Part shown: positions 1 through 64,000 of the stretch, piece by piece
How positions within the stretch are numbered: position 1 is the stretch's first letter
Layout of the letters: every line of letters starts with the position of its first letter
DNA from: Archangium primigenium
Lineage (GTDB): Bacteria; Myxococcota; Myxococcia; Myxococcales; Myxococcaceae
Length of the DNA stretch: 64,000 bases
Direction: 5' to 3'
Assembly (NCBI RefSeq): GCF_016904885.1
Contig: NZ_JADWYI010000001.1
Span: forward strand, 3,472,001-3,536,000
Program-made: the position numbers and the translations under genes
Notes under the pieces: model-generated
What the model was told of the DNA's origin: nothing
The model's database searches: none
Seen by the model: the letters and a program-made list of their open reading frames with translations, nothing else

Positions 1-2
1 AA

Positions 3-1286
3 TTCGAGCGCGCCCTGGCGGTGTTCGCCGAGGCGGTGCGCCGGGTTCCCGCGGACCACCGCGCGCGCATGCTGGCGGCCCGCTGTCTGGCGGAGCTGGG
101 CGAGCGCGAGCGCGCCGTCACCGTCTATCACGCCTGCGCCGAGGGCCTGCTGCGGCGCGACTACCTGCTGTCCGCCATGGCCGCCTGCAAGCTGGGGCTG
201 GAGCTGGCCCCCCAGGAGCGGCGCCTGCGCGACACGCTCGTGCGGCTGCATGCCCGCGCCTCGCGCAGCGCCGCGGGCCGCGCCTCGGTGCCGCCGCCCC
301 TGCCCCCCGAGACGCTCTTCGACGGCAAGGTGGAGACGGATCTCATGGGCATGTCGGGCGAGGAGCTGAGCGACCGCGCCATCGAGGTGCTCGCCGCGCC
401 GGACCCGGGAGGCTCGGCCAACCCGAACGATCGGCCGCCCCTGCCGCTGTTCGCCGACCTGGAGCTGGACGTCTTCATCGACCTGGTCACGCGCATGGGC
501 TACCGCGCCATCAAGGCCGAGGAGGTGGTGACGGCCGAGGGCGGCTCCGCGGACTGCCTGGACGTCATCGTCGCGGGCAAGGCCGAGGTGACGCGCAAGG
601 TGGCCGGCGAGGACCGCACGCTGGGCTTCCTCGGCGGCGGCTCCATCTTCGGCGAGCTGTCGCTGCTCACCGGCACGCCCCCCACCGCCACGGTGACGGC
701 CGTGGTGGACATGGAGGTGTTCGAGCTGCGCCGCGAGCACTTCAACGCCGTGGCCAAGAACCACCCCTCGCTGCCGCAGGTGCTCGCCCAGTTCGCGCAC
801 AAGCGCATGGAGCGCAACCTCACCGCCACCTCGCCCCTGTTCCAGCCCATGCCCGAGTCCGAGCGCGCCGCGCTCTTCCAGCGCTTCGCCTTCCGGGCCC
901 TGCAGCCCGGCGAGCAGGTGCTGGTGGAGGGCGAGCACTCCCCGGGCCTGTTCCTCGTGCTCGCCGGGGAGCTGGTGGTGCAGAAGGAGGACCCGGAGGG
1001 CGGCACCGTGCGCCTGGGCGTGCTGCGCGAGGGGGAGGTGGCCGGGGAGATCTCCCTGCTCACGGGCCTGCGCGCCACGGCCACGGTGGTGTCCTCGCGC
1101 AAGACGGCCACGGCGTTCCTCGCGCGCGCGTCCTTCCATGAGCTGGTGAAGGCCTACCCGCACATCCAGAAGTACCTGGAGCAGCTGTCCGACCGCCGGC
1201 TCAAGCAGATCGGCGAGGCCCTGCGCCCCGCGGAGATCCTCGACGCGGACGAGCTGCTGGAGACGGACGGACAGGCCGCCTCATGA
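3..1286 (+). CDS. TPR and tandem cyclic nucleotide-binding domain protein (5' partial)
   Basis: Probable cytosolic cAMP/cGMP-responsive or structural regulator. The frame is open to the left edge of the window, so the true start lies outside; the first visible start codon is a GTG at 21. The visible N-terminus is TPR-like helices. Two cyclic-nucleotide-binding (CAP_ED) domains follow, at about residues 140-260 and 275-395. Each has the phosphate-binding-cassette pattern (FGELSLLTG in the first, AGEISLLTG in the second). The arginine that usually contacts the cyclic phosphate is missing from the first (PPTATV) but a candidate is present in the second (LRATATV), so perhaps only the second binds ligand. 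There is no DNA-binding helix-turn-helix or kinase domain. The stop codon overlaps the start of the next gene (ATGA), so the two are probably translated together. Confidence 0.75.
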   Translation, partial: FERALAVFAEAVRRVPADHRARMLAARCLAELGERERAVTVYHACAEGLLRRDYLLSAMAACKLGLELAPQERRLRDTLVRLHARASRSAAGRASVPPPLPPETLFDGKVETDLMGMSGEELSDRAIEVLAAPDPGGSANPNDRPPLPLFADLELDVFIDLVTRMGYRAIKAEEVVTAEGGSADCLDVIVAGKAEVTRKVAGEDRTLGFLGGGSIFGELSLLTGTPPTATVTAVVDMEVFELRREHFNAVAKNHPSLPQVLAQFAHKRMERNLTATSPLFQPMPESERAALFQRFAFRALQPGEQVLVEGEHSPGLFLVLAGELVVQKEDPEGGTVRLGVLREGEVAGEISLLTGLRATATVVSSRKTATAFLARASFHELVKAYPHIQKYLEQLSDRRLKQIGEALRPAEILDADELLETDGQAAS

Positions 1287-1774
1287 TGCTCACGCGAGGT
1301 CAGGTGTTGGGCGTGGTGGTGGCGCTCGTGGCCGCGGGCCTGGTGTTGGCGCTCTGGCCCCGCGAGGAGCCGGGGGTGAAGGAGGCCATCACCCAGCGCA
1401 TCGTCCAGATGACCGACGCGGCCGAGCGCAAGGACATGGCCGAGCTGATGGACGGCGTGTCCGAGTCCTTCGCCTCGGGCGAGGGGTGGAACAAGCAGCA
1501 GCTCAAGAGCGTGCTGCTCGGCCAGGTGCTGCGCGGCACCTGGGTGCGCGTGTTCGTCAAGGACCTGCAGGTCACCGAGGTGTCGCCCTCGCGCGGGGAC
1601 GTGCGGGTGAAGATCATCTTCGGCCGCTCGCAGTCGGACACGCTGGAGACGCTCGCGCGCGACAGCGTGCTCAGCGCCTACCTCATCGAGGGCGCCTTCC
1701 AGAAGGAAGCGGATGGGGAGTGGCGCGCCGTGGAGGCCCGGCACCGCAACATGAGCCCGGGCGAGCTGTTCTAG
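1283..1774 (+). CDS. Membrane-anchored NTF2-like hypothetical protein
   Basis: 163 residues. An N-terminal hydrophobic segment (about residues 6-25) is followed by a helix-plus-sheet region in the style of the NTF2/SnoaL-like fold: a helix rich in E, D and A, a variable loop, and a C-terminal strand ending DGEWRAVEARH. This arrangement resembles the lipoprotein at 4502-4969. The start is the ATG in the ATGA overlap with the upstream cyclic-nucleotide-binding gene; a second ATG follows immediately. There is no lipobox, so it is probably anchored by its N-terminal helix and faces the periplasm. No enzymatic motif is visible and the function is unknown. It converges with the next gene, whose stop codon overlaps its own by four bases. 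Confidence 0.6.
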   Translation: MMLTRGQVLGVVVALVAAGLVLALWPREEPGVKEAITQRIVQMTDAAERKDMAELMDGVSESFASGEGWNKQQLKSVLLGQVLRGTWVRVFVKDLQVTEVSPSRGDVRVKIIFGRSQSDTLETLARDSVLSAYLIEGAFQKEADGEWRAVEARHRNMSPGELF

Positions 1775-3366
1775 CGCAGCAGCGTCTCCGCCTCGGTGTG
1801 CCACGTGCGGGCCATGGCGGCCTGCCGCGCCTCCGTCAGCCGCCGCTCCACGTCCTGGGCCTGGCGCCGCAGCGCCTCCAGGGGCACGCCCTGCTGCCGG
1901 GCCCGGCTCAGGCCGAGGTAGTGCCGCTGACAGCCCTGGGAGAAGTCCCCCTGGAGGAAGAACAGCCGGCCCAGGGCCTCGTAGGCCTCGGGCATCGTGC
2001 CCTGGCCGTTCTCCGGCGCCAGCTCCGAGAGCAGCGGTTGGGCCCCCGGGGCGTCTCCGCGGGCGAGCAGCAGGGTCGCCTTGGCGTACTGCGCGCGGGC
2101 CTGGTGCAGCCCCTGGACGGCCAGGGCCCGGTCATACGCCACCAGGGCCTCCTCGGGGTGGGTGAGCGCCTCCAGCACGTGTCCCCGCGCGAGCCAGTAG
2201 CGGTCGTCCCGCTCCAGCGCGCCCGACGTCTTGCCCGCCGCCGACGTCACCCGCACGTCGCGGAAGGTGGCCTCGTAGGCGTCCAGCAGCGCCAGCGCGC
2301 CTTCCCCGTCACCCAACTCCTGGAGCCTCCGCGCGCCCTCCAGGTAGGGCAGGGGCGCGGTGCGCCGCCGGGCCACCGCGGCCTCGAAGGCGGCGCGGGT
2401 CTCGGTGTCCTTGCCCCGCGCCAGGGCCTGGGCGCGCAGGAGCAGGGCATGGAGCTCCTCGGGGGACGCCGCCAGGGCCTGATCGGCGGCGGCGCGCGCC
2501 GCGTCGGTCTGGCCCTCGGCGAGCGCGAGCGCGGCCCGCACGGTGTGCAGGCGCGCCGTGAGCGCCGGCGTGAGGGCCTCGGGCTGGCCGAGCGCGGCCT
2601 CCACCGTCCGGGCGGCCTCGTCGCGTCCCTGATCCAGGTAGAGCCGGGCGAGCGCCAGCGACAGGCGCGCGCGCAGGTGCTCGGGGTGGGCGGACGCGGC
2701 CTTCTTGAGCACCTCGAGGGCCTGGACGTACAGCCCCTCGTCGAGCAGGGCCTCGCCCCGGGCCACCGCGTAGCGCGGCTCGCGCCAGGCCACCTCGTGC
2801 GCCCGCGCGAAGGCCTGCCGCGCCTCGGTCAGCCGCCCGGTGGCCTGCAGCAGCCGCGCCTCGACGAGCGACAGCTTGGGGCTCTTGGCGCCCTGGCGCT
2901 GGAGCTCCGCGAGGAAGGTGGCGGCGGCCGGGGCCTTGCCGTCGGCCAGCAGCACCCACGCGTGGGTGGCGTAGCGCTCGCCCGAGCGCGCATCCAGGGC
3001 CTGGGCCCGCGCCAGGTTCGCCCGCGCCGGGGCCTGGGCCTCGGCCCGCTGGTGCTCCAGCCACAGCCGGGCATTCACGTCCGCCGCCAGCGCCAGCGCC
3101 TCCTTGGCGTTCGCGTCCAGTTGGAGCAGGGCGTCCAGCTCGCCCAGGGCGCGTTGGAGATCCGCCGGGTTGTCCTGTTGGGCGAGCGCGCGCGCCGCCT
3201 TGAGGCGCGTGTCCACCTCGCGCCGCACGCCGCCGCGGTGCACCACCCACGCCACCACGCCCGCGAGCACCAGGGCCACGAGCCCCACCTGCGCGAGCGC
3301 GCTCAGGGGACTCTCCCGTTTGCGCCAATCCCGCGGTCCGCCGGAGTTCGCATTCGACGCGGCCAT
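1771..3366 (-). CDS. Single-pass membrane protein with TPR array
   Basis: 531 residues. A short charged N-terminus (with GGPRDWRKRES) precedes one transmembrane helix at about residues 23-42. The rest is a continuous series of alanine- and leucine-rich helical pairs with TPR spacing, for example around ARALAQQDNPADLQRALGEL and at the C-terminus. This is a protein-protein interaction scaffold without a catalytic motif, exposed either to the periplasm or to the cytoplasm. Transcription would start in the 141-base gap shared with the divergent homoserine kinase gene. No partner is evident from the neighbourhood. Confidence 0.65.
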   Translation of the reverse strand: MAASNANSGGPRDWRKRESPLSALAQVGLVALVLAGVVAWVVHRGGVRREVDTRLKAARALAQQDNPADLQRALGELDALLQLDANAKEALALAADVNARLWLEHQRAEAQAPARANLARAQALDARSGERYATHAWVLLADGKAPAAATFLAELQRQGAKSPKLSLVEARLLQATGRLTEARQAFARAHEVAWREPRYAVARGEALLDEGLYVQALEVLKKAASAHPEHLRARLSLALARLYLDQGRDEAARTVEAALGQPEALTPALTARLHTVRAALALAEGQTDAARAAADQALAASPEELHALLLRAQALARGKDTETRAAFEAAVARRRTAPLPYLEGARRLQELGDGEGALALLDAYEATFRDVRVTSAAGKTSGALERDDRYWLARGHVLEALTHPEEALVAYDRALAVQGLHQARAQYAKATLLLARGDAPGAQPLLSELAPENGQGTMPEAYEALGRLFFLQGDFSQGCQRHYLGLSRARQQGVPLEALRRQAQDVERRLTEARQAAMARTWHTEAETLLR

Positions 3367-3507
3367 GGAGGGGCCTCCCTGAGAATATGAATGGTTTCAG
3401 CGGGTTGGGGGTGACACGATGGGCGGCTCGTAGGTAGGCACGCCCGCTTGCTCCGGCAAGGTGGGAGGGCCTCCAGGACGGCCCATGTGCCGGGGAGACG
3501 ACATCCG

Positions 3508-4479
3508 ATGGCCCTCTACACCTCGCTCGACGCGTCGGCCTTCCAGCGGCTGGCGGAGGCCTACGGGCTGGGCTCCGTGCGCGAGTTCGCGGGCATTCCC
3601 CAGGGCTCCATCAACTCCAACTTCCGGCTGGTGACGAGCGCGGGCCGCTTCTTCGTGCGCCACACCACGGTGCGCTCGGCGGAGGACCTGGGCTTCGAGG
3701 CCGGGCTGCTCGCGCTGCTCAACGCCGCCCACTACCCCTCGCCCCGGCTCGTCCACACGCGCGAGGGCCAGCCCTTCCTGGAGCTGGAGGGCGGCCGGGT
3801 GTGTGTCTTCGCGTGGCTCGTGGGCGAGGAGCTCACGCGCGAGACGCTCACCGCCGAGCACCTGGAGTCCCTGGGCCTGGAGCTGGGCAAGCTGCACCGC
3901 CTGGGCGACGCCTACGTGGGCGCGCGCGCCAACCCCTATGGCAGCACCGTGGTCGCCGGCTGGCTGGAGGGGCTCGCGCGTCACCCCGACACGGAGCTGG
4001 GCGCCATCGCGCGTGAGCTGCAAGGGTACCTCGCGCGCGCGGACGCCTCGCGCGGCGGCCTGGAGCCCCGCGGCGTCATCCACGCGGACATCTTCCTGGA
4101 CAACGTGAAGTGGCTGGGCGAGCGGGTGAGCGCCGTCTTCGACTTCGAGATGGCGTGCCAGGACGCCCTGGGGCTGGACGTGGCCATCACCCTCAACGCG
4201 TGGTGCTTCGAGGCGGGCGCCTACCGGCCGGAGCTGTGCCGGGCGCTGCTGCGTGGCTACCAGGTGGAGCGCGCGCTCGTGCCGCTGGAGCGCACGCACC
4301 TCTTTGGCCACGCGCTCTTCGGGGCGGTGCGCTACACGGCCAGCCGCATCCGCGACTTCCACCTGTCCGACCTGCCGCCTGACAAATTGGCACCCAAGGA
4401 CTTCCGCACCTACCTGGCCCGGGCGCGCCTGTTGAATCAGATGGGGCCCGAGGGCCTGCGCGCGCTCGTGGGTCTGTAG
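3508..4479 (+). CDS. thrB: Homoserine kinase, APH/choline-kinase fold
   Basis: 323 residues. Predicted to phosphorylate homoserine at the branch point to threonine, or possibly a related small hydroxyl compound. The sequence has the aminoglycoside phosphotransferase fold: an N-terminal lobe with QGSINSNFRL, the family's nucleotide-positioning region, and the catalytic loop VIHADIFLDNV (HxDxxxxN), followed by VFDFEMA with the metal-binding aspartate. The frame is open from 3448. I choose the ATG at 3508 because a GGGGAGA-type ribosome binding site lies just upstream and the conserved domain starts soon after. It is divergent from the TPR gene and has no threonine-pathway neighbour here. Other APH-family kinases (for example choline or methylthioribose kinases) remain possible. 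Confidence 0.65.
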   Translation: MALYTSLDASAFQRLAEAYGLGSVREFAGIPQGSINSNFRLVTSAGRFFVRHTTVRSAEDLGFEAGLLALLNAAHYPSPRLVHTREGQPFLELEGGRVCVFAWLVGEELTRETLTAEHLESLGLELGKLHRLGDAYVGARANPYGSTVVAGWLEGLARHPDTELGAIARELQGYLARADASRGGLEPRGVIHADIFLDNVKWLGERVSAVFDFEMACQDALGLDVAITLNAWCFEAGAYRPELCRALLRGYQVERALVPLERTHLFGHALFGAVRYTASRIRDFHLSDLPPDKLAPKDFRTYLARARLLNQMGPEGLRALVGL

Positions 4480-4501
4480 AGCGCGCGCGGGGCCGGGCCG
4501 C

Positions 4502-4969
4502 TCAGATGCCGGTGACGATGCGCCAGTCGCCGTCTTCCTTCTGCAGCACCATCTGCTCCAGCTCCGAGTCGCGCTGGGTCTTGTCCAGCAGGCTCGGCGC
4601 GCGCCAGTTCGTGCTCCAGTAGTAGATGACCTGCGCCATGCCGTCCGGCTTGATGTCCACCCGGCGGATCTCCAGGTTCACCTGGGGCGCGTCCATCCGG
4701 GCGAACATCTGCGGCAGCACCCGGCCGAGGTTCTCCGCGGTGAGATCGTCCGCGGGATCCTCGGTGCCGGCGTTGTCGCGGAAGGACTTGGACACCAGCG
4801 CCTGGATGGCCTTGGCATCGCGCGCCTCCACGGCCGAGCGGTAGCGCTCCATCACATCCAGGATGGCGCGGGAGTCCCGGGTGTCGGCGATCTGCGTGCC
4901 CGGGATGAAGTGGGGCCCACAGGCCGACAGCACCAGCAGGGCACAGACAAGCAATGAACGGACGATCAT
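4502..4969 (-). CDS. NTF2-like lipoprotein
   Basis: 155 residues. A signal peptide with a lipobox (LVLSAC, Cys at about residue 17) marks it as a lipoprotein. The mature part begins with a helix bearing AVEARDAKAIQALVSKSF and continues with beta-rich sequence ending QKEDGDWRIVTGI, typical of NTF2/SnoaL-like domains. No catalytic residues can be assigned. It resembles the protein at 1283-1774 in architecture. It is likely transcribed alone, convergent with the homoserine kinase gene; 75 bases separate its start from the end of the metalloprotease gene. Confidence 0.6.
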   Translation of the reverse strand: MIVRSLLVCALLVLSACGPHFIPGTQIADTRDSRAILDVMERYRSAVEARDAKAIQALVSKSFRDNAGTEDPADDLTAENLGRVLPQMFARMDAPQVNLEIRRVDIKPDGMAQVIYYWSTNWRAPSLLDKTQRDSELEQMVLQKEDGDWRIVTGI

Positions 4970-5044
4970 GAGGATGGGGTCTCCGTGGAAGGGGGCAACC
5001 GCGCGCGGGGAAATGCATTCCCCGTGCCGCTCTGTCCGCCGCGT

Positions 5045-7399
5045 CTAGCGGAAAGCGTCGCGGGGCACCAGGGGCCCGCCGAAGCGCCGCGTGTCGAACT
5101 CACAGCGCTCGAGCCACTCGGCGCTCAGGGCGCGCTGGGCGGTGGTGTCCCCGGGGGCGCTGCCGGCCAGGTGCCGCACGCCGCCGCAGTCCCCGCCGAG
5201 GTAGGCCGCCTGGATTTGCAGCCGCCGGGCCTCGCGGCGGATGGCGTCGGGGGGCTGGCCCTCGATCGCGCGCGTGAGGTGTCCGAGCGCGAGCCGGGGC
5301 GCGCCCACCTGCACGAGCCGGCGGCCGAGCAGGTAGTGGAGGTAGACGTCCTGGGGCGCCGTCTGGAGCGCGGTGGACAGCCGCAGCAGGCGCAATTCCT
5401 CGGCCTCCTCCTGGAAGTAGCCCTGGAGCGCGTCGCGCACGGGCGAGTCCAGCGCGGCGAGCTTCACCTGGGCGGTGCGCGTCACCTCGGGGCTGGGCGT
5501 GAGCGAGAGCACCTCGTCGAGGAAGGCGCGCGCCGGGCCGGTCCGTCCGCTTCGGGCCGCCACGTCCGCCTGGGCGAGCGCCACCTCGGCCCGCATCGCC
5601 GGCTGCTCCTTCACCGTGCCGGCCAGCCGCTCGAGCACCGCGGCGGCCTCGTCGGGCCGCTCCAGGCGCTCCAGGGCCTGGGCCTGGCCGAGCAGGAACG
5701 AGGGCTCCTGGGGCTGGAGCCGGGCGGCGCGCTCGTACACGGTGAGGGCGCGCTCGGGCTCGCTGGCGAGCAACTGCCGGGCCTCGTCCTGCAGCCGCGC
5801 CACCTCGCGGGCGCACGCGCGCGCGAAGAGGCTGCCGGTGCGAAAGCGCTGGAAGGCGCGGCTGACGGTGGCCTCGTCCAGGGGCAGCGCGTCCAGGTGC
5901 CGCTCCCACTCGGTGGCGAGCGCGTCCAGGGAGCGGCCATACGCGGCCTGGAAGTCCGCGTGGGCGTAGAGCGCGCGCAGCTTCTCCGCGCCGTGGGTGT
6001 CCGCGAGGTAGCGCAGGAAGGAGCCCACGAGCGTGTACGCGCGCGCGGGCGCCGACTGGTAGAAGCCCTCGGGGCCCACGAGCTTGCGCACGTCCGGCGC
6101 CAGTTGCTGCCGGCGCATGCCCGCGGCCCACTCGTCCAGGGTGAGCTCGCCCTGCACGGGGTTGTCCGCCGCCACCGCCATGCCCTCGATGACGCCCATG
6201 AGCGGCCAGAGCCCGAAGCGCGTGGTGACGCGGAAGGGCCCCGAGCCCCAGGGCGCCGCCATCACGTGCGCCAGCTCGTGCTTGAGCGTGGGGTGGGGGT
6301 AGTCCCGCCCGTTGATGTGCAGCTCCAGGCGCCAGGGCTTGGCGTACTGGGTGCGGCCCGCGCCCACCAGCCGCTGCTTCTCCTCGTCCGTGCGGTAGAG
6401 CCACACGCGGATGCGGCCCTCGGGCGCGCCCCCGAGGAAGCCCGCGAGCTGGGCGTGGCGGAACTCCAGGTCCCGCGCCCACCGCTCCACGTCCTCGCGG
6501 GGCATGCCGCGTGGGTAGATGAAGTCGAAGTGCTCCGTCTGGCGCTCGCCCCCGAGCCGCTCGCGCAGCGTGGCGTCCGTCATCCGCAGGCCCAGGGCCG
6601 GGGCGTTCACCTCCAGGAGCAGCACCGCCCCGAACACGAGCCCGAGGAGCACCAGGGCCCCCCCGCGCGGCCGGGGCCGACCGAGCCGCGCCCGGGTCGT
6701 GTCCAGGCACTCCACGGTGAGCGCGTGCACCCCCACCAGCAGCAGGAGCGTCTCCACGCGAAACCACAGGAGCGCCGGCGAGACGCTGAGCACCTCGTCA
6801 TAAATGGGGCCCGGCAGGTAGCCGAGGAACGGGTTGAAGGCGAAGACCTGGGGCCCGAAGACGATGGGGGCCACCGTGACGCACAGCGACACGGCCACGA
6901 GGCCCAGGTAGAGCGCCACCCCGCGCCCGGCCCGCTGGGTGGCGAAGCCAGAGAAGACCCCCACCGCCGAGGCGAGCCCCGCCGAGGGCACGGCGAGCAG
7001 CGGGTAGAAGGCCACCAGGGCGAAGGGGTCGCACTGCGTGCCGAGCCACGCATAGAGGGTGGCGGCGAGGAAGGGCGGCACGAGCACCGCCAGGTTCACC
7101 AGCAGGGCGGGCGCCAGGGCGCTCCAGGCGAGCCGCAGCGAAGCCCCCTCCCGGGGCGGTGGGGGAGGCCCGGCCTCCTGGCTGGTGAGCAGGCGGCGCT
7201 CCTGGTGGACCGAGGCCACGCCCAGCCCCCCGCCCAACAGCCCCACGCCGATGCTCAGGGCGAGGCCCAGTTCCAGGCCGGGCACGCCGAAGAGGGGCAG
7301 GAAGACGAGGGCGGAGCCCCCCAGGGCGAGCAGCCCGGCGGAGAGCCCGGGCGCGGGGCGCCGCAGGAGGTTCCTGGCACGAATGAGGACTTGCCGCAT
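5045..7399 (-). CDS. Polytopic membrane zinc metalloprotease (peptidase MA-like) with TPR tail
   Basis: 784 residues. The N-terminal 270 residues contain about eight hydrophobic segments. A gluzincin domain follows with HELAH at residues 374-378 and a downstream IEGMA, where the glutamate is a good third zinc ligand, as in the peptidase MA family. The C-terminal 300 residues are TPR-like repeats (for example PERALTVYERAARLQP). The architecture suggests a membrane protease whose substrate is chosen by the TPR scaffold; the substrate is unknown. Only 25 bases separate its start from the divergent PilZ gene, so their promoters must overlap or lie inside the genes. An internal start is possible. 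Confidence 0.65.
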   Translation of the reverse strand: MRQVLIRARNLLRRPAPGLSAGLLALGGSALVFLPLFGVPGLELGLALSIGVGLLGGGLGVASVHQERRLLTSQEAGPPPPPREGASLRLAWSALAPALLVNLAVLVPPFLAATLYAWLGTQCDPFALVAFYPLLAVPSAGLASAVGVFSGFATQRAGRGVALYLGLVAVSLCVTVAPIVFGPQVFAFNPFLGYLPGPIYDEVLSVSPALLWFRVETLLLLVGVHALTVECLDTTRARLGRPRPRGGALVLLGLVFGAVLLLEVNAPALGLRMTDATLRERLGGERQTEHFDFIYPRGMPREDVERWARDLEFRHAQLAGFLGGAPEGRIRVWLYRTDEEKQRLVGAGRTQYAKPWRLELHINGRDYPHPTLKHELAHVMAAPWGSGPFRVTTRFGLWPLMGVIEGMAVAADNPVQGELTLDEWAAGMRRQQLAPDVRKLVGPEGFYQSAPARAYTLVGSFLRYLADTHGAEKLRALYAHADFQAAYGRSLDALATEWERHLDALPLDEATVSRAFQRFRTGSLFARACAREVARLQDEARQLLASEPERALTVYERAARLQPQEPSFLLGQAQALERLERPDEAAAVLERLAGTVKEQPAMRAEVALAQADVAARSGRTGPARAFLDEVLSLTPSPEVTRTAQVKLAALDSPVRDALQGYFQEEAEELRLLRLSTALQTAPQDVYLHYLLGRRLVQVGAPRLALGHLTRAIEGQPPDAIRREARRLQIQAAYLGGDCGGVRHLAGSAPGDTTAQRALSAEWLERCEFDTRRFGGPLVPRDAFR

Positions 7400-7409
7400 G
7401 ACCTTCTCC

Positions 7410-7415
7410 TATACT
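7410..7415 (+). promoter_or_regulatory. Candidate -10 element (TATACT) for the PilZ gene
   Basis: TATACT is a near-consensus -10 hexamer and stands out in this GC-rich DNA. It ends 9 bases before the ATG at 7425, so a start site 6-8 bases downstream would give an almost leaderless mRNA. TTGCCG lies upstream at 7391, but its 13-base spacing is too short for a normal -35. This is inference from sequence only. Confidence 0.25.
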
Positions 7416-7424
7416 CCTCCGCGC

Positions 7425-7820
7425 ATGGCCGAACAGAAGACAGGGGCGGACAGCCGCCAATTCACGCGCGCGCCCATCGAGTTGAAGGTGGACTACAAGA
7501 AGCTCAACTCGTTCTTCGCCGACTACACGAAGAACATCTCCAAGGGGGGAACGTTCATCAAGACGAAGAAGCCGCTGCCCATCGGCACGCGCTTCCTGTT
7601 CAAGCTGACCGTGCCCCAGCGGGATCGTCCCTTCGAGCTGCTCGGCGAGGTGGTCTGGAGCCAGGGTGACGCGGAGGAGCCCGGCATGGGCATCCGCTTC
7701 ATCTACAACGACGAGCGCCAGCGCGGCGAGTTCGAGGGCGTGGTGGAGCGGCTCATGGCGGACAGCCTGGGCACGCAGCTCACCGAGAAGCTGCTCAACA
7801 AGCAGCTCCTGGTGGAGTGA
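7425..7820 (+). CDS. PilZ domain protein
   Basis: 131 residues, essentially one PilZ domain; this family binds cyclic di-GMP. RQFTRAPIELKVDY near the N-terminus carries the arginine-containing start of the domain, NISKGGTFIKT is the D/NxSxxG motif, and the core continues to GMGIRFIY. The second arginine of the canonical RxxxR is reduced to the pattern R-A-P-I, so binding affinity may differ from the norm. It resembles the short Myxococcales PilZ family. The open frame extends upstream to 7059, but I place the start at 7425, where the conserved domain begins. The DUF192 gene follows with a GTGA overlap. Confidence 0.8.
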   Translation: MAEQKTGADSRQFTRAPIELKVDYKKLNSFFADYTKNISKGGTFIKTKKPLPIGTRFLFKLTVPQRDRPFELLGEVVWSQGDAEEPGMGIRFIYNDERQRGEFEGVVERLMADSLGTQLTEKLLNKQLLVE

Positions 7821-8335
7821 GCGGGGGCGGTTGGGCGCGGGTGCTCGTGGCCGTGCTCGCGCTCGGGCCCACGGTGGCGCCCGCGTGGACGGATTCGGAC
7901 GACGTAACGGCGGAGGACGCGGTGGTGCCCAAGTTGCCCCGGGCGAGGGTGTTGGTCGAGGACGGAAAGGGCGGCGTGCACGAGGTGGACGCGGAGGTGG
8001 CCGCCACGTCCGACGCGCGCACGCGCGGCCTCATGTGGCGCGAGAGCCTGCCCCTGGGGCAGGGCATGCTCTTCATCTTCCCCGGCCCGGAAGAGGTGCT
8101 GGCCTTCTGGATGCGCAACACGCTCATCCCGTTGGATCTCGTCTTCATCAACGCGGCCGGGCGTGTCGTGGGCGTGGTGGAGAACGCCGTGCCCCACTCG
8201 CTCGTGCGGCGCCAGGTGGGCGTGCCGAGCCGCTACGTGCTCGAGGTGCCCGGCGGGTGGTGCCAGCAGCACGGCATCAAGCGCGGCGCCAGCGCGCGCT
8301 TCGTGGGCCTGGAGCGCATCCGCGTGACGCCCTGA
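7817..8335 (+). CDS. DUF192 family exported protein
   Basis: 172 residues. It starts with GTG in a GTGA overlap with the PilZ gene, followed by a signal peptide (VLVAVLALGPTVAPA). The DUF192 core is clear: TRGLMWRESLPLGQGMLFIF, then FWMRNTLIPLDLVFI, then the closing strand before VPSRYVLEVPGGW. Proteins of this family are small, secreted or periplasmic and of unknown biochemical function. Co-translation with PilZ may be only operon economy. The stop codon lies 6 bases from the end of the convergent ybaK gene. Confidence 0.8.
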   Translation: MSGGGWARVLVAVLALGPTVAPAWTDSDDVTAEDAVVPKLPRARVLVEDGKGGVHEVDAEVAATSDARTRGLMWRESLPLGQGMLFIFPGPEEVLAFWMRNTLIPLDLVFINAAGRVVGVVENAVPHSLVRRQVGVPSRYVLEVPGGWCQQHGIKRGASARFVGLERIRVTP

Positions 8336-8341
8336 GCGGCC

Positions 8342-8818
8342 TCACGCCTTGTCGCGCGAGATGGGGCCCACCCGGGCCCGGGTGACGCGCAGGTAGTCGG
8401 CGGGAGCGAGGACGATCTGCGTGCCGCGCACGCCGGCGGACACGGCGATGGCGTCGAACAGCTCCACGGTCTCGTCCACGAACACCGGGTAGTCCTTCTT
8501 GCCCCCGATGGCCGTGCAGCCTCCGCGGATGTAGCCGGTGAGGGGCTGCAACTCCTTGAGGGGCACGGTGTCCACCTTGCGGTCGCCGCTCAGCCGCGCG
8601 AGCGCCTTGAGATCCAGCTCCCCGTTGCCCGGCACCACGGCCATGAGCACCCCGGTGCGGTCCCCCCGCGCCACGAGCGTCTTGAAGACCTGCTCGGGGG
8701 GCATGCCCACCTTGGCGGCGACGGTCTCGGCGGACAGGTCCTCCAGGTCCACGTCATAGTCGCGCAGCGTGTACGCCACGCCGAGCGAGTCGAGGATGCG
8801 CGCCGCGTTGGTCTTCAT
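8342..8818 (-). CDS. ybaK: Cys-tRNA(Pro)/Cys-tRNA(Cys) deacylase YbaK
   Basis: 158 residues, the full usual length. It hydrolyses mischarged Cys-tRNA(Pro), correcting prolyl-tRNA synthetase errors in the cytoplasm. Visible family signatures are the N-terminal helix and strand before EDLSAETVAAKVG, then EQVFKTLVARGDRTG with the conserved lysine, PGNGELDLKALA, and the glycine-rich YIRGGCTAIGGKKDYPVFVD. The start ATG lies 4 bases from the end of purK, so it may be the last gene of a purE-purK-ybaK transcript, reading leftwards. Confidence 0.85.
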   Translation of the reverse strand: MKTNAARILDSLGVAYTLRDYDVDLEDLSAETVAAKVGMPPEQVFKTLVARGDRTGVLMAVVPGNGELDLKALARLSGDRKVDTVPLKELQPLTGYIRGGCTAIGGKKDYPVFVDETVELFDAIAVSAGVRGTQIVLAPADYLRVTRARVGPISRDKA

Positions 8819-8822
8819 GGCG

Positions 8823-9965
8823 TCAGGCTCCCATGGCCTCGCGGGCGGCCTTGATGCGGGCGAGGGCCTCCTCGGGGGTGGTGCCCACGGCGGACAGGTG
8901 CCCCATCTTGCGGCCCTTGCGCGCCTCGCGCTTGCCGTACAGGTGCAGCCGCACGCCGGGCATGGCGAGCACGGCCTCGAACCGGGGCCCGCCCTCGCGC
9001 AGCCACAGGTCTCCGAGCAGGTTGACGATCGCCGCGGGCCGCACCACCTCCACCGAGCCCAGGGGCAGGTTGCACACCGCGCGCACCGCCTGCTCGAACT
9101 GGCTGGTGAGGCAGGCGACCTCGGTGGCGTGGAAGCTGTTGTGGGGGCGGGGAGCGAGTTCGTTGACGAGCACGCGCCCGTCTCCGAGCAGGAACAGCTC
9201 CACCACCAGCAGGCCCTCCACCTCGAGCGCGGTGGCCATGGCGCGCGCGAGCTCCATCGCCTGGGCGCTCACCGCGGGCGGCACCTGCCCGGGCAAGAGG
9301 GACCAGTCGAGGATGCGCTCCTCGTGGTGGTTGTAGGCGGGCGGGTAGACGGCCACCTCGCCCCGGGGCGAGCGCGCCACCAGCACGGACAGCTCGGCCT
9401 GCAGGTCCAGGGCGGCCTCCACCACCACGGGGCGCTGGCCCAACTCGCGCCAGGCCTCGGCGGCCTCGGCGCTGGACTTCACCGGGAACTGGCCGCGGCC
9501 GTCATAGCCGCCCTCGCACGCCTTCACGAAGCAGCGGCCCCCCAGGGCGTCGATCGCGCCGGCCAGCTCCGCCTCGGTGTCCACCTGGCGCCAGGGGCCC
9601 TGGGGAAAGGCGTGCCGGGCGAGCCAGGCGCGCTGACGCCCGCGGTGCTGCACCACCTCGAGCACGGACGCGCCCGGCCGCAGCGGGGCGTGCTCGGCCA
9701 CGGCCCGGAGCGTGGTCAGGGGAATCTTCTCGATCTCCAGCGTCACCACGTCGCTGGCGCGCGCGAGCCGCCGGGCCTCGTCCACCTGTGTGAAGTCGGC
9801 CGTGTAGCACTGGTCCACCACGAAGCGGGACGAGCAGGCGGGATCCGGATCCAACGCCTGGACCTGATAGCCGAGCGTGCGCGCGGACAGGGCCATCATC
9901 CGCCCGAGCTGGCCGCCCCCGAGGATGCCAATCGTGCCGCCGGGCAGCACCGTGCGCGTGTTCAT
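8823..9965 (-). CDS. purK: 5-(carboxyamino)imidazole ribonucleotide synthase
   Basis: 380 residues, normal for PurK. It carboxylates AIR using ATP and bicarbonate in purine biosynthesis. The N-terminus has [19 protein letters not shown], the characteristic PurK glycine-rich start. The ATP-grasp region contains [15 protein letters not shown] and later [16 protein letters not shown], with the metal-binding and substrate residues of the family. It starts with ATG in an ATGA overlap with purE, so the two proteins that act in sequence are coupled in translation. Confidence 0.95.
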
Positions 9966-10456
9966 GAGAGTTCCCGGTCCGCGAGGACCTCGTTCGTCCG
10001 GGCCTGACGCCAGGCCCCGAGCCGGGCGCGCAGTTCCGGGTGCTTGAGCGACAGGATGGCGGCCGCGTACAGGGCGGCGTTGATGGCGCCGGGCTTGCCG
10101 ATGGCCATGGTGCCCACGGGCACGCCCTTGGGCATCTGCACGATGGACAGCAGGGCATCGAAGCCGTTGAGCACCGTGGCCGGAATGGGCACGCCCAGCA
10201 CGGGCAGCAGCGTCTTGCTGGCCACCATGCCGGGCAGGTGGGCCGCGCCGCCCGCCGCCGCGATGATGACGGACAGGCCCCGGGACTCGGCCGTCTGGGC
10301 GTACTCGATCATCCAGTCCGGGGTGCGGTGGGCGGACACCACCCGCACCTCATGCGGGATGCCCAGGTCCTTGAGCACGTCGATGCCGGGGCGCAGGTGC
10401 TCCAAGTCGCTCTTGCCGCCCATGATGACGCCCACCCAGGGTGATTCCGTGCTCAA
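9962..10456 (-). CDS. purE: N5-carboxyaminoimidazole ribonucleotide mutase
   Basis: 164 residues, a class I PurE. It converts N5-CAIR to CAIR, the step after PurK. The diagnostic motifs are [13 protein letters not shown] at the N-terminus, [11 protein letters not shown] with the catalytic histidine, and [16 protein letters not shown]. It is the first gene of the leftward purE-purK(-ybaK) unit. The 108 bases to the next gene upstream hold its likely promoter, but I could not single out a convincing one. Confidence 0.95.
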
Positions 10457-10564
10457 CGCCGTGCCTCCTGTTCGCCTCCGGAGGAGTCCGGGGGGGACGG
10501 GAAACAGGCGGAGATAGGGTGGGGGGCCCCGCCGGTCAACCCGGAAGTACCGCGAGTGAGGGAC

Positions 10565-11950
10565 TCAGTACGTGGAGCCCAGGCGCCCGAAGCCCTTGAG
10601 GCTCTTGGTCTTCGTGCGCTTGACGGCGGCGCCCACCGTCTCGGCGTCGTCGGCCCCCTCGTAGTCGCGCAGCACCTCCTCCTGCTCGGCGAGGTCCGCG
10701 GCCACCGCCGCGGGGCTCGCCACGCTGCCCGCCCGCCGGAAGAGCGCCTGGTTCTGCATCACGTAGCCCTTGGCCTCCTCCCGGCGGCCCGCGCTCATGG
10801 CCTCCGCCGCCCGCTCGAGGTTCTGGGCGCTCAGGGCGCGCGTCGCGTACACCGTGGCGTCCTTGTCCTGGCGCGCCGTCACCTCCTGCGGCCGGGACGT
10901 GACGTGGGCCTGGAGCCGGGTGTCGTGGCGCGCGGGCGCGCCCGCGCGCAGGTCCTGGTACGCGAGCGCCACGCCGGACACGTCCAGGGCGCCCTCCGAC
11001 CCGGCCGACACGGTGACGCGCGCCACCACGCGCTCCGTCTGGCCCGAGGAGAAGTCCGGCAGCGACACCGTCACCTGGCGGCCCTCCTGCTGGACGCGGT
11101 AGCCGAGCACCTCCTCGAGCCGCACGGCCTCCGGCAGGGTGAAGGAGAGGCGCACGTCGCGCGCCACGCTGGTGCTCGCCTGGCGCAGGTCGCGCTGGAA
11201 GAGCGAGGCGAGCTGGCCCGCGTCCTCCAGGAAGCCGTAGGCGCCCGCCCCGTACTCGGCGAAGCCCTGCATCAGGTCCTCGTTGAAGTCCGTGCCCACG
11301 CCGATGGCGCTCACGGTGATGCCCTCGGCGCGGATGTCGCGCACGAGCCGGGTGAGGTCCGCCGTCTCGACGATGCCCTCGGTGGGCTGGCCGTCGCTCA
11401 AGAGGATGAGGCGGTTGATGGAGTTCGGGGTCCGGGCCTCGGCCACGCGCGCGCGGCCCGTCTGCAGGCCCGCGCCGATGTTGGTGCCCCCGTCATCCCA
11501 GATGCCGTCGATGTACTGGAGCATCCGCTCGCGGTTGGCGGGCGTGGTCGCGAGGCTCGGCAGGCTCTGCACGTCCGAGCCGTAGTGCACCAGGGCGAGC
11601 CGGTCGTCCGGACCGAGCTGTCCCACGAGGTGGCGCGCCGCCTGCCGGGCCTGTTGCAGCTTGTAGCCGCTCATGGAGGACGAGCGGTCGATGACGAGCG
11701 CCAGGTTGACCGGGGAGCGCGTGGCGCCGGGCACCTCCACGCCGGTGACGTCCACCGTGACGAACACCTCGTTCTGGCCGGGGAGGATGGCGGGGTGGGA
11801 CAGCCGCGCCGTCATCGTCAGGGCCCCCGAGCCGGTGCTCACCGGGGGCGGGGGGAGGGGGAGGGGCTCGGGGCCCCGGGGCAGACCCCAGAGCACGGCG
11901 GCCACGGCGAGCGTGGCGGCCAGCGAGACGAGGGCGACCGTCTTGTTCAT
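10565..11950 (-). CDS. Exported von Willebrand factor A domain protein
   Basis: 461 residues. An N-terminal hydrophobic segment (residues 4-23) is followed by a proline-rich stretch and a VWA domain. The metal-ion-dependent adhesion site is visible at residues 88-92 in VIDRSSSMSG (DxSxS). The rest resembles the Ca-activated chloride channel-like/inter-alpha-trypsin family: a beta-sandwich after the VWA domain, then a helical C-terminus. It is probably an anchored periplasmic or surface adhesion and assembly protein. It lies between purE and the gliding locus. VWA adhesins take part in myxobacterial gliding (CglB, CglD), but this one is not clearly either. Confidence 0.7.
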   Translation of the reverse strand: MNKTVALVSLAATLAVAAVLWGLPRGPEPLPLPPPPVSTGSGALTMTARLSHPAILPGQNEVFVTVDVTGVEVPGATRSPVNLALVIDRSSSMSGYKLQQARQAARHLVGQLGPDDRLALVHYGSDVQSLPSLATTPANRERMLQYIDGIWDDGGTNIGAGLQTGRARVAEARTPNSINRLILLSDGQPTEGIVETADLTRLVRDIRAEGITVSAIGVGTDFNEDLMQGFAEYGAGAYGFLEDAGQLASLFQRDLRQASTSVARDVRLSFTLPEAVRLEEVLGYRVQQEGRQVTVSLPDFSSGQTERVVARVTVSAGSEGALDVSGVALAYQDLRAGAPARHDTRLQAHVTSRPQEVTARQDKDATVYATRALSAQNLERAAEAMSAGRREEAKGYVMQNQALFRRAGSVASPAAVAADLAEQEEVLRDYEGADDAETVGAAVKRTKTKSLKGFGRLGSTY

Positions 11951-12026
11951 GACAGGGGGCTCCTACTTCAGGACGAGCAGCCCCGCTGTGCACGCACGGC
12001 GCGCGGAAAAGTTCTGGCCGTTCGTC

Positions 12027-12518
12027 CTAGCCGTTGGTCGAGGCGGCGCAGAAGTACGGCGAGACGTTCTCCCCGAAGGTGGCGCGGTAGCCGACCGGGT
12101 CGCTCGTGCGGAAGTCGTTGAGCGCCTGCTGGTCGAGCAGCAGGGACTGGCAGGCCATGTTCGCCTTCACCTCGGGCTTGGCGTCCGGGTGGTTGACGGC
12201 GCAGGTGCTCGCGGCGCCCTCACCGGCACACGCCTTGCTGCAGTAGCCCAGCACGCGGACGATGTCGCCCTCGGGGGTCGTCTCCAGGGTGGGGCCGGCG
12301 CTGCGCACGCAGATGAGGTCCTCGCAGTCCTGGGATCCAAAGGAGACGAAGTCCTGGTCGAGCTGCACGTCGGCCGGGACCACGGGGTCGAACTTCCGGT
12401 CGGGCGAGGAGGACTTCTTGACCAGCAGGCAGGGCTTGCCCACCTCGGAAGGCACCTCGCACCCGCCGCACAGCAGGGCGGCACCCATCAGAAGAGCCAG
12501 ACGCGCAAACATCGACAT
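12027..12518 (-). CDS. cglC: Adventurous gliding motility lipoprotein CglC/GltK-like
   Basis: 163 residues. The signal peptide ends in lipobox LLCGGC, followed by a cysteine-rich mature domain (about eight more cysteines, for example SQDCEDLICV, YCSKACAGE, PYFCAAS), suggesting disulfides in the periplasm or on the outer membrane. In Myxococcus xanthus a small lipoprotein (CglC, also GltK) is encoded beside the paired barrel genes and gltC and belongs to the outer-membrane part of the gliding machine. The assignment rests mainly on that context. I place the start at the ATG at 12518, preceded by GAGG; a GTG at 12527 and an ATG at 12512 are alternatives. It is divergent from the barrel operon. 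Confidence 0.65.
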   Translation of the reverse strand: MSMFARLALLMGAALLCGGCEVPSEVGKPCLLVKKSSSPDRKFDPVVPADVQLDQDFVSFGSQDCEDLICVRSAGPTLETTPEGDIVRVLGYCSKACAGEGAASTCAVNHPDAKPEVKANMACQSLLLDQQALNDFRTSDPVGYRATFGENVSPYFCAASTNG

Positions 12519-12728
12519 GCACCTCACCCGTATCCGTCACCGGGAAGCGACTGCGTGAGCGGCCACCGTAGCACAGCGCTCCGGACCGCCAACCGCCCCG
12601 AGCGGGGGGGGCTGTCCACTGCCGGGCACGCGCGGACACCCCCTTTGCAACAATACCGAGGGGACAGACTGCGGGCATGCCGAGCGCCCACCAACGGATA
12701 GACAGGAGGCGAGAGGTACTTTGTTCGG

Positions 12729-12758
12729 TTGATGGGCCGCGAGCGTGGCGGATAGGAT
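12729..12758 (+). promoter_or_regulatory. Candidate promoter of the barrel-barrel-gltC operon
   Basis: TTGATG (12729-12734) and TAGGAT (12753-12758) are separated by 18 bases and are the best sigma-70-like pair in the 315-base gap between cglC and the operon. A start site near 12765 would give a leader of about 70 bases containing a seven-codon reading frame at 12814-12837. No other gene is visible in this gap. Predicted by eye. Confidence 0.35.
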
Positions 12759-12833
12759 GCGCGCTTGTAACCGCCTCCGATTCCGAATCCAGTCGGTGGG
12801 CCGACGCCCCTAAATGACACGGAGCTTCCGGAA

Positions 12834-13673
12834 GTGACTCGCCTCCAGGCCATCCTGCTCGCGTTGTGCCTCGCGCCAGCAGCACCGGCACTTGCCCAGA
12901 ACCAGAATGACACGGGGCTCGGACTCGATCTGAGCGGTGACAAGAAGCCCCAGGAAGAAACCACGACCGCGGAGCCGCCCGCGGAAGAGACGTTCGAGGA
13001 GCCGCCCCCGCTGCCCTCGTCCCTCACGGAGGCCCCACCCGCCGAGACGCTCACGCCCGCCGAGCGCGACGTGACGCTCGACGACCGCGTCAAGAGCGTG
13101 CAGCGCAAGGTGTACCTCAAGAAGCACCGCTTCGAGCTGGCGCCCTTCATCACCCTGTCGGTGAACGACCCGTACTACACCAAGGTCGGCACCGCGGTGC
13201 GAGGCGCCTACTACCTGGCGGACACGCTGGCCATCGCCGCCCGGGTGTCGGTCATGCAGGTGATTCCCGAGGACGACGTGCGCATCGCCAAGCGCGCCTT
13301 CCAGAGCCGCATCTTCTATTCGGTGCCCCAGTGGTCCGCCATGGGGGACGCCGAGTGGAGCCCGCTCTACGGCAAGGTGGCCTTCCTCAACTCCATCCTC
13401 CACTTCGACGCCTACCTGCTCGCGGGCCTGGGCGTGGTGCACACGGAAGTGTCCAGCCTGGAGGGCCGGGGCCCGAGCCCCGCGGCCGACCTGGGCCTGG
13501 GCATGCGCTTCGTCGTGCGCGACTTCTTCGCCGTCAACGTGGCCCTCATCAATACGTCCTACGTGGACCAGCCCGCGGGCACCACCAAGGGCGCCACCCA
13601 GAACCTCATGACGCTCAACGCCGGCATCTCCATCTTCTTCCCGCTCAAGTCGACCGGACGGGAGGCCGAATGA
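12834..13673 (+). CDS. cglE: Gliding motility outer-membrane barrel protein (GltA/GltB, CglE/CglF family), first copy
   Basis: 279 residues. A signal peptide (LLALCLAPAAPALAQ) is followed by a low-complexity acidic and proline-rich linker, then a beta-rich domain with alternating aromatic residues and a C-terminus of outer-membrane-barrel type (LNAGISIFFPL). In Myxococcus xanthus two tandem paralogues of this kind precede gltC and form the outer-membrane part of the Glt gliding complex. The start is the GTG at 12834 with GGAG 9 bases upstream. The linker carries LGLDLSGDKKP, which recurs in GltC. The next gene overlaps by ATGA. Which of the two copies is GltA and which is GltB I infer only from order. 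Confidence 0.65.
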   Translation: MTRLQAILLALCLAPAAPALAQNQNDTGLGLDLSGDKKPQEETTTAEPPAEETFEEPPPLPSSLTEAPPAETLTPAERDVTLDDRVKSVQRKVYLKKHRFELAPFITLSVNDPYYTKVGTAVRGAYYLADTLAIAARVSVMQVIPEDDVRIAKRAFQSRIFYSVPQWSAMGDAEWSPLYGKVAFLNSILHFDAYLLAGLGVVHTEVSSLEGRGPSPAADLGLGMRFVVRDFFAVNVALINTSYVDQPAGTTKGATQNLMTLNAGISIFFPLKSTGREAE

Positions 13674-14536
13674 GGACCGCCCTGCATCTGGCGCTGGCAC
13701 TCGCCCTGGGGCCCGTGTCCGCCCTGGCCCAGACCCCGACGCCCGCGCCCGCCGCGGCGCCCGCGCCCGCGGCCACCGCGCCCAAGCCTCCGGCCACGGC
13801 CGCGCCCCGGCCCGCCACCTCCGCGGTCACCAACGCCGCCCTGGGCGGCTCGGCCGAGCAGGAAGCCGGTGACGTGTCGGAAGTGGACAAGGACCGCATG
13901 GGCCCGCTGCGCGAGCGCGTGCAGCCCGTGTCCGGCCACCTGTTCCTCAAGAACGGCCGCCTGGAGATCAGCCCCTCGGCGACCTTCTCCATCAAGGACG
14001 CCTTCTTCACCAAGTACATCTTCGGCGCGGCCCTCACCTACCACGCCACGGAGACGCTGGGCCTGAGCCTGCGCGCGGGCTACGCGCTGCCCACGGTGGC
14101 GGGCGCCGCGCAGATCTGCACCTTCAGTGACGAGGGAGGCACCACCACCCGCGGCTGCCGTCGGCCCACCTTCGACGAACTCAACGGCCAGGCGCCCGGG
14201 CAGATCAACCTGCTGGGCGGCGTGGACGTGCAGTGGGCGCCCATCTACGGAAAGATGTCGCTGCTGGCCGAGAAGTTCCTGCACTTCGACCTGTACGGCA
14301 TCGCCGGCGTGAGCGCGGTGCAGTACCGGGCCCCGGCCGCCAACACGTTCACCGTGGGTGGAAACGTGGGCGTCGGAATGCGCTTCTTCGTCAACCGTTG
14401 GATGACGGTGCGCACGGAGTTCCGCGACCTCATCTACGTGGAGCAGGCGGTCAACCCGACCACCACGCTGCGCAACCAGCTGCTCTTCGAGCTGGGCATG
14501 TCCTTCTTCTTCCCCAACGCCCCCACTCAGCCATGA
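13670..14536 (+). CDS. cglF: Gliding motility outer-membrane barrel protein (GltA/GltB, CglE/CglF family), second copy
   Basis: 288 residues, a paralogue of the preceding protein. It has a signal peptide ending at about residue 21 (SALAQ) and an Ala/Pro-rich linker. The beta-barrel domain has the same landmarks as the first copy: VQPVSGHLFLKNGRLEISP against VQRKVYLKKHRFELAP, the phrase WAPIYGKMSLLAEKFLHFD against WSPLYGKVAFLNSILHFD, and a terminal strand ELGMSFFFP. An extra loop containing two cysteines (ICTFSD and RGCRRP) is not in copy one. It is coupled by ATGA overlaps on both sides, implying fixed stoichiometry with the first barrel and GltC. Confidence 0.65.
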   Translation: MRTALHLALALALGPVSALAQTPTPAPAAAPAPAATAPKPPATAAPRPATSAVTNAALGGSAEQEAGDVSEVDKDRMGPLRERVQPVSGHLFLKNGRLEISPSATFSIKDAFFTKYIFGAALTYHATETLGLSLRAGYALPTVAGAAQICTFSDEGGTTTRGCRRPTFDELNGQAPGQINLLGGVDVQWAPIYGKMSLLAEKFLHFDLYGIAGVSAVQYRAPAANTFTVGGNVGVGMRFFVNRWMTVRTEFRDLIYVEQAVNPTTTLRNQLLFELGMSFFFPNAPTQP

Positions 14537-16443
14537 AACGCCTGCTCAAGCCCCTCTGCCTCGCGTCCCTCGGGCTCACGCTGACGTGGGCCGCTCCCTC
14601 CCTGGCCCAGAGCTTCGAGGGCCTGGACCTGTCCCAACCCAAGAAGAAGCCCGCGAAGAAGCCCTCGCGGGGCAAGAAGGCCACGGACACCGAGGAGAAC
14701 ACCCAGGACGCCGCTCCTCAGGCGCCCGCCTCCAACGCGCCCTCCGGCGGCATGGGCCTGGACCTCACCTCGGACGCGCCCGCGCCCACCCAGGCCGCGC
14801 CCACCATGTCCTTCGACGCGGTGGACGTGTCCGGCAAGAGCGGAGACCGCCAGCGGCTGGAGGTGGCCATCTCGCTCTTCAAGAACGAGGAGTACGACCG
14901 GGCGGCCATGAGCGCCTACGAGATGATCGAGGACACGAAGCTCGTCGGTCTGCACATGGAGGCGCGCTACGTGCTCGCCAAGGCCCTCTACCGCATGGGC
15001 CTGTACCACTCGTCGCTCAGCCAGTTCTCGAAGATCCTCGCGGTGGGACCGGACACCAAGTTCTTCCGCACGAGCCTGGAGTGGCTCTTCTTCATCAGCC
15101 GCAAGACGAAGAACGAGACGGTCATCCTGGACGAGCTGGCGCGCTACGCGAACGTGGAGTTCCCCGAGCGCTTCCGCAGCGAGTTCCACTACCTGCTGGC
15201 GCGCTACCACTTCGTGCGCGGCAAGGCGCTGGATGACGTGGAGCGCCACCAGGACGCGGACAAGAGCTTCAACGAGGTCAAGCGCCTCGTGCTGCTCATC
15301 CCCAAGACGGACGTCTTCTACCCGCGCGCCAAGTTCCTCGAGGGCCTGGCCTTCTTCCGCTTCGGCAACCGCGCGGGCAGCGCCGCCGCGCGCCGCACGG
15401 ACCTCAACACCCTGGGCGCCATCGACTCCATGAAGGAGGTCATCCGCGTCACCCGCTCGACGACCGGCCTGGACGCCGAGCAGATCGCGGTGAACCAGAA
15501 GCTGCGCGAGCTGGCGTTCATGCAGCTGGGCCGCACGCACTACGGCATGCAGCAGAACCGCTACGCGCTCTTCTACTTCAACAAGGTGGAGCGCGGCACG
15601 TCGCAGTGGCTGGAGGCGATGTTCGAGTCCAGCTGGGCCAACTACCGCGTGGGCCAGTACGAGCAGGCGCTCGGCAACCTCATCACGCTCTCCTCGCCCT
15701 TCTTCCGCGAGGAGTACTTCCCGGAGGCGATGATCCTCAAGGCGGTCATCTACTACGAGAACTGCCGCTACCGCGAGTCGAGCGTCATCCTCCAGGACTT
15801 CGAGCGCACCTACCTGCCCGTGCACGATCAGCTCGAGCTCATCACCAAGAAGCAGATGGACTCGGGCGAGTACTACGGCGTGCTCGCCGACGTGCAGAAG
15901 AAGAACAAGGAGGGCGGCAACAAGAGCGACACGGACATCATCCTCGAGCGGATTCTCCGCCTGGCCCTCACGGATCAGGACCTCAAGAAGACCAACGAGT
16001 CCATCCTCGAGCTGGAAGGGGAGATGGACGCGTTTCGCGAGAAGGGCGACACGTTCGCCTACTCCGAGCTGTCCAAGCAGCTGCTCGAGGAGCTCAAGGT
16101 GCAGCGCTCCTCGCTCATCGAGAAGGCCGGCATCATGGCCAAGGGCAAGCTGGAGACGGAGCTCGGCGCGCTCAAGCAGCTGCTCGCCAACGGCCTGCGC
16201 ATCAAGTTCGAGACGGTGACCAAGGAGAAGGAGTTCCTGGAGGAGCAGCTCAAGGCGGGCGGCCAGGTCTCCATCGTCAAGAAGTACCGGTACTCGGTGG
16301 CCGTGGCGGACGATCAGCTCTACTGGCCCTACGAGGGCGAGTACTGGCGTGACGAGCTGGGCACCTACCAGTACACGCTGACCAAGGGCTGCATCCAGCG
16401 CGATACGGCCAACCGCACCCTGCAGACGAGCGAGGCGAACTGA
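14533..16443 (+). CDS. gltC: Gliding motility periplasmic TPR protein GltC
   Basis: 636 residues. A signal peptide ending SLAQ precedes a lysine-rich and then Ala/Pro-rich linker. A long helical region of TPR-like repeats runs from about residue 110 to 460, and a coiled-coil-like charged region near residues 480-570 follows. The C-terminus ends with a compact domain containing YWPYEGEYWRDELGTYQY. GltC is the soluble periplasmic component thought to link inner-membrane and outer-membrane parts of the gliding machine at focal adhesions. Position after two barrel genes with an ATGA overlap supports the assignment. Two GLDLS/T motifs in the linker resemble the one in the first barrel protein. Confidence 0.75.
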   Translation: MKRLLKPLCLASLGLTLTWAAPSLAQSFEGLDLSQPKKKPAKKPSRGKKATDTEENTQDAAPQAPASNAPSGGMGLDLTSDAPAPTQAAPTMSFDAVDVSGKSGDRQRLEVAISLFKNEEYDRAAMSAYEMIEDTKLVGLHMEARYVLAKALYRMGLYHSSLSQFSKILAVGPDTKFFRTSLEWLFFISRKTKNETVILDELARYANVEFPERFRSEFHYLLARYHFVRGKALDDVERHQDADKSFNEVKRLVLLIPKTDVFYPRAKFLEGLAFFRFGNRAGSAAARRTDLNTLGAIDSMKEVIRVTRSTTGLDAEQIAVNQKLRELAFMQLGRTHYGMQQNRYALFYFNKVERGTSQWLEAMFESSWANYRVGQYEQALGNLITLSSPFFREEYFPEAMILKAVIYYENCRYRESSVILQDFERTYLPVHDQLELITKKQMDSGEYYGVLADVQKKNKEGGNKSDTDIILERILRLALTDQDLKKTNESILELEGEMDAFREKGDTFAYSELSKQLLEELKVQRSSLIEKAGIMAKGKLETELGALKQLLANGLRIKFETVTKEKEFLEEQLKAGGQVSIVKKYRYSVAVADDQLYWPYEGEYWRDELGTYQYTLTKGCIQRDTANRTLQTSEAN

Positions 16444-16456
16444 CCCGCGCCTCCCC

Positions 16457-16495
16457 GGGGCCGGATCCTCTCGGGGGATCCGGCCCTTCTCGTTT
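16457..16495 (+). terminator. Rho-independent terminator after gltC
   Basis: A perfect 10-base inverted repeat, GGCCGGATCC (16459-16468) and GGATCCGGCC (16476-16485), extends by one further pair, has a 7-base loop, and is followed by the pyrimidine-rich tract TTCTCGTTT. It starts 14 bases after the gltC stop and ends before the plsX promoter region, so it separates the two units. Confidence 0.75.
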
Positions 16496-16523
16496 CTTCC
16501 TCCTGCGCTAAGGTAGCGCCCCC

Positions 16524-17552
16524 ATGGCCCACAAACCCGTCACCATCGCCTTCGACGTGATGGGGAGCGATCACGGCCCCGCGGAAATCGTCCGGGGCGC
16601 CGCGCAGCTCTCGCTGGAGTCCCCCCACATCCACGCGCTCCTGGTGGGCGACCGGGCCGTCATCGACGACGCGCTCGCGCAGGCGCGCCACAGTGGCGAG
16701 CGCATCTCCGTGCAGCACGCCTCCACGTTCATCGCCATGGACGAGAAGCCCGGCGAGGCGCTGGCCAAGAAGCCCGATGCCTCGGTGTCCGTGGCGGCGC
16801 GGCTCGTGGCCGAGGGCGAGGCGGACGCGCTCGTGTCCGCGGGCCACACCGGCGCGTGCGTGCTCGCGTGTGCCCGGCACTTCCAGCTCTTGCCCGGCGT
16901 GCGGCGCGCGGCGCTCGCGGCCGTGTACCCCACGCGCATCCGCCGCGGCGAGAAGGAGGATCCGTTCTCGCTCATCCTCGACGTGGGGGCCACGGTGGAG
17001 GCCACCGCGGACGACCTGGTGACGTTCGCGGTGATGGGGGCGGCCTACGCGCGCATCATCTCGCGCAACGAGCAGCCCAAGGTGGCGCTCCTGTCCAACG
17101 GCACCGAGCCCACCAAGGGGCCGCGCCACGTGGTGGAGGCCCATGCGCGGCTCGGGGGCCTGCCCGGCATGCGCTTCATCGGCAACGTGGAGGGCGTGGA
17201 CATCCCCAAGGGCACCGCCGACGTGGTGGTGACGGACGGCTACGTGGGCAACGTGTGCCTCAAGATGCTCGAGGGCGTGCACGAGACCGTGGTGGAGCTC
17301 GCCCAGTACGCCCACAAGGAGAGCCTGCGCTGGCGCGCGGGGCTCGCCATGCTCTCCGGCGGCATCCAGCGCATCAAGGACATCACCGACTGGGAGCAGT
17401 ACGGCGGGGCGCCGGTGCTGGGCTTCGATCGCATCTTCATCAAGGCGCATGGCCGCTCGCAGGCGCGCGCCATCGCCAACGCGGGCAAGGTGGCGGCCAA
17501 GGCGGCGGCCAACGAGCTCGGCAAGACCATCCAGCAGGGTCTCGCCCGGTGA
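16524..17552 (+). CDS. plsX: Phosphate acyltransferase PlsX
   Basis: 342 residues, the usual length. It makes acyl-phosphate from acyl-ACP for phosphatidic acid synthesis at the inner face of the membrane. Signatures seen are TIAFDVMGSDHGPAEIVRGA at the start, SAGHTGACVLACA, LLSNGTEPTKG, and FIGNVEGVDIPKGTADVVV followed by DGYVGNV. Unusually it is not followed by fabH or preceded by rpmF, its common neighbours; instead a HAD phosphatase overlaps its stop by GTGA. The start ATG lacks a strong Shine-Dalgarno; TAAGGT just upstream may be a -10 element. Confidence 0.95.
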   Translation: MAHKPVTIAFDVMGSDHGPAEIVRGAAQLSLESPHIHALLVGDRAVIDDALAQARHSGERISVQHASTFIAMDEKPGEALAKKPDASVSVAARLVAEGEADALVSAGHTGACVLACARHFQLLPGVRRAALAAVYPTRIRRGEKEDPFSLILDVGATVEATADDLVTFAVMGAAYARIISRNEQPKVALLSNGTEPTKGPRHVVEAHARLGGLPGMRFIGNVEGVDIPKGTADVVVTDGYVGNVCLKMLEGVHETVVELAQYAHKESLRWRAGLAMLSGGIQRIKDITDWEQYGGAPVLGFDRIFIKAHGRSQARAIANAGKVAAKAAANELGKTIQQGLAR

Positions 17553-18595
17553 GCCTTCCGGATCGCATCGACCCACCACCCCCGCGGCGCATCTACCGCT
17601 GGGACCTGGACAAGACGTACCTGCAGACCGAGTTCGACTCGTTCCGCGACCTCTTGCGCACGGCCTTCCAGAAGGCCCACGAGAAGCAGGCGGTGCCGGG
17701 GGCCTCGGCGCTCATCCGCGAGCTGGCGAGCGCCGGTGACTCGCGCCTGTGCATCGTGTCCGGCAGCCCGCGGCAGTTGCGCTCGGTGCTGGAGGAGAAG
17801 CTCAAGCTGGACGGGGTGGTGTGGGACGAGTTCGTCCTCAAGGACAACGTGGGCAACCTCATGCGCGGCCGCTTCCGGGCGCTGCGCGGGCAGGTGGGCT
17901 ACAAGCTGCCCGCCATCCTGGAGAGCCGCGCCCTGGCGCCCGTCGAGGCCGAGGAGGTGCTCTTCGGGGACGACGCCGAGGCGGATGCCTTCATCTACTC
18001 GCTCTACGCGGACATGATCGCCGGCCGCGTGGACGAGCGGGTGCTCGGGCAGATCCTCGAGCAGGCGGCGGTGTACCCGGACGAGGCCCAGCGGGTGCTC
18101 ACCGCCTGGAAGAAGATCCCCGTGTCCGACCCCGTCCGGCGCATCTTCATCCACCTGGACCGGCTCACGCCCCCGGCGCACTTCGCCGACTACGGGCCGC
18201 GTGTGGTGCCCATCTTCAACTACTTCCAGGCCGCCCTGGTGCTCCTGGCGGATGGCCACCTGACGGCCCCCCAGGTCATCAAGATCGCCGTGGAGATGGT
18301 GCAGACGGCCGGCCACAACATCATCACCCTGTCCAACTCCTTCCAGGACCTGCTGCGCCGGGGGCTGCCCCTGCAACAGGCGGCGGCGGCGCTCGTGCAG
18401 GCGCTCGAGGGGCCCAACGCGCTGCTCCAGGCGCTGCGGCCCATGCCGGACATCCTCTCGGCCTTCACCAAGCGGCTCGCCGCGCTGGGCACCCAGCCCC
18501 CGCCGCCCACGGTGCGCGCGGTGGACTACCTGGGCCTGCTCCACCACGCGCTGCCCCGCACGCACAAGGGCCGCAAGGTCGCCCCGCCCACATGA
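17549..18595 (+). CDS. HAD-like phosphatase (App1/DUF2183-like)
   Basis: 348 residues. HAD motif I is RWDLDKTYL (aspartates at residues 19 and 21), motif II CIVSGSPRQL, and motif IV VLFGDDAEADAFIYSLYADM. This combination resembles phosphatidate phosphatase App1-type and DUF2183 proteins, so a role in phospholipid metabolism would fit the tight coupling with plsX, although the substrate is not shown. The C-terminal third is helical with no recognised motif. GTG start in the GTGA overlap with plsX; the stop overlaps the following SDR gene (ATGA). Confidence 0.65.
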   Translation: MSLPDRIDPPPPRRIYRWDLDKTYLQTEFDSFRDLLRTAFQKAHEKQAVPGASALIRELASAGDSRLCIVSGSPRQLRSVLEEKLKLDGVVWDEFVLKDNVGNLMRGRFRALRGQVGYKLPAILESRALAPVEAEEVLFGDDAEADAFIYSLYADMIAGRVDERVLGQILEQAAVYPDEAQRVLTAWKKIPVSDPVRRIFIHLDRLTPPAHFADYGPRVVPIFNYFQAALVLLADGHLTAPQVIKIAVEMVQTAGHNIITLSNSFQDLLRRGLPLQQAAAALVQALEGPNALLQALRPMPDILSAFTKRLAALGTQPPPPTVRAVDYLGLLHHALPRTHKGRKVAPPT

Positions 18596-19374
18596 AGGCC
18601 CTGGTCACGGGTGCCCATGGCACCATCGGCGCGCGGCTGTGCGAGGACCTGACGCGCCAGGGCGTGGAGGTGGTGCGCTGGCCCCGCGAGCGCGTGCCGG
18701 TGGACGACTACTGGGCCATGGAGCGCTTCGTGCGCGAGGTGGCGCCGGACGTGCTCTTCCACCTGGCCACGGCGTCGCGGCCCACGGGGCGCCCGAACGA
18801 GTCCTGGCTCGTCAACTACGAGTGGACGAGCGAGCTGGCGTGGATCTGCCGCCAGGTGGGCGTGCGCTTCGTGTTCACCAGCACGACCATGGTGTTCACC
18901 CCGCGCGCCGGAGGCCCCTTCACGGTGGACTCGGTGCCGGACGCCGCCGAGGGCTACGGCTACGAGAAGCGGCGGGCCGAGGAGCGGGTCTTCCAGCAGA
19001 ACCCCGAGGCGCGCGTGGCGCGGCTGGGCTGGCAGATCGATCCCCGGCCCGAGGGCAACACCATGCTGGCCTCGCTGGAGGCGCAGGCGCGCGAGCGCGG
19101 CTTCGTGGAGGCGAGCACCCGGTGGTTTCCCGCCTGTGCCTTCCTGGACGACACGGTGCGCGCGCTGCTGGCGCTCGTGTGGACGGAGCCGGGGCTCTAC
19201 CTGCTGGATGCCAACGAGCGCTGGAGCTTCCACGACATCGTCCGCGCGCTGAATGACACGCGGGCAAGCCCCTGGCGGGTGGAGCCCAGCGAACACTTCG
19301 TCTTCGACCAGCGCATGGTCGATGACCGGGTGGTCCTGCCCTCGCTGCGCGCGCGCCTGCCGACCCTCCCGTGA
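18592..19374 (+). CDS. NAD(P)-dependent epimerase/dehydratase-type SDR
   Basis: 260 residues. An extended short-chain dehydrogenase related to RmlD/dTDP-4-dehydrorhamnose reductase: the dinucleotide motif VTGAHGTIGARL at the N-terminus, FHLATASRP, the serine/threonine motif VFTSTTMVF, and YGYEKRRAEE providing the YxxxK pair. The substrate cannot be told from sequence. It is the last gene of the plsX-HAD-SDR unit, coupled by ATGA to the HAD phosphatase gene, so a small lipid- or sugar-phosphate pathway is conceivable. Confidence 0.75.
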   Translation: MKALVTGAHGTIGARLCEDLTRQGVEVVRWPRERVPVDDYWAMERFVREVAPDVLFHLATASRPTGRPNESWLVNYEWTSELAWICRQVGVRFVFTSTTMVFTPRAGGPFTVDSVPDAAEGYGYEKRRAEERVFQQNPEARVARLGWQIDPRPEGNTMLASLEAQARERGFVEASTRWFPACAFLDDTVRALLALVWTEPGLYLLDANERWSFHDIVRALNDTRASPWRVEPSEHFVFDQRMVDDRVVLPSLRARLPTLP

Positions 19375-19520
19375 ACCGGTGAGCAGAGGCGCCGGGGGAC
19401 GATTGGACTCGGACCCCGGCGCCCCTACCTTGTTTCATGGGGGGACGTCTCATGCCGTGGAATGTCGGGCACGCGGAATTCCAGCGCACGCACGGGCCTC
19501 CCATTCCCTGGAGAGGCCGC

Positions 19521-20117
19521 ATGCGACTCGTGACACTCGCCGCCCCGGTGTTGGTTCCCCTCGCGCTGCTCGCCGGACAGGAGGCCTCGGCCGAGGCGCT
19601 CTCGCCCCTGCGCGCCACCGCCGGGGGCTGTACCTTCCAGCTCTCCCCGCGCACGCGACCCGGGGGCTTCCCCCCGCTCACGGAGATCGTCCTCACCCGC
19701 GAGGACGCGCCGGGGTGCGCCGCCGGGGGCGCGAGTGTCGTGCTCGGCACCTCGTACCAGGGCTCCGCGCTGTCGCTGCTCGTCACCGAGGAGGGGGTGG
19801 CGGTGGGCTTCACCTCCCGGGCGACCCCGAGCGGCTCCGCCGCGGTCTTCGTGCAGTTGCGGCACGTGGACCCCCTGAGCCTCTCCGTCCTGCGGGCCGC
19901 GAGCCTCGGCGCCCTCAACCCGTCCTATGCGGGCTACGTCTACAGCGGGGTGCTCGAGCTGCTGCCGGATGGCACCACCCTGGAAGTGAGGGGCTCCAAG
20001 CACGGCGTCATTCCCGGGGAGACGGGCGGGGGCGGGCAGTATGTCGCCACCTGGCCGGACTTCTTCACCAGCGCCACGCCCCCCGAGGTCGTGGCGTACG
20101 ACGAGCCCACGCCCTGA
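19521..20117 (+). CDS. Secreted protein of unknown function
   Basis: 198 residues. A signal peptide (LVTLAAPVLVPLALLAGQEASA) leads to a beta-rich mature domain of about 175 residues with two cysteines (GGCTFQL and PGCAAGG), a likely disulfide. No family was recognised. An in-frame ATG at 19437 would add 28 residues before the signal peptide, so I prefer the ATG at 19521, preceded by GGAGAGG. The 146-base gap before it contains TACCTTG just ahead of 19437, a possible -10 region. The gene is convergent with the NTP phosphatase gene. Confidence 0.55.
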   Translation: MRLVTLAAPVLVPLALLAGQEASAEALSPLRATAGGCTFQLSPRTRPGGFPPLTEIVLTREDAPGCAAGGASVVLGTSYQGSALSLLVTEEGVAVGFTSRATPSGSAAVFVQLRHVDPLSLSVLRAASLGALNPSYAGYVYSGVLELLPDGTTLEVRGSKHGVIPGETGGGGQYVATWPDFFTSATPPEVVAYDEPTP

Positions 20118-20123
20118 GCCGCC

Positions 20124-20681
20124 TCACGCCGTCCGGGAGCCGTCTCCGGGCGCCGCGGGCACGCCATAGAGCTCCGGGTGGAGCCAGGGCATGAGGACGC
20201 AGGCCACGGGCCCCTTCCACATCTCCGCGCGGGTGTAGAGCCCCTGGGTGAGGATGCCCACCGCGCCGAGCTTGCGTTTGCTGCCGGTGAGGCCGGACAC
20301 CTCGTCCATCACCGTGCCCAGCTCCTCGCCGCCCAGCGAGCGGGCGGCGATGGCCGGGGGCAGGGGGAAGCGCACCCCCCAGGTGACGTTCTCCCGGCCG
20401 TCGCGGGCCACCAGGACGACGCAGTTGATGAGCTCGCCGGCCTCGGACAGGCCCCCCTCGAGCCCCAGGGCCATGCGCGCCTCCGGGTCCGAGGCCAGGG
20501 CCGCCCGGGCCCGGTTGCGCGCCCCCAGGGCCGTCTCCGGCTCTCCAATGGGCTGGGCCCGCACGCCGCTGGGCACGTCGATGCCCCTCACGCCGCAGCC
20601 CGGAAAGGCCTGTTCACAGACGTGCTTCACGGCGTCGGTCTTGGCGGGGTTGGTCGAGCCGACCAGGATGAGCAAGGACAT
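20124..20681 (-). CDS. Inosine/xanthosine triphosphatase, YjjX type
   Basis: 185 residues. It hydrolyses non-canonical purine nucleotides such as ITP and XTP in the cytoplasm. LILVGSTNPAKTDAV at the N-terminus is the diagnostic motif, followed by VPSGVRAQPIGEPETALGAR, MALGLEGGL, and GEELGTVMDEVSGL, all as in the YjjX/PRRC1 family. I start it at the ATG at 20681, where family members begin; an ATG four codons upstream (20693) is possible and neither has a strong ribosome binding site. It is divergent from pcnB across about 230 bases. Confidence 0.85.
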   Translation of the reverse strand: MSLLILVGSTNPAKTDAVKHVCEQAFPGCGVRGIDVPSGVRAQPIGEPETALGARNRARAALASDPEARMALGLEGGLSEAGELINCVVLVARDGRENVTWGVRFPLPPAIAARSLGGEELGTVMDEVSGLTGSKRKLGAVGILTQGLYTRAEMWKGPVACVLMPWLHPELYGVPAAPGDGSRTA

Positions 20682-20843
20682 GGCGGGCACCATCTCACGG
20701 GGCCGGGGCCGGGAGCCCGGAAGATATGCCGGGGACAGGCCCGGGAAGGCGCCGGGAAAGGGCCGCTGGCTCGCCTGGCGTGCCTCCGTCCGCCGTCCGG
20801 ACTGGATTTTACCCCACGTGTCCCCTGTCTTCCTGCGCTACAC

Positions 20844-20855
20844 CCCCCCGGGGGG
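20844..20855. repeat. C6G6 palindrome upstream of pcnB
   Basis: Six C followed by six G form a perfect palindrome about 55 bases before the pcnB start. TATAGG lies 4 bases downstream (20860-20865) and could be a -10 element, which would place the palindrome in the promoter spacer. A regulatory role is only inferred. Confidence 0.3.
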
Positions 20856-20909
20856 ATGGTATAGGTCGTCCCCCTTGGAGAGACCCCCCCTTGGGGTCCC
20901 AACCGCGAG

Positions 20910-22601
20910 ATGACGCGAGACTTCACAGAGACACCGCCCGCCGGTGAACCGACGCCCGAGCCTGCGCCCGACAACGCGCGCGAGGCCGATGCCTTCGAGT
21001 CCGAGTCCATGGACCCGCTCGAGGTGCTGCCGGTTCCCGAGCTCGAGGAAGCCATTTTGCACCCCATCCCCGCCTACGTGGCGCCGCCGCCGGAGGACAC
21101 CGTCCCGGACACGGACTTCCTGCCGGAGCCCGAGATGTCGCCGGAGTCCGCGGAGATCGACCCCGACAAGCTCGATCCCGACGCCCTCAAGGTCATCCAC
21201 CGTCTGCACTCCCACGGCCACCAGGTCTACCTGGTGGGCGGGTGCGTGCGGGACCTGCTGCTGGGCCGCACGCCCAAGGACTTCGATATCGCCACCAGCG
21301 CCCACCCGGGCGAGGTGCGCGCCATCTTCCGCAACTGCCGGCTCATCGGCCGGCGCTTCCGGCTCGCCCACATCTACTTCAAGGGTGGGAAGATCATCGA
21401 GGTCTCCACCTTCCGCGCCAACCCCACCGAGCTGGAGGCGAACGCGCCCGACACGGGTGAGGAGGAGGGCGGCGAGGGGGAGGAGCAGAACCCGGATCTG
21501 CTCATCACCCACGACAACGTCTTCGGCACCGCCGAGCAGGACGCGCGCCGCCGCGACTTCACCATCAACGGCCTCTTCTACGACGTGAGCGAAGGCCGGG
21601 TGATCGACTACGTGCGGGGTCGGCGCGACCTGGACGAGCGCTACATCCGCACCATCGGCGACCCCGAGGTCCGCATGCGCGAGGATCCGGTGCGCATCCT
21701 GCGCGCCGTGCGCTTCGCCTCCAAGCTGGGCCTGGACATCGAGTCGCGCACCTACGCCGCCATGGAAGGCGCCGTGGAGGATCTCACGCGCTGCGCCCCC
21801 GCGCGCCTGCTCGAGGAGACCTTCCGCCTCATCCGGGGCGGGGTGGCCGCGCCCAGCCTCCGGCTGCTCGCCGCGCTGGACGCGCTGAAGATCCTCCTGT
21901 CCCCCGTGGCCGCCCACTTCCGCGAGCATGGCCGCCGCGGCGAGCGCACCTTCTACGCCTACGCCGAGGCGCTCGACCGGCGCGTGGCCTCCGGCGAGAC
22001 GCTGGATGACGCCATCCTGCTCGCCGCGCTGCTGGTGCCCATCGCCCAGGCGGCGCCCGTGGTGGAGAGCCTGGATCCCGCGGGTCGGCCCTCGGTGGCC
22101 CAGGCCATCGAGGATCTGCTCGCCGAGTTCGTCCAGACGGCGCGCCTGCCCCGCCGGATCGCCGAGCGCTGCCGGCTGCTGCTCATTGCCCAGCGCACGC
22201 TCTCGGGCGAGCGCCGCCGCAAGACGGGCGCCTTCCGCCGTCACCCGCTCTTCGCCGACGCGCTCACCGTCTTCGAGATCTCCGTGGAGGCCACCGGCCG
22301 CCACCGCGATGCGCTCGAGGCCTGGAAGCGCGGCGACGTGCCGCCCCAGCGCGCCGGGGGCGAGAGCCCGGCCGCCGCCGAGCCCGACGCGCCGCGCAAG
22401 CGCCGCCGTCGTCGCCGCCGGGGAGGCAGCAGCCGCACCAAGCCCGGAAGCTCCGAGGGCACGGCCGCGGCCCCGGCGGGAGAGGCCTCGTCCTCCCTGG
22501 AGGACACGTCCGACGACGGGGACGACGAGTCCGACGCCGACGAGCCGGACGAGTCGCCCGAGGGCATGTCCGAGGCGGGCTCGGACGGACACGAGGGCTA
22601 G
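20910..22601 (+). CDS. pcnB: Poly(A) polymerase / CCA-adding-type nucleotidyltransferase PcnB
   Basis: 563 residues. It adds 3' tails to RNA. An acidic, proline-rich N-terminus of about 85 residues precedes the class II nucleotidyltransferase head: YLVGGCVRDLLLGRTPKDFD, where the aspartates at 124 and 126 are the catalytic pair. It continues with RRFRLAHIYF, EQDARRRDFTINGLFYD and GDPEVRMREDPVRILRA. The acidic insert GEEEGGEGEE lies inside the head domain. The C-terminal tail has an arginine run (RKRRRRRRRGG) and then an acidic low-complexity end. Length, neck and tail favour PcnB over a dedicated CCA-adding enzyme, though the two are hard to separate by eye. Confidence 0.85.
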   Translation: MTRDFTETPPAGEPTPEPAPDNAREADAFESESMDPLEVLPVPELEEAILHPIPAYVAPPPEDTVPDTDFLPEPEMSPESAEIDPDKLDPDALKVIHRLHSHGHQVYLVGGCVRDLLLGRTPKDFDIATSAHPGEVRAIFRNCRLIGRRFRLAHIYFKGGKIIEVSTFRANPTELEANAPDTGEEEGGEGEEQNPDLLITHDNVFGTAEQDARRRDFTINGLFYDVSEGRVIDYVRGRRDLDERYIRTIGDPEVRMREDPVRILRAVRFASKLGLDIESRTYAAMEGAVEDLTRCAPARLLEETFRLIRGGVAAPSLRLLAALDALKILLSPVAAHFREHGRRGERTFYAYAEALDRRVASGETLDDAILLAALLVPIAQAAPVVESLDPAGRPSVAQAIEDLLAEFVQTARLPRRIAERCRLLLIAQRTLSGERRRKTGAFRRHPLFADALTVFEISVEATGRHRDALEAWKRGDVPPQRAGGESPAAAEPDAPRKRRRRRRRGGSSRTKPGSSEGTAAAPAGEASSSLEDTSDDGDDESDADEPDESPEGMSEAGSDGHEG

Positions 22602-22620
22602 AGGCTAGAGGCCCGAGGGC

Positions 22621-23838
22621 TCAAGACGAGCGCTTGGGCCCGCGTGGCCGCGAGGGGTCTCCCCGTCCGCTGCCCGCCACGTCGGCGGTCGTCACCGCCT
22701 TGGCGCCAAAACGCTCGGCGATCTTGTCCAGCGCGGCGTTCAGCTTGTCGCTGCGCGGGGGTGGCTCCGGCTCGGAGAACAGGCCGAGCTGTCGCGGCGC
22801 CTCCTCGTCCCCCAGGTCCTGCAGGGACACGCCCGTGAGCCGGATGGGGCGGTCGTCATGGGCCTTCTCCAGGAGTTCCCGCGCCACCCGGTAGAACAGC
22901 TGGCCGTCATCGGACGGGGCGGGCAGGGTGGTGCGCCGGGTGATGACGGTGAAGTCCGAGAACTTCACCTTGAGCTGCACCACGCGGCCCTTCACGCCCG
23001 CGCGCCGCATGCGCCGGCCCACCCGCAGGGCCTGGGCGTGCACGTAGGGGCTCAGCGCCTCCGGGCCCGTGACGTCCTCGTCGAAGGTGTCCTCGGCGCC
23101 CACGCTCTTGGCCTCCCGGTCCGGCACCACGTCCCGGAGGTCGATGCCCTGCGCGAGCTCCCAGAGGTGCCGGCCGCCCGAGCCCCATTTGGCTTCCAGC
23201 CACGCCACGTCCTGGCGCGCGATGTCGCCGATCGTCTCCAGGCCCGCGCGCTTGAGGGACTCCTCCGTCTTGGGCCCCACGCCCCAGAGCCGGCCCACGG
23301 GCAGGCCCGCGAGGAACGCCACCGTCTCGTCCGCGCGCACCTCGCGCTGGCCGTTGGGCTTGGCCAGATCCGAGGCGATCTTCGCCACGAACTTCACCGA
23401 GGCGATGCCCGCGGAGGAGGGCAGGCCCGTCTCCGCGGCGATCTCCTTGCGGATGCGCCGCGCCATGTCCGCCGGCGAGCCGAACAGCCCCACCGACGCC
23501 GTCACGTCGAGGAAGGCCTCGTCCAGGGACAGCGGCTCCACGAGGGGCGTGTAGCGCTCGAAGATGGAGAAGACCTGCTCGCTCGCCTCGCTGTAGGCGC
23601 CGAAGCGGGGCTTCACCACGATGGCCTGGGGCGCCATCTTCATCGCGCGCGCCATGGGCAGGGCACTGCGCACCCCGTACTTGCGCACCTCGTACGAGGC
23701 CGCCACCACGATGCCCCGCCGCGCGTCCCCGCCGACGATGACGGGCTTGCCACGCAGCTCCGGCCGGTCGCGCTGCTCCACGGACGCGTAGAAGGCGTCC
23801 ATGTCCACGTGGATGATGGCTCGCATGGGTGCGCCCAT
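22621..23838 (-). CDS. dinB: DNA polymerase IV
   Basis: 405 residues. Y-family translesion polymerase acting on damaged templates. The palm catalytic motifs are IIHVDMDAFYASVEQ (Asp12) and LSLDEAFLDVT; the helix-hairpin-helix RLWGVGPKTEESL and the little-finger domain follow. The C-terminus QLGLFSEPEPPPRSDKL resembles a beta-clamp-binding QLxLF peptide. The start at 23838 has GGAG 7 bases upstream; the ATG at 23826 matches other DinB starts but lacks such a site. No SOS box was identified in the 33-base gap to the RluA gene, so it may be read through from the kinase-RluA unit. Confidence 0.93.
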   Translation of the reverse strand: MGAPMRAIIHVDMDAFYASVEQRDRPELRGKPVIVGGDARRGIVVAASYEVRKYGVRSALPMARAMKMAPQAIVVKPRFGAYSEASEQVFSIFERYTPLVEPLSLDEAFLDVTASVGLFGSPADMARRIRKEIAAETGLPSSAGIASVKFVAKIASDLAKPNGQREVRADETVAFLAGLPVGRLWGVGPKTEESLKRAGLETIGDIARQDVAWLEAKWGSGGRHLWELAQGIDLRDVVPDREAKSVGAEDTFDEDVTGPEALSPYVHAQALRVGRRMRRAGVKGRVVQLKVKFSDFTVITRRTTLPAPSDDGQLFYRVARELLEKAHDDRPIRLTGVSLQDLGDEEAPRQLGLFSEPEPPPRSDKLNAALDKIAERFGAKAVTTADVAGSGRGDPSRPRGPKRSS

Positions 23839-23871
23839 TCTACCGCTCCTTCCGACACACCCCGCCTGGCG

Positions 23872-24810
23872 CTAGGCCGGCGCCTGGAGGGCGTGCCGCT
23901 CCAGCACGGCGCGCAATTCCGGGGGCAGGGGGCTCTCCACACGCACCCGCTCGTGCGTCACCGGGTGGGTGAGCCCCAGGGCGCGGGCATGCAGGAAGAA
24001 GCGGCCCAGGCCCGGCTCCTCGCGGCCCTCGTACAGCGCGTCCCCCACGATGGGGGCGCCCACCGCCGCCAGGTGCGCGCGCACCTGGTGCAGCACGCCC
24101 GTGGAGATGCGCACCTCCACCAGGCTGTACTCGCCCTCGCGCGCCAGCACGCGGAACTCCGAGTGCGCTTCCCGGGCGCCCTCGCCGCCCTCCACCGCGG
24201 GCTCCACCCGATCCGGGTGCCGGGGGTGGTGGCGCAGGGGCAGCTCGATCTCTCCCTCGTCCGCGAGCGGCCCCGTCACCAGGGCCCAGTAGTGCTTGTC
24301 CACCGCGCGGCCTCCGAAGGCCTCGCGCACCGCCGTCCACGCCTCGCGCGTGCGCGCGGCCACGATCACCCCGGACGTCTCGATGTCCAGCCGGTGACAC
24401 AAGCCGACCTCGCGCTCGTCCTCCGAGGCCTCGGCGCACTCGGGGTGGCGCGCCACCAGGGCGTTGGCCAGGGTGCCCGTCTCCCCCGGCTGCAGCGGGT
24501 GCGAGGGCGTGCCCGCGGGCTTGTCCAGGAACACGAGCGTGTCGTCCTCGCGCAGCACGGCCAGGGGCGCGTCGGGCTCGGGCACCACCTCGCGCCGCTC
24601 CTCGGGCACCACCACGGACACGCGCTGGCCCACGGCCACCTGCACGCCCTTCTTGGCCGCCCGGCCATCCACCTTCACCGCGCCCGTGTCGAAGAGCTTC
24701 TTGAGCCGTGCGCGCGACAGCCCCAGGGCCTCTCCGATGAAGAGGTCCACCCGCTGCCCCGCCTTGCCCGCTTCCACCACCAGCGTGTGCGTCGTCGCGC
24801 TCGCGTTCAC
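23872..24810 (-). CDS. RluA-family pseudouridine synthase
   Basis: 312 residues. It isomerises uridine to pseudouridine in rRNA or tRNA. The N-terminus is an S4 RNA-binding domain ([20 protein letters not shown]). The catalytic domain has [14 protein letters not shown] and [13 protein letters not shown], in which the aspartate of HRLD is the nucleophile, then HYWALV and [15 protein letters not shown]. It most resembles RluD/RluC-type enzymes, but the target site cannot be told. It starts with GTG in a GTGA overlap with the kinase gene; longer in-frame starts exist but would run through the kinase C-terminus. Confidence 0.88.
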
Positions 24811-25973
24811 TCGGAGAGTGCCTCGTAGACTTCCTCCGCCGTCTGGAACCGGTCGTCGGGTTCCTTGCGCAGGAGTCGATGGGCCACCCGCGCCAGCTGG
24901 GGATCCCCTCGCTGATTGAGGGCCAGCAGGGGCAGGGGCTCGGTTTCGAGCACCTTGTGCCACAAGTTCCCCGGCGTCTTGGCGTCAAAAGGAGCCCGAC
25001 CCGTCAACAACTCGTACAGCACGACGCCCAGGCTGTAGAGGTCCGCCCGCCCATCCAGGGGCTCGCCGAGGATCTGCTCCGGCGACATGTAGCGGAAGGT
25101 GCCCACCATGCGGCCATCCAGCGTCATGCCCGCGTCGTCCGCGAGGAACTTGGCCAGGCCGAAGTCCATCAGCCGCACCTGCCGGTCCTCGTCCACCATG
25201 ATGTTGGAGGGCTTGAGGTCGCGGTGCACCAGCCCATGGGCGTGGATGTAGGCGAGCGCCTCGCACACCTGGAGCAGGGAGTCCTTGAGCCGGCCCACGC
25301 GCTCGGGGCGGTTGAGCGCCTCGAGCCGCTGGGCGCGCTCGTGCTGGCCCACGTCGTCCCCGGCCTCCCCCGCGTCCCCGGAGTCGTCCGGGGGCTCGAA
25401 GTCCAGGGGGTCCACGTCGTGCGAGTAGAGGCTCGGCTCCTCGGGGGCGGTCTGGGGCACGGCGCCGCGCCGGGCCGCGGCGCCCGACGGGCCACGGCGG
25501 GGGGCGGACAGCTCCTCGCTGGGGGCCTCCTCGGCGAAGGCCGACAGGTTGAAGGGCAGCTCCTCCGGGTCCTCGCCGTCCTCCGGCCCGGCCCCGTCCT
25601 CGTCCCCGCTCGCCGACAGCTCCCAGGAGCCCGTGGAGGGCCAGGTGGAGGGGGACGCCAGGTCCTCGCCCCGGAGGTTGAGGTAGTCGCGCAGGGTGAG
25701 CCCCTCGATGAGCTCCATGACGAGGTAGGGGGAGTTCTTGAAGACGCCCGTGTCGTAGACCTTCACCACGTTGGGGTGGGACAGGTCCTCCAGGGTCTCG
25801 AACTCGCGCACGAGCCGCCGCGCCGCCCGGGAATCCAGGGCGGGTCCGCCCGACAGGAGCTTGAGGGCGACCAGATCGTTGCTGCGCCCGTCCAGGGCCC
25901 GGTAGACGGTCCCAATCCCGCCGCTGCCGAGCGTCTCCAGGACACGATAGGGGCCGATGACCAGGGGGAGCAT
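24807..25973 (-). CDS. Ser/Thr protein kinase with large acidic insert
   Basis: 388 residues. A Hanks-type kinase without a transmembrane segment. The glycine loop is [10 protein letters not shown], the ATP lysine K38 (VALK), the catalytic loop HRDLKPSN starts at residue 250, and DFG and the APE-equivalent MSPEQ follow. Between the hinge (YLVMELIEG) and the catalytic loop lies an insert of about 100 residues (roughly 108-210) rich in Asp, Glu, Ser and Pro, which is unusual for this fold and is likely disordered or regulatory. The kinase ends soon after the C-lobe ([11 protein letters not shown]). It is coupled to the RluA gene by GTGA and divergent from uppS. Confidence 0.9.
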
Positions 25974-26172
25974 CCGGGGGAGGATCCTAGAGAGTCGGTC
26001 CCGTCCAGGTCAAACCTCCCCGGATGACTTGCGGAGTCCTGGGCGGGGCACCCCCGGGGGGCGGGGGAGGGGCCGTTCCCGTTGGAGAGCCGACCGCTCG
26101 GTGTCTTCGCGCGACCGCTCCTGCACGCACCCGTGGACGCGGCCCGGAGGGATCTCTATCTTGCGCACCCTC

Positions 26173-26970
26173 ATGGACCGCCTCGCCGCACCTCCTTCTC
26201 TGACCGCGCTTGAGCGCCTCGTACGCGAACGCCCGTTGCCGCGTCACGTGGGCATCATCATGGATGGCAACGGGAGGTGGGCGGAGAACCGGGGCCTGCC
26301 CCGGATGGAGGGCCACCGCGAGGGCTCCACCAGCGTGCGCGAGGTCACCCGCTGCGCGCGCCGGCTGGGCCTCGGGGCCCTCACGCTCTACGCCTTCTCC
26401 TCGCAGAACTGGTCGCGCCCCGCCGAGGAGGTGGCCGCGCTGATGGACCTCTTGCGCGAGTACCTGGAGAGCGAGCGCGAGGAGATCCTGCAGAACAACA
26501 TCCGGCTCAACGCGATTGGCGAGGTGGACAAGCTGCCGCGCTTCGTCAAGGAGCCCCTGGACCGGCTGCGCGCGGAGACGGCGCACCACACGGGCATGGT
26601 GCTCACGCTGGCGCTGTCCTACGGCGGGCGCGAGGAACTGCTCCAGGCGGTGCGCCGGGTGGCCGAGGCCGCCACGCGGGGCGAACTGGAGCCCACGGAC
26701 CTGGACGCCCAGGGGTTCGAGTCCTATCTCTGGACGCATGACCTGCCGCCGGTGGACCTCGTGGTGCGCACCAGCGGCGAGCAGCGCATGTCCAACTTCC
26801 TCCTCTGGCAGATGGCGTACGCGGAGCTGTGCTTCAGCGACGTGCTCTGGCCGGATTTCCGCACCGAGGCCTTCTTGCGCTGCCTGGCGCAGTACCAGCA
26901 ACGGGAGCGTCGCTTCGGTCTCACCTCCGCGCAGCTCAAGCGGGAAGATTCCCAACGGGCCAAGGCGTGA
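26173..26970 (+). CDS. uppS: Undecaprenyl diphosphate synthase
   Basis: 265 residues. cis-Prenyltransferase making the C55 carrier for peptidoglycan and O-antigen. VGIIMDGNGRWAENRG contains the catalytic aspartate (D31), followed by GHREGSTSVREV, LTLYAFSSQNWSRP, and DLVVRTSGEQRMSNFLLWQ. The ATG at 26173 is used here; a TTG at 26161 with GGAGG 10 bases upstream would add four residues and may be the real start. cdsA overlaps its end by GTGA. Its neighbours continue the usual uppS-cdsA-rseP order, but dxr is missing. Confidence 0.95.
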   Translation: MDRLAAPPSLTALERLVRERPLPRHVGIIMDGNGRWAENRGLPRMEGHREGSTSVREVTRCARRLGLGALTLYAFSSQNWSRPAEEVAALMDLLREYLESEREEILQNNIRLNAIGEVDKLPRFVKEPLDRLRAETAHHTGMVLTLALSYGGREELLQAVRRVAEAATRGELEPTDLDAQGFESYLWTHDLPPVDLVVRTSGEQRMSNFLLWQMAYAELCFSDVLWPDFRTEAFLRCLAQYQQRERRFGLTSAQLKREDSQRAKA

Positions 26971-27794
26971 ACGAGAAGAACAAGAACCTCGTCATCCGGA
27001 TCGTATCGGGGCTGTTGCTGCTGCCGATCGTCCTCTTCTTCCTTTTCAAGGGCGGGCTGTACACCGCGGCGCTGCTGGGCCTGGCCTCGGCCATCTGCGC
27101 CAGTGAGTACTACCTCATCACCCAGAAGACGCTGTCGCCGGCGGCCTGGGTGGGCATGGGGCTCGCGGGGCTCCTGCCCTTCATGGCCGTGCGGGCGCCC
27201 GAGCGCACCGGGGAGGGCGCCTTCTGGGTCACCGCCTTCTTCCTGCTCTTCGCCTTCACCTACCACCTCATCCGGGGGCCCCTGCAGGACGCGCCCACGC
27301 GCGTGGCCCACCTGGTGCTGGGCTTCCTCTACGGCTCGGTGGGCCTCACCGCCCTGTGCGCCGTGCGCCTGATGCCCGACGGCATGGCCTGGGTCTTCGC
27401 CGCGCTCGTCATCACCTGGGCCAACGACACCGCCGCCTACTTCGCCGGGCGCTTTCTCGGCCGGCACAAGCTCTACCCGGCCGTCAGCCCCAACAAGACG
27501 TGGGAGGGCTTCTTCGGTGGGCTCGTGGGCTCGGTGGGCGGCATGTTCGTCTCCCGGCTGCTCTTTCCCGTCTTCACCCCCATGGACTGTCTCTTCCTGG
27601 GCATTTTCGGCGGCATCCTCGGGCCCATCGGGGACCTGTGCGAGTCGATGCTCAAGCGTGCACATGGGGTGAAGGATTCCGGTCGGGCCATCCCGGGCCA
27701 CGGCGGCGTGCTGGACCGCATCGACGCGCTGCTCTTCAACGCGCCCCTGGTCTTCGTCTACCTGAACTTCATCCGGGGCCTGCTGCCGTCGTGA
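26967..27794 (+). CDS. cdsA: Phosphatidate cytidylyltransferase
   Basis: 275 residues. It makes CDP-diacylglycerol from phosphatidic acid and CTP in the inner membrane. About seven to eight hydrophobic segments are followed by the family signature near the C-terminus: ESMLKRAHGVKDSG and then IPGHGGVLDRIDAL, containing the conserved KD, PGHGG and DRxD residues. GTG start in the GTGA overlap with uppS. The 79-base gap to rseP contains a possible -10 (TACTGT) near 27860. Confidence 0.95.
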   Translation: MNEKNKNLVIRIVSGLLLLPIVLFFLFKGGLYTAALLGLASAICASEYYLITQKTLSPAAWVGMGLAGLLPFMAVRAPERTGEGAFWVTAFFLLFAFTYHLIRGPLQDAPTRVAHLVLGFLYGSVGLTALCAVRLMPDGMAWVFAALVITWANDTAAYFAGRFLGRHKLYPAVSPNKTWEGFFGGLVGSVGGMFVSRLLFPVFTPMDCLFLGIFGGILGPIGDLCESMLKRAHGVKDSGRAIPGHGGVLDRIDALLFNAPLVFVYLNFIRGLLPS

Positions 27795-27873
27795 CCGCCG
27801 AGTGTCCGGTCGCTCGGACACCGGGAGTCAAAGCGCATTGTCGGCCCGGGGCCCCACGGTTACTGTTGGGCCC

Positions 27874-29508
27874 ATGTTTCAAGGTTTTGGCCTCTTCATC
27901 ATCCTGCTTGGCGTGCTGGTCACGGTCCACGAACTGGGCCACTTCCTCGTGGCCAAGGCCTGCGGGGTGAAGGTGTTGCGGTTCTCCGTGGGGTTCGGCC
28001 CCAAGCTCCTGGGCTTCACCAAGGGCGAGACGGAGTACCAGCTGGCGCTGCTCCCCCTGGGCGGCTACGTGAAGATGGCGGGGGACGCCCCGCATGAGGA
28101 GCTGGAGCCCGGCGAGGCCGAGCGCGGCTTCCTCAACGCGCCCCCGTGGAAGCGCGCCCTCATCGTGGCGGCGGGCCCGGGCGCGAGCCTGCTCTTCCCC
28201 GTGCTCATCTACTTCTTCGTCTTCGTGGGCGCGCGCGAGGCGGTGTCCACCAAGGTGGGCTTCGTGGATCCCGCCATGCCGGCGGCCGCCGCGGGCATCC
28301 GCGCGGGAGACCGCATCACCGCCGTGGACGGCGCGCCGGTGCGCACCTTCGAGGACATGCGCAAGGCCTTCATCGGCCGCTTCGACCGGCCCGTGGCCAT
28401 CACCCTGGACCGCGCGGGCCAGTCGCAGACGGTGCAGGTGACGCCGCGCAAGATGGTCGAGTCCACGCCCATGGATTCGGTGGAGCGCGGCCTCATCGGC
28501 GTGCAGCCCATCCGTCGGCCGGCGGTGGTGGGTGTGCCCCCGGGCTCGGCGGCGGCGGCGGCGGGCCTGCGCAGCTTCGACCGGGTGCTGGCCGTCAACG
28601 GCGTGAGCATCCAGGACGAGGCGGCGCTGCACGCCGAGGTGGCCCGGCAGGAGGGCCCCCTCAAGCTCACCGTGCAGCGCGCGCAGCCGCTGGAGGTGGG
28701 CGCGGTGACGGGCCATGCGCCCGCCGTCGTCGAGGTGACCGTGCCCAAGCAGCCCGGCGCGGATGGCTTCGCGGCCCTGGGCGCGGAGACGTCGGACATG
28801 TACGTGGCGGCCGTCTACCCGGACAGCGCCGCGCAGAAGGCGGGCATCAAGGCCGGGGACAGGCTGGTGGCCTTCAACGGCGAGCCCCTGCGCTCCTTCA
28901 ACGTCCTGGCCGGGGAGTTGAGCACCCTCCAGGAGCAGCCCTTCGAGCTGACCTGGCGCTCGCTCGAGGACGGCCAGGAGCACACCCAGAAGGTCGCCCA
29001 GTCGGTGCACACGAGCAAGGACGAGATGGGCACGGAGCTGTCGCGGCTGGAGCTGGGCCTGCGGCCGTGGGTGCCGTCCGGCGCGGAGCTGTCGCCCGAG
29101 GACACGGTGACGGTGCACGTGGGCGTGGGCGAGGCGATGCGCGAGGCCGTCATCGTGGTGCCCCGCATCGTCGGGCAGATGGTGAAGGTCATCGGCGGCC
29201 TGGTCACCGGCAACGTGTCGCCCAAGACGCTCGGCGGCCCGGTGATGATGTACCAGCTCGCCTCCAAGAGCGCCGAGCAGGGCCGCGACAGCTTCCTGCA
29301 CCTCATGGCCATCATCTCCATCAATCTGGGGGTGATGAACCTCCTGCCCATCCCCATCCTGGATGGCTTCCAGCTCCTGTCGGCCTTCTGGGAGGGCATC
29401 CGCCGTCGCCCCATCCCGGTGCGCGTGCGGGAGCTGGCCAACGTGGTGGGCATCATCCTGCTGATGGCGCTCATGGGCATGGCGTTCTTCAACGACATCA
29501 CTCGCTAG
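27874..29508 (+). CDS. rseP: RseP-type site-2 protease with three PDZ domains
   Basis: 544 residues, about 90 longer than the E. coli protein. An intramembrane zinc protease that cleaves anti-sigma factors or signal-peptide remnants. HELGH is at residues 19-23 in the first transmembrane helix and the LDG motif (PIPILDGFQ) near the C-terminus. Between them I see three PDZ-like segments: from VGFVDPAMPAAAAGIRAGDR, from VGVPPGSAAAAAGLRSFDR, and from VAAVYPDSAAQKAGIKAGDR. E. coli RseP has two. The frame is open from 27802, but ATG 27874 begins the conserved first helix. It follows cdsA without dxr. Confidence 0.93.
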   Translation: MFQGFGLFIILLGVLVTVHELGHFLVAKACGVKVLRFSVGFGPKLLGFTKGETEYQLALLPLGGYVKMAGDAPHEELEPGEAERGFLNAPPWKRALIVAAGPGASLLFPVLIYFFVFVGAREAVSTKVGFVDPAMPAAAAGIRAGDRITAVDGAPVRTFEDMRKAFIGRFDRPVAITLDRAGQSQTVQVTPRKMVESTPMDSVERGLIGVQPIRRPAVVGVPPGSAAAAAGLRSFDRVLAVNGVSIQDEAALHAEVARQEGPLKLTVQRAQPLEVGAVTGHAPAVVEVTVPKQPGADGFAALGAETSDMYVAAVYPDSAAQKAGIKAGDRLVAFNGEPLRSFNVLAGELSTLQEQPFELTWRSLEDGQEHTQKVAQSVHTSKDEMGTELSRLELGLRPWVPSGAELSPEDTVTVHVGVGEAMREAVIVVPRIVGQMVKVIGGLVTGNVSPKTLGGPVMMYQLASKSAEQGRDSFLHLMAIISINLGVMNLLPIPILDGFQLLSAFWEGIRRRPIPVRVRELANVVGIILLMALMGMAFFNDITR

Positions 29509-29526
29509 TTCACCTGGGAGGTGCGG

Positions 29527-29991
29527 ATGCGTCGGGGGCTCGTGTGGGGGACGGTGGTGGGGCTGGCGCTGGGGGCGGGGACGGGGTGCTCGCGCGGGAC
29601 GCGCCCGTCGGACACGCACCTCACCGCCGGGGGCAAGGGCTACCTCGAGGAGGGCCTCGCCTCGTACTACAACGCCAAGTACAACGGCCGGGCCACCGCC
29701 AGCGGCGAGAAGCTCGATCCGAGGAAGCTCACCGCCGCGCACCGCACGCTGCCCTTCGGCACCTGCCTGCGCGTGGTGAACATGGAGAACGGCCGCTCAG
29801 TGGAGGTGCGCGTCAATGACCGCGGACCCTTCAAGGAGGGGCGCGTGGTGGACGTGTCCCAGGCGGGCGCCGAGCGGTTGGAGCTCCTCCAGAAGGGGCT
29901 CGCGCGGGTGCGCCTGTACCGCTGCGAGACGCGCACCTCTTCCCTCCAGGAACCGTTCTCCGAGGTCCCCTTCGAGTCGCGGGCGGGGTAG
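29527..29991 (+). CDS. RlpA-like septal/peptidoglycan lipoprotein (double-psi beta-barrel)
   Basis: 154 residues. A signal peptide with lipobox GAGTGC is followed by a double-psi beta-barrel: GLASYYNAKYNGRATASGE, then LTAAHRTLPFGTCLRVVN and VRVNDRGPFKEGRVVDVS. This is the RlpA fold; RlpA of some bacteria is a lytic transglycosylase acting on denuded glycans. There is no SPOR domain, so septal targeting is uncertain. It starts at ATG 29527 with GGGAGG just upstream; an in-frame GTG at 29521 lies inside that site. Located between rseP and tsaB on the same strand, with short gaps. Confidence 0.85.
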   Translation: MRRGLVWGTVVGLALGAGTGCSRGTRPSDTHLTAGGKGYLEEGLASYYNAKYNGRATASGEKLDPRKLTAAHRTLPFGTCLRVVNMENGRSVEVRVNDRGPFKEGRVVDVSQAGAERLELLQKGLARVRLYRCETRTSSLQEPFSEVPFESRAG

Positions 29992-30003
29992 AAGCCTCCC
30001 CCC

Positions 30004-30738
30004 ATGTTCCTCACGCTCGACACCTCCACCCTGACCCTGTCCCTGGCCCTGGTGGAGCGCCAGGGCGAGGCGCTGCGCGTGCTCGAGCACGTCGTCGTCT
30101 CCCCGCCCCGCAAGCAGAGCGAGGCCCTGCCCGGCGTGGTGGGGGAGCTGCTCGCGCGGCATGGGGTGGTGCTCGCGTCCCTGGAGGGGCTGGGCATCGG
30201 CCTGGGTCCGGGCTCCTTCACCGGCCTGCGCATCGGCCTGTCGTGCGTGAAGGGGCTCGCGTACGCCGCGGGCCTCAAGGTCGCCGGGGCCTCGTCGCTC
30301 GCGGCCGTGGCCCTGGAGGGCCCCGAGGGGCCGCCGCTCTACACCCTCGCCGTGGCGCGCAAGGACGACCTCTACCTGGGCCCCTACCGGCGCGTGGGCA
30401 CGCGCGTGGAGGCCCTGGGCCCCGAGGAGGCCATGAGCCCGGAGGCCGTGGCCGAGCGGCTCGCCGCCGTGCCCGAGGCGCTCGTGCTGGGCCCCGCGCT
30501 GCCCGAGTACCGCGCCGCCCTGGAGCGCCTGGGCGTGGCCCCCGCGCGCCTGCTGGACGCGCCCGCCTTCCCGTCGGCGGTGGCGCTCGCCCAGCTCATC
30601 CAGTGGCCCGAGGCGCAGTCGCTCGAGCAGCTCTTCGCCCTGGAGCCCCACTACGTCCGGGCCTCGGAGCCCGAGCGCAACCCCAAGTTCCCGCCGCTGC
30701 CCGGGCCCGCGCCCACCGCGCGCCTCAAGGAGGACTGA
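30004..30738 (+). CDS. tsaB: tRNA threonylcarbamoyladenosine biosynthesis protein TsaB
   Basis: 244 residues. Partner of TsaD and TsaE in making the t6A base at position 37 of ANN-decoding tRNAs. The N-terminal actin-like half carries LTLDTSTLTLSLAL, SEALPGVVGELL, and the signature GLGPGSFTGLRIGLS. TsaB lacks the metal-binding histidines of TsaD, as is the case here. It lies 12 bases after the RlpA-like gene and ends one base from the convergent DUF3943 gene. Confidence 0.93.
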   Translation: MFLTLDTSTLTLSLALVERQGEALRVLEHVVVSPPRKQSEALPGVVGELLARHGVVLASLEGLGIGLGPGSFTGLRIGLSCVKGLAYAAGLKVAGASSLAAVALEGPEGPPLYTLAVARKDDLYLGPYRRVGTRVEALGPEEAMSPEAVAERLAAVPEALVLGPALPEYRAALERLGVAPARLLDAPAFPSAVALAQLIQWPEAQSLEQLFALEPHYVRASEPERNPKFPPLPGPAPTARLKED

Positions 30739-30739
30739 G

Positions 30740-32197
30740 TCAGCGCCCCGTCACGCCGAAGTTGTCGTCGGGCATGAAGCTGAGCGTGAGCCGCGCGCCG
30801 CCGCCGCCGATGACCCGCGTGTCCTCCGGGCCGAAGTCCGACACGCGCAGGGTGATGGGCACCTCCAGGCCCACCGCGAGGTGGCGGCCCACGCTCACCC
30901 GGGCATCCCAGGTGACATAGGTGATGGCCTCGAAGCCCCTCGGCTCGGTGTACACGCCACCGTTCACCTGCCACTCGCGCGCCCGGAGCCGGAGCATGCC
31001 CAGACCCGGCCGCACGAGCCGGGCCTCCAGCACGCCCGCCACGCCGGGACCGATGTGGTAGTCGCGCACGAGCTTGGACTCGAGCCCGAGGCTGCCCGCC
31101 GCGGCGAAGCCCAGGCCCGCCACGATGGCCGTGCCCTGCAGGTACACGCGCCGACCCAGGTTCCACTGCAGGGTGGTGCCCAGCCCCACGCCCACCGAGG
31201 ACACCTGGACGATGTTGTTGGCCCCGAAGTCGTAGAGGCCGAACAGGCCCCACAGGCCCCGCAGGCGGCTCGTCGCGCCGCCGTACTGCGAGCCCACCAC
31301 CAGCCCCCGGATGTAGATGTCCCCCATGATGGTGCCGGGGAAGGTGACGCTCGCGCTCGCGTCGAAGTAGGAGAAGGGGCGGTGGTAGCGCCAGAGCGGA
31401 TCGCCCACCGCGCCGTAGGTGAGCTCGCCCCCGATCGTCACCTGCGCGCCCTGGTCCACCAGCAGTCGGGGGCCGTTCTCGGTCCGCTCGCGCAGGCGCG
31501 TCGTCAGGCTCAGGCCCGGCGTGAGCGTGAAGTACAGGGGCGGCGCCGCGTCGATGTCCCCGGGGGAGACCTCACCCCCGAAGATCCAGTCGTTCAGGGC
31601 GGACGCCGGGCTGAGGAGCACGCCCGTGAGCCGGCGCAGGGGGCTCACCCGGCCGCCGCCCTCGGGGATGACCACGCGGTAGGTGCGGTGCAGCACCTCG
31701 CCCAGGAAGATGCCGCCGAGCGTCGTGGTGATCTGATCGTTGATGGCGGGCGCCTCGTTCTCCGCGAAGTACTCCCACATGAGGCTGGACACGAAGGTGT
31801 AGACGCCCGACTGCCAGAAGGGCACCCCCGAGGAGCGCGCCGCCGCGAAGGCGACCGAGCCGTGGTAGGGGTGCGCGAACTGGTTCACCACGAAGTTGTC
31901 CACGTCGAACGTCCAGCCCGCGCGGCCGTCGAAGTGGCTCTTCACCGTGTCCCACGAGATGAGCGCGAAGGGCTCCAGGGTGAGCAGGTTGTGGAAGGTG
32001 AAGATGCCCAGGTTCACCGCCACGCCCTCGAGCGCCGGCACGAGGTAGTCGCGGCGCAGGGGCGCGTCCGCGGGCGGGGCGCGCGGGGGCTCTTCTTGAG
32101 GCGGGATCTCGGAGGCCGTGGCCTCGGGCTCTTGCGACAGGGCGGGGGCCGCCCACAGGGCGAGCGCGAGGACGAGCCACCACGGACCCCGGCTCAC
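30740..32197 (-). CDS. DUF3943-type outer membrane protein
   Basis: 485 residues. A signal peptide (WWLVLALALWAAPALS) is followed by an N-terminal domain rich in aromatic and His residues (NQFAHPYHGSVAFAAARSSG, and MWEYFAENEAPAINDQI), which I associate with DUF3943. A long beta-rich region with alternating aromatic residues, ending in SFMPDDNFGVTGR, suggests a barrel. GTG start in a GTGA overlap with the small membrane-protein gene upstream. The function is unknown; related proteins are predicted to sit in the outer membrane. Confidence 0.7.
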   Translation of the reverse strand: MSRGPWWLVLALALWAAPALSQEPEATASEIPPQEEPPRAPPADAPLRRDYLVPALEGVAVNLGIFTFHNLLTLEPFALISWDTVKSHFDGRAGWTFDVDNFVVNQFAHPYHGSVAFAAARSSGVPFWQSGVYTFVSSLMWEYFAENEAPAINDQITTTLGGIFLGEVLHRTYRVVIPEGGGRVSPLRRLTGVLLSPASALNDWIFGGEVSPGDIDAAPPLYFTLTPGLSLTTRLRERTENGPRLLVDQGAQVTIGGELTYGAVGDPLWRYHRPFSYFDASASVTFPGTIMGDIYIRGLVVGSQYGGATSRLRGLWGLFGLYDFGANNIVQVSSVGVGLGTTLQWNLGRRVYLQGTAIVAGLGFAAAGSLGLESKLVRDYHIGPGVAGVLEARLVRPGLGMLRLRAREWQVNGGVYTEPRGFEAITYVTWDARVSVGRHLAVGLEVPITLRVSDFGPEDTRVIGGGGARLTLSFMPDDNFGVTGR

Positions 32198-32610
32198 CGG
32201 AACGTCCCCCCCACCGAGAGCATGCCGCCCCCTGGCACGAGCATCGCCGAGGCGGACACCGTGCCCGGCTTGGGGGGCGCGTCCCAGCTCCACATCACCG
32301 CGGCCACGCCCACCGCGCACACCCCGAAGAGCGCCAGGCCCGCGCCCCCGAGCTGCGTCTGTTGCAGGCTCCAGCGGCGCACCTGGATTTCCGCCGGGCT
32401 CCGCGGCTCGGCGGCCACCACGCCCTCGCGCACGTTGCCCACCAGCCAGATGACGGTGCCCGCGAACGCCAGGCTCGCGCCCACGCCGGCGACGATCGGC
32501 GCGCGCGAGGCCACGGGCGCGCGGGGCGTGGGGTCCACCACGGGCGGTGGGGTGGGGCGGACGACGGGGGCGTTCCCGAGCAGGGTCGCGACCAGCAGGT
32601 GGGTGAACAC
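32194..32610 (-). CDS. Small membrane protein of unknown function
   Basis: 138 residues. An N-terminal signal-like segment (FTHLLVATLLG) precedes a proline-rich stretch, then two transmembrane helices (about residues 40-58 and 88-110). The sequence between them, with AEIQVRRWSLQQTQLGG, would face one side of the membrane. The GTG start at 32610 has an excellent ribosome binding site (GGGAGGG, 4 bases away). It is coupled by GTGA to the DUF3943 gene, so the two probably act together in the envelope. A longer frame upstream has no such start signal. Confidence 0.6.
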   Translation of the reverse strand: MFTHLLVATLLGNAPVVRPTPPPVVDPTPRAPVASRAPIVAGVGASLAFAGTVIWLVGNVREGVVAAEPRSPAEIQVRRWSLQQTQLGGAGLALFGVCAVGVAAVMWSWDAPPKPGTVSASAMLVPGGGMLSVGGTFR

Positions 32611-32779
32611 GCGGCCCTCCCTAGCACTCCGGGCCAGGACCCGCTCGTCCAAGGCCCGGGGCCGTCGGCTTCCGCGCTCCTCGCATTCATGAGTCGACGT
32701 TTTCCCCTGGGGGGGTGGGAGCGCCTGCCACTCCACTTCGCGCCCACTTCGCCAGGGCCCTTGGGGTAAAGGGTCCGCC

Positions 32780-33808
32780 ATGAACGAGAACCTGCGAATC
32801 GCCGTGGTGGGCGCCACGGGCGTGGTGGGCCGGGAAGTCGTCTCGGCGCTCTTCGACCGGGAGGTGGAGGCCGAGCAGCTCACGGTGCTGGCCTCGGAGC
32901 GCTCGCGGGGCGAGACGCTGGACTACGGCGAGGAGACGCTGGTGGTGGAGGAGGCCACCCCCACGGCGCTCGAGGGCCACGACCTGGTGCTGCTGGCCAC
33001 GCCGGCCGAGGTGTCGCGCACGCTCGTGCCCGCCCTCCAGAAGACCGGGGCCTGGGTGGTGGACGTGAGCGCCGCCTTCCGCGCGGACGGGAGCGTGCCG
33101 CTCGTGCTGCCGGGCTTCAACTCGGAGGTGCTGGACGGGCCGCTCAAGGGCCGGCTGGTGGCGCTGCCCTCGGCGGTGACCACGGCGCTCGCGTGCGTGA
33201 TCGAGCCGCTGCGCCGCGCGTTCGGCGTGGCCCAGGTGCAGGTGACGGCGCTCATGGGCGTGTCCGCCGGGGGCAACGCGGGGGTGCGCGAGCTGGAGCA
33301 GCAGACCGCGGCGCTCCTGTCCGGCCGCGAGCCCGAGGCGGGCCTCCTGCCCCAGCGCGTGGGCTTCAACCTGGTGCCCCAGGTGGGCCCCTTCATGGCC
33401 CAGTCGCCCTGGACGGAGGAGGAGGCGGGCTGGACGCTCGAGTGCGCGCGGCTGTTCGCGCCCCGGGGCGAGGTGCCCGTGGTGGCCGGCACGGCGGTGC
33501 AGGTGCCCACCTTCCACGGCCACGGCTTGAGCCTCCAGGTGCGGCTCAAGAAGCCCGCCCCGGTGGAGCAGGCCCGCGCCGCGCTCAAGGGCTCGCCGGC
33601 CGTCAAGGTGCTGGATGCCCCCGGGGAGAAGGTCTACCCCATGCCGAGCCTCGTCACGGCGGACCCCACCATCCACGTGGGCCGCCTGCGCGCCTTCCCC
33701 CAGGCCCCCGAGTGGCTCACCCTCTTCGCCACCGTGGACAACGTCGGCCGGGGCGCCGCGCTCAACCTGGTGGAGGCCGGACTGCGGCTCGCGGCCCGGC
33801 CCGGCTGA
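32780..33808 (+). CDS. usg: Usg-1 protein, ASADH-like without catalytic cysteine
   Basis: 342 residues. Overall fold of aspartate-semialdehyde dehydrogenase: NAD(P)-binding IAVVGATGVVGREVVSAL and a C-terminal VDNVGRGAALNLVEAGLRL. The active-site signature, ANPNCST in true dehydrogenases, reads ALPSAVT here (residues 128-134), so the nucleophilic cysteine is alanine 132. The glutamine after the next strand and the substrate-binding arginine are also replaced (TALMGVSAGG, VQVPTFHGH). The same changes are known in E. coli Usg-1, so I call it Usg-1 rather than Asd. It is probably not a dehydrogenase; the role is unknown. Confidence 0.8.
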   Translation: MNENLRIAVVGATGVVGREVVSALFDREVEAEQLTVLASERSRGETLDYGEETLVVEEATPTALEGHDLVLLATPAEVSRTLVPALQKTGAWVVDVSAAFRADGSVPLVLPGFNSEVLDGPLKGRLVALPSAVTTALACVIEPLRRAFGVAQVQVTALMGVSAGGNAGVRELEQQTAALLSGREPEAGLLPQRVGFNLVPQVGPFMAQSPWTEEEAGWTLECARLFAPRGEVPVVAGTAVQVPTFHGHGLSLQVRLKKPAPVEQARAALKGSPAVKVLDAPGEKVYPMPSLVTADPTIHVGRLRAFPQAPEWLTLFATVDNVGRGAALNLVEAGLRLAARPG

Positions 33809-33895
33809 CAATTTGGCAAGACCTGGGGGCGGCCCGTGCCCATTTGGCGGGGCAGGGGGCCCGCTCCCCGGGGAACCGGAGGGGCGGCGCCCGGA

Positions 33896-33923
33896 TTGGC
33901 ACTGGCCCCTGGCTTGCTACCCT
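33896..33923 (+). promoter_or_regulatory. Candidate promoter of the MYXO-CTERM protein operon
   Basis: TTGGCA (33896-33901) and TACCCT (33918-33923) with a 16-base spacer. The predicted start near 33930 is only about 5 bases before the ATG at 33935, so the leader would be very short. Two earlier TTTGGC copies (near 33813 and 33843) are noted but have no paired -10. Confidence 0.35.
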
Positions 33924-33934
33924 TGAGCCCATCC

Positions 33935-34825
33935 ATGCGTAACTTCCTCTTCACCGTCGCTCTGTTGCTGTCGTCCGCGGCGTCCGCGCAGATGACGCTG
34001 ACCTTCACGACGACCAAGCTGGACACCCTGCGCTTTGGCAAGAGCGGCTGCTCGGGCGGCAACGTGTCCATGACCTGGACGAGGACCGCCAACGTCTGCC
34101 GCGCCCTGTCGCTCTGGCTCTCCGCGGACACCTCGTGTGACACCGCGCCGCGCTCGGGAGAGGTGACCCTGCCCGATATCCCGCTGACGACGCTCCAGAC
34201 TTCTCAGACAGGCACCTTCACCGTGGGCCTGGCGAACCTGCCCTTCCCCACGGGGGATGGGGGCGCGGGGTGTGGCGCGCTCGCGGACGAGAAGACGTTC
34301 CTGGTGTGCGGGGCCACCGGGCAGTTCGACAGCTTCGGAACCTCGTGCAGCAGCACGCCCGTCAAATCCTCCTCCGCCAAGCTCATCTACGACGGCAAGC
34401 CGCCCAATGCCCCCGGTTTCGCCACGGTGGCGCCGTTGGACCGGGGCGTGCGCGTCACGATCAGCGCGCCGTCGGACGCCACCCAGGTGTCGCTGGTGGT
34501 GCTGCGCGACGGCGCGGAGGTGCGCCGGGTGCCGCCCCAGGCGGTGGGCTCGGCGCCCATCCAGGTGGGCGAGCTGGAGAACGATGTCGCCTACCAGCTC
34601 CAGGCCTACGCCTTCGACGAGGCGGGCAACGAGAGCGCGCCGAGCGAGCTGGTGACGTTCACCCCCACCAAGACCTTCGGCTTCATCGAGAAGTACCAGG
34701 AGGCGGGCGGGCAGGAGACGGGGGGCTGTGGCGCGGTGGGTGGAGGCGTGGCGGGCGGCGCGGTGCTGGCCGTCCTGGGTTTCTGGTTGTCCTCAAGGAG
34801 AGATCGTTCATGGCGCGAGCAGTAG
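33935..34825 (+). CDS. MYXO-CTERM-anchored exported protein with FnIII-like domain
   Basis: 296 residues. Signal peptide ending SAASAQ, then a cysteine-containing domain of about 150 residues, then a fibronectin-III-like domain (from PPNAPGFATVAPLDRGVRVT to ALDE-like AFDEAGNESAPSELVTF). The C-terminus is a sorting tail: ETGGCGAVGGG, a hydrophobic helix and SSRRDRSW. That Gly-Cys, helix, Arg pattern matches the myxobacterial MYXO-CTERM signal, thought to be processed by a myxosortase for surface display. The next gene starts inside its end (16-base overlap), linking it with an outer-membrane barrel protein. Confidence 0.75.
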   Translation: MRNFLFTVALLLSSAASAQMTLTFTTTKLDTLRFGKSGCSGGNVSMTWTRTANVCRALSLWLSADTSCDTAPRSGEVTLPDIPLTTLQTSQTGTFTVGLANLPFPTGDGGAGCGALADEKTFLVCGATGQFDSFGTSCSSTPVKSSSAKLIYDGKPPNAPGFATVAPLDRGVRVTISAPSDATQVSLVVLRDGAEVRRVPPQAVGSAPIQVGELENDVAYQLQAYAFDEAGNESAPSELVTFTPTKTFGFIEKYQEAGGQETGGCGAVGGGVAGGAVLAVLGFWLSSRRDRSWREQ

Positions 34826-35523
34826 CCCTCGGGGTGGCGGCGTTCCTCGCCGCGCTCCCTGGCCAGGCCCAGGTGCAGTCGGATGTGTCCCAATCGCCCC
34901 GGCGCGGCTCGGTGGAGTTCCGCTTCGGAGGCTGGCGCCCGCAGCTCGACTCGGAGGAGGGCCTGTCCGGCTCGCCCTTCAGCGACGTGTTCGGCAACGG
35001 CAACTTCCTGTTGTTCGAGGCGGAGTTCCAGCGCTTCTTCTACCAGGGCATCGGCTCGGCCGGCGTGAGCGTGGCGGCGGGCTACGCGGAGAAGTACGGC
35101 TACGCCCTGCTGGCGGACGGCGCTCAGAGCGTGGAGCGCTCGGGCTTCCACGTGCTGCCCCTGCACGTGCGCGGCGTCTACCGCTTCGACTACCCGGCGT
35201 TCCAGTGGGGCGTGCCGCTGGTGCCCTACGTGAAGCCGGGCCTCGTCTACATCCCGTGGTGGGTGACCAAGGGCGGCGAGACGGAGAAGACCGGCACGGC
35301 CAAGGGTCAGGGCGGCAAGTTCGGCTGGGACGTGTCCCTGGGCCTGTCCTTCCTCCTGGACGTGCTCGAGCCGCGCCTGGCGCGTGACTTCGACTCGGAC
35401 CTGGGCATCAACCACAGCTACATCTTCGCCGAGTACACCTACTCGAAAGTGAACAACTTCGGAGGCAAGGGTTTCAACTTCTCCGACACCTACTGGATGT
35501 TCGGTCTGGCGCTGGATTACTAG
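34810..35523 (+). CDS. Outer membrane beta-barrel protein
   Basis: 237 residues. A signal peptide (ALGVAAFLAALPGQAQ) leads to a barrel with alternating aromatic strands, for example GSVEFRFGGWRPQLD, AGVSVAAGYAEKYGY, and YVKPGLVYIPWWV, and a terminal strand YWMFGLALDY ending in an aromatic residue, as in outer-membrane barrels. I recall a Myxococcus family of this type next to a MYXO-CTERM protein. Start at ATG 34810 with AAGGAG upstream. It overlaps the MYXO-CTERM gene, suggesting co-production. Ligand or function unknown. Confidence 0.75.
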   Translation: MARAVALGVAAFLAALPGQAQVQSDVSQSPRRGSVEFRFGGWRPQLDSEEGLSGSPFSDVFGNGNFLLFEAEFQRFFYQGIGSAGVSVAAGYAEKYGYALLADGAQSVERSGFHVLPLHVRGVYRFDYPAFQWGVPLVPYVKPGLVYIPWWVTKGGETEKTGTAKGQGGKFGWDVSLGLSFLLDVLEPRLARDFDSDLGINHSYIFAEYTYSKVNNFGGKGFNFSDTYWMFGLALDY

Positions 35524-35529
35524 CCGGAC

Positions 35530-37353
35530 ATGACATCTTCTGCCCGTGCGCGTGTCGTGACGGCGACCCTGCTGGTGACCGCGGCCCTGTGGGGAAGCGG
35601 TTGCCGCAAGGGCGTGAGACCCGAGGCGGGCGAGGATCGCACGGTGGAGGCGGGGGTGCCGGTGACGTTCGGCTCCGCCGCCGCGGATGCGCCCACGGTG
35701 ACGTGGGACTTCGGGGATGGTTCGCCCCGGGTCCAGGGCACACGCGTGACGCACGCCTTCCCGCGGCGGGGGGACTACACGGTCCAGGCGCTGGAAGGGG
35801 ACGCGTCCCAGGCGAGCGCCCGGCTGACGGTGGTGCCCCGGCCCGTGCTGCGCGCCATCCCCGCGGAGGCCGAGGTGGCCGTCTTCGTGCCCCAACTGCG
35901 CGACAACGTGGACCCGGTGATGGGCTTCGTGTCGCGGCTGCTCGGCGAGCCCCAGGTGATGCGCGGACTGGACGCGGTGCCGCTCTTGTCGCTCGTGCTG
36001 CGCGAGGCGACGGGCGAGGCCCGGCTGGTGGACCCGGAGGAGGGTCTGGGCTTCTTCTCGCTGCCGGACTTCGAGGGTTCGGTGGTGCTGCTGGGCGTGC
36101 AGGACGTCCAGGGCGCGCGCGACGCCGTGGTGAAGGAATTGAGCGCGCGCGGCGCCTCGGTGGTGCGCCAGGAGCCCGAGGGCTCGGTGCTGCTGCGCCG
36201 GGACAACGGCGCGCTCCTGCTCTTGTTCGCGGATCGCGGCTACCTGTACCTGGTGGTGCCGGACGTGCCCACCGTGGAGGGCTCTGGCGAGGGCGCCGAG
36301 GAGGGGCGGATCCAGAAGACGCTCGCGGGGCCGCCGGTGGACATGCCGCTGGAGCCCGTGCGCCTGCGCATCCAGGGCTTCCAGGACGCGGGCCTGTCCG
36401 AGCAGCCGCTGCTCGTGACGATGCGGCAGCGGGTGGCGGCGGGCAACGTGCTCGTCTACGCGCGGCCCGTGGGAGACGATGCCGCCGAGGGCTTCCAGGG
36501 TGCGTGGGCGGCCCTGCGCTTCCAGGAGGGCCAGGCGGAGCTGGAGGGGTGGGTGGAGTCGACGCAGTCGCTCGGGGGCGCGGAGGCCCCGGCTCCGCGC
36601 CTGCTGGAGCAGGCGCCCCTGGATCCCATCGCCGCGCTGACGCTCTCCCTGCCGCCCGAGACGCTCACCAAGCTCGTCTTCGGGGCGCCGGGCTCCGAGC
36701 AGCGCGCGCGCATGACGCGGGGTCTGGGGGCGCAGGGGCTCGACGCGGCGAGCGTGGACGGACTGCTCGGGGCGCTCCGGGGGGACGTGTCCCTGCTGGC
36801 GTACCTGGACGCGGCGGCCTTCTACCGCAACTTCCTCACGGGCTCGCAGAAGCCCGAGCCGCGCGGCAGCCTGTTGGTGCAGGCGGGGCTCGTGCGCTCC
36901 GAGCCGGTGCTCAAATGGCTCACCGGGGTGCTCGAGTCGCGGCGCCAGCCCTTCCAGGTGGTCAAGGACAAGGCGGGCACGCGGCTGACCACGCGGCTGA
37001 TGAACCAGCCCGTGGAGTTCTCCCTGACCGAGGATCGCCTGACGGTGCTGGGCGGCGAGCCGCTGGGGCTGCGGCCCCAGGGTGCCGTGGGCGCGGCGCT
37101 GCGCGAGCGCTTCGGCGCGGCGGGCTTCGAGTCCGGCCACCTCACGGCGATGGTGGACATGGGCCGGGTGCTGTCGGAGTTGCAGGCGCCCAAGGACGTG
37201 CCCGGGGTGCCGCCGCAGCAGCTGTCCATGGTGCAGACCATGGCCGCCACGCTGCTGGAGCAGCTGCCGCCCGTGGACAGCCTGTTCCTCGACTTCGCCG
37301 CCGAGCCGGGGGGCGGACGATTCCGGTTGCGCGCGGCGCTGCGCTCGCGCTGA
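35530..37353 (+). CDS. PKD-domain lipoprotein
   Basis: 607 residues. Lipobox LWGSGC at residues 20-25, followed by a PKD domain at about 35-102 (VTWDFGDGSP and the closing GDYTVQA). The remaining 500 residues form a mixed alpha-beta region with repeated features such as VAVFVPQLRDN and LSLPPETLTKLVF, not recognised. It is likely to be an outer-membrane lipoprotein. It follows the barrel gene by 6 bases and probably belongs to the same operon as the MYXO-CTERM gene. Confidence 0.65.
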   Translation: MTSSARARVVTATLLVTAALWGSGCRKGVRPEAGEDRTVEAGVPVTFGSAAADAPTVTWDFGDGSPRVQGTRVTHAFPRRGDYTVQALEGDASQASARLTVVPRPVLRAIPAEAEVAVFVPQLRDNVDPVMGFVSRLLGEPQVMRGLDAVPLLSLVLREATGEARLVDPEEGLGFFSLPDFEGSVVLLGVQDVQGARDAVVKELSARGASVVRQEPEGSVLLRRDNGALLLLFADRGYLYLVVPDVPTVEGSGEGAEEGRIQKTLAGPPVDMPLEPVRLRIQGFQDAGLSEQPLLVTMRQRVAAGNVLVYARPVGDDAAEGFQGAWAALRFQEGQAELEGWVESTQSLGGAEAPAPRLLEQAPLDPIAALTLSLPPETLTKLVFGAPGSEQRARMTRGLGAQGLDAASVDGLLGALRGDVSLLAYLDAAAFYRNFLTGSQKPEPRGSLLVQAGLVRSEPVLKWLTGVLESRRQPFQVVKDKAGTRLTTRLMNQPVEFSLTEDRLTVLGGEPLGLRPQGAVGAALRERFGAAGFESGHLTAMVDMGRVLSELQAPKDVPGVPPQQLSMVQTMAATLLEQLPPVDSLFLDFAAEPGGGRFRLRAALRSR

Positions 37354-37363
37354 GACTGTCCGC

Positions 37364-38032
37364 GTGGCCCATTCCCTCACCGTTCTCTATTTCGCCGCCG
37401 CGCGGGAGCGCGCGGGCACCTCGCGCGAGTCGCTGGAGGTGCCCGCGGGCACCCGCGTCTCGGAGCTGTTGGGCCTGCTGGCCTCGCGCCACCCCGGGCT
37501 CGCGCCCCTGTTGCCCCACCTGCGCGTGGCCGTGAACCAGGAGTTCTCCGCGCCGGACGCCGCGCTGCCCCCGGGGGCCGAGGTGGCCCTCATCCCGCCC
37601 GTGGCCGGAGGCGCCGAGGGCCTGTTCCGCGTGGTGGATCGGCCCCTGCGGCTCGAGGAGGTCGTGGAGGCGGTGTCGGACGCGGCGCGGGGCGGGCTCG
37701 TCACCTTCTCGGGCGCCGTGCGGAATCTGACGAAGGGGCGGCGCGTGCTGCGGCTGGAGTACGAGGCCTATCCGCCCATGGCCGAGAAGAAGCTGGCGGA
37801 GATTGGCGACGAGGTGGCCGCCCAGTGGCCCGGTACCCGCCTGGCCATCATGCACCGGGTGGGCACGCTTCAACCCGGGGAGCTGGCGGTGGTGATCGCC
37901 GCCGCGGCACCGCACCGCAAGGAGGCCTTTCGCGGGTGCGAGCACGCCATCGAGCGGCTCAAGCAGGACGTGCCCATCTGGAAGAAGGAGTTCTTCGAGG
38001 ATGGGGAGGTCTGGGTGGGCCTGGGGCCCTGA
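37364..38032 (+). CDS. Fused molybdopterin synthase, MoaD-MoaE
   Basis: 222 residues. Both subunits of molybdopterin synthase in one chain. Residues 1-83 are MoaD, ending VALIPPVAGG (Gly82-Gly83), where the free protein would have its sulfur-carrying C-terminal diglycine. Residues from about 86 are MoaE, with VTFSGAVRNLTKGRRV, LEYEAYPPMAEKKL, HRVGTLQPGE, and the active-site lysines in KQDVPIWKKEF. The diglycine is internal, so it must be exposed by cleavage, as reported for mycobacterial MoaX. GTG start chosen by domain; no clear ribosome binding site. No other molybdenum-cofactor genes are nearby. Confidence 0.9.
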   Translation: MAHSLTVLYFAAARERAGTSRESLEVPAGTRVSELLGLLASRHPGLAPLLPHLRVAVNQEFSAPDAALPPGAEVALIPPVAGGAEGLFRVVDRPLRLEEVVEAVSDAARGGLVTFSGAVRNLTKGRRVLRLEYEAYPPMAEKKLAEIGDEVAAQWPGTRLAIMHRVGTLQPGELAVVIAAAAPHRKEAFRGCEHAIERLKQDVPIWKKEFFEDGEVWVGLGP

Positions 38033-38060
38033 GCCCCGCGGACCGCTGGAAGACGGCGGC

Positions 38061-38723
38061 TCAGCGGATCCGGACGCCCGGCAGCGTGGTGCGCACGCCG
38101 GCATCCGGTTGGGCGTCCGGGGCGCGGGGCTGGGCGGGGCTGTCCACCCCGAGCCGCTTGCGCTCGGCGTCCTCGAGCTCCCGCGCGGCGGCGAGCGCCC
38201 GGGCGTTGGACTCCGCCATGTGCTCGGGGGAATGGCCCGCGAGCATCAACCCCACCGGCACGCTCAGCAGCAGCGCCGCGAGCATCAGCAGCAGGCCCCA
38301 ATCCTTCGCCTGGAGGCCCCGGGTGCGCGGGCCCGCGACGGACGGGGAGAGCAGCAGGGACAGCTCGCCCTGGGTCAGGCGCAGCCGCTCCTCCGGGGTG
38401 ACGTCGAGCCACGCGCGGGCCTCCGCGCGGTGCAACGCGTCCGGTGGCACCTCGCGCAGGGCGTCCCCGCGGCGGCCGTGCTCGACGCGCGCGCCGGGCG
38501 GGACGAAGACGCGGTAGCCCTGGGCGGTCCGCTCGGCCAGCAGGAAGGGCTCCTCGGGCAGGGGGAAGCCATACAAGGGCAGGGGGGCCGTCTCGTCGGG
38601 CGCCGCGAGCACGCGCGTCTGCTCCGGGGGGAAGTTCCACGCCTCCGTGCGGGTGCTGCCCCAGTACAGCTCGCAGAACAGCCCGTCGTGCTTCGCCTTG
38701 GTGCCCATGTCGCCCGGGAGCAT
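38061..38723 (-). CDS. Single-pass membrane protein of unknown function
   Basis: 220 residues. The N-terminal 130 residues form a soluble domain with several Trp/Tyr/Phe-rich strands (LFCELYWGSTRTEAWNF, ETAPLPLYGFPLP) and a helix (RAEARAWLDVTPEERLRL). One transmembrane helix follows (DWGLLLMLAALLLSVPVGLML) and a short charged tail. No signal peptide. The function is not recognised; a regulatory domain with a membrane anchor is one option. It lies between the MoaD-MoaE and the M50 protease genes. Confidence 0.6.
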   Translation of the reverse strand: MLPGDMGTKAKHDGLFCELYWGSTRTEAWNFPPEQTRVLAAPDETAPLPLYGFPLPEEPFLLAERTAQGYRVFVPPGARVEHGRRGDALREVPPDALHRAEARAWLDVTPEERLRLTQGELSLLLSPSVAGPRTRGLQAKDWGLLLMLAALLLSVPVGLMLAGHSPEHMAESNARALAAARELEDAERKRLGVDSPAQPRAPDAQPDAGVRTTLPGVRIR

Positions 38724-38805
38724 AGGCGTTCCGGCGCGCGGGGGCGCGGCCCGAGTGCCTCCCGCCCGTCCTCGGCGGGTGTGCCTGGCCGCCCTCGGGG
38801 CGAGG

Positions 38806-39930
38806 CTAGGGGACGGCGGAGGCGCGGCCCTTGGTCTCGCGCTGGGTGCGCTCCCAGAAGAACAGCGGGCTGTCCCCGTCGCTGAGGTTGGCGTCCAGGG
38901 CGGCGCGGCGCAGGTGCTGGCGCAGGTCCGCGAGCGTCACGGTGAGCACCACGGCGAGCAGCGCGAGGAAGCCCACCGCGTGCAGCAGCGTCTCCACGCG
39001 GGCGGGCACCTTGCGGCGGCTCACCGCCTCGACGAGGACGAAGAGCATCCGCCCGCCATCCAGCGAGGGCAGGGGGAGCATGTGGAAGAGGGCGAGCGCG
39101 AGCGACACGCTCACCAGCACCCGCAGGAAGGCGCCCAGGCCACTGCCCGCCGCGCCCGAGGACTGCTTCACCACGCCCAGGGGATTGGCGAGCACGATGC
39201 CGGACGTGCCCATCATCAGCCGCTCGAACATCCGCGTGGCCTCGGCTACCAGGTTCGCCGTGTGCGCGAAGGCCTGGAGCAGGGCCTGGCCGGTGTCATA
39301 GGTGCGGTACACGTACTGCTGGCTCACGCCGATGCGGCCCGTGCCGCGCTCGTCGGCCCGGGGGCGCACCGTCGCCTCGCGGGCCACACCCTCGCGCTCG
39401 ACGCCCAGGCGCAACTCCCGGCCCGGGGCCTGGCCGATGCGCTCCAGGAAGCCGCCCCAGTTCTCCAGCGGCTCGCCGTCCACGCTCACCAGCCGGTCGC
39501 CGGGCAGGAGCTGCGCGCGCGCCGCCTCGGAGCCCGGGGTGACGGTGCCCACCGTGAGCGGCACCACCACGTGCGTGCCCGTGGTGTAGAGCGTGAACAG
39601 CACGCCGAGCGCGAACAGCCCGTTGGCCAGGGGCCCGCCGAAGTGCACCAGCAGCCGCTTCCACGGCCGCTGGGCGACAAGGCTCGTGCGGTCCGCCGGA
39701 TCGAGCCCGGGCGCATGGGGATTCATCCCGTGGATGCGCGTGGAGCCCCCGAATGGCACCGCGCCGAGCACCCAGTCCGTGCGCCCCACGCGCAGCGAGA
39801 ACACCGCCGGGCCGAAGCCGAGCTTGTACCGGTCCACGCGCACGCCCAGCAGCCGGGCCATGACCAGGTGTCCCAGTTCGTGCAGCGCCACGAGCAGGCC
39901 GAGCGCGAGGAGGAGGGGCAGGTAGTGCAT
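38806..39930 (-). CDS. M50 (site-2) metalloprotease, second copy
   Basis: 374 residues. A second zinc intramembrane protease distinct from RseP. HELGH is at residues 17-21 in the first helix and LDGG in PLPSLDGGRMLF near the C-terminus. A single PDZ-like domain lies between (VGTVTPGSEAARAQLLPGDR). A long hydrophobic stretch at residues 108-126 and a final C-terminal helix make four transmembrane segments likely. Its substrate is unknown; two site-2 proteases of different build in one window suggests at least two regulated proteolysis pathways. It is convergent with nothing; the lipoprotein gene at 40024 reads away from it. Confidence 0.88.
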   Translation of the reverse strand: MHYLPLLLALGLLVALHELGHLVMARLLGVRVDRYKLGFGPAVFSLRVGRTDWVLGAVPFGGSTRIHGMNPHAPGLDPADRTSLVAQRPWKRLLVHFGGPLANGLFALGVLFTLYTTGTHVVVPLTVGTVTPGSEAARAQLLPGDRLVSVDGEPLENWGGFLERIGQAPGRELRLGVEREGVAREATVRPRADERGTGRIGVSQQYVYRTYDTGQALLQAFAHTANLVAEATRMFERLMMGTSGIVLANPLGVVKQSSGAAGSGLGAFLRVLVSVSLALALFHMLPLPSLDGGRMLFVLVEAVSRRKVPARVETLLHAVGFLALLAVVLTVTLADLRQHLRRAALDANLSDGDSPLFFWERTQRETKGRASAVP

Positions 39931-40023
39931 GGCGCGGCCGCTCAGGGCCCTCGCCGCGAGCCAGGGAACATGGGCCCAGTCTAGCCGCTGACCCGGCCCG
40001 CGTGCTGCGTTAGCGTGCCCGCC

Positions 40024-40527
40024 GTGGCCTCCTCCTCTCGAATTCCGCTCTTCCTGTCCCTGTCCATCCTCCTCGCGCCGAGCGCCTGCACGCGCGCCTA
40101 CCTGCAGCGCGAGGGGCGCTACGTCTTCACCGCCGAGGAGATCCTCCGCGATGACTGCGGCCTGCTTCCCACCCAGGACGCCTTGTGGGACGGCGAGCTC
40201 GCCATCTCCGGGGACGTGGTCCGCCTGGACTACGACTGGCGCCGCTTGCGGCTCATCGGCGCCTTCCTCCAGGACAGCGGCGCCTCGGGGGACACCTTCG
40301 CGCTGGATGGCACCGAGTCCAATGCCGCCATCACCCTGGCGACCGGCGAGTGCATCGCGGATCAGATCGCCATGCGCCTGGAAGGCACGACGCAGCGCGC
40401 CACGGTCTTCTCCGGGGTGATCAGCATCCGCGTGGAGCCCCGGGTGCAGCAGCCCTGGTGCTCGTGTCAGTTGTGGGTGACGTACTCCGCCACGCAGATC
40501 CCCACGACGGCCGCATCCTTTCCTTGA
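40024..40527 (+). CDS. Lipoprotein of unknown function
   Basis: 167 residues. Signal peptide with lipobox LAPSAC. The mature protein is mostly beta-strand with several cysteines (DDCGLLP, TGECIAD, PWCSCQL), suggesting disulfides in the periplasm. Start uncertain: two in-frame GTG codons, at 40015 and 40024, and no good ribosome binding site. I take the second, which leaves a normal signal peptide. The acs gene begins 58 bases further on. Confidence 0.5.
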   Translation: MASSSRIPLFLSLSILLAPSACTRAYLQREGRYVFTAEEILRDDCGLLPTQDALWDGELAISGDVVRLDYDWRRLRLIGAFLQDSGASGDTFALDGTESNAAITLATGECIADQIAMRLEGTTQRATVFSGVISIRVEPRVQQPWCSCQLWVTYSATQIPTTAASFP

Positions 40528-40585
40528 GGCAGCGGGGCGGGGCTCCTAGAACCAGGGTTCCGACGCGCCGCACTGGAGGAACCCC

Positions 40586-42550
<1,965 letters not shown>

Positions 42551-42573
42551 CGCACGGCCGCGCGCGGCCTTCG

Positions 42574-42606
42574 GGCGTGCCCCTCGCTGGTCGAGGGGGG
42601 CACGCC
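42574..42606 (+). terminator. Hairpin after acs, probable terminator
   Basis: GGCGTGC-CCCTCG pairs with CGAGGGG-GCACGCC around the loop CTGGT with a 2-base bulge, giving a stem of 13 pairs. There is no T-tract, so it might need Rho or only stabilise the mRNA end. It lies between acs and the AroE-like gene. Confidence 0.5.
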
Positions 42607-42630
42607 GTCGCCTGACGGGAGCCACCCACC

Positions 42631-43446
42631 ATGAAGCCGCCGATTGGACGAGACACCACGCTGTGTATGTCGTTGGCGGCCCGGCCCGGCACCTTCGGGT
42701 CCCGCTTCCACAATCACCTCTACGAGGCCCTGGGCCTCGACTACGTCTATAAGGCGTTCACCACCCGGGATCTGCCCGCGGCGATTGGCGGCGTCCGGGC
42801 CCTGGGCATTCGCGGCTGCGCCATCTCCATGCCCTTCAAGGAGGCGGTGATGGCCCTGCTGGATGGACTGGAGCCCTCGGCCCGGGCCATCGACTCGGTC
42901 AACACCATCGTGAACGAGGGGGGCCGGCTCACCGGGTACAACACGGACTATGTCGCGGTGCGGCGGCTGGTGGAGGAAGCCCGGCTCGCGCCCGACATGC
43001 CCTTCCTCCTGCGCGGCAGTGGCGGCATGGCCAAGGCGGTGGTCGCCGCGTTCCGGGACGCGGGCCTGCGCGCCGGAACCGTCGTCGCGCGCAACGAGGC
43101 CGCGGGCCGCGCGCTCGCGCACACCTATGGCTATTCCTGGCGTGCCGAGCTTCCCGACACCCCCGCGCCGCTCCTGGTGAATGTCACACCCCTGGGCATG
43201 GCGGGCCCGGACCAGGACGTGCTCGCCTTTCCCGAGCCCCTCATCGCCGCGTGCGGCGTCGCCTTCGATGTCGTCGCGCTGCCCGTCGAGACGCCCTTCC
43301 TCGCGCGCGCCCGTGTGCTCGGCAAGCGGCTCATCTCCGGGGGCGAGGTGGCCGTGCTCCAGGCGCTCGAGCAGTTCATCCTCTACACGGGCGTCACCCC
43401 GACGCGCGCCCAGGTCGACGCCGCGGCGGCCTTCGCCCGGGGATGA
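42631..43446 (+). CDS. Shikimate dehydrogenase-like protein
   Basis: 271 residues. The AroE fold is visible: RGCAISMPFKEAVMALL with the catalytic lysine, NTIVNEGGRLTGYNTDYVAV with the second catalytic residue (Asp), and a Rossmann segment around LLRGSGGMAKAVVAAF. The C-terminus has GGEVAVLQALEQF, matching the AroE quinate/shikimate end. The usual N-terminal SxS substrate motif is not evident (TLCMSLAARPGTFGS instead), so the substrate may differ from shikimate. The gene is preceded by GGGAG and a putative terminator of acs. Confidence 0.75.
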   Translation: MKPPIGRDTTLCMSLAARPGTFGSRFHNHLYEALGLDYVYKAFTTRDLPAAIGGVRALGIRGCAISMPFKEAVMALLDGLEPSARAIDSVNTIVNEGGRLTGYNTDYVAVRRLVEEARLAPDMPFLLRGSGGMAKAVVAAFRDAGLRAGTVVARNEAAGRALAHTYGYSWRAELPDTPAPLLVNVTPLGMAGPDQDVLAFPEPLIAACGVAFDVVALPVETPFLARARVLGKRLISGGEVAVLQALEQFILYTGVTPTRAQVDAAAAFARG

Positions 43447-43455
43447 GCGACGCGC

Positions 43456-43481
43456 TTTCATGATAGGAATTGGGGGCCCCA
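43456..43481 (+). promoter_or_regulatory. Conserved upstream element of lipoprotein paralogue A
   Basis: TTTCATGATAG followed 5 bases later by GGGGGCCCCA. Nearly the same layout occurs at 45301-45325 before the second paralogue: TTTCGTGATAG, 4 bases, GGGGGCCCCA. TGATAG could be a -10; GGGGCCCC is a perfect palindrome. Shared by both members of the tandem pair, so either a promoter or an operator copied with the gene. Confidence 0.35.
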
Positions 43482-43517
43482 GGCCGTCCTCTTCCTTCCC
43501 CTGAAAGGTGTCACGCC

Positions 43518-45251
43518 ATGGTGCTCCCCCGTTCCTCCCTCTCCTGGTGCACGTTCGCGCGCCACACCGTGTTGCTCGGTGCGCTCGCCGCGTGCGGCCC
43601 GACGGAGGAGGTCACCGAGCCCTCCCCGACGAGCGCCTTGACGACCACCGCCCAGTCCCTGCTGCCCTATCCCTCGCAGGTCTCGGCGCCGGTGTCGGTG
43701 CCCGCCTCGCAGGCGGGGGCCATGTCCCTCATGCCCGCGGTGGCCGTGGGCACTGGCGTGTCCTTCCGGGTCTGGATGGAGTTCAGCGACAGCGCGCCTC
43801 CGGCCATCTATGGCCAGCGGGTGCGGACCTCGGATGGCGTGGCCCTGGACACGGCGCCCCTGCTCATCTCCACGGGCAACGGGGCGGTCAGCCTCTATCC
43901 GGCCGTGGCCTCCGATGGCGCGAACTTCCTGGTCGTCTGGGAAGAGGGTCTGCCTTTCGTCTTCGGCCGGCGGGTGCGGGCCTCGGATGGCGCGCTGCTC
44001 GACGCCGCCCCCCGCAACTACGGCTCCTTCCCCAATTCCTACCTGGCGAACGGGAGCCCGGCCGTGACGTTCGACGGGACGAACTACCTGCTCACCTGGG
44101 TGGGGTTCCACGATCCCTCCGAGGACTTCGTGCGCAGGGTGATGGGCCGGCGGGTGCGTCCCTCGGATGGCGAGCCCCTGGAGCTGCCCTTCGTCGTCGG
44201 CTCGGACCGCTCCCGGTCGCACGCCGCCAGCACCGGAGGCACCAGCCTGGTGGCCTGGGGGGCGAATGGCGTCAAGGCGGTGCGGTTGAACGCGGCGGGC
44301 CAGGTGCTCGACGCGTCGCCGCTCGCGCTCTCCCCGGCGTCCTCGCAGAAAGTCCGCGTGGCGGCCCAGGGCGGCGAGTTCCTGGTGCTCTGGTCGGACA
44401 ACGGGCTGAGGGCCCGGCGCGTGCGGGCCTCGGACGGCGCGCTGCTCGGCTCGGCCGTCCTGGTGGACGCGGCGCTCATCAACACGGGGCAGACGCCCTT
44501 CGACGTGTCCTTCGATGGCGCGCACTACCGCCTGGTGTGGTTCGGCTCGCGGGACGGCGCGCCGCGCCTGCTCACCGCGCGCATGTCGCCCGGCGGTGCG
44601 GTGGACGCGGGCACGGAGCAGCGCCTTGCGGACGTCCAGTCCGTGGACTACGACAGCGGGGTCGGGGTCGCCGCCTCGGGTCCGGGTCGGTTCGCGGTCG
44701 TCGGCACGCGCGTCCCCTCGGGCGCCCCGAATGTCTTTTCCCAGTCCGTTCAGCCCTTCTCGTGCGCGCCGGACGTGACGCCCCCCATCATCACCTGTCC
44801 GGCCACCCAGACGTTCGAGTGTGTCTACAGCGGCCAGCGCGTCATGGAGGACTACGCGTTCGGAGACAACTGCGACATCGACTACACGAGCTCGTCTCCC
44901 CACTACATCGGGGAAGCCCATACGCGCACGTACTCCGTCTCCGCCACGGACACGTCTGGGAACACGACGTACTGCCACACGCAATGGCACGTCGTGGACA
45001 CGAAGAAGCCCAAGATCACCTTGTATGGCCCCTCGCCCATGACGCTGCCCTATGGCACGCCCTACCAGGAGCCGGGCTACTCGGGCGATGACACGTGTGA
45101 TGGCTTTGGCCCGGGAGTCGATTCCCAGATCCAGGTCACGGGCACCATCAATCCCTACAGCCCGGGGCTCCAGGCGAGGCACTACCAACTCACGGATCGC
45201 GCCGGGAACACCTTCGAGATCTACCGCTTCGTGACCGTCCTCTCGCCGTAG
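43518..45251 (+). CDS. Repeat lipoprotein A (propeller-like) with C-terminal Ig-like domains
   Basis: 577 residues. Lipobox ALAAC. The central 350 residues contain five or more repeats centred on RVRASDGxxLDAxP and variants (for example GRRVRASDGALLDAA and ARRVRASDGALLGSA), spaced about 50-65 residues apart, compatible with a beta-propeller. The C-terminal 130 residues hold two Ig-like domains of HYR/DUF5011 type: VTPPIITCPATQTFECVYSG and YGTPYQEPGYSGDDTCDG. Probably displayed on the outer membrane. Start at ATG 43518 with AAAGGTG upstream. The following gene is a close paralogue. Confidence 0.7.
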   Translation: MVLPRSSLSWCTFARHTVLLGALAACGPTEEVTEPSPTSALTTTAQSLLPYPSQVSAPVSVPASQAGAMSLMPAVAVGTGVSFRVWMEFSDSAPPAIYGQRVRTSDGVALDTAPLLISTGNGAVSLYPAVASDGANFLVVWEEGLPFVFGRRVRASDGALLDAAPRNYGSFPNSYLANGSPAVTFDGTNYLLTWVGFHDPSEDFVRRVMGRRVRPSDGEPLELPFVVGSDRSRSHAASTGGTSLVAWGANGVKAVRLNAAGQVLDASPLALSPASSQKVRVAAQGGEFLVLWSDNGLRARRVRASDGALLGSAVLVDAALINTGQTPFDVSFDGAHYRLVWFGSRDGAPRLLTARMSPGGAVDAGTEQRLADVQSVDYDSGVGVAASGPGRFAVVGTRVPSGAPNVFSQSVQPFSCAPDVTPPIITCPATQTFECVYSGQRVMEDYAFGDNCDIDYTSSSPHYIGEAHTRTYSVSATDTSGNTTYCHTQWHVVDTKKPKITLYGPSPMTLPYGTPYQEPGYSGDDTCDGFGPGVDSQIQVTGTINPYSPGLQARHYQLTDRAGNTFEIYRFVTVLSP

Positions 45252-45300
45252 GACGGGCAGGATTGTCATACGGGGTCGGTAAAATCACGTCAAAGCTGTA

Positions 45301-45325
45301 TTTCGTGATAGACACGGGGGCCCCA
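45301..45325 (+). promoter_or_regulatory. Conserved upstream element of lipoprotein paralogue B
   Basis: TTTCGTGATAG, four bases, GGGGGCCCCA. Matches the element before paralogue A; the GTG start lies 17 bases further, after AAAGGTG. See the entry for paralogue A. No -35 sequence was identified with confidence. Confidence 0.35.
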
Positions 45326-45342
45326 ACGAAAGGTGCCCTTCC

Positions 45343-47064
45343 GTGAAGACCCCCGACTTCTCCTTCGCGTGGCGCGCGCTCGCGCGCCACACCGTGTTGC
45401 TCAGTGCGCTCGCCGCGTGTGGCCCGACGGATGTCTCCGAGTCCGAGCCCCCGCGGGCCCTGAAGACCACCGCCCAGGCGCAATTGATCTTTCCCTTGCA
45501 GGCCTCGGCGCCGACGTCGGTGACCGGCCCGCAGGCGGGCGCCACGTCCGCCGAGCCCTCGGTGGCGCTGGGCAATGGCATCTATTTCCTGGCCTGGATG
45601 GAGTACACGGAAAGCACTCCGCCCATGCTTTACGGCCGCCGGGTCCGGGCCTCGGATGGTGTGGCGTTGGACGCGCAGCCCATCGTGCTGGCTCCGGGGA
45701 GTGGACATTTCATCGAACGGCCGTCCGTGGCCTTCGATGGCGAGAACTTCTTCGTCGTCTGGTCCGAGGGACTGCCCACCGTTTTCGGTCGGCGGGTGCG
45801 GGCCTCGGACGGCGCGCTGCTCGACGCCGCGCCCCGGCTCTACAGCGAGGGGCCCAACTCCAGCATCGTGGGCCGCTATGCCGCCGTGTCGTTCGACGGG
45901 ACGAACTACCTGCTGACCTGGATGGGCACGCACTTCCCGGCGCCGCAAGAGTATTACTTCAAGACCCTGGGCCGGCGGGTTCGGCCCTCGGACGGCAACG
46001 TCCTGGACGCCCAGCCGTTCGTCGTCGGTGAGGCGTCCCGGTCGCACGTCTCCAGCACCGGGGGCACCAGCCTGGCGGTGTGGGGCGAGTCTGGCGGCAT
46101 TCAAGCGGTGCGGGTGGACTCGGCGGGGCAGGTGCTCGATGCCTCGCCCATCGTGTTGTCCGCGGCGAGCTCGGTGAACGTCCGCGTGGCGTCCCGGGGC
46201 GGTGAGTTCCTGGTGCTCTGGTCGGACAACGGCCTGTGGGCCCGGCGCGTGCGGGCCTCGGACGGCGCGCTGCTCGGCGCGGCGGTGCTGCTGGACTCGA
46301 CACTCAGCGCCCAGTGGGGCCTCTCGTTCGACGCGACCTTCGATGGCGAGCACTACCGGGTGCTCTGGTCGGGCGTGCGCGAGGGGGCGCGCCGTCTGCT
46401 CACCGCGCGCCTGTCACCGAACGGCTCGGTGGACGCGGGGTCGGAGCAGCGCCTCGCGGAGGCCTATCCCGCGGAGTCCGAAGGCCTGGGGATCGCCGCC
46501 GCCGGGCCGGGTCGGTTCATGGCCGCCTACAATCCCCCCGCCAATGTCTCCTACCGGCTCGTCCAGCCCTTCTCGTGCGCGCCGGACGTGACGCCCCCCA
46601 TCATCACCTGTCCGGCCACCAAGACGTACCAGTGTGTCTACAGCGGCCAGCGCGTGATGACGGACTTCGAGTACGGAGACAACTGCGGCATCGCCTACAC
46701 GGGCACGAGCCCCAACTACATCGGCCAGCCCGGGATCCAGACGAACCATGTCTCCGTCACGGACCTGTCGGGCAACTCGGCGTCGTGCGCCACCCAGTGG
46801 AACATCGTGGACACGGAGGAGCCCACGGTCACCCTGCATGGCCCCACGTACCTGGATGTGCCCTACGGCACGCCCTACCAGGAGCCGGGCTACTCGGCCG
46901 AGGACGGCTGTGACGGATACGGCCCGTGGATCACCTCCCAGGTCCAGGTGTATGGCACGGTCAACACGTCCCAGCCGGGGTTCTACGAGCGGCAGTACGT
47001 CCTCACCGACCGGTCCGGGAATATCGGCTTCGCGGTCCGCATCGTGCGGGTCCTCGAGCCGTAG
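45343..47064 (+). CDS. Repeat lipoprotein B, paralogue of A
   Basis: 573 residues, very similar to its neighbour from signal peptide to end: LARHTVLLSALAACGPT against FARHTVLLGALAACGPT, the same RVRASDG repeats, and the same two C-terminal Ig-like domains (VTPPIITCPATKTYQCVYSG, YGTPYQEPGYSAEDGCDG). Start is GTG. Differences are concentrated in the loops. A recent tandem duplication that kept the upstream element, followed by divergence. Both could be surface receptors or adhesins; function unknown. Confidence 0.7.
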   Translation: MKTPDFSFAWRALARHTVLLSALAACGPTDVSESEPPRALKTTAQAQLIFPLQASAPTSVTGPQAGATSAEPSVALGNGIYFLAWMEYTESTPPMLYGRRVRASDGVALDAQPIVLAPGSGHFIERPSVAFDGENFFVVWSEGLPTVFGRRVRASDGALLDAAPRLYSEGPNSSIVGRYAAVSFDGTNYLLTWMGTHFPAPQEYYFKTLGRRVRPSDGNVLDAQPFVVGEASRSHVSSTGGTSLAVWGESGGIQAVRVDSAGQVLDASPIVLSAASSVNVRVASRGGEFLVLWSDNGLWARRVRASDGALLGAAVLLDSTLSAQWGLSFDATFDGEHYRVLWSGVREGARRLLTARLSPNGSVDAGSEQRLAEAYPAESEGLGIAAAGPGRFMAAYNPPANVSYRLVQPFSCAPDVTPPIITCPATKTYQCVYSGQRVMTDFEYGDNCGIAYTGTSPNYIGQPGIQTNHVSVTDLSGNSASCATQWNIVDTEEPTVTLHGPTYLDVPYGTPYQEPGYSAEDGCDGYGPWITSQVQVYGTVNTSQPGFYERQYVLTDRSGNIGFAVRIVRVLEP

Positions 47065-47079
47065 GACCGGCGGCCCGCG

Positions 47080-49521
47080 TCACCGCTCGGTGGGCCGCAG
47101 GTCGAGCCGGGTGATCCGGAGCGCGGAATCCCCCTGGATGTCCGCCTCGTCGAACAGCACGGGGCGCAGCCGTGTCTGGGAGAAGAGGTGGGTCTGGTCC
47201 GCGAACAGCGGCGAGGCGGGGTCCGTCGACTCGGAGTAGGTGAGCAGCGCGGACGCCCGGGGGCCGCTCCGGGTGAACTCGGTGAGCAGCACGAAGCTCG
47301 TGCCGTTGTTGATGGGGTAGCCCTGGGCGGTGAGGCCCGTGCGCTCGGAGAGCACGGGCCCCCGCTCGGTGCGGGGCAAGAGGGTGGAGTTGGCGGGCGT
47401 GTAGCCCACCACGTTGAGCACGCCCTCCTGGCCGAGTCCTCCACTCAGGGGCAGGAGCTGCCGGCCCTTGCGCGTGTACTGCACCTCGCCCAGGCGTGCG
47501 TCCACCCGGAGCCCCGCGGCGGTGAGGCGGGAGACGGCCTCGCCCAGCTTCTCGAGCAGGGGATCCGGACCGGCATCGGGGGCGGGCGCGAGGCCGGAAG
47601 GCGTGGACAGGGGCCGCGCGGGATCGAAGGGCCGCGCGAAGAGGGCGCCTTGATCGACGAGGTCCGCCGCGCTGAAGCCGCCGAGGAACTCCCGCCACAC
47701 GAGCGCCCCGGTGCGGTTGGCCGTGAAGCGGCCGTCCCACGTGGCGAGCAGGTGGCAGGCCCGCGTGAGGTCCACGGGGACGCCCTCCACGTCCACCGAG
47801 TCCACGGCCTGGCAGCGCCGCACGACCGCCTCGCGCAGCTGGTCGGCCATCCAGGAGCGGTTGTCCAGGAGCGCCCGCGCGAGCTCCTCCCGGGTGAAGC
47901 GCCCATCGCTGCCGGAGGCGGACGCCGCGCCCCGCTCGGTGAGCAGCGCCAGGTTCATGTGCGTGCGGGGGCTGATGCGGCCCTGGGTCGGCGCATGGGT
48001 CTCGTAGCCGAAGGGCAGCGCCCACAGCGGCGCGGCGGGGTTCGTGTAGGTGGCCGAGTCATTCGCGTTCATCACGAAGTCCGGCCGGAGCAACTGGGGC
48101 ACGTCCGCGAGCGGCACCAGTCCGGAGGGGTCTCCTCCCTGGCGGACCCACTCGTCGCGGGACGTGCCGCCATCCAGCAAGAGGATGCGCTGGGCGGCGA
48201 GCGCCTGGGTGTCCGCGTCGTGCTGGAGCGACTCGCGGTAGGCGGCCACGGTCTCGGCGCTCAAGTTCGGCACCCGGGAGGCGTCCACGAAGCGGGTCTC
48301 GCCCGTGGCGCTCGCCGCGATGGTGTTCACCCAGGGGATGCCCCGCGCCTCCCGGTCCGCCGCGGCGAGGTCCGCCAGACTCCGGGCGGTGTTCATGCGC
48401 AGCCACTGCTCCGCGAAGCGGTGGTTGCCCTCGTTCGCGTCCCGGATGACATAGGCCGTCCGGGTGCTCCACTCCAACCCGGGGCCGTGGAGCAGGGGGC
48501 CGTGGTGGCTGCGCCAGAACGAGCGCGTCACCTGCCGCAGGCTCCCATCCTCCTGGAGCACGTCGATGGTCCGCGCGTCCCGGGTCATCGCGCGGCGCTG
48601 GCCGTCGTAGAGGTAGGTGGTGGGCGCGTCGTCGGCGAGCGTGAGCCGGTAGAGGACGAAGTGGCTCGAGGTCGCCACGGTGTGGGTCCAGGCCACGTGG
48701 CGGTTGAACCCGATGTTGATGACCGGCACGCCCAGCAGCGAGGCGCCATACACGTCGAGCGTGCCCGGGAGCGTCAGGTGGCTCTCGTAGAAGCGCAGCG
48801 CGCCTTCCCAGGGGAAGTGCGGATTGGCGAGCAGCATGCCGCCCCCTCCCGCCGACCGGTCCCGGCCAATCGCCCAGCCATTGCTGCCCAGGTCGGTCGC
48901 GCGGGACGGGGACGTGAGGGCGGTGGGGAAGGGGGACGCCGCCGCCGATGGGCGCACCCCGGGCGGTTGGGCATGGGCGAGGTAGCCGAGCAGGGGCGCG
49001 GTGCTGTCGAACATCGACAGGTCCAGGTGATAGGCGAGCAGGTCGACGCCCCGGATGGGCTTCACCCACGCGGCGCCCGTGCACGGAGCGGGCAGCCGCG
49101 ACGCGGGGGTCTCCTGGAGGTAGTGGTTGTAGCCCGCGGCGAACCCCTCCACGAGCTCCCGCACGGCGGGGGTCTGCTGGTCATACGCGGCCTGGGCCCG
49201 TGTCAGCAGCCCGAGGCCCAGGTAGGTGAGATCGCTGTCGATGTTCGCGTCGTTCGTCCCTGGACCGAGGGAGCGGGCGCGCTCGCCCCGCACCTTGAGG
49301 AGCTGATCGGCGAGGATGCACACCGCGTCCTGGGCCTGGGCATAGCCGAGCCCCGCGCCGATCCCCCGGTAGTCCGCCGCGGTGATGTGCGGAATGCCAT
49401 GGGCGGTGCGCCGGAGGGTGGCGCGGATGGACGCGGAGGTCTCGTCCTCTCCCAGGCATGCGCACATGCACAGGAAGGTCACTCCCACGAGCCTCATCGA
49501 ACGCTGCACCCAGGAACGCAT
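47080..49521 (-). CDS. Penicillin acylase-family Ntn hydrolase lipoprotein (acyl-homoserine-lactone acylase-like)
   Basis: 813 residues. Lipobox with MCAC near residue 22. N-terminal alpha chain region with RRTAHGIPHITAADYRGIGA and GYAQAQDAV, then the nucleophile Ser213 in TDLGSNGWAIG, where autocatalytic cleavage would free the beta chain. The oxyanion and core asparagine are probably in NIGFNRHVAWTHTVA and FVMNANDSATYT. Composition resembles PvdQ/aculeacin-type acylases, so amide-linked long-chain acyl groups such as N-acyl-homoserine lactones are possible substrates. Start taken at 49521 because GAGAGG lies 6 bases away; 49527 is the other ATG. Secreted or outer-membrane. Confidence 0.8.
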   Translation of the reverse strand: MRSWVQRSMRLVGVTFLCMCACLGEDETSASIRATLRRTAHGIPHITAADYRGIGAGLGYAQAQDAVCILADQLLKVRGERARSLGPGTNDANIDSDLTYLGLGLLTRAQAAYDQQTPAVRELVEGFAAGYNHYLQETPASRLPAPCTGAAWVKPIRGVDLLAYHLDLSMFDSTAPLLGYLAHAQPPGVRPSAAASPFPTALTSPSRATDLGSNGWAIGRDRSAGGGGMLLANPHFPWEGALRFYESHLTLPGTLDVYGASLLGVPVINIGFNRHVAWTHTVATSSHFVLYRLTLADDAPTTYLYDGQRRAMTRDARTIDVLQEDGSLRQVTRSFWRSHHGPLLHGPGLEWSTRTAYVIRDANEGNHRFAEQWLRMNTARSLADLAAADREARGIPWVNTIAASATGETRFVDASRVPNLSAETVAAYRESLQHDADTQALAAQRILLLDGGTSRDEWVRQGGDPSGLVPLADVPQLLRPDFVMNANDSATYTNPAAPLWALPFGYETHAPTQGRISPRTHMNLALLTERGAASASGSDGRFTREELARALLDNRSWMADQLREAVVRRCQAVDSVDVEGVPVDLTRACHLLATWDGRFTANRTGALVWREFLGGFSAADLVDQGALFARPFDPARPLSTPSGLAPAPDAGPDPLLEKLGEAVSRLTAAGLRVDARLGEVQYTRKGRQLLPLSGGLGQEGVLNVVGYTPANSTLLPRTERGPVLSERTGLTAQGYPINNGTSFVLLTEFTRSGPRASALLTYSESTDPASPLFADQTHLFSQTRLRPVLFDEADIQGDSALRITRLDLRPTER

Positions 49522-49793
49522 GGTCATCCTCTCGGGAGCGCTCCCGGTGGGGGCCGTCAGCGCTCCAGGAAGCCGGACAAAATCAGAATGCTGGGATTCT
49601 CGGACAGATAGGACCGGAAGTGTCCGGGTCCTCCCGCACGCGTAGCCGATTGAACACGCGGACCCCTCGGTGCGCGCCTCGATGGGGATGGGTCCGTTGA
49701 TGTGGACACATCGCGCATTCGTGACGCCCTCCCCGAGGGGCGACGTTCATTCGAGCGCCGGACAGTCCGGCGTGCTGCCCCGTGGGGGTCTGA

Positions 49794-52256
49794 TCAGGGG
49801 TCGAGCTGGAAGAACAGCAGATCTGCGGCGCCGCGAGACGAGAAGCTCCGCCCGTCGAGTTGGAGGGGTCGGGCGAAGACGCCTCCGACGAGCAGTCCGC
49901 CGCCCGGCAGCAACGCGAGCCGGGGGGGCGTCCAGTCCGGAGGCAGTTGGGTGCCGTAGGGGTCATAGAGGCTCACGTCGAGCGCCCGTGACCACAGGTG
50001 CCTGCCCGTCGAGGAGTACCGGGCGAGCCGGGGCCCTCCCGTCACCGGATCCAGGAGTCCTCCTCCCAGGTTCCAGGTCTGACTGAGATCGGTGACCGTG
50101 AGGGTCCCGTCACGGCCCGCCAGCAACTCGCCCGCGAAGTAGCCTTGCTCGCGAATCCATCCGTCCCGCCCCTTCGCGTCGAGCGTTCCCAGGAAGCTCC
50201 AGACGTTCGCCGGCTCGGTGCCGCCCGGCATCCCACCGACATGGGACTCGCCCGCGAAGGAGAAGGGTCCTCCGATGCTCGCCACGAAGCCGACCTGCCC
50301 CTGGTCACCCACGAACCGGGCGCTCCGGATGCTCCCGCGATCGAAGAGGAACACCCGCTTCCACAGCAGGTCCCCCTCGGGGGAGTACCGGGCGATGAAG
50401 GAGGCGCGCTCCTGGCCCGTCGTCTGTCCATCTCCCAGATCGGAGGCGCTGCCCATCTCTCCCGTGAGGACGACGCCGCCCTCCGAATCCGTGCTCACGC
50501 TCTGCACCCACGCGGACGTGTCGGAATCGCCCGAGAGCGAGCGGGACCAGACGGGCTGACCCTGGGCGTCGAGGCGGACCACGAAGCCCCCATTGCGGAC
50601 ATCATGGGTCGCCGTCGAGCCCGCCGGTCCGCTCAGGTCCAGGGGTCCACTGAGGGCGCCCACGACGACGAGTCCGCCCGAGGGCTCGCTGGCGGCCTCG
50701 ATGGGCCTCACGGTCAGGTAGGGATAGTCGCGCGGATCCGTCGGCGTGAGGACGAAGCCCTGGCTCCACTCCGTCCGGCCATCCGGGAAGAACCGGGCGA
50801 CGAAGAAGCCCTGGTTGAGCGCGGGGGAGCGGGGCAGGGGGCCCGCGCCCAGATCCAGCGTGCCCTGGTAGTTGCCCACCAGGAAGATGCCGCCATCGGG
50901 CGCCACGGTGAGCGCGCGGGCCTGGACCGAGTCCGTGGCCAGGCGGCGGGTCCACGCCAGGCCGCCCTCGGCGTCGAAGCGCGCCAGGACCACGTCGCCC
51001 GGGCGGACCAGGGGCGAGTCTCCGAAGTGCCCCGTCGCCACGAAGCCGCCGCGCACGTCCGTGGCCATCAGGTACAGCCGCTCGTCCTGACGGCCGCCGT
51101 GCTGCTTCGCCCACCCGAGCCGCCCTCCGCCCGTGCCGCGGTAGGTGCAGTACTCGTCTGACTCCAGCGTGAGGTGCAGCTCGGGCGCGGGAACACCGGA
51201 GGCGTTGGTGACGAAGCGCACCTCGTCGGAGGACTCGGGCAACAGGCCAAACGCGTACTCCTGATAGGCACGGAGCCCCGCGCGGGTCAGGTCGTACTCC
51301 ACCCAGCTGCCAGAGGCGATGGCGCCGAGGTTGTCCACGGCGGGGCCCAGCAAGGCGGGCCGGGAGTACCAGTTGACGTCCTCCACGCCATACGCGTTGC
51401 GCGACCAGGCGGTGCTGACGGGATGGAGCGCGGGCCCGTCCAGGGTGCCCGAGGTGGCGAACAGTCGCAGCGTGATGCTCCGAGGTGTCCACCGCAGGGT
51501 TCCCGGATAGGCGAGCTTGAAGTAGCTCTCCATGCGATCCGGCGCCCCCTTCACCCGAAAGGGCCCGTACGCACCGGCCCACGCGCCCGGCCGGTTCTCG
51601 GACGCATACGCGGTCCGGGTCATATACCCCGTCGAGACGCTCCGGGTGCTCGTGCGCGGCATGCAGTCGGAGAGCGGCGCGGTGGTGATGACGAGCTGGG
51701 GCCGACGCTCGGCGCGGGGATCCTCCTTCGACGCGAAGGCCGCGACGTGGATCGAATCCCCCAGCAGACCGAACATGTAGGTTCCGCTGCCGAGGATGGA
51801 CGGCGTCACGTCGTACTCCACCCACGTGTCCTGGGCCACGGCGCCCAGATCCGCCAGCACCTCGCCGTGAAGGCCCGGGGCGGCGTTCCACGTCACGCCC
51901 CGCTCATTCCAGTACGCGAGCAGCGAGGTCAGACGGGGCCCGTTGTCCGTGGGCGAGGTGGCGTAGAGCCGCAACTTCGCGCTCGTCACTTCTCCCCGGA
52001 GTCCCTCGATCGTGAAGCGCAGATAGGCGTCGCGCCGAGGGGACGACGACACGAACAGCGTGGCCGAGTCCCCGAAGTTCTGGGCGGGTTGGCCTTGATC
52101 CACATGAGCATCGCCCTCGGTCGGGACGGTCCACGTCCGTTGGACGGCCCCCTCGCGCGCTGGCACCTCGGCCGATGCGGCGGCGTCCCCGTGCGACAAC
52201 ACCGCCACGGCCACTCCGGCTCCCACCCCTCGCAGGCCCTTCTTCAACCACTCCAT
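49794..52256 (-). CDS. Large secreted protein with two DNRLRE/CBM96-type domains and propeller repeats
   Basis: 820 residues. After a signal-like N-terminus, two DNRLRE/CBM96-like domains are visible: first at about 40-195 (DAHVDQGQPAQNFGDSATLFV, LRFTIEGL, VEYDVTPSI, SKEDPRAERRPQLVIT), second at about 205-375 (RMESYFKLAYPGTLRW, WVEYDLTRAGL, FVTNASGVPAPELHLT). The rest has repeats of the type ARFDAEGGLAWTRRL, RFFPDGRTEWSQGF, VRLDAQGQPVWSRSL and ARYSPEGDLLWKRVF, a propeller. Such proteins are exported and may bind polysaccharide. It is transcribed with a 272-base gap to the acylase gene, in which I see no other gene. Confidence 0.7.
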   Translation of the reverse strand: MEWLKKGLRGVGAGVAVAVLSHGDAAASAEVPAREGAVQRTWTVPTEGDAHVDQGQPAQNFGDSATLFVSSSPRRDAYLRFTIEGLRGEVTSAKLRLYATSPTDNGPRLTSLLAYWNERGVTWNAAPGLHGEVLADLGAVAQDTWVEYDVTPSILGSGTYMFGLLGDSIHVAAFASKEDPRAERRPQLVITTAPLSDCMPRTSTRSVSTGYMTRTAYASENRPGAWAGAYGPFRVKGAPDRMESYFKLAYPGTLRWTPRSITLRLFATSGTLDGPALHPVSTAWSRNAYGVEDVNWYSRPALLGPAVDNLGAIASGSWVEYDLTRAGLRAYQEYAFGLLPESSDEVRFVTNASGVPAPELHLTLESDEYCTYRGTGGGRLGWAKQHGGRQDERLYLMATDVRGGFVATGHFGDSPLVRPGDVVLARFDAEGGLAWTRRLATDSVQARALTVAPDGGIFLVGNYQGTLDLGAGPLPRSPALNQGFFVARFFPDGRTEWSQGFVLTPTDPRDYPYLTVRPIEAASEPSGGLVVVGALSGPLDLSGPAGSTATHDVRNGGFVVRLDAQGQPVWSRSLSGDSDTSAWVQSVSTDSEGGVVLTGEMGSASDLGDGQTTGQERASFIARYSPEGDLLWKRVFLFDRGSIRSARFVGDQGQVGFVASIGGPFSFAGESHVGGMPGGTEPANVWSFLGTLDAKGRDGWIREQGYFAGELLAGRDGTLTVTDLSQTWNLGGGLLDPVTGGPRLARYSSTGRHLWSRALDVSLYDPYGTQLPPDWTPPRLALLPGGGLLVGGVFARPLQLDGRSFSSRGAADLLFFQLDP

Positions 52257-52444
52257 GTTACGGCTCCTTTCGGGCCGTCCCCCCCGCGGCGAGGCTCAAC
52301 ATGGGATGCGCCAGGCGGGAAACAAGTCCAGCCCCGACGGGATGTGACGGTTTGTGGACCTCGTGACCTTTTCCCTCACGCGCGGAGGCCAGGGCCGGAT
52401 TATCCAGGGGGCCCCCTACACACCCGCACGAAGCGAGGACAGAC

Positions 52445-53338
52445 ATGGCCGAGACGAACGCGAAGGCGAGCGGCACTTTCAAGATCGGTGGTGACCTGGA
52501 GGTGAATCGGCTGGGGTTCGGCGCGATGCGCATCACCGGACAGGGCATCTGGGGCCCGCCGGAGGATCCCGCGGAGGCCCGGAGGACCGTCCGGCGCGTG
52601 GTGGAGCTGGGCATCAACTTCATCGACACGGCGGACAGCTACGGCCCCTACGTGAGCGAGGACATCCTGGCGGAGGTGCTGGCGCCCCATCCCAAGGGCG
52701 TGGTCATCGCCACCAAGGGCGGCCTGACCCGCCACGGGCCCAACGTGTGGCCCGTGCTGGGACGTCCCGAGTACCTGCGGCAGTGCGTGCTGATGAGCCT
52801 GCGTCGGCTGAAGCAGGAGCGCATCGACCTGTGGCAGCTGCACCGCATCGATCCGAAGGTGCCGCGCGACGAGCAGTTCGGCGTCCTGGCCGAGATGCAG
52901 AAGGAGGGCCTCATCCGCCACCTGGGCCTGAGCGAGGTGAGCGTCGAGGAGATCCAGGCGGCCAGCCGCTTCTTCCAGGTGACGACGGTGCAGAACCTCT
53001 ACAACCTGGCCAACCGCAAGAGCGAGGACGTGCTGGACCACTGCGCCGCGAACGGCATCGGGTTCATTCCCTGGTACCCGCTGGCGGCGGGCAACCTCGC
53101 GGCCCCGGGCGCCTTGCTCGACACCGTGGCCAAGAAGCTCTCGGCCACGCCGTCCCAGGTGGCGCTCGCGTGGGTGCTCAAGCGCAGCCCGGTGATGCTC
53201 CCGATTCCCGGCACGGGCAAGGTCAAGCACCTGGAGGAGAACACCGCCGCGGCCCACCTCACGCTCTCCGACGAGGACTTCCGCGCGCTCGACACCCAGG
53301 GGCGCGAGGCCTGGAAGCAGCAGGGCCAGCGCAAGTAG
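52445..53338 (+). CDS. Aldo/keto reductase
   Basis: 297 residues. NADPH-dependent reductase of small carbonyl compounds. The catalytic tetrad is visible: Asp and Tyr in [10 protein letters not shown], Lys in VIATKGGL and His in [13 protein letters not shown]-binding residues appear near the end ([14 protein letters not shown]). [15 protein letters not shown]-like start LGFGAMRI. The substrate cannot be told. Divergent from the CBM96-like gene across 188 bases. Confidence 0.9.
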
Positions 53339-53357
53339 GCGCACGGGCCACGGGGGG

Positions 53358-53888
53358 TCATTCCCGGGGGACGAGCGTCAGGTGCCCCTTGGAGAGGGTG
53401 TGATCGAACCGGTGGAGGATGAAGCCCACCTGCTTGTCTTCGTCCTTCACCACGAAGGTCGTCAGCGTCCTGGCCGATGGGGGCGGTTGGAGGTCCATGG
53501 GCTCGATGGACTGACCGTGCTGCACACTGTCGAAGAGGATGTAGGGCTCATCGAGGAGTCGGATGCTCAGCCGCTCGACGGGTGAGGGCGGATCTTCCGG
53601 AGCCCAGCGCAGCGCGAGCTCGAGCAGGTCTTGCTCCGAGGGGGCGTGGAGCCACCGCAGGAGCGCCAGCCCATCCTGCCGGACGATGAGGGTCGTCTGG
53701 GCGGGCTCGTCCCCCAGCACGAGGATGTCCCCCCAGCTTCGTTTGAGGACTCCCGCGAAGTCATCGATCTGGCAGGCGTCATCGTAGTGGTCCCCTTCGA
53801 CGCCGTTCCAGGACGAGGCCTTCGAGCGGGGCATCATCACCAGGGGTCCTCCCTCGGAGGCGATCCACTGCGGCTTCTGGGTCGTCAT
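53358..53888 (-). CDS. Imm21-like immunity protein
   Basis: 176 residues. It matches the pattern of immunity protein 21: WIASEGGPLVMMP at the N-terminus, SSWNGVEGDHYDDACQIDD, ILVLGDEPAQTT, then LLRWLHAPSEQD and the DEPYILFDSVQ strand. Proteins of this family protect against a polymorphic toxin, usually encoded next to it. No cognate toxin is adjacent here, so it may be an orphan immunity gene. ATG start at 53888; a GTG at 53894 is in frame. Divergent from the kinase gene, convergent with the reductase gene (19 bases between stops). Confidence 0.65.
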   Translation of the reverse strand: MTTQKPQWIASEGGPLVMMPRSKASSWNGVEGDHYDDACQIDDFAGVLKRSWGDILVLGDEPAQTTLIVRQDGLALLRWLHAPSEQDLLELALRWAPEDPPSPVERLSIRLLDEPYILFDSVQHGQSIEPMDLQPPPSARTLTTFVVKDEDKQVGFILHRFDHTLSKGHLTLVPRE

Positions 53889-53908
53889 GGGCACCGAGCG
53901 TAACCTCC

Positions 53909-53936
53909 TTGGAACGTCATGGGCGTGTGTTAGGGT
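53909..53936 (+). promoter_or_regulatory. Candidate promoter of transmembrane kinase gene
   Basis: TTGGAA (53909-53914) and TAGGGT (53931-53936) with a 16-base spacer. A start near 53943 leaves a leader of about 70 bases before the GTG at 54013. It sits in the 124-base gap shared with the divergent immunity gene. Confidence 0.35.
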
Positions 53937-54012
53937 CCTACTTGGGAGATGACGCCCCCGCGCAGGACCCCGGAAGTCATGGGGATCGGCGTGTCGCTTC
54001 AGGAGGGATACC

Positions 54013-55413
54013 GTGGATTTCGGACTCGAAGCGCGGGTGACGCCGGGCCTGGACGTGGGCGGCTACCGCATCGACAGGAAGTTGGGGCAGGGGGGCTTCG
54101 GGGGCGTGTTCCTGGCCTGGCGTGACGGGCGGCCGAGTGCCCTCAAGTTCATCCACCTGGAGAGCGTGGGGGACTGGGGCTGGCGCGAGCTGTTCGTCCT
54201 GCTGCCCCGCCAGTCCGCCCAGGTCGTGAAGCTGCGCAGCCACCTGCAATGGCCCGAGGAGCAACCCGAGTACCTGGTGCTGGTCATGGAATACGTGCCG
54301 GGCCCCACGCTGTATGGCTGGGCGCGGGAGCACAACCCCTCCGCCCGGGACGTGGTGGAGAAGCTCCTGCCCCTCGTCCGGGCCCTGGCGGCCCTGCATG
54401 CCCGGGGGGTGTTCCACCGGGACCTCAAGGGAGACAACGTGCTCGTGCGCGAGCCGGATGGCGCGCCCGTGCTGGTGGACTTCGGCGCGGGCTCGAGTCC
54501 CCTGGCGCCCCGAGTGACACAGGGCGCCCTGGCTCCCGCCAGCGTGTACTACCGCAGCCCCGAGTCCCTCGCCTTCAGCCGACGCGAGGGCCGTGTCCCC
54601 GGCGCGCGTTACGCCTATGCCGGGACGGACGAGGTGTACGCCCTGGGGGTCGTGCTCTACGTGCTCCTCACGGACGTGTATCCCTTCACGGGTCCGGACT
54701 CGGCGCTGGTGGAGACCATCCTGGAGGGCGCGCCCACGCCGCCCCATGCGCGCAATGCCCGGGTCCCCGAGTCACTGTCCCGACTGTGTCTGCGAATGCT
54801 GGCGCGGGACCCGTTGCTCCGGATTCGGGACATGAGCGCCCTGGGAGGGGAGCTGGGGGCGCTGTTGGACGCCTCCCGCGAAGCGCCGGAGTGGGCGCGG
54901 TCCCTGTGCCATGGCTGGAATGAGGAGGAGCCCACCACGGAGGACCTCGTCGCGGAGGGTGGGCCGGTGGACGTCGAGGCGTGGATCGCGAAGTGGAAGA
55001 ACAAGAAGCCGCGGCGGGGCTATCGCCGTCGCACGGTCCCCGCGAAGCGCTGGTCCGCGCGCCATCTCCTCCCGGTGGTGATGGCCTTGGGCGTGGGGGC
55101 GGTGGCCGCCGTGTGTTTCTGGCTTCAAGGACAGACACCGCCTGGACCCGCGTCATTGAAGGCTTGGCTGACACAAAGCGCCGAGAACATGACCGTGGCT
55201 CGCTCCGGCGCGCCACCCCGTCTGGTTCCGGATCAAAAGCGAGCACCCTGCACGGCGGGCCTGGAGCGTGAAGTCAGTGGGGGTTGCTGGTTGGCGACCG
55301 AGCACCGGCCGCCCAACTGCCCAGCGCAAACCGTGGCGTATGACGGGCGCTGTCTGCTGCCTGTCGCCAAGTCCCCTTCCGTTCCGGTGAGCGTGGACGC
55401 GGGAAAGAAGTAG
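54013..55413 (+). CDS. Transmembrane Ser/Thr protein kinase with Cys-rich tail
   Basis: 466 residues. Glycine loop LGQGGFGGVFLAWR, lysine K45 (ALKFIHL), catalytic loop HRDLKGDN from residue 135 and VDFGAG as the DFG equivalent. The activation segment has the RSPESLAF APE-like motif. After the kinase domain come a basic stretch, a transmembrane helix at about residues 352-374, and a C-terminal segment with several cysteines (APCTAGLEREVSGGCWL, RPPNCPAQTVAYDGRCLLPV). The tail is known to me from other myxobacterial kinases but has no assigned role. GTG start with GGAGGG upstream. Confidence 0.88.
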   Translation: MDFGLEARVTPGLDVGGYRIDRKLGQGGFGGVFLAWRDGRPSALKFIHLESVGDWGWRELFVLLPRQSAQVVKLRSHLQWPEEQPEYLVLVMEYVPGPTLYGWAREHNPSARDVVEKLLPLVRALAALHARGVFHRDLKGDNVLVREPDGAPVLVDFGAGSSPLAPRVTQGALAPASVYYRSPESLAFSRREGRVPGARYAYAGTDEVYALGVVLYVLLTDVYPFTGPDSALVETILEGAPTPPHARNARVPESLSRLCLRMLARDPLLRIRDMSALGGELGALLDASREAPEWARSLCHGWNEEEPTTEDLVAEGGPVDVEAWIAKWKNKKPRRGYRRRTVPAKRWSARHLLPVVMALGVGAVAAVCFWLQGQTPPGPASLKAWLTQSAENMTVARSGAPPRLVPDQKRAPCTAGLEREVSGGCWLATEHRPPNCPAQTVAYDGRCLLPVAKSPSVPVSVDAGKK

Positions 55414-55541
55414 CGGCTCAGGCCTTCACGGTGTGGGGGCGTCATGCCAATAGATTCGAGCGACTGCCCTCCTTGACCCGGTGCGCTCTGTTTGCTTGAG
55501 TGGCTGTTGAACGGGAGCGAGCGGTGGCGGTTTCCTTCCAG

Positions 55542-55621
55542 TGGAGGCGGCGGGAATCGAACCCGCGCCGGGCGGTGCGAAACTCCCAGCAGAATCGCGC
55601 ACTTACCTCGTAACCGCCCGG
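55542..55621 (-). ncRNA. ssrA: tmRNA (ssrA) 3'-end-like sequence, fragment
   Basis: Read on the minus strand, the segment ends with a T-arm (stem 55550-55554 and 55562-55566, loop TTCGATT) and a 7-base acceptor 3' strand CGCCTCC (55543-55549), then A at the discriminator position. This strand has U at position 70 and A at 73, as tmRNA needs for alanine charging, and the GTTCGATTCCCGCCGCCTCCA end is that of many tmRNAs. The 5' half (GGGG start, tag reading frame) is not found in the next 400 bases, and CCA is not encoded. Just upstream CCGGGCGGT pairs with ACCGCCCGG. I read it as a fragment or attachment-site scar, not an intact gene. Confidence 0.45.
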
Positions 55622-55677
55622 AATGCGTGGGAGTCGTCATCCTGCCGCGTCCCCTCCTGTCCCGCCCCATTCCAGGC

Positions 55678-55711
55678 CATTCCGCAGGCTCCTGCGACAT
55701 ACGTGCAACAC
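55678..55711. repeat. 34-base direct repeat, copy 1
   Basis: Begins CATTCCGCAG and continues through TGCGACATACG to GCAACAC. Matches copy 2 at 56005-56038 in 28 of 34 positions by hand alignment; the spacing is 327 bases. Not coding by the pattern of changes. Might be recombinase or transcription-factor sites. Confidence 0.5.
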
Positions 55712-55776
55712 GGCAGTCCCGCACAAAAGCCGGTCGGACTCCTCCTGCGCAACACGGGATGTGCAGGGCAGGGCTG

Positions 55777-55802
55777 ACGCTCGAGCGTTGCGCAGCGCAA
55801 CG
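55777..55802. repeat. Two overlapping palindromes
   Basis: ACGCTCGAGCGT (55777-55788) and CGTTGCGCAGCGCAACG (55786-55802, centre A) are perfect inverted repeats overlapping by three bases. Strong hairpins in RNA or dimer binding sites. They lie in non-coding DNA between the tmRNA-like fragment and the toxin gene. Confidence 0.6.
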
Positions 55803-56004
55803 TCCCAGCGCGGTGCCGCCCGGAGGGTAAGGAAGAACAAACCACGAAACCAGGCAAGAGGGCGTGCAGCGAGGCGGCGCCAGCGTCGAGCGGCAGACGA
55901 GTGAGCGCTTACCCGGGCAAGGGGGGTTGGACAGCCGCAGGCAAGCGGGAGCGCTGCGCGGGCACAGGCGCCCTGTGTCGCAGCCGCAAGGCAGGAGGCA
56001 GGCT

Positions 56005-56038
56005 CATTCCGCAGCGTCATGCGACATATGCGCGACAC
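56005..56038. repeat. 34-base direct repeat, copy 2
   Basis: Begins CATTCCGCAG, then TGCGACATATG and GCGACAC. See copy 1 at 55678-55711. It lies about 110 bases before the toxin gene start, so it could belong to its promoter region. The whole interval 55622-56146 has no believable gene; the only longer frames follow no coding pattern. Confidence 0.5.
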
Positions 56039-56146
56039 AGCGGAGCTTTCCTCGCACGCGCGTTCGTGGCTGTCGGGGTGTGTCTCCATACTCCGACCGG
56101 CCCCGCCAGGACTCTCCAGGTCCTAGCTCCTGTGGAGGACCCAGCC

Positions 56147-57073
56147 ATGCGTCTCCAAGCGTGCATCGCACTTCTGCTCTATGTCTCCGCCTGCGCGACG
56201 TCAGCGCCGGGCCCGGAAGATTCCGTGGACTGGGAGCCGGGGTACGCCAACCTCCAGCGAGCGGCGGCCCTGCCCTGGACGGATGGAGGAGGGTGCGTGG
56301 TCCAGGAGGCATCGCGGCCGTGGCCCGTCCTCGCGGAGCGGTGCTATCACGCCCTGGACCATGACCGCGTCGAGTTTCACGACCTCACGGGAAGATGCTC
56401 GGTGGCCTCCGCTGCGGCTGCGACCGTGGGGTTCGGCCTGTGCGTCTTCATGGCGCCGGAGATTGCCGTGGGGGCGGTGGTGGTAACGGGCGTGGTGGTG
56501 GCGGGCTACCTACTCAAAGAGGCCCTGCACACCTACGAATTGCGGAGGGGTCGCCCTGAAACGCGCCCCGTGACAGTGCCGCGCCCGGTGCCTGTTACAA
56601 AGACCGCCCCGCCGAAGCCGTCGCCAGGGCAGAAGTCCAAGCCAGACCCTAAGGGGCCAGATTTTCCTCCCGTGGGGCCAACGGAGGTCGCGGAGCGAGA
56701 GCGCCGCCGTAGGTGCGAGCCCATACCCGTGCCGCATGAGGGCAAGGACGCCGCGCATGACAGGTGCGCAGACCAGTTTCCGCCCAACCGTTACCCCGGG
56801 ATGGATGTGCTCGTGGACGGTGTGAGTTTCGATGCGTTGCAAGTCGGCGTGCCTGTGCTCTGGGAAATCAAGACCCATCGATTCGACACATACCCTGACT
56901 ATATCCAAAATCGGGAGATTGAGAAGGAACTCGAACAATTGCACAAGGAGCGCGACGCGGCACTGGCCTGTAGATATCGCTTCGTTGTTGGCGTGAGCAC
57001 CCAAGCACACAAGGACGCGCTGCTCGCCGTCGATCCCTCTCTCATTGTCGTTGTCACTGGATGCAAGCGATGA
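56147..57073 (+). CDS. SitA-like lipoprotein toxin with C-terminal nuclease-type domain (DUF6310-like)
   Basis: 308 residues. Lipobox VSAC (signal peptide LQACIALLLYVSAC), then a soluble N-terminal region, a pair of hydrophobic segments at about residues 85-118 and a proline- and lysine-rich linker (about 130-180). The C-terminal domain contains PNRYPGMDVLVDGVSFDALQ and VLWEIKTHRFDTY: the Asp and Glu-x-Lys arrangement is that of PD-(D/E)xK nucleases. This matches what I know as DUF6310 of myxobacteria, and lipoprotein toxins with variable C-termini (SitA) are moved between kin cells by outer-membrane exchange. The following gene is translationally coupled (ATGA). GGAGG lies upstream. Lower GC than its surroundings. 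Confidence 0.7.
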   Translation: MRLQACIALLLYVSACATSAPGPEDSVDWEPGYANLQRAAALPWTDGGGCVVQEASRPWPVLAERCYHALDHDRVEFHDLTGRCSVASAAAATVGFGLCVFMAPEIAVGAVVVTGVVVAGYLLKEALHTYELRRGRPETRPVTVPRPVPVTKTAPPKPSPGQKSKPDPKGPDFPPVGPTEVAERERRRRCEPIPVPHEGKDAAHDRCADQFPPNRYPGMDVLVDGVSFDALQVGVPVLWEIKTHRFDTYPDYIQNREIEKELEQLHKERDAALACRYRFVVGVSTQAHKDALLAVDPSLIVVVTGCKR

Positions 57074-57825
57074 ACACGCAAAGCCGCCTCTCCCTGACCG
57101 TCTACGCACCCTCACTCGTGGGTGATGACAACCGCACGGTTGCTGCCGTCCATGGATTGGAACGAGCGTTAATCGACTTACGCTTGGAATGGCGGGTTGA
57201 CGAGCGGCGACGGCTTGCCGCGTTGCCAAACCGCGATGCTTGGTTGGCTGAAGCGGCCACGCGCGGCAAGTTCCCGATGGTATGTAACGAAGATGAGCGT
57301 TACCATGTGATGATTGCCGGGCACAACCGATCCGCGTATGTAAGCCCCGGCGGTCAACCCCAACTTCAAGTTTATGCAAAGCTGCCACTAGACGCAGTCG
57401 TTATCTCGGTAGCGGCGGAGATGCTGGAGCGTATAGCGGAGGGGGCCTGTGCGTTCTGGGGGCATGCGACGCCGGGTGATGCTGCGCTGGACATCGCGTA
57501 TCAAACAGCACCCACGCTGGAAGGGCCGCCATCCCCACGCCGGGGGCTGCCCTCCCTGAAACTCTTCGAGCACATCCGCGCGCCAGAGATTCCTGCCTAC
57601 CTCGGATGGCTGAATTACTGGTCGGCTGCCGCCGCACGGGCCATCGGTTTTCCGGACCCCACGCGTGACGCGGATCTGCTCTCACGCTCACGGCGCACGG
57701 CATCAGGGGGGTGGGTCGTGCAGCTCACCGATTCACCACTCGACCTGGACGACCCGGCCCACCTGGACGCGCTCAAACGGGCCTACGAGCGCTTCCCGGA
57801 GATTGGCGGGCGCGCAGCCCCCTGA
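57070..57825 (+). CDS. Probable immunity protein of the lipoprotein toxin (DUF5953-like)
   Basis: 251 residues, no signal peptide, so cytoplasmic. Coupled to the toxin gene by ATGA; an alternative ATG lies at 57061. Conserved features I recognise from DUF5953 proteins of myxobacteria: VYAPSLVGDDNR, AWLAEAATRGKFP, EGACAFWGHATPGD, and PAYLGWLNYWSAAAARAIGF near the end. The location directly after a toxin gene suggests it binds and blocks the toxin. Two TTA leucine codons (57169, 57178) and a GC content of about 60 percent over 57121-57360, counted by hand, contrast with about 73 percent nearby, suggesting acquisition. Confidence 0.65.
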   Translation: MNTQSRLSLTVYAPSLVGDDNRTVAAVHGLERALIDLRLEWRVDERRRLAALPNRDAWLAEAATRGKFPMVCNEDERYHVMIAGHNRSAYVSPGGQPQLQVYAKLPLDAVVISVAAEMLERIAEGACAFWGHATPGDAALDIAYQTAPTLEGPPSPRRGLPSLKLFEHIRAPEIPAYLGWLNYWSAAAARAIGFPDPTRDADLLSRSRRTASGGWVVQLTDSPLDLDDPAHLDALKRAYERFPEIGGRAAP

Positions 57826-57876
57826 GACTCGGCACAGCTCGCGCCAACCGTGCTCAAAGGCTGACGAAGGAGGGGC

Positions 57877-59094
57877 TCAGGTCTTCGTCAGGTGCTGGAT
57901 GAAGGTCTCCAGGGCGTTGTGTTGACGCAGGCGCTCGCCGGTGCGCGCCGCGCTCGCGCGGATGGCGCCGTCCTGGCGGATGCGCGCGAGGGCCGCCGCC
58001 AGGCGTGCCACCGTGAGCTGGCGCCGCGTCAGGGAGACGCCCAGGTTCGCGCGCACCACGCGGTGCGCCAGCATGAACTGATCGAAGACATGGGGGACCG
58101 CGACCTGCGGCACCCCCGCGCGCGCCGCCGCGGCGGTCGTTCCCGCGCCCGCGTGGTGGACGATTCCCGCCATGCGCGGAAAGAGCTTCCAGTGCGAGAG
58201 CGCGCCCACGGGCAGCAGGTCCGGCCCCAGTCCCTTCCCGCCCAGGCCCGCGCCGCCCGAGGACAGCACCACCCGGCAGCCCGCGCGCCGCGCCGCCTCG
58301 GCGATGATGCGGGTGGTCCGCTCCGGCGCCGCGTCCGGCATGCTGCCAAAACCGACGTACACCGGCGGCGGCCCCGCCGCGAGGAAGCGCTCCAGCTCCT
58401 CGGGAAAGGGGCGCGCGTCCGGCAGGCAGAAGGCGCCAACCTGGGGCACGGCCACGTCGGGCGGCATGGGGTAGAGCTCGGGCTCGGCCGCCACCCACGT
58501 GTGCTCCAGCGAGAAAAAGTAGCGGAGCACGTCCTTCACCGGGGCGAGGCCCAGGAGCTGGCGCTGCTCGTTGAGCACGCGCCGGAGGCTCAGGTTGTAG
58601 GCCTGGCCCATGCCCCACCACGCCATCCGGGCGAACCAGCGCGGCGCGCGGGTCAGGTGCAGCAGGGTGGGCGGGTGGTGCGCCGAGGGGAACACCTGGG
58701 GCGTGTAGACGACGAACGAGAAGGGCCGACCCGCCGCCTCGGCCGCCGTCCTCGCGGCGAGGACGAAGCCGCCGCCCACCACCCGATCGAAGTCCCGGGC
58801 CAGGGGCACCAGGTGCTGGAACTGCTGCCGCACCTCCTCGGTCATGGCGTGCTGCATCCGCCGCACGCTGCCCATCGAGTGCTGGCCACTGAAGGCGTCC
58901 CGGTGGTCCTCCATGATCCGCTGCAGGTCCTGCCCCACGGACACGAAGGGCAGGCCGAAAGCGTGCGCCTCCGAGGCGAAGCGGGGATTGGAGGCCAGCA
59001 CCGCCTCGTGACCGCGCTCGCGCAGGGCCCACGCCAACGCCAGCATCGGTTGCACGTCGCCCCGCGAACCATTGGCCGCGATGAGGATCCTCAT
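57877..59094 (-). CDS. GT1 family glycosyltransferase (UDP-sugar dependent)
   Basis: 405 residues. Resembles MGT/rhamnosyl- and glucosyltransferases acting on lipids, sterols or macrolides. N-terminus MRILIAANGSRGDVQPMLAL is typical; the C-terminal sugar-nucleotide site is VYVGFGSMPDAAPERTTR, VGALSHWKLFPRMAGIVHHAGAGTT and GVPQVAVPHVFDQFMLAHRV. Cytoplasmic or membrane-peripheral, adding a sugar to a hydrophobic acceptor not identifiable here. It is transcribed alone towards the toxin cassette. Confidence 0.85.
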   Translation of the reverse strand: MRILIAANGSRGDVQPMLALAWALRERGHEAVLASNPRFASEAHAFGLPFVSVGQDLQRIMEDHRDAFSGQHSMGSVRRMQHAMTEEVRQQFQHLVPLARDFDRVVGGGFVLAARTAAEAAGRPFSFVVYTPQVFPSAHHPPTLLHLTRAPRWFARMAWWGMGQAYNLSLRRVLNEQRQLLGLAPVKDVLRYFFSLEHTWVAAEPELYPMPPDVAVPQVGAFCLPDARPFPEELERFLAAGPPPVYVGFGSMPDAAPERTTRIIAEAARRAGCRVVLSSGGAGLGGKGLGPDLLPVGALSHWKLFPRMAGIVHHAGAGTTAAAARAGVPQVAVPHVFDQFMLAHRVVRANLGVSLTRRQLTVARLAAALARIRQDGAIRASAARTGERLRQHNALETFIQHLTKT

Positions 59095-59152
59095 GACTCG
59101 GGAGGGTAGGGCGATGGGACGTTCGTTGCGACTCCAGGCATCCGGGGCGTCG

Positions 59153-59614
59153 TCAGCCCGCCTCGACGAGCGCCGCGAGCCGATCGAGCGACAGCCGCCA
59201 GCCCTCCGCGTTGTCCTCGGGCCGCACGCCGCTCGGCAGGCCCTCGTGCACGGCGAGCAGCTCGGTGCCTCCCGTGGGGGCGTCGCGCAGGGTGAGGGTG
59301 AGGGTCATTTCGCCGCGCATCGCGGGGTCGTCCGTCTCGAACGCGATCGACTCGACGACCTGCTCGTCCGGCACGAGCTTCACGAAGCGGCCCTGGTACG
59401 TGTCGGTGTGCGCCGTGGTCTTTCCGGCCGGGCCGGGCGCGTCGTAGGTGAGCGAGACGCGGATGGCGCCGCCCTCGCGGGCCTCGAACACGTGCACCTG
59501 GCTGCTCATGCCGGGCGGCACCCGCCACGTGGCGATGGCGTGCGCGTCGAGCAGGGCGCGGTAGACACGCGCGCGGGGGGCCTTCACATGGTGGCGCAGG
59601 CGGGTCACGCTCAT
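59153..59614 (-). CDS. SRPBCC/AHSA1-type domain protein
   Basis: 153 residues, single START-like (Aha1 C-terminal) domain. Landmarks: VKAPRARVYRALLDAHAIATW at the start, GMSSQVHVFEAREGGAIRVSL, GRFVKLVPDEQVVESIAFE and TELLAVHEGLPSG, and a C-terminal helix GWRLSLDRLAALV. These small ligand-binding domains occur in stress and lipid-related roles; the ligand is unknown. GAGGAG precedes the ATG. Divergent from the small membrane protein gene. Confidence 0.82.
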   Translation of the reverse strand: MSVTRLRHHVKAPRARVYRALLDAHAIATWRVPPGMSSQVHVFEAREGGAIRVSLTYDAPGPAGKTTAHTDTYQGRFVKLVPDEQVVESIAFETDDPAMRGEMTLTLTLRDAPTGGTELLAVHEGLPSGVRPEDNAEGWRLSLDRLAALVEAG

Positions 59615-59776
59615 TCCGGGGCTCCTCGGGAGGGAGGCCGGGTTCTAACCTTATTCCGAGGGCCGGGTGCCGCCTGCTCGCGGGGCGGGTGAGCGGCTGA
59701 ACACCCCCCGGGGCTCCGGGAAGCTTGTGGTGGAGTGCTCGCCAGCACCACCTTCCGCTCCATGGAGGGTGTGCCG

Positions 59777-60331
59777 ATGAGCGATACGCGTCTGCCGTGG
59801 GCCCTGGGATGGGCGAGCGTGGGAATCGGTCTGACGGAGCTGGTCTTCGCGGAGGGGCTCGCCCGGGTCCTGGGCCTGCCGCGCCGCCGCACGCGATGGA
59901 TTCGCGCCTACGGGGTCCGGGAGCTCGCCGCGGGCGCGGGGCTCCTGCGCCAGCCGCACCGGCCGGAGTGGGTCTGGGCGCGCGTCGCGGGCGATGCGCT
60001 CGACCTGGCCGCGCTGGCCTCTACCTTCCGCCGTCCTCGGGCGGATGCGCGCTGGCGGGGCGCCCTCACCGCCACCGTGGTGGGCGCGACGCTCGTGGAC
60101 CTCTACGCCGCTTCGCGGCCCGTCCTCGCGCGTCCAGTCTCCTCCGAGCTTCCCTTGGACACCGGCGGCCCCCGCGAGAGCTGGCGCGGCAGCGGGCTCG
60201 CCGAGGACGTGGGCGCGCACGTGTCCCCGGGGGAGGCGCCCCTGTCGGAGAAAGCCCGGCGGCGCATGATCAAGAACGCCGAGCGCCAGCTGGGACTGCC
60301 TCCGGTCGAGGACCGCGGCCCGCGCCGCTGA
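59777..60331 (+). CDS. Small membrane protein of unknown function
   Basis: 184 residues. Two to four hydrophobic segments in the first 115 residues (WALGWASVGIGLTELVF, GVRELAAGAGLL, ALTATVVGATLVDLYAA), then a soluble tail with SEKARRRMIKNAERQLGL. ATG 59777 has GGAGG 8 bases upstream; the in-frame ATG at 59735 is less likely. Genes of this kind can accompany SRPBCC proteins, and the divergent neighbour is one, but the link is only positional. Confidence 0.6.
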   Translation: MSDTRLPWALGWASVGIGLTELVFAEGLARVLGLPRRRTRWIRAYGVRELAAGAGLLRQPHRPEWVWARVAGDALDLAALASTFRRPRADARWRGALTATVVGATLVDLYAASRPVLARPVSSELPLDTGGPRESWRGSGLAEDVGAHVSPGEAPLSEKARRRMIKNAERQLGLPPVEDRGPRR

Positions 60332-60379
60332 CGGGGGGAGGAGTCCTCGGGGGGCCCGGTGTGATACTCCTGGCCGTGC

Positions 60380-61747
60380 ATGAGCACCTGGTCCCCCGCC
60401 TCCTGGAAGACGAAGCCCATCGCCCAAGACGTCGCCTACGAGGATCCGAAGGACCTCGACGAGGTGGTCACCACGCTCGGACGCCTGCCGCCGCTGGTCA
60501 CCTCGTGGGAGGTGGAGCGGCTGCGGAACCTGCTGGCCGAGGCGCAGCAGGGGCGCCGCTTCCTGTTGCAGGGCGGTGACTGCGCCGAGTCGCTGTCCGA
60601 GTGCCGTCCGGAGATCATCACCAACCGGCAGAAGATCCTCCTGCAGATGTCGTTGGTGCTCATCCATGGCGGCCATCGGCCCGTCATCCGGGTGGGCCGC
60701 ATCGCCGGCCAGTACGCCAAGCCGCGCTCCAAGCCCACCGAGGTGCGCGGCGGCGTGGAACTGCCGAGCTACTTCGGAGACCTGGTGAACCGGCCGGAGT
60801 TCACGCCGGAGGCGCGGCGGGCGGATCCCCGGCTGATGCTGGCCTGCTACCACCACGCGGCGATGACGCTCAACTTCGTGCGCTCGCTGAGCGACGGCGG
60901 CTTCGCGGACGTGCACCACCCGGAGTACTGGGACCTGAGCTTCTTCCGGCAGGCGGCCGTGCCGGGCGAGCTGCGCGAGGAGTACGAGCAGACGACGCGC
61001 AAGCTCAGCGAGGCCCTGCGCTTCATGGAGGCGCTGGGCGAGCGCAACGTGTCGGAGCTCTCGCGCGTGGACTTCTACACGAGCCACGAGGGGCTCAACC
61101 TGCACTACGAGTCGGCCCAGACGCGCAAGGTGCCGTGGCGGCAGGGGTGGTACGACCTGACGACGCACCTGCCGTGGATTGGCGAGCGCACGCGCGCGCT
61201 GGATGGCGCGCACGTGGAGTTCTTCCGGGGCATCCGCAACCCGGTGGGCGTGAAGCTGGGCCCCAGCGTGTCGCCCGCGGACGCGGTGCGGCTGGCCGAG
61301 CAGCTCAACCCGGACAACGAGCCGGGCAAGCTGGTGCTCATCACCCGCATGGGCGCGCAGCGGGTGGTGGACGCCCTGCCGCCGGTGGTGGAGGCGATGC
61401 GGCGCGCGGGCCGGCTCGTGCTGTGGGTGTGCGACCCGATGCACGGCAACACCGTGTCCACCGCGTCCGGCATCAAGACGCGCAGCTTCGACGACGTGCT
61501 GCGCGAGGTGGAGCGCAGCTTCGACGTGCACGAGCAGCTCGGCTCGGTGCTGGGCGGGGTGCACTTCGAGCTCACGGGCGAGGACGTCACCGAGTGCGTG
61601 GGCGGCGCGGTGGGCCTCACCGAGCACGACCTGGGGCGCAACTACTCGTCCCTGTGCGACCCCCGGCTCAACTACCGGCAGGCCTTGGAGATGAGCTTCC
61701 ACCTCGCCCGGCGCATGAGCCGGCTGCCGCGCCCGACCCGGCCCTGA
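60380..61747 (+). CDS. Class II 3-deoxy-7-phosphoheptulonate (DAHP) synthase
   Basis: 455 residues, typical of plant-like type II enzymes. First step of the shikimate pathway: PEP and erythrose 4-phosphate to DAHP. Metal- and substrate-binding motifs are RFLLQGGDCAES, VIRVGRIAGQYAKPRS, DFYTSHEGL, VGVKLGPS, LITRMGAQRV, WVCDPMHGNT, and HFELTGEDVTECVGG. No aromatic-pathway genes are adjacent. The stop codon is directly next to that of the convergent kinase gene. Confidence 0.95.
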   Translation: MSTWSPASWKTKPIAQDVAYEDPKDLDEVVTTLGRLPPLVTSWEVERLRNLLAEAQQGRRFLLQGGDCAESLSECRPEIITNRQKILLQMSLVLIHGGHRPVIRVGRIAGQYAKPRSKPTEVRGGVELPSYFGDLVNRPEFTPEARRADPRLMLACYHHAAMTLNFVRSLSDGGFADVHHPEYWDLSFFRQAAVPGELREEYEQTTRKLSEALRFMEALGERNVSELSRVDFYTSHEGLNLHYESAQTRKVPWRQGWYDLTTHLPWIGERTRALDGAHVEFFRGIRNPVGVKLGPSVSPADAVRLAEQLNPDNEPGKLVLITRMGAQRVVDALPPVVEAMRRAGRLVLWVCDPMHGNTVSTASGIKTRSFDDVLREVERSFDVHEQLGSVLGGVHFELTGEDVTECVGGAVGLTEHDLGRNYSSLCDPRLNYRQALEMSFHLARRMSRLPRPTRP

Positions 61748-63463
61748 TCAGCGCGAGGCCTGGTCCTTGTCGTATTGCTCCACCAGCATCCTGACCTGGG
61801 GCGCCTTGTCGCTGTTGGGCGCCAGGCGGAGGAAGGTCCGGTAATAACTCGCCCCCTCCGCGGAACGGCCCAAGCGGGCGACCGCGGACCCCAGGAGCAT
61901 GTAGCAGGGCGCGAAATAGGGATCGGCTTGGATGCATTGCCAGAGGGTCTTCTCGGCCTCCCTGTAGTCGCGCGTTTGGATCAGCCGCAGCCCTCGCGCG
62001 TGGAGGGACGCGGTGTCGGTGTTGGAGGGGGTGTCGCGCTTGCGCGCCACGGGGGGCTTGGGGACATGGGTCCCGGGCTCTTGCTTGGGGGCCGCGGTCC
62101 GAGGGGGCGGCGCGGCGGCGAGGGTCTCGGTGGGCGAGAGAGGGTCTTCGCGCGGGGGGGCCTGGACGGGCGGGGCCACCTTCGGCGGCTCGGGACGCGC
62201 GGCGGTCTCGGGGGGCGGGGCGGCGGGGGCCGTGCGGGGCAGGGGTTGGAGCGCGCCGAGAGAGGCCGGGGGAGGTGTCTCGCGGTGCAGGAACAGGAGC
62301 AGGGCACCCACCAACGCGGCGCCCACCCCCAAGGCGGGAACGAGCCCGCGAGGCCACTCGGTGGCGGGTTGCTCGGCGGTGGTCACATGCGCTTCGTCTG
62401 GAGCCGGTGAGGCAGCGCGAGGCGCGGGGGTGGCCTTGAGCCCTCGCGGCTCGGTCCGGCCCTGGCGCCACAGTGACAGCTCCTCGAGGAAGGATTTGGG
62501 GACGTGGACCTCCCGGCCCTCGGCCTCCAGGTCCTCGCGGAAGAGCTCCTGCAGCAGGTACGACACCGACATGGAGGAGAAGCGCGGCGCGGAGGTGTAG
62601 AGGAAGCCCGCGAGCGCGTCGCCAAAGGCGTGGCAGGACTCGAAGCGCTCGTCGGCATCCACCGCGAGCGCGCGCATGACGATGTCGTCCAGCTCCTCGG
62701 GCACCTCCGGGTTGAGCTCCCGGGGCGAGGGGAAGGCCCCATCCACGATCTTCGGCATCGCCGTGTACGCGGGGCCGGAGACGGGCAGCTTGCCGCACAG
62801 CAACTCGTAGAGCACGACGCCCGTGGCCCACACGTCCGTGCGCGCGTCCACCTCCTCACCCCGGGCCTGCTCCGGCGAGAAGAAGAGGTACTTGCCCTTC
62901 ACCACGCCGGGCTCCGTCTGGAAGTTGCGCAGGGCGCGGGCCTTGGCGATGCCGAAGTCCACGATCTTGACCTGGCCCTCGTAGCTCAGCAGCACGTTGT
63001 CCGGGGAGATGTCCCGGTGGACGATGCCCAGGGGCACGCCCTTGTCGTCCCGGCGCGTGTGCGCGTAGTGCAGGCCCCGGCACATCTCCAGCGCGATGAA
63101 GACCGCGAGGGCCGTGGGGATGCCCTGCAGCCCCGTCTTGAGGGCGCGCTTCATCACCCGGTGCAGGGGCTGGCCGTCCACGAACTCCATGGCGAGGAAG
63201 AACTCGCCGTCCGCCCGGCCGAAGTCGAAGACCTGGGCGATGTTGCCGTGCGAGAGCGTGGCGGAGATGCGCGCCTCGCTGATGAACATGGCGATGAAGG
63301 AGTCGTCGTTGGCGTACTCGGTCAACACCTTCTTGATGAGCACGGGCTTGGTGACGCCGGCGGCCCCCAGCAGCCGGGCCCGCCAGGTCTCGGCCATGCC
63401 GCCCCGGCCGAGCTTGGACACCATCTCGTACCGGCCGAATCGTTCCCGCGTCGATTGCTCCAT
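61748..63463 (-). CDS. Transmembrane Ser/Thr protein kinase with periplasmic TPR-like region
   Basis: 571 residues. Glycine loop LGRGGMAETW, ATP lysine K44 (VLIKK), catalytic loop HRDISPDN from residue 149, and VDFGIA; FFSPEQ is the APE-like motif. A juxtamembrane region (about 300-370) is basic and Pro/Ala-rich. One transmembrane helix (about residues 375-395) separates the kinase from a proline-rich stretch and a TPR-like C-terminus (ASLHARGLRLIQTRDYREAE, then YMLLGSAVARLGRSAEGASY). It may sense an envelope signal through the TPR end. Start ATG 63463; divergent from the barrel gene. Confidence 0.92.
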   Translation of the reverse strand: MEQSTRERFGRYEMVSKLGRGGMAETWRARLLGAAGVTKPVLIKKVLTEYANDDSFIAMFISEARISATLSHGNIAQVFDFGRADGEFFLAMEFVDGQPLHRVMKRALKTGLQGIPTALAVFIALEMCRGLHYAHTRRDDKGVPLGIVHRDISPDNVLLSYEGQVKIVDFGIAKARALRNFQTEPGVVKGKYLFFSPEQARGEEVDARTDVWATGVVLYELLCGKLPVSGPAYTAMPKIVDGAFPSPRELNPEVPEELDDIVMRALAVDADERFESCHAFGDALAGFLYTSAPRFSSMSVSYLLQELFREDLEAEGREVHVPKSFLEELSLWRQGRTEPRGLKATPAPRAASPAPDEAHVTTAEQPATEWPRGLVPALGVGAALVGALLLFLHRETPPPASLGALQPLPRTAPAAPPPETAARPEPPKVAPPVQAPPREDPLSPTETLAAAPPPRTAAPKQEPGTHVPKPPVARKRDTPSNTDTASLHARGLRLIQTRDYREAEKTLWQCIQADPYFAPCYMLLGSAVARLGRSAEGASYYRTFLRLAPNSDKAPQVRMLVEQYDKDQASR

Positions 63464-63763
63464 GTCGGGCGCATCCTACCCGCAACGTGGGTGACCTTCC
63501 CAACCCACCCCCGCGGGTCGGCCGGGCCTCTCCGCGCCTCGGGCCGGGCCCCTTCTGGCTTCGAGTGCACTGAAATCCTCCACCCAGCGCCCTCTTGCCC
63601 GTGGGGGAAATGGTTGGCTGCGAGGCGAATGAGAGGGGCTGGGGTGGAATTCCGCTGTGCTCGTCCTGGCTTCGTGCCACCTTCGCGGCGCTTGAGCCGC
63701 GTTGGTGCCAGCCGAGGCGGGGGCTCGGTGGGCCCCAATGCCTCCTCTCCCCCGGAGACATCC
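63464..63763. other. 300-base intergenic region with divergent starts
   Basis: Separates the kinase gene (leftward) from the envelope protein gene (rightward). I found no coding sequence, repeat or clear promoter pair in it, though both promoters must lie here. Confidence 0.5.
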
Positions 63764-64000
63764 ATGAGTCACGCGAAGCCTTGCTCCGCGAGGCATCTGA
63801 CAGGACACCTGCGTCTGGCCACCGTGGTGGCCCTGCTGTTCGCCCCGGCCTCGTTCGCCCAACCCTCGGGCCTGCCCTCCTTCGAGTTGGAGCGCCTGGA
63901 GCTCAACCCCAACGGGAAGGGCTCGCTGGTGCTGGGCACGGGCGACCTGCTGCCCCAGGGTGGCTACCGTGTCTCGCTGGCCGGGCACTACCAGCGCAAT
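63764..64000 (+). CDS. Exported envelope protein, probable outer-membrane barrel/OmpA-like (3' partial)
   Basis: 79 residues visible, cut by the right edge. The signal peptide (LATVVALLFAPASFAQ) is followed by FELERLELNPNGKGSLVLG and then LPQGGYRVSLAGHYQRN. That opening occurs in myxobacterial OmpA-family proteins whose first part is a barrel; the identity is tentative because the rest is not seen. ATG 63764 is preceded by GGAG. Confidence 0.55.
   Translation, partial: MSHAKPCSARHLTGHLRLATVVALLFAPASFAQPSGLPSFELERLELNPNGKGSLVLGTGDLLPQGGYRVSLAGHYQRN

What the first reader, a model, noticed from the sequence alone, without database searches (positions are those of the whole stretch)
55542..55621. 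tmRNA 3'-end fragment next to the toxin cassette
T-arm, acceptor strand, U70 and A73 match a tmRNA 3' end on the minus strand, but no 5' half or tag frame follows. The 3' end of ssrA is a classic integrase attachment site, and the adjacent DNA carries lower-GC genes. This suggests the fragment is an attachment-site duplicate left by an insertion.
Basis: partly seen in the sequence, partly recalled or inferred. Interest (0 to 1): 0.6.

Follow-up and report, generated by a model that had tools for sequence, protein, structure and literature searches.

The report
Attachment-site end of a toxin-carrying island
The fragment is one end of a mobile DNA island that inserts into the tails of tmRNA and tRNA genes; in these social, predatory myxobacteria such islands carry SitA-type kin-recognition toxins or anti-phage defences, so the fragment marks how such toxin genes probably get into genomes.

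Summary
The tmRNA 3'-end fragment is real. On the minus strand its last 27 nt equal the 3' end of this genome's intact ssrA, 536 kb away. Nothing upstream of those 27 nt is tmRNA. Instead there is a conserved right arm, recovered in about 60 copies from six genera of the family, ending in a T-loop-centred core.

In relatives the same arm ends integrative elements of about 13-17 kb inserted in ssrA or tRNA-Leu(CAG): gene 3' end, left arm, tyrosine integrase, cargo, right arm, displaced gene 3' end. Cargo includes SitA/immunity pairs or a Lamassu defence system. An arm-type motif occurs only twice in the 64-kb window, both times in this right arm, and once beside the integrase in three such elements.

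The window therefore holds the attR end plus sitA-sitI cargo of such an element. Its left end and integrase are gone, and no integrase of that family was found in this genome. How this copy reached a site away from ssrA is not shown. Kind: a new member of ssrA/tRNA-targeted islands, with a newly seen link to SitAI toxins.

The parts
55541..55567 (-). 27 nt identical to the 3' end of the genome's own ssrA (T arm, 3' acceptor strand); the attR core
   Evidence: BLAST 27/27 to C1:2991454-2991480; RF00023 32.9 bits
55555..55561 (-). TTCGATT, the T loop; inferred 7-bp crossover overlap between half-sites (GGG / CCCGCCGCC)
   Evidence: sequence; in 64 aligned copies the sequence 5' of it is element arm and the sequence 3' of it varies with the target, including other tRNA 3' ends
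55540..55554 (-). target-side half-site (CCCGCCGCCTCCACT), the displaced gene 3' end
   Evidence: in relatives this half equals the ssrA or tRNA-Leu(CAG) 3' end at the insertion
55565..55715 (-). conserved right arm (type R1) of the element, next to the core
   Evidence: 83-93% identical over about 170 nt in most of the first 19 congener copies; similarity usually stops at the core end
55568..55621 (-). imperfect inverted repeat CCGGGCGGT...ACCGCCCGG inside the right arm
   Evidence: sequence; a sister arm type (R2) keeps an inverted repeat of different sequence; function unknown
55693..55711 (-). inferred integrase arm-type site 1, GTGTTGCACGTATGTCGCA
   Evidence: only two matches (<=4 mismatches) in the 64-kb window; same motif in INT-side left arms of L053, L172, L173
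56020..56038 (-). inferred arm-type site 2, GTGTCGCGCATATGTCGCA
   Evidence: 2 mismatches to the motif
56147..57073 (+). sitA-like toxin gene: lipoprotein signal (LLLYVSAC), SitA-like N-terminal region, DUF6310 C-terminal domain
   Evidence: Pfam PF19829 4.7e-55; homologues beside cores in relatives
57061..57825 (+). immunity-type gene (DUF5953), sitI position
   Evidence: Pfam PF19378 1.1e-117
57856..57857 (.). left limit of homology with relatives; there the next feature is a (often truncated) TIGR02268/DUF2381 gene whose stop codon lies at this point. Here the left end, with integrase and attL, is missing
   Evidence: shared boundary in 8 loci

Best explanation
The fragment is attR, the right attachment site of a site-specific integrative element, with the element's SitA toxin/immunity cargo still attached. 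A tyrosine integrase recombines the element's attP with the 3' end of ssrA or a tRNA. Strand exchange takes place in the T loop (TTCGANT). The element's left end restores the gene's 3' end, and the original 3' end is displaced beyond the right arm. In the window the right arm, the core and sitA-sitI survive. The left part (attL, integrase, XRE regulator, kinase, DUF2381) has been lost. Shown: the sequence identity, the arm family, the integrase next to the restored gene in relatives, and the displaced gene ends. Inferred: the integrase acts on this core, the crossover position, and the loss of the left end. Not shown: why this copy lies 536 kb from ssrA (ectopic integration or later rearrangement).
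For: 27/27 match to own ssrA. Arm plus core in 41 of 96 family genomes and 6 of 26 genera. In G037 the order is ssrA core, INT, then R1 arm plus displaced core, 17.2 kb. In G019 and G025 it is tRNA-Leu(CAG), INT, then R1 arm plus the displaced tRNA-Leu 3' end GGTTCGA(A/T)TCCCGCCTTCGGCAC, about 13.6 and 16 kb; the G019 element carries sitA and sitI. In G001, 3.6 kb behind ssrA, a 12.8-kb element reads core, INT, XRE, kinase, DUF2381, sitI, sitA, R2 arm, core: the window's cargo order. Of nine integrases of this 412-413-aa class (one lies in a 595-aa frame) in four genomes, eight lie beside a core. Arm-type motif shared by window right arm and INT-side left arms. Single-core unoccupied relative of one element site. 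In G003, 13 same-strand versus 1 opposite adjacent core pairs within 31 kb (random same-strand mean 2.2), and 7 of 10 sitA 5' ends within 800 nt of a core (random 0.06).
Against: No attL or integrase remnant was found beside this copy. Flanking host genes have no syntenic counterpart in relatives, so no empty site could be shown. Nine other sitA-like places in this genome have no core nearby, so the link is not universal. A few R1 modules stand alone next to host genes (L022, L029, L030).
Confidence: 0.85

Rival explanations
1. The sitAI unit moved as a non-autonomous mini-element: it kept its arms and cores, was integrated at an ectopic, tmRNA-like site by an integrase acting in trans, and lost its left core later.
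For: Integrase-less units bounded by two same-strand cores exist, e.g. 2.66 kb in G003 (L039: core, DUF2381 remnant, sitI, sitA, R1, core). Cores are dispersed over the whole 12.3-Mb G003 chromosome.
Against: No left core here; no family integrase in this genome; deletion derivatives of full elements would look the same.
Confidence: 0.3
2. The attR with its cargo was carried from an ssrA island to this place by ordinary homologous recombination or chromosomal rearrangement.
For: The flank just after the core (CTGGAAGGAAA) resembles ssrA-downstream sequence in G010 (CTGGAAGTAAA, L161). Repeated islands give ample homology.
Against: The similarity is only about ten bases; no longer ssrA-downstream DNA follows.
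Confidence: 0.35
3. It is a functional RNA: a split or reduced tmRNA, or a tRNA-like RNA.
For: T arm and acceptor strand are intact; covariance score 32.9 bits.
Against: No 5' acceptor strand, no tag frame, score under the gathering threshold, intact ssrA elsewhere. In relatives the same arm is joined to other tRNA 3' ends.
Confidence: 0.03
4. Plain partial duplication of ssrA.
For: 27-nt identity.
Against: Identity starts at the T arm and the sequence before it is an arm shared with some 60 other places.
Confidence: 0.03

Closest known systems
tRNA/tmRNA-targeted genomic islands with tyrosine integrases (Islander class, PMC4383910)
   Same: integrase next to the restored gene, displaced 3' fragment marking the far end, tandem accretion behind ssrA
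   Different: here the cores are also dispersed widely away from ssrA, and the window copy has lost its left end
Dehalococcoides ssrA genomic islands (PMC3146451)
   Same: many ssrA 3'-end direct repeats bounding modular islands; some islands without the integration module
   Different: those use a serine recombinase (DsiB) and all repeats lie within 100 kb of ssrA; here a tyrosine integrase and genome-wide spread
SitAI kin-discrimination cassettes of myxobacteria (PMC5562445, PMC10047993)
   Same: lipoprotein toxin with variable C-terminal domain followed by an immunity gene; said to be often on mobile elements or prophage, more than 80 loci in some genomes
   Different: the passages read name no integrase or attachment site; here a defined att core and integrase family are linked to them

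Membership tests
ssrA/tRNA-targeted integrative island | intact target gene in the genome sharing the fragment's sequence | tested here: met
ssrA/tRNA-targeted integrative island | displaced 3' fragment, same strand, at the far end of an island starting at the target gene | tested here: not met
   met in G037, G019, G025 but not for the window copy, which is 536 kb from ssrA
ssrA/tRNA-targeted integrative island | integrase gene adjacent to attL | tested here: not met
   met in relatives; no attL or INT at the window copy. Hence it is filed as a remnant (right end plus cargo), not as a complete island
ssrA/tRNA-targeted integrative island | unoccupied site in a relative | tested here: inconclusive
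   found for one relative element, not for the window site
ssrA/tRNA-targeted integrative island | excision and integration activity | not testable with these tools
   needs experiment
SitAI cassette | lipoprotein signal, SitA-like N-terminal region, separate C-terminal toxin domain, adjacent immunity gene | tested here: inconclusive
   signal read from sequence; DUF6310 and DUF5953 domains; homology to a characterised SitA was not tested, naming rests on architecture and general knowledge
SitAI cassette | TraAB-dependent transfer and toxicity | not testable with these tools
   experiment
tmRNA gene | 5' acceptor half, tag reading frame, score over the gathering threshold | tested here: not met
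Dehalococcoides-type ssrA island | serine recombinase DsiB next to attL | tested here: not met
   the integrase beside cores is PF00589 tyrosine type

The most novel reading that the evidence does not exclude
The dispersed cores form a working, integron-like reservoir: one integrase family moves integrase-less SitAI (and defence) cassettes in trans between many tmRNA-like sites over the chromosome, so kin-recognition barcodes are shuffled by site-specific recombination.
Probability: 0.2. Interest if true: 0.8.

Novelty: new member of a known kind. Interest (0 to 1): 0.5.

Why it matters
SitAI toxin sets decide which myxobacterial cells recognise each other as kin, and they are said to spread on mobile DNA, but no defined vehicle with an attachment site was named in the papers read here. 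A concrete integrase, core and arm motif would let the gain and loss of such toxins be tracked and tested directly, and ties kin discrimination and anti-phage defence (Lamassu) to one island family.

Tried and rejected
Complete tmRNA or tRNA here: rejected. A second core at the left of the window cassette: none with up to 3 mismatches. Integrase, XRE or DUF2381 remnants in the window: none at E 1e-6. Empty window site through the glycosyltransferase or kinase neighbours: homologues only 36-64% identical, no synteny shown. A serine recombinase (702 aa) near some cores: not consistently associated, dropped. Phage origin: the arm pattern is in no viral contig, and the integrase has only distant phage and plasmid relatives, about 26-30% identity. 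Literature on the DUFs: no paper in the library. A consensus fold of R1 and R2 arms together was weak and is not used as evidence.

Full report
What is there. The window is G000:C1:3472001-3536000 of a 9.49-Mb genome; relatives sharing the repeat include Archangium violaceum and Myxococcus sp. records. On the minus strand, 55564-55542 reads GGGTTCGATTCCCGCCGCCTCCA. Rfam tmRNA scores 32.9 bits there, under its threshold of 47, because only the T arm and acceptor are convincing. ARAGORN calls no RNA gene. The genome's intact ssrA lies at 2991118-2991482 and shares exactly the last 27 nt.

It is a repeat end, not a lone scrap. The 96-nt query 55634-55539 has near-full copies at 88-97% identity in each of three congeners, and in 41 of 96 family genomes and 6 of 26 genera; counts are lower bounds because few candidates per genome were scored. 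The core pattern with up to two mismatches is found 43, 46 and 31 times in the three large congeners against 0-1 for the reversed pattern, but only 5 times in the window's genome. Aligned copies share an arm upstream and, in most, change abruptly after the core.

The core is an att site. Left cores in relatives read GGCGGCGGG-TTCGATT-CCCGCCGCC, inverted half-sites around 7 bp. After TTCGANT the right-hand side varies with the target: most copies have the tmRNA end, several others have different tRNA-like ends. Two of these were traced. In G019 and G025 an intact tRNA-Leu(CAG) is followed by an integrase, and 13.6 or 16 kb further on the R1 arm is joined to a second copy of that tRNA's 3' end. 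In G037 the same holds for ssrA, over 17.2 kb. This places the crossover in or near the T loop (inference).

Integrase. Tyrosine integrases (PF00589 with SAM-like N-terminal domain) of the 412-413-aa class, including one in a 595-aa frame, lie next to a core in 8 of 9 cases in four genomes; none was found in G000. One 15.6-kb element in G003 (L044) is flanked by identical 23-bp cores, and G002 has an uninterrupted relative of that site with one diverged core; the right flank of that site belongs to a repeated sequence, so this is supporting rather than final evidence.

Cargo. Full elements read integrase, XRE regulator, kinase, TIGR02268/DUF2381, cargo, right arm. Cargo is a sitA-sitI pair (G001 L171; G019 L172) or a Lamassu LmuA/LmuB pair with a PIN protein (G003:205189-218220). 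In the window, sitA (56147-57073, DUF6310) and sitI (57061-57825, DUF5953) lie in the same order and orientation relative to the right arm. Homology to relatives stops at 57856, where they have the DUF2381 stop codon. The name SitA rests on the architecture (lipoprotein signal, toxin domain, immunity gene) and was not tested against a characterised SitA.

Statistics in the single-contig relative G003: 13 of 14 adjacent core pairs within 31 kb are on the same strand (random same-strand mean 2.2, maximum 8 in 5000), and 7 of 10 sitA-like genes start within 800 nt of a core (random mean 0.06). In G000, none of the other sitA-like loci has a core within the stretch examined.

Arm motif. GTGTYGCACGTATGTCGCA occurs at 55693-55711 and 56020-56038 and nowhere else in the window, and once in the integrase-side arm of three elements. 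This is the expected layout of arm-type integrase sites (inference).

Limits. This copy has no left core, no integrase and no empty site. It may have integrated at an ectopic tmRNA-like place, or been moved from an ssrA island by rearrangement; the evidence does not decide. Literature: ssrA islands with displaced repeats are well known (PMC4383910, PMC3146451). SitAI genes are described as often mobile (PMC5562445, PMC10047993), but no integrase or tmRNA site appears in the passages found; most subscription papers are not in the library.

Noticed in passing
55568-55621: The right arm holds an inverted repeat; a second arm type (R2, e.g. L044, L045) keeps an inverted repeat of different sequence at the same place, hinting at a folded DNA or RNA. 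Within R1 some changes are compensatory, others break pairs.
   Followed up: partly
L046 15688, L051 4978, L026 8032 (upstream of core): A third arm type (R3) looks like a stem CCCCGTTTT/AAAACGGGG whose loop could pair downstream, pseudoknot-like.
   Followed up: no
L049 5293-8697, L084 4279-7704: A large serine recombinase element interrupts sitA-like genes at about the same codon in two loci of G003.
   Followed up: no
L036 2458-11498 (own ssrA island, C1:2991458-3000498): The window genome's own ssrA carries a 9-kb island bounded by a second core; it holds transposase genes and no detectable integrase remnant of this family.
   Followed up: partly
L075-L082: Nine further sitA-like places (on eight loci) in the window genome, most with an immunity-type gene, have no core nearby.
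   Followed up: partly
L022, L029, L030: A stand-alone R1 module lies downstream of the same host genes in three congeners, without mobile cargo on its left.
   Followed up: no
L106, L045, L059-L061, L065: A similar terminator (GATGTAGCA...CCCCGGGCGCC...GGGGTTTTCTTTTT) follows ssrA, several cores and an unrelated gene.
   Followed up: no
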